Source: an uncultured Mesorhizobium sp.
Lineage (GTDB): Bacteria; Pseudomonadota; Alphaproteobacteria; Rhizobiales; Rhizobiaceae
Length of the DNA stretch: 5,709 bases
Assembly (NCBI GenBank): GCA_950071955.1
Contig: CATMOC010000273.1
Coordinates: 1-5,709 of the forward strand
Direction of reading: 5' to 3'
Shown here: positions 1-5,709 of the stretch, one piece after another
Numbering within the stretch: the first letter of the stretch is position 1
Layout: the number at the start of each line of letters is the position of its first letter
Made by a program: the position numbers and the translations under genes
The notes under the pieces: model-generated
What the model was told of the DNA's origin: nothing
Database searches by the model: none
The model's input: only the letters and a program-made list of their open reading frames with translations

Positions 1-774
1 GGCTTCCAGGAGGCCGTTGCCCAGCGGCTCGGGGCGGGAGGCGACGGCAAAGCAGTCGGATGCCGCGACATACGCGCCGGGGTTCGGCTGCCAGCCGGCG
101 AATCGCACCCGCTCCGCCATGCCGAGGTCGTCGGCCAGCTTGCGGAGATTGCCTTCTTCCTCGCCGTTGCCGACCAGCCAGAGATAGGCGTCGGGAACCT
201 TCGCGACCGCGCGCAGGACGACGTCGAAACCCTTTCGCGGCACGAACCGCCCGGCGGCCGACACCACGAAAGCGTCCTGAGGCGTGTCGAGTTCGGCGCG
301 CGCGATGGGGGCCGCCGGCACGGACTCGGTGAAGTTCGAGATGACCCGCATGTCTCGCTGCCAGCCCATGTCCCGCACGTGCTTGGCGATTCCGGGCGTG
401 TTGCACACGACGACGTCGACGTTGCGGAACTTCTTCAGCGTCGTCGGATAGTCGCCCAGCCGCGTCAGCCGCAATGGGCCCTCGACGTTGGGCACCAGCT
501 TCGCCCCCTTCGGCATCCAGCCGAGAATGGCGTCGGGTTTCCACGATCGCGCCATGGCGGCCATTCGGAGCGGCAGCAGGATGCGGTCCAGCGACGCGGT
601 GCGGAAATGGCTCTCGATGATCTCCACCGACGGGTCGATCTTCTGCTTCCAGTTCCGCCCGGGCCTTATCACGATGCGCTGCTCCACGCCGCGTTCGGCG
701 AGCCCGTTCAGGAGATGCACGAAGAAGCGCTCGGCGCCGCCGTCCTTGCCGAAGTGGAAATGCATGACTCTCAT
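1..774 (-). CDS. GT4-family glycosyltransferase, LPS/polysaccharide type (3' end outside window)
   Basis: The 258 N-terminal residues of a retaining GT-B glycosyltransferase are visible; the C-terminus (probably about 80-100 residues) lies beyond base 1. Residues 12-17 read GGAERF, the N-terminal glycine-rich loop common in GT4 enzymes. VISNF lies at 144-148, and GRFVPRKGFD at 175-184 supplies the Arg and Lys that bind donor phosphates (R177/K181 by family analogy). LVGNGEEEGNL follows at 200-210, and an EX7E signature has its glutamates at 249 and 257. There is no signal peptide or membrane span, so it should act at the cytoplasmic face of the inner membrane and move a sugar from a nucleotide donor to a lipid-linked or LPS-core acceptor. 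Its ATG overlaps the stop of the upstream GT2 gene (ATGA, 771-774), with a GGAG ribosome site at 784-787, so the two are translationally coupled. Position suggests an lpsD/lpsE-type core gene, but donor and acceptor cannot be read from sequence. Confidence 0.9.
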   Translation of the reverse strand, partial: MRVMHFHFGKDGGAERFFVHLLNGLAERGVEQRIVIRPGRNWKQKIDPSVEIIESHFRTASLDRILLPLRMAAMARSWKPDAILGWMPKGAKLVPNVEGPLRLTRLGDYPTTLKKFRNVDVVVCNTPGIAKHVRDMGWQRDMRVISNFTESVPAAPIARAELDTPQDAFVVSAAGRFVPRKGFDVVLRAVAKVPDAYLWLVGNGEEEGNLRKLADDLGMAERVRFAGWQPNPGAYVAASDCFAVASRPEPLGNGLLEA

Positions 775-1607
775 TGTGCGTCGCTCCGCGTGTCCGCCGC
801 GCCTTCCGCGGGCTCGCTGGCTCGCGCAACCTTCAGCGCGTTGCGCTGGTAGATCTTCGATTCCGTCAGGAAGGAGTAGACGGCACCCGTCATCGCCTCG
901 ATGAAGCCCGGGAAGCCGCAGCGCCACAGGCCATTGCGCAGGTAGAGCCGCAGGAAATAGAGCGGCGGATTGAAGACCATCTTCAGCTTGCGCGGCCCCC
1001 GGCCGGCTTCGACGATCTGATCCGCCTTCAGCGACGAGTACTTGTTTTCCTTGAGGATCTGCTCGTCCATCGGCAGGGGCCGGAAGTGCAGCAGGCTGCC
1101 TTTCTCGGACGGACTGACCTCTCCGTCGGGCACGATTCCCTCGTGCACGCGCTGCGCAAGATCGTATCGCCCCCGGCCGTTGCGGATCAGCCTCAGGTTC
1201 TTGCGCTCGCGCACCCTCTGCGGCGTGAAGCCGTAGCCGATCAGGTAGGGCCGACGCGCGACCTTCCAGCCGACGACCGATGCGGGGGCTTCCAGGAGGG
1301 TCGGGAGAGCCTTTCGCAGGGCGTCGTCGAGACGCTCGTCGGCATCGATGTTGAGGCACCACGGCTCGCGGCATTGCTCCAGCGCGAACTGCTTCTGGCC
1401 CGCATAGCCGCGCCAGGATTCGCGGAAGAGCCGGATCGGAAAACCCCGTTCGATGAACGTCTCGATCAGCGCCAGCGTCCCGTCCGTGGAGCCCGAATCG
1501 ACAATCACGATCTCCGCGCACAGGTCCAGGCTCTCGATGCAACGCCCGAGATAAGCCTCCTCGTTCTGGCAGATGATGAATGCGGAGAGGGGGAGTCTGT
1601 CTGGCAT
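771..1607 (-). CDS. GT2-family glycosyltransferase, KdtX/WaaE-like (LPS core type)
   Basis: A 278-residue inverting GT-A glycosyltransferase. The N-terminus has the family pattern: FIICQNEE at 10-17, IVIVDSGSTDGT at 33-44 for nucleotide binding, and the metal-binding DADE at 88-91 (D88-A-D90). HEGIV follows at 155-159. A hydrophobic, aromatic and basic stretch around 210-252 (FNPPLYFLRLYLRNGLW and on) probably lies against the membrane. Length and motifs match the KdtX/WaaE (beta-1,4-glucosyltransferase-like) branch that modifies the LPS inner core from the cytoplasmic side. The last 18 residues are Ala/Glu/Asp rich and look like a disordered tail. The start is the first ATG; only a weak GAAG lies in front. 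It is the promoter-proximal gene of a pair with the GT4 gene (4 bp overlap). By gene order it could correspond to lpsC of the rhizobial lrp3-lpsCDE cluster, which I recall but could not check, so no symbol is given. Confidence 0.9.
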   Translation of the reverse strand: MPDRLPLSAFIICQNEEAYLGRCIESLDLCAEIVIVDSGSTDGTLALIETFIERGFPIRLFRESWRGYAGQKQFALEQCREPWCLNIDADERLDDALRKALPTLLEAPASVVGWKVARRPYLIGYGFTPQRVRERKNLRLIRNGRGRYDLAQRVHEGIVPDGEVSPSEKGSLLHFRPLPMDEQILKENKYSSLKADQIVEAGRGPRKLKMVFNPPLYFLRLYLRNGLWRCGFPGFIEAMTGAVYSFLTESKIYQRNALKVARASEPAEGAADTRSDAQ

Positions 1608-1634
1608 CGTCAGCTTCGGCGGTCGACCCGCGCC

Positions 1635-1661
1635 TTGTGGGGCTTACCGTGTCTGTTATAT
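1635..1661 (+). promoter_or_regulatory. candidate promoter in the GT2/FkbM divergent gap
   Basis: In the 161 bp gap (1608-1768) the only AT-rich spot is GTTATATGAC at 1655-1664. On the plus strand TTGTGG (1635-1640) and TTATAT (1656-1661) are 15 bp apart, or 16 bp if TATATG is the -10. This would start the methyltransferase transcript about 100 bp before its ATG. On the minus strand the same spot reads CATATAAC and could be the -10 for the glycosyltransferase pair, but I see no convincing -35 for that direction. Both neighbouring genes point outward and need a promoter here. The spacing is short and the match modest, so this is only a candidate. Confidence 0.3.
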
Positions 1662-1745
1662 GACGCCGGCCTCGTCCGCGCTCCCGCGCGAGCGCATCGC
1701 GGACCCCTTGAGCAGAAAAGGCGTTCGCAGGCAAGCTTCAACGGC

Positions 1746-1761
1746 CGGGCGGAACCGCCCG
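1746..1761. repeat. perfect 7 bp inverted repeat just before the FkbM start codon
   Basis: CGGGCGG, the bases AA, then CCGCCCG form a perfect inverted repeat that ends 7 bp before the ATG at 1769. It covers the place where a ribosome binding site would be, and no ordinary AGGAG-like site is seen there. With only two central bases it cannot form an ideal RNA hairpin unless the inner pair opens, but it could be a protein operator or reduce translation. In GC-rich DNA such repeats also arise by chance. Confidence 0.45.
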
Positions 1762-1768
1762 CACACAG

Positions 1769-2500
1769 ATGGTCAGCGCATTGGGAAACCCGTTCCGCAA
1801 CGTGAAGCTCCACTGGCGCAGGCTATTGAACCGGCGCGTGCTCGAACTGGACGGGATCAAGGTCTCGACCGATGCCGCCGGACTGCCGCGTTCGGTCCGC
1901 TCCGCGCTGTTCAAGGAAACCTACGAGATCCACGAGCGGCGGCTGGTCCGGCGCATCGTGCGGCCGGGCGACCGGGTGCTCGAGATCGGCGCCGGCATCG
2001 GCGTCGTCGCGTCCCTCGCCGCCCGTCTCTGCGGCCCGGGCAACCTCGTCTCCTATGAAGCCAATTCGAAGCTGGAACCCATCATCCGCGGCAACTTCGC
2101 GCTCAACGGCGTCGAGCCGCGTCTGGTGATGCGCGCCGTCAACCTCGACGGCCGGCCGGTGACGTTCAATCGCGACGACAACATCGTCTCCTCGTCGCTG
2201 GCAAAACGCGACAGGTCCTCCGAGGCGATCGAGGTCGCCGCCGATGCCTTCGACGACATCGTGAGGGACCACCGGCCAAGCATCGTCATCATGGACGTGG
2301 AAGGCATCGAGACGGACCTCCTGTCGCAGGGAATCCTCGACGGCGTCGCCCACATCGTCGTGGAGATACATCCCCAGGTGACCGGGCAGGAGGCGATCGA
2401 TACCATGCTGGCGCGTCTCGAAGACCTAGGTTTTGAAATCGCCGAGAAGGCCCACAAGACGCTTCATCTGGTGCGCGAAACCCGGGCGCTTCTGACTTAG
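1769..2500 (+). CDS. FkbM-family SAM-dependent methyltransferase
   Basis: A 243-residue class I methyltransferase. The SAM-binding glycine loop is LEIGAGIGV at 71-79, followed by the acidic ribose-binding YEAN at 96-99. The FkbM hallmark IMDVEGIE lies at 174-181 (D176, E178, G179), and IVVEIHP at 196-202 forms a late core strand. FkbM enzymes O-methylate sugars or other hydroxyl groups and often sit in LPS, capsule or secondary-metabolite clusters. Beside two LPS-type glycosyltransferases, methylation of a surface glycan is the likeliest role (inference). No signal peptide or membrane span is seen. ATG 1769 is the only ATG in the open frame, which is closed upstream by TGA at 1709; a GTG at 1802 is a weaker alternative. 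Its orientation is opposite to the genes on both sides, and its stop is 4 bp from that of the convergent Lrp gene. That suggests an inserted gene within an otherwise minus-strand block. Confidence 0.9.
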   Translation: MVSALGNPFRNVKLHWRRLLNRRVLELDGIKVSTDAAGLPRSVRSALFKETYEIHERRLVRRIVRPGDRVLEIGAGIGVVASLAARLCGPGNLVSYEANSKLEPIIRGNFALNGVEPRLVMRAVNLDGRPVTFNRDDNIVSSSLAKRDRSSEAIEVAADAFDDIVRDHRPSIVIMDVEGIETDLLSQGILDGVAHIVVEIHPQVTGQEAIDTMLARLEDLGFEIAEKAHKTLHLVRETRALLT

Positions 2501-2504
2501 TCGA

Positions 2505-3005
2505 TCATCGGCCGGAGGAGGGACCAGCGCTCGCCTGGATATCCACAAGCCCCTCGTCCTTGACCTGCCGGATGGTCAGCGCGGTGCGCACGGTGTCGAC
2601 GTTGGGGGCGGAGGTCAGTTGCTCGATGACGAAGGTCTGGAACGTCGTCAGGTCGGTCGCCACGCAGTGCAGCAGGAAATCGGACTCTCCCGAGACCATC
2701 CATGCCCGGCGCACGATCGGCCAGGCGCGGGTCAGTTCGGAGAAAGATTTCAGTTCCGCGTCCGACTGGTGGTGCAGCCCGACCAGGCAGAATGCCACCA
2801 GGTCGTAGCCGAGCGCCGGGGCGTTGAGGAGGGCGCGGTAGCCGCGGATGACGCCGGACTCTTCCAGCCGCTTGACCCGCCTCAGACAGGGCGGAGCCGA
2901 GATGCCGACGCGCCTGGACAGTTCGACGTTGGTCATGCGCCCGTCATTCTGCAACTCGCGCAAGATCTTCCAGTCGGTTGCGTCCAGATCGGCCTTGATG
3001 GGCAT
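2505..3005 (-). CDS. Lrp/AsnC-family transcriptional regulator
   Basis: A 166-residue feast/famine regulator of normal length. Residues 6-60 form the winged helix-turn-helix domain, opening with DLDATDWKIL and including ELSRRVGISAPPCLRRVKRLEESGVI (about 28-53). Residues 65-152 form the ligand-sensing, oligomerising RAM domain, containing GESDFLLHCVATDL at 106-119. Members bind DNA as dimers or octamers and respond to amino acids. ATG 3005 is preferred because the protein then begins just before the conserved domain; an ATG at 3086 would add 27 residues with no resemblance to the family and would cover the divergent promoter region. No strong ribosome site precedes either. It is divergent from trxB and convergent with the methyltransferase gene. 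In Sinorhizobium the regulator at this place is called Lrp3 and heads the lpsCDE operon, as I recall; here the FkbM gene separates it from the glycosyltransferases. Confidence 0.93.
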   Translation of the reverse strand: MPIKADLDATDWKILRELQNDGRMTNVELSRRVGISAPPCLRRVKRLEESGVIRGYRALLNAPALGYDLVAFCLVGLHHQSDAELKSFSELTRAWPIVRRAWMVSGESDFLLHCVATDLTTFQTFVIEQLTSAPNVDTVRTALTIRQVKDEGLVDIQASAGPSSGR

Positions 3006-3037
3006 GTCGGAGTGCTCGGGCGTTGGATGGCGAAAGA

Positions 3038-3066
3038 ATCTGTCGCGCCCGCAGACATACGTCAAA
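3038..3066 (-). promoter_or_regulatory. candidate promoter for the Lrp/AsnC gene
   Basis: Reading on the minus strand, TTTGAC (3066-3061) lies 17 bp before ACAGAT (3043-3038), placing a transcript start about 25 bp ahead of the ATG at 3005. A second, overlapping option is CTTGGC with a 17 bp spacer to GTATGT a little further upstream. The -10 elements are poor, so the exact site is uncertain; a promoter is needed in this divergent gap. Confidence 0.25.
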
Positions 3067-3142
3067 GGTCGGGTCGAGCCAAGCACGACGCTCCCCGCGT
3101 ACGGCTTCCCGGCCGTCTCCTGTGAGAAAGCGGCCTGCGCAC

Positions 3143-3171
3143 TTGCACAAGGGTGGATGGGAACCTTAGAT
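3143..3171 (+). promoter_or_regulatory. candidate sigma70 promoter of trxB-lsrB
   Basis: TTGCAC (3143-3148) and TTAGAT (3166-3171) are separated by 17 bp, giving a start near 3178 and a leader of about 64 nt before trxB. This is the best sigma70-like pair in the 236 bp divergent region (3006-3241) and faces the right way. I see no riboswitch or convincing attenuator in the leader. Confidence 0.45.
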
Positions 3172-3229
3172 CAGCGAGAGAAAACATCCCTCGTCGTCCG
3201 CCGGGCGCCGGGGCTTTTGCCTTTTGTGC

Positions 3230-3235
3230 AGAGGA
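3230..3235 (+). promoter_or_regulatory. ribosome binding site that fixes the trxB start
   Basis: AGAGGA lies 6 bp before the ATG at 3242. A TTG at 3224 is in frame and would add six residues, but it lies upstream of this site and has no site of its own, so ATG 3242 is chosen. Confidence 0.8.
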
Positions 3236-3241
3236 ACGGCC

Positions 3242-4216
3242 ATGACCAAGAAGCACGCACCCGTCATCATCGTCGGTTCGGGGCCTGCCGGCTACACCGC
3301 CGCGATCTACGCGGCACGCGCCATGCTCCGGCCGATGCTGATTGCCGGCATGCAACAGGGCGGGCAGCTGATGATCACGACCGACGTGGAAAACTATCCC
3401 GGCTTCGCCGACCCGATCCAGGGGCCGTGGCTGATGGAGCAGATGATGAAACAGGCTGAACACGTCGGCACCGACATGGTCAGCGACATCATCGTCGAGG
3501 CAGACATCGCCAGCAGGCCGTTCCGGCTGAAGGGCGATTCCGGCACCGAATACACCTGCGACGCGCTCATCATCGCGACCGGCGCGCAGGCGAAGTGGCT
3601 GGGCATCGACAGCGAGGAGACCTTCAAGGGCTTCGGCGTGTCGGCCTGTGCCACCTGCGACGGCTTCTTCTACCGCGGCAAGGACGTGGTGGTCATCGGC
3701 GGCGGCAATTCCGCCGTCGAGGAGGCGCTCTATCTCTCCAACCTCGCCAGATCGGTCACAGTCATCCACCGGCGCGACGAATTCCGCGCGGAGCGGATCC
3801 TTCAGGACCGGCTGTTCAAGAAGGACAACATCAAGGTGCTGTGGGATACGGTGATCGAGGAGATCGTCGGCGAACCGGCCAAGCCACCCATGCCGCCGTC
3901 CGTCAACGGCATCCGGCTGCGCAACAAGAATACCGGCGAGATCAGCGACCTGTCGATCGACGGCGTGTTCGTAGCGATCGGGCATGCGCCGGCGGTCGAA
4001 CTCTTTGCCGGCAAGCTGAAGCAGAAGCCGAACGGCTATCTCTGGACAGCGCCCGATTCCACCCGCACCGACGTCCCCGGCGTCTTCGCAGCGGGCGACG
4101 TGACGGACGACATCTACCGCCAGGCGGTGACGGCGGCCGGCATGGGCTGCATGGCGGCGCTGGAGGCCGAGAAATACCTGGCCGAGATGGAGACGCATCG
4201 CGAAGCGGCCGAATGA
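3242..4216 (+). CDS. trxB: thioredoxin reductase (NADPH)
   Basis: A 324-residue low-molecular-weight thioredoxin reductase, complete and of normal length. It is a cytoplasmic FAD enzyme that passes electrons from NADPH to oxidised thioredoxin through a redox disulfide. Seen directly: the FAD-binding GSGPAG at 12-17, GGQL at 40-43, IIATGA at 110-115, the active-site CATC (C136 and C139), the NADPH-binding GGGNSA at 153-158 with HRR at 176-178 (which favours NADPH), and the second FAD motif AAGDV at 283-287 with RQA at 293-295. Nothing essential is missing. It begins a probable two-gene operon: the LysR gene starts 32 bp after its stop on the same strand, and the stop codon itself overlaps an in-frame ATG (4213) of that gene. 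Pairing with a redox-linked LysR regulator suggests an oxidative-stress unit. Confidence 0.97.
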   Translation: MTKKHAPVIIVGSGPAGYTAAIYAARAMLRPMLIAGMQQGGQLMITTDVENYPGFADPIQGPWLMEQMMKQAEHVGTDMVSDIIVEADIASRPFRLKGDSGTEYTCDALIIATGAQAKWLGIDSEETFKGFGVSACATCDGFFYRGKDVVVIGGGNSAVEEALYLSNLARSVTVIHRRDEFRAERILQDRLFKKDNIKVLWDTVIEEIVGEPAKPPMPPSVNGIRLRNKNTGEISDLSIDGVFVAIGHAPAVELFAGKLKQKPNGYLWTAPDSTRTDVPGVFAAGDVTDDIYRQAVTAAGMGCMAALEAEKYLAEMETHREAAE

Positions 4217-4233
4217 GCCGGCCGCAGCACTCC

Positions 4234-4244
4234 GGGGGAGGGGG
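4234..4244 (+). promoter_or_regulatory. G-rich ribosome binding site of lsrB
   Basis: GGGGGAGGGGG lies 4 bp before the ATG at 4249 and supports that start. An in-frame ATG at 4213 overlaps the trxB stop (ATGA) and would add the 12 residues MSRPQHSGGGGH, but this purine run would then be coding and the extension is unlike the family. The run is unusually long and G-only apart from one A, and it is complementary to both pyrimidine motifs of the small RNA downstream of lsrB. Confidence 0.7.
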
Positions 4245-4248
4245 ACAC

Positions 4249-5145
4249 ATGCCGTTCGACTGGGACAAGCTGCGTGTGTTCCACGCGGCAGCCGAGGCAG
4301 GGTCCTTCACTCATGCCGCGGAGCGGCTCAATCTCTCGCAGTCGGCCATCTCGCGCCAGGTAAGTGCGCTGGAGCACGACATCGGCGTTCCGCTATTCCA
4401 CCGCCACGCGCGCGGCCTGGTTTTGACCGAACAGGGCGAACTGCTCTACCGCACCGCCCACGACGTGCTGGTCAAGCTTGACAGCGTGCGCGCCCGGCTG
4501 CTCGAGACGACGGAGAAGCCGACGGGCGTCCTGCGTGTCACCACCACCGTCGGGCTCGGCGCGGGCTGGCTCACCCAGCGCGTCCAGGAGTTCCTGGAGC
4601 TCTATCCGGACGTGCAGGTCCAGCTGCTGCTCGCAAACGAGGAACTCGACCTCACGATGCGGCAGGCCGATTGCGCCATCCGCCTGCGCCAGCCGCAGCA
4701 GCCGGACCTGATCCAGCGGCGGCTGTTCACGGTGCATCTGCACGTGTTCGCCGCCCCGGCCTACATCAACCGCTACGGCAAGCCGAATTCGGTCGAGGAA
4801 CTGGACCGCCACAGGCTGGTGACGTTCGGTGAGCCGGTTCCCGCCTTCCTGAAGGACCTCAACACGCTACAGACCTTCGGCATGCCGGAAGGGGCGAGGC
4901 GGCCCGCCGTGCTGCAAATCAACGACCTGATGTCGATCCGGCGATCGGTTAAGGCCGGAGCCGGCATCGCCATGCTGCCGGACTACATGGCAGACAAGGA
5001 TGCCGGTCTCGTACAGCTCCTGCCGGAGATGGAGGTACCCTCCTTCGACACATACTTCGCCTACCCCGAGGCGATGAAGAACCAGGCGAAGCTCAAGGCG
5101 TTCCGCGACTTCCTGTTCTCCAAGGCGCGCAGCTGGTCCTATTGA
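4249..5145 (+). CDS. lsrB: LysR-type transcriptional regulator, LsrB/VtlR ortholog
   Basis: A complete 298-residue LysR regulator. Residues 6-65 form the winged helix-turn-helix: FHAAAEAGSFTHAAERL, then recognition helix SQSAISRQVSALE at 30-42, then LFHRHARGLVLTEQGELLY at 49-67. A linker helix runs to about 90, and the effector domain spans 93-298. I assign it to LsrB (VtlR in Brucella) from the characteristic DWDKLRVFHAAAEAGSFTHAAERL start, the ADCAIRLRQPQQPDLIQR segment at 140-157, the AKLKAFRDFLFSKAR end, and the trxB neighbour. These regulators control LPS genes, oxidative-stress responses and AbcR small RNAs in rhizobia, Agrobacterium and Brucella (recalled). C142 is the only cysteine: V234 and A271 stand where I expect Cys238 and Cys275 of the Sinorhizobium protein. 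No clear terminator follows; transcription may run to the small RNA terminator at 5399. Confidence 0.88.
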   Translation: MPFDWDKLRVFHAAAEAGSFTHAAERLNLSQSAISRQVSALEHDIGVPLFHRHARGLVLTEQGELLYRTAHDVLVKLDSVRARLLETTEKPTGVLRVTTTVGLGAGWLTQRVQEFLELYPDVQVQLLLANEELDLTMRQADCAIRLRQPQQPDLIQRRLFTVHLHVFAAPAYINRYGKPNSVEELDRHRLVTFGEPVPAFLKDLNTLQTFGMPEGARRPAVLQINDLMSIRRSVKAGAGIAMLPDYMADKDAGLVQLLPEMEVPSFDTYFAYPEAMKNQAKLKAFRDFLFSKARSWSY

Positions 5146-5161
5146 GCCGCGTCCCGAATGG

Positions 5162-5237
5162 ATGCATCAAAATGCGGCAGAATGCTGCGATGCACCATGA
5201 AGATGCAGTTGCTTCATTAATGCATAGGTGAAATGCA
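5162..5237. promoter_or_regulatory. cluster of ATGCA words, probable regulator-binding region for the small RNA gene
   Basis: Within 76 bp, ATGCA occurs five times (5162, 5190, 5203, 5220, 5233), twice as the palindrome ATGCAT (5162-5167, 5220-5225), plus two further ATGC. TGCATC (5163-5168) and GATGCA (5189-5194) are inverted with respect to each other, and TTCA (5213-5216) faces TGAA (5229-5232) across 12 bp, roughly the size of a LysR T-N11-A box. The block is much richer in A and T than the surrounding genes and lies just upstream of the small RNA promoter. Binding by the adjacent LysR protein is an inference. Confidence 0.5.
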
Positions 5238-5249
5238 AATCAGTTGCTT
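5206..5249. repeat. 9 bp direct repeat, 35 bp apart
   Basis: CAGTTGCTT occurs at 5206-5214 and again, identical, at 5241-5249. The second copy runs into the -35 element of the small RNA promoter; the first lies about 3.3 helical turns upstream. It may be a pair of protein sites or a duplicated promoter element. Confidence 0.6.
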
Positions 5250-5276
5250 GCCGAATCGGCAGAGCGGGCTCATATA
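5247..5276 (+). promoter_or_regulatory. sigma70-like promoter of the AbcR-like small RNA
   Basis: CTTGCC (5247-5252) and CATATA (5271-5276) are 18 bp apart, close to the alphaproteobacterial CTTGAC / CTATAT pattern. The start would be near 5283, exactly at the foot of the first stem-loop of the small RNA. A perfect palindrome, TGCCG-AAT-CGGCA (5249-5261), overlaps the -35 element and the spacer and could be an operator. Confidence 0.65.
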
Positions 5277-5282
5277 CGCATC

Positions 5283-5399
5283 ATCTTGCTGGCGCATTCT
5301 CCTCCCATTGGCGTCGGCAAGTGTTCCCCTCTGGAGGTTTTACCGCTTTTGCGGCACTTCCATGCCTTGGCCGGTTCCTCTGGATCCGGCCATTTTTTT
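5283..5399 (+). ncRNA. abcR: AbcR-like (alpha-r15 family) trans-acting small RNA
   Basis: About 117 nt with a complete small RNA gene layout. Stem-loop 1 pairs 5285-5295 with 5311-5321 in 11 consecutive pairs (two G-U) and exposes a 15 nt loop holding CTCCTCCC (5299-5306). A single-stranded stretch follows with a second pyrimidine motif, TTCCCCTCT (5324-5332). Stem-loop 2 pairs 5332-5338 with 5356-5362 and contains an inner CCGC-TTTT-GCGG hairpin (5343-5354). Stem-loop 3 is the intrinsic terminator. Three hairpins and two anti-Shine-Dalgarno motifs are the known design of AbcR1/AbcR2, Hfq-dependent RNAs that block translation of ABC-transporter and other mRNAs in Agrobacterium, Sinorhizobium and Brucella. 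I recall AbcR lying beside the LysR gene atu2186 in Agrobacterium, and VtlR activating AbcR genes. Overlapping open frames on either strand lack family resemblance and are not called. The 5' end is estimated from the promoter. Only one copy is visible here. Confidence 0.85.
5368..5399 (+). terminator. rho-independent terminator of the small RNA
   Basis: TGGCCGG (5368-5374) pairs perfectly with CCGGCCA (5386-5392); after a T-T mismatch, TCC pairs with GGA around a TCT loop. Seven T follow (5393-5399). It acts on the plus strand only: the minus-strand side has no T-run after the stem. It probably also ends readthrough from trxB-lsrB. Confidence 0.93.
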
Positions 5400-5430
5400 A
5401 TCCGGAAACTGAAGATCCTCGTCCTGGGCG

Positions 5431-5709
5431 TTACATGAAGAGCGCTTCGCCTTCCATGCCCTGATAGAGCCCGGCCACCTGTTCGCCGTAGCCATTGAAG
5501 AGCAGCGTAGGCACGGTCTCTCCCGTGTGCAGGATTCGCTCCTGGGCCTGGCTCCAGCGGGGATGCGGCACCTCCGGGTTCACGTTGGCCCAGAAGCCGT
5601 ATTCCGTCGGCGCGATCTGTTCCCAGAAGCTGACGGGCCGCTTCTCGACGAAGGAAATCTTCACAACCGACTTGATGGACTTGAAGCCGTATTTCCACGG
5701 CAGGGCGAG
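5431..5709 (-). CDS. msrP: MsrP, periplasmic protein-methionine-sulfoxide reductase catalytic subunit (C-terminal 92 residues)
   Basis: Only the C-terminus is in the window; the frame stays open to base 5709 and the gene begins beyond it. The visible 92 residues open with [14 protein letters not shown] and contain [23 protein letters not shown] and [18 protein letters not shown], the conserved end of MsrP (formerly YedY), the molybdopterin enzyme. With the heme membrane subunit MsrQ it reduces oxidised methionines in periplasmic proteins. The catalytic cysteine and the Tat signal are upstream and not visible. The GTG at 5664 is an internal Val codon, not the start. It converges on the small RNA gene; 31 bp lie between the T-run and its stop, with no terminator of its own that I can see. 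The last residues (EGEALFM) are lineage-specific. Confidence 0.92.

What the first reader, a model, noticed from the sequence alone, without database searches (positions are those of the whole stretch)
5283..5399. Unannotated AbcR-like small RNA gene between lsrB and msrP
A promoter, three stem-loops, an 11 bp stem presenting a CTCCTCCC loop, a second single-stranded pyrimidine motif and a seven-T terminator lie in order in a gap with no credible protein gene. The pairing and the terminator are seen directly. Membership of the AbcR/alpha-r15 family follows from known architecture and from the LysR neighbour.
Basis: partly seen in the sequence, partly recalled or inferred. Interest (0 to 1): 0.85.

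Follow-up and report, generated by a model that had tools for sequence, protein, structure and literature searches.

The report
AbcR-family small RNA beside lsrB
This stretch matches, end to end, the known AbcR family of bacterial small RNAs, and is predicted to be switched on by the neighbouring LsrB-type regulator and to turn down nutrient-uptake proteins; it is an ordinary member of that family, but its regulator lacks the cysteine reported to matter for oxidative-stress resistance, so its trigger may differ from that in model rhizobia.

Summary
Window 5283-5397 (+) matches Rfam ar15/AbcR (RF02345) over the whole model at 51.4 bits (cut-off 40). It carries both published AbcR pairing motifs exactly: CUCCUCCC in the loop of an 11-bp hairpin, and single-stranded UUCCCCUC. 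It ends in a terminator hairpin and seven T. The published LsrB/VtlR operator GCAT-N3-TG-N3-T lies at -61 to -49, its position in Sinorhizobium. The RNA's core motif lies downstream of lsrB in 77 of 80 named relatives. The genus is Aquibium. It is a new member of a known family, predicted to repress mRNAs of ABC-transporter binding proteins: in a sister genome 9 of 39 such gene starts carry an exact match of 8 or more bases to the motifs, against 3 of 87 controls, although a pairing-energy test showed no difference. Differences from the models: a nested hairpin in stem-loop 2, one copy in three of four same-genus genomes (Rhizobiaceae are said always to have several), and an LsrB without the equivalent of Cys273, which Agrobacterium LsrB needs for H2O2 resistance. 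That cysteine changed repeatedly in the lineage while RNA and operator stayed. No transcript was tested.

The parts
5283..5399 (+). predicted AbcR (ar15) small RNA gene
   Evidence: RF02345, 51.4 bits, model 1-112 of 112 at 5283-5397; fold z -5.64
5285..5321 (+). stem-loop 1: 11-bp stem with 15-nt loop
   Evidence: changes on both sides of pairs among 37 relatives
5299..5306 (+). aSD1 / M1 motif CTCCTCCC in the loop of stem-loop 1
   Evidence: sequence; identical to S. meliloti aSD1
5324..5331 (+). aSD2 / M2 motif TTCCCCTC, unpaired between stem-loops 1 and 2
   Evidence: sequence, fold, identical to S. meliloti aSD2
5332..5362 (+). stem-loop 2 with nested hairpin 5343-5354
   Evidence: nested hairpin in the folds of 37 of 37 lineage sequences
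5368..5399 (+). terminator hairpin (5368-5392) and seven T (5393-5399)
   Evidence: simple terminator scan negative
5222..5234 (+). predicted LsrB/VtlR operator GCAT-N3-TG-N3-T at -61 to -49, inside a TGCA-N9-TGCA dyad 5221-5237
   Evidence: consensus
5247..5276 (+). predicted sigma-70-type promoter: CTTGCC 5247-5252, CATATA-like -10 at 5270-5276
   Evidence: read from sequence against the consensus quoted; E. coli-type scan negative
4249..5145 (+). lsrB/vtlR-type LysR regulator, predicted activator
   Evidence: Pfam HTH_1 and LysR_substrate; no NCBIfam equivalog cut-off reached; name by synteny and by homology to lsrB beside abcR in relatives
3242..4216 (+). trxB, thioredoxin reductase (context)
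   Evidence: TIGR01292, 401.5 bits over its cut-off
5431..5709 (-). msrP 3' part, convergent neighbour (context)
   Evidence: NF003767, 149.4 bits against a cut-off of 207; the gene is cut by the window edge

Best explanation
The segment 5283-5399 matches the AbcR (ar15) small-RNA family from end to end and would be transcribed, as a predicted RNA of about 117 nt, from a promoter likely activated by the adjacent LsrB-type regulator, after which it likely silences mRNAs of ABC-transporter binding proteins by pairing its two anti-Shine-Dalgarno motifs with their ribosome-binding sites. Shown from sequence: the family match, both motifs, the fold, the terminator, the operator match at -61, the order trxB-lsrB-abcR, an hfq gene in the genome, and more exact motif complementarity at binding-protein gene starts of a sister genome than at control genes (not so by pairing energy). 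Inferred from published work on AbcR in Sinorhizobium, Agrobacterium and Brucella: LsrB activation, Hfq dependence, block of translation. Untested here: transcription itself.
For: Rfam ar15 at 51.4 bits, full length; fold z -5.64; aSD1 and aSD2 identical to those dissected in S. meliloti and containing Brucella M1/M2; operator exact at -61, and at -61/-62 exact in 19 of 31 and with one mismatch in 9 of 31 family-model loci, exact in 57 of 77 and with one mismatch in 20 of 77 named loci; core motif within 2.5 kb downstream of lsrB in 77 of 80 named loci, 72 of 80 over the Rfam cut-off; 14 of 26 predicted pairs keep pairing through changes on both sides; two Hfq-family genes; seed enrichment at binding-protein starts 9 of 39 against 3 of 87, p 0.0013, 0 of 300 shuffled seeds as large.
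Against: No expression data. Pairing-energy target test without difference (AUC 0.492, p 0.45). In the own genome only 3 of 25 binding-protein starts have a run of 8 or more, 13 of 25 of 7 or more. The longest seed match (12 bases) lies at a control gene. RNAalifold's consensus does not draw stem-loop 2 but pairs part of aSD2 with GGAG. The A/U-rich stretch before the terminator, described as conserved and a potential Hfq site, is here only TGCCT. E. coli-type promoter and terminator scans negative.
Confidence: 0.82

Rival explanations
1. The segment is mainly the 3' untranslated region and terminator of lsrB: the RNA is a read-through or processed 3' end, not an independent gene.
For: It lies on the same strand, 141 nt after lsrB, and its terminator would also stop lsrB transcripts.
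Against: Operator match and promoter-like boxes lie between lsrB and the RNA at fixed spacing; in some relatives 1.9-2.4 kb separate lsrB and the RNA while operator and RNA stay together (L045, L057, L093).
Confidence: 0.06
2. It is a decaying, silent AbcR copy.
For: Its ar15 score (51.4) is well below those of Rhizobium-type members (up to 127 bits).
Against: Motifs, stems, terminator and operator are intact; the low score is shared by the whole lineage, whose pairs covary.
Confidence: 0.04
3. It belongs to the related suhB/MmgR family of the same clan rather than to ar15.
For: One relative (L072) and the sister genome's second copy are called suhB by Rfam (the latter below the cut-off).
Against: On the window ar15 wins over the clan's other families, and the suhB model (77 positions) starts at the aSD2 region, so it has no aSD1 hairpin (alignment).
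Confidence: 0.03
4. The segment encodes a small protein.
For: Open frames of 64 and 78 aa cross it on the + strand and one of 142 aa on the - strand.
Against: Relatives differ by length changes in the loops that are not multiples of three, while stems and motifs are kept.
Confidence: 0.02

Closest known systems
AbcR1 of Sinorhizobium meliloti (alpha-r15; PMC3712013, PMC8844928, passages)
   Same: Identical aSD1 and aSD2; three-domain fold; LsrB box at -61 to -49; gene next to lsrB
   Different: Nested hairpin in stem-loop 2; no tandem AbcR2 beside it; downstream neighbour msrP instead of an ArsR gene; the A/U-rich stretch before the terminator is reduced to TGCCT; the LsrB has one cysteine instead of three
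AbcR1 of Agrobacterium tumefaciens under VtlR (PMC7486931, passages)
   Same: Order trxB-vtlR-abcR; proposed VtlR box GCAT-N3-TG-N3-T
   Different: Single copy here as far as held; the regulator lacks the Cys273 equivalent (PMC11975290, passages)
Mesorhizobium-lineage ar15 RNAs (72 of 80 lsrB loci)
   Same: Fold including the nested hairpin, motifs, operator, link to lsrB
   Different: In many Mesorhizobium more than 700 nt lie between lsrB and the RNA
suhB / MmgR (RF00519, same Rfam clan)
   Same: Shared core GUUCCCCUCUGG region and terminator (alignment)
   Different: No aSD1 hairpin in the model; ar15 is the clan's best match on the window

Membership tests
AbcR / alpha-r15 (RF02345) | Match to the covariance model over the curated cut-off | tested here: met
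   51.4 bits against 40, positions 1-112 of 112
[quoted passage not shown]
   CTCCTCCC 5299-5306, unpaired in the fold (motif)
AbcR / alpha-r15 (RF02345) | aSD2/M2 motif single-stranded between stem-loops 1 and 2 | tested here: met
   TTCCCCTC 5324-5331 unpaired; RNAalifold's consensus would pair part of it
AbcR / alpha-r15 (RF02345) | Rho-independent terminator | tested here: met
   Hairpin 5368-5392 and seven T; the simple scan did not report it
AbcR / alpha-r15 (RF02345) | A/U-rich single strand before the terminator (described as a conserved potential Hfq site; a described trait, not part of the curated cut-off) | tested here: inconclusive
   Here 5363-5367 is TGCCT; most relatives have A-rich stretches such as CAAACT
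AbcR1 sub-type | LsrB/VtlR operator upstream and lsrB as neighbour | tested here: met
   Exact box at -61; lsrB 141 nt upstream
AbcR / alpha-r15 (RF02345) | Several copies per genome (stated for Rhizobiaceae and Brucellaceae) | tested here: inconclusive
   One copy in G000, which is 70% complete; one in G002, G003 and G004, two in G001
AbcR / alpha-r15 (RF02345) | Discrete transcript, Hfq binding, repression of ABC-transporter mRNAs | not testable with these tools
   Only indirect: hfq genes present; seed enrichment
suhB / MmgR (RF00519) | Best-scoring family of the clan on the window | tested here: not met
   ar15 is the clan's best match
ar14 (RF02344) | Match over the curated cut-off | tested here: not met
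   18.7 bits against 58.8

The most novel reading that the evidence does not exclude
In the Aquibium-Mesorhizobium lineage the LsrB-AbcR1 circuit runs without the thiol redox switch proposed for LsrB: the critical cysteine was lost repeatedly while the RNA and its operator stayed intact. AbcR1 would then answer a signal other than oxidation, such as a ligand of the LysR domain, and its operator would be a TGCA-N9-TGCA dyad rather than the published shorter box.
Probability: 0.3. Interest if true: 0.5.

Novelty: new member of a known kind. Interest (0 to 1): 0.3.

Why it matters
It puts AbcR-type control of nutrient uptake, linked to lsrB, across the Mesorhizobium-Aquibium lineage (77 of 80 loci), where one survey of M. 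huakuii reported that these RNAs had not been found (that genome was not checked here). It also offers a natural experiment on a question that the S. meliloti paper leaves open, namely how far oxidation of LsrB cysteines governs AbcR1 transcription: here the operator and the RNA are kept although the cysteine reported as critical is absent.

Tried and rejected
Duplex-energy target test: no difference between binding-protein genes and other genes (AUC 0.492, p 0.45). In the same script the exact-match count did differ (runs of 8 or more: 9 of 39 against 1 of 63). Because the start calls of the 'other' genes were crude, I repeated the exact-match count with domain-anchored control families and did not repeat the energy test. 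Both results are reported.

The idea that Rfam misses the Mesorhizobium-type AbcR: rejected, 72 of 80 loci pass the cut-off.

A second AbcR copy in the own genome: the weak hit at C336 (19 bits, E 0.29) has no LsrB operator and no lsrB beside it and folds differently, so I take it as chance. The sister genome's second copy finds only the window's own RNA in G000 with a good score, but G000 is 70% complete.

A cluster of ATGC words upstream of the operator (5162-5203): not conserved in relatives, set aside.

The first run of the synteny script used a wrong lsrB frame. It was replaced, and nothing from it is used.

Full report
WHAT WAS CHECKED. The finding proposes an AbcR-like small RNA at 5283-5399 between a LysR gene and msrP, and names a covariance-model search as the test. 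That search gives RF02345 (ar15) at 5283-5397, + strand, 51.4 bits against a gathering score of 40, E 1.3e-8 for the window, model positions 1 to 112 of 112. A permissive search of 5100-5500 finds no unrelated family near its cut-off (next listed: ar14, 18.7 bits against 58.8; one lower-scoring match of the same clan was left out by the tool). The 119 bases from 5281 fold at -49.2 kcal/mol; 200 dinucleotide shuffles average -32.1, sd 3.03, z -5.64, none as low.

ANATOMY. In the minimum-energy fold stem-loop 1 has an 11-bp stem (5285-5295 with 5311-5321) and a 15-nt loop holding CUCCUCCC (5299-5306). UUCCCCUC (5324-5331) is unpaired. Stem-loop 2 (5332-5362) encloses a second 4-bp hairpin (5343-5346 with 5351-5354). 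A terminator hairpin (5368-5392) is followed by seven T. The two motifs are letter for letter aSD1 and aSD2 of S. meliloti AbcR1/2 (PMC8844928, passages) and contain M1 CUCCCA and M2 GUUCCC of Brucella (PMC5461406, passages). The E. coli-type promoter scan and the simple terminator scan found nothing. Read against the alphaproteobacterial consensus CTTGAC-N17-CTATAT quoted, CTTGCC at 5247-5252 and a CATATA-like -10 at 5270-5276 fit by eye. The A/U-rich stretch before the terminator that PMC3712013 calls conserved and a potential Hfq site (passages) is only TGCCT here (5363-5367).

NEIGHBOURS. 4249-5145 is a LysR-type regulator (Pfam HTH_1 and LysR_substrate). It reaches no NCBIfam cut-off among the 25 families shown, so the name LsrB rests on synteny and on homology with the genes beside abcR in relatives. 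trxB (3242-4216) precedes it, the order described for vtlR in Agrobacterium (PMC7486931, passages). msrP converges from the right (it is cut by the window edge and so below its cut-off). The own genome has two Hfq-family matches over the cut-off.

OPERATOR. The proposed VtlR/LsrB box GCAT-N3-TG-N3-T, which lies between -61 and -49 in S. meliloti PabcR1, is found at 5222-5234, that is -61 to -49 of 5283. Of 31 loci fetched with the family model, 19 have an exact box at -61 or -62, 9 have one mismatch at -61 and 3 have none there; one of those 3 is the chance hit in the own genome. A full-length lsrB relative lies upstream on the same strand in 23 of the 31, and msrP downstream in 10 of the 31. 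In 77 named relatives 57 boxes are exact and 20 have one mismatch. Around the box, TGCA-N9-TGCA is present in 73 of those 77; their whole 449,213 bases hold 78 such matches. In the family-model loci the dyad is complete in 14 of 28 (3 of 31 left out beforehand: L002, L014, L031). I infer that the dyad is the operator in this lineage.

DISTRIBUTION. The organism belongs with Aquibium: two same-genus genomes (G003, G004) have contig lengths equal to those of A. carbonis and Aquibium sp. ELW1220. With Rfam's model 25 of 61 genomes (own plus 60 relatives) have a match over the cut-off. With a model built from 37 lineage sequences (the window is among them) 42 of 61 match at E 0.01 or better: 34 of the 37 of the same family (none in G009, G010, G014) and 8 of 24 of other families, at 26.9-40.2 bits; several weak matches, inside the family too, may not be AbcR proper. 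Of the best 80 of 472 lsrB-encoding stretches in named genomes, 77 have TGTTCCCCTC within the stretch held downstream, 2.5 kb at most (not L047, L048, L083), and 72 pass the Rfam ar15 cut-off (the misses are L047, L048, L072, L082, L083, L099, L101, L110). In many Mesorhizobium more than 700 nt separate lsrB and the RNA, and Mesorhizobium sp. L-8-3 has three tandem copies. A survey of M. huakuii states that Smr15C1/C2 (AbcR1/2) were not discovered there (PMC5596092, passages), whereas M. loti is listed among the genomes of the original alpha-r15 alignment (PMC3712013, passages). So the family's presence in this lineage is known in outline.

STRUCTURE EVIDENCE. On 37 sequences thinned at about 90% similarity from 91, RNAalifold predicts 26 pairs, 14 of which have at least one sequence with both sides changed and the pair kept. 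It does not draw stem-loop 2 but pairs part of aSD2 with GGAG, in columns that hardly vary. Folded one by one, 37 of 37 form stem-loop 2 with a nested hairpin, 37 leave aSD1 unpaired and 34 leave aSD2 unpaired. In Rhizobium-type loci such as L007 and L013 stem-loop 2 has a plain loop. The nested hairpin thus looks like a trait of this lineage.

TARGETS. In the sister genome G001, listed as 100% complete, I compared gene starts of ABC-transporter binding proteins (PF13458, PF00496, PF00497; 40 of the 55 matches listed for G001, those given as loci) with three control families (PF00106 30 of 56, PF00126 30 of 34, PF00171 28 of 28 matches). One of 40 and one of 88 were dropped for want of a usable frame or start. 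Exact complementarity to the aSD1 or aSD2 regions within -40 to +20: 6 or more bases, 20 of 39 against 33 of 87 (p 0.11); 7 or more, 15 of 39 against 13 of 87 (p 0.0041); 8 or more, 9 of 39 against 3 of 87 (p 0.0013); 9 or more, 3 of 39 against 2 of 87 (p 0.17). Of 300 shuffled motif pairs none gave as large a difference at 7 or at 8; the 16S tail gave no difference. Against this: a test by duplex energy found no difference (AUC 0.492). The exact-match count stood in the same script and was carried forward because it differed. In the own genome 3 of 25 binding-protein starts reach 8 and 13 of 25 reach 7 (26 of the 28 loci fetched were given to the script and one was dropped; no control genes there). 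The longest match of all, 12 bases, lies at a control gene (L191). This supports the target class but does not prove it.

THE REGULATOR'S CYSTEINES. In A. tumefaciens LsrB, C144 and C273 are the cysteines shared with S. meliloti and B. abortus. Replacing C273 by serine, but not C144, C236 or C244, gave H2O2 sensitivity like that of the deletion (PMC11975290, passages). I did not align that protein itself: the numbering is matched by a constant offset of two, and relatives such as L005 have cysteines at all four places 142, 234, 242 and 271. The window's LsrB has one cysteine, at 142, and alanine at 271. Among 103 LsrB proteins (window, 22 from G loci, 80 named; a few genomes occur in both sets) Cys142 is in 103 and Cys271 in 32; the rest have Ala (61) or Val (10). 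On a tree of 52 thinned proteins the label needs 9 changes; well-supported branches force at least 5; 0 of 500 shuffles are as low. Changes may be losses or gains; I read them as losses because the outer Rhizobium-type group has the cysteine throughout (10 of 10). The operator is exact in 46 of 60 loci without Cys271 and in 11 of 17 with it. So operator and RNA persist without the cysteine. Whether AbcR1 in these species still answers oxidation is open; the S. meliloti paper says that the influence of this modification on AbcR1 transcription must be investigated. The set is biased towards the window's relatives.

SECOND COPY. G001 holds an unlinked relative (C1:4676724-4676834; 75.5 bits with the lineage model; 33.4 with ar15, below the cut-off; 36.1 with suhB, below its cut-off). 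Its best LsrB-box match upstream has two mismatches, at -89. A search with it finds no counterpart in the own genome but the window's own RNA; that genome is 70% complete. G002, G003 and G004, each listed as 100% complete, have one match each.

VERDICT. It is a new member of a known family, with a lineage-specific stem-loop 2 and a regulator that lacks the cysteine of the proposed redox switch. Searches for prior mention: AbcR1 with AbcR2, LsrB with AbcR1 and LysR, ar15 names with Mesorhizobium, AbcR with Mesorhizobium, LsrB with cysteine, Aquibium with small RNA (none). None of the passages I read treats the missing cysteine; I did not open every listed paper.

Noticed in passing
window 4249-5142, residue 271 of the protein: LsrB has Ala where A. 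tumefaciens LsrB has the functionally critical Cys273; the cysteine is present in 32 of 103 relatives and changed at least five times on the tree.
   Followed up: partly
L181:1525-1635 (G001:C1:4676724-4676834): A second, unlinked AbcR-like RNA in the sister genome, below Rfam's cut-offs for ar15 and suhB and without an exact LsrB box.
   Followed up: partly
L066 (Mesorhizobium sp. L-8-3) 3494-4177: Three tandem ar15 copies downstream of lsrB.
   Followed up: no
loci such as L045, L057, L093 (Mesorhizobium, Aminobacter): 1.9-2.4 kb lie between lsrB and abcR, yet the operator stays with the RNA.
   Followed up: no
window 5191-5207 and 5162-5203: A second TGCA-N9-TGCA dyad 30 bp upstream of the operator, in a cluster of ATGC words that relatives do not share.
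   Followed up: partly
G000:C8:51-239 and G000:C201:1167-1358: Two Hfq-family genes in the same genome (81.4 and 109.4 bits).
   Followed up: no
L026 (G005) and L029 (G035): AbcR next to msrP (54 and 240 nt away) and with an exact operator, but without a full lsrB directly upstream.
   Followed up: no
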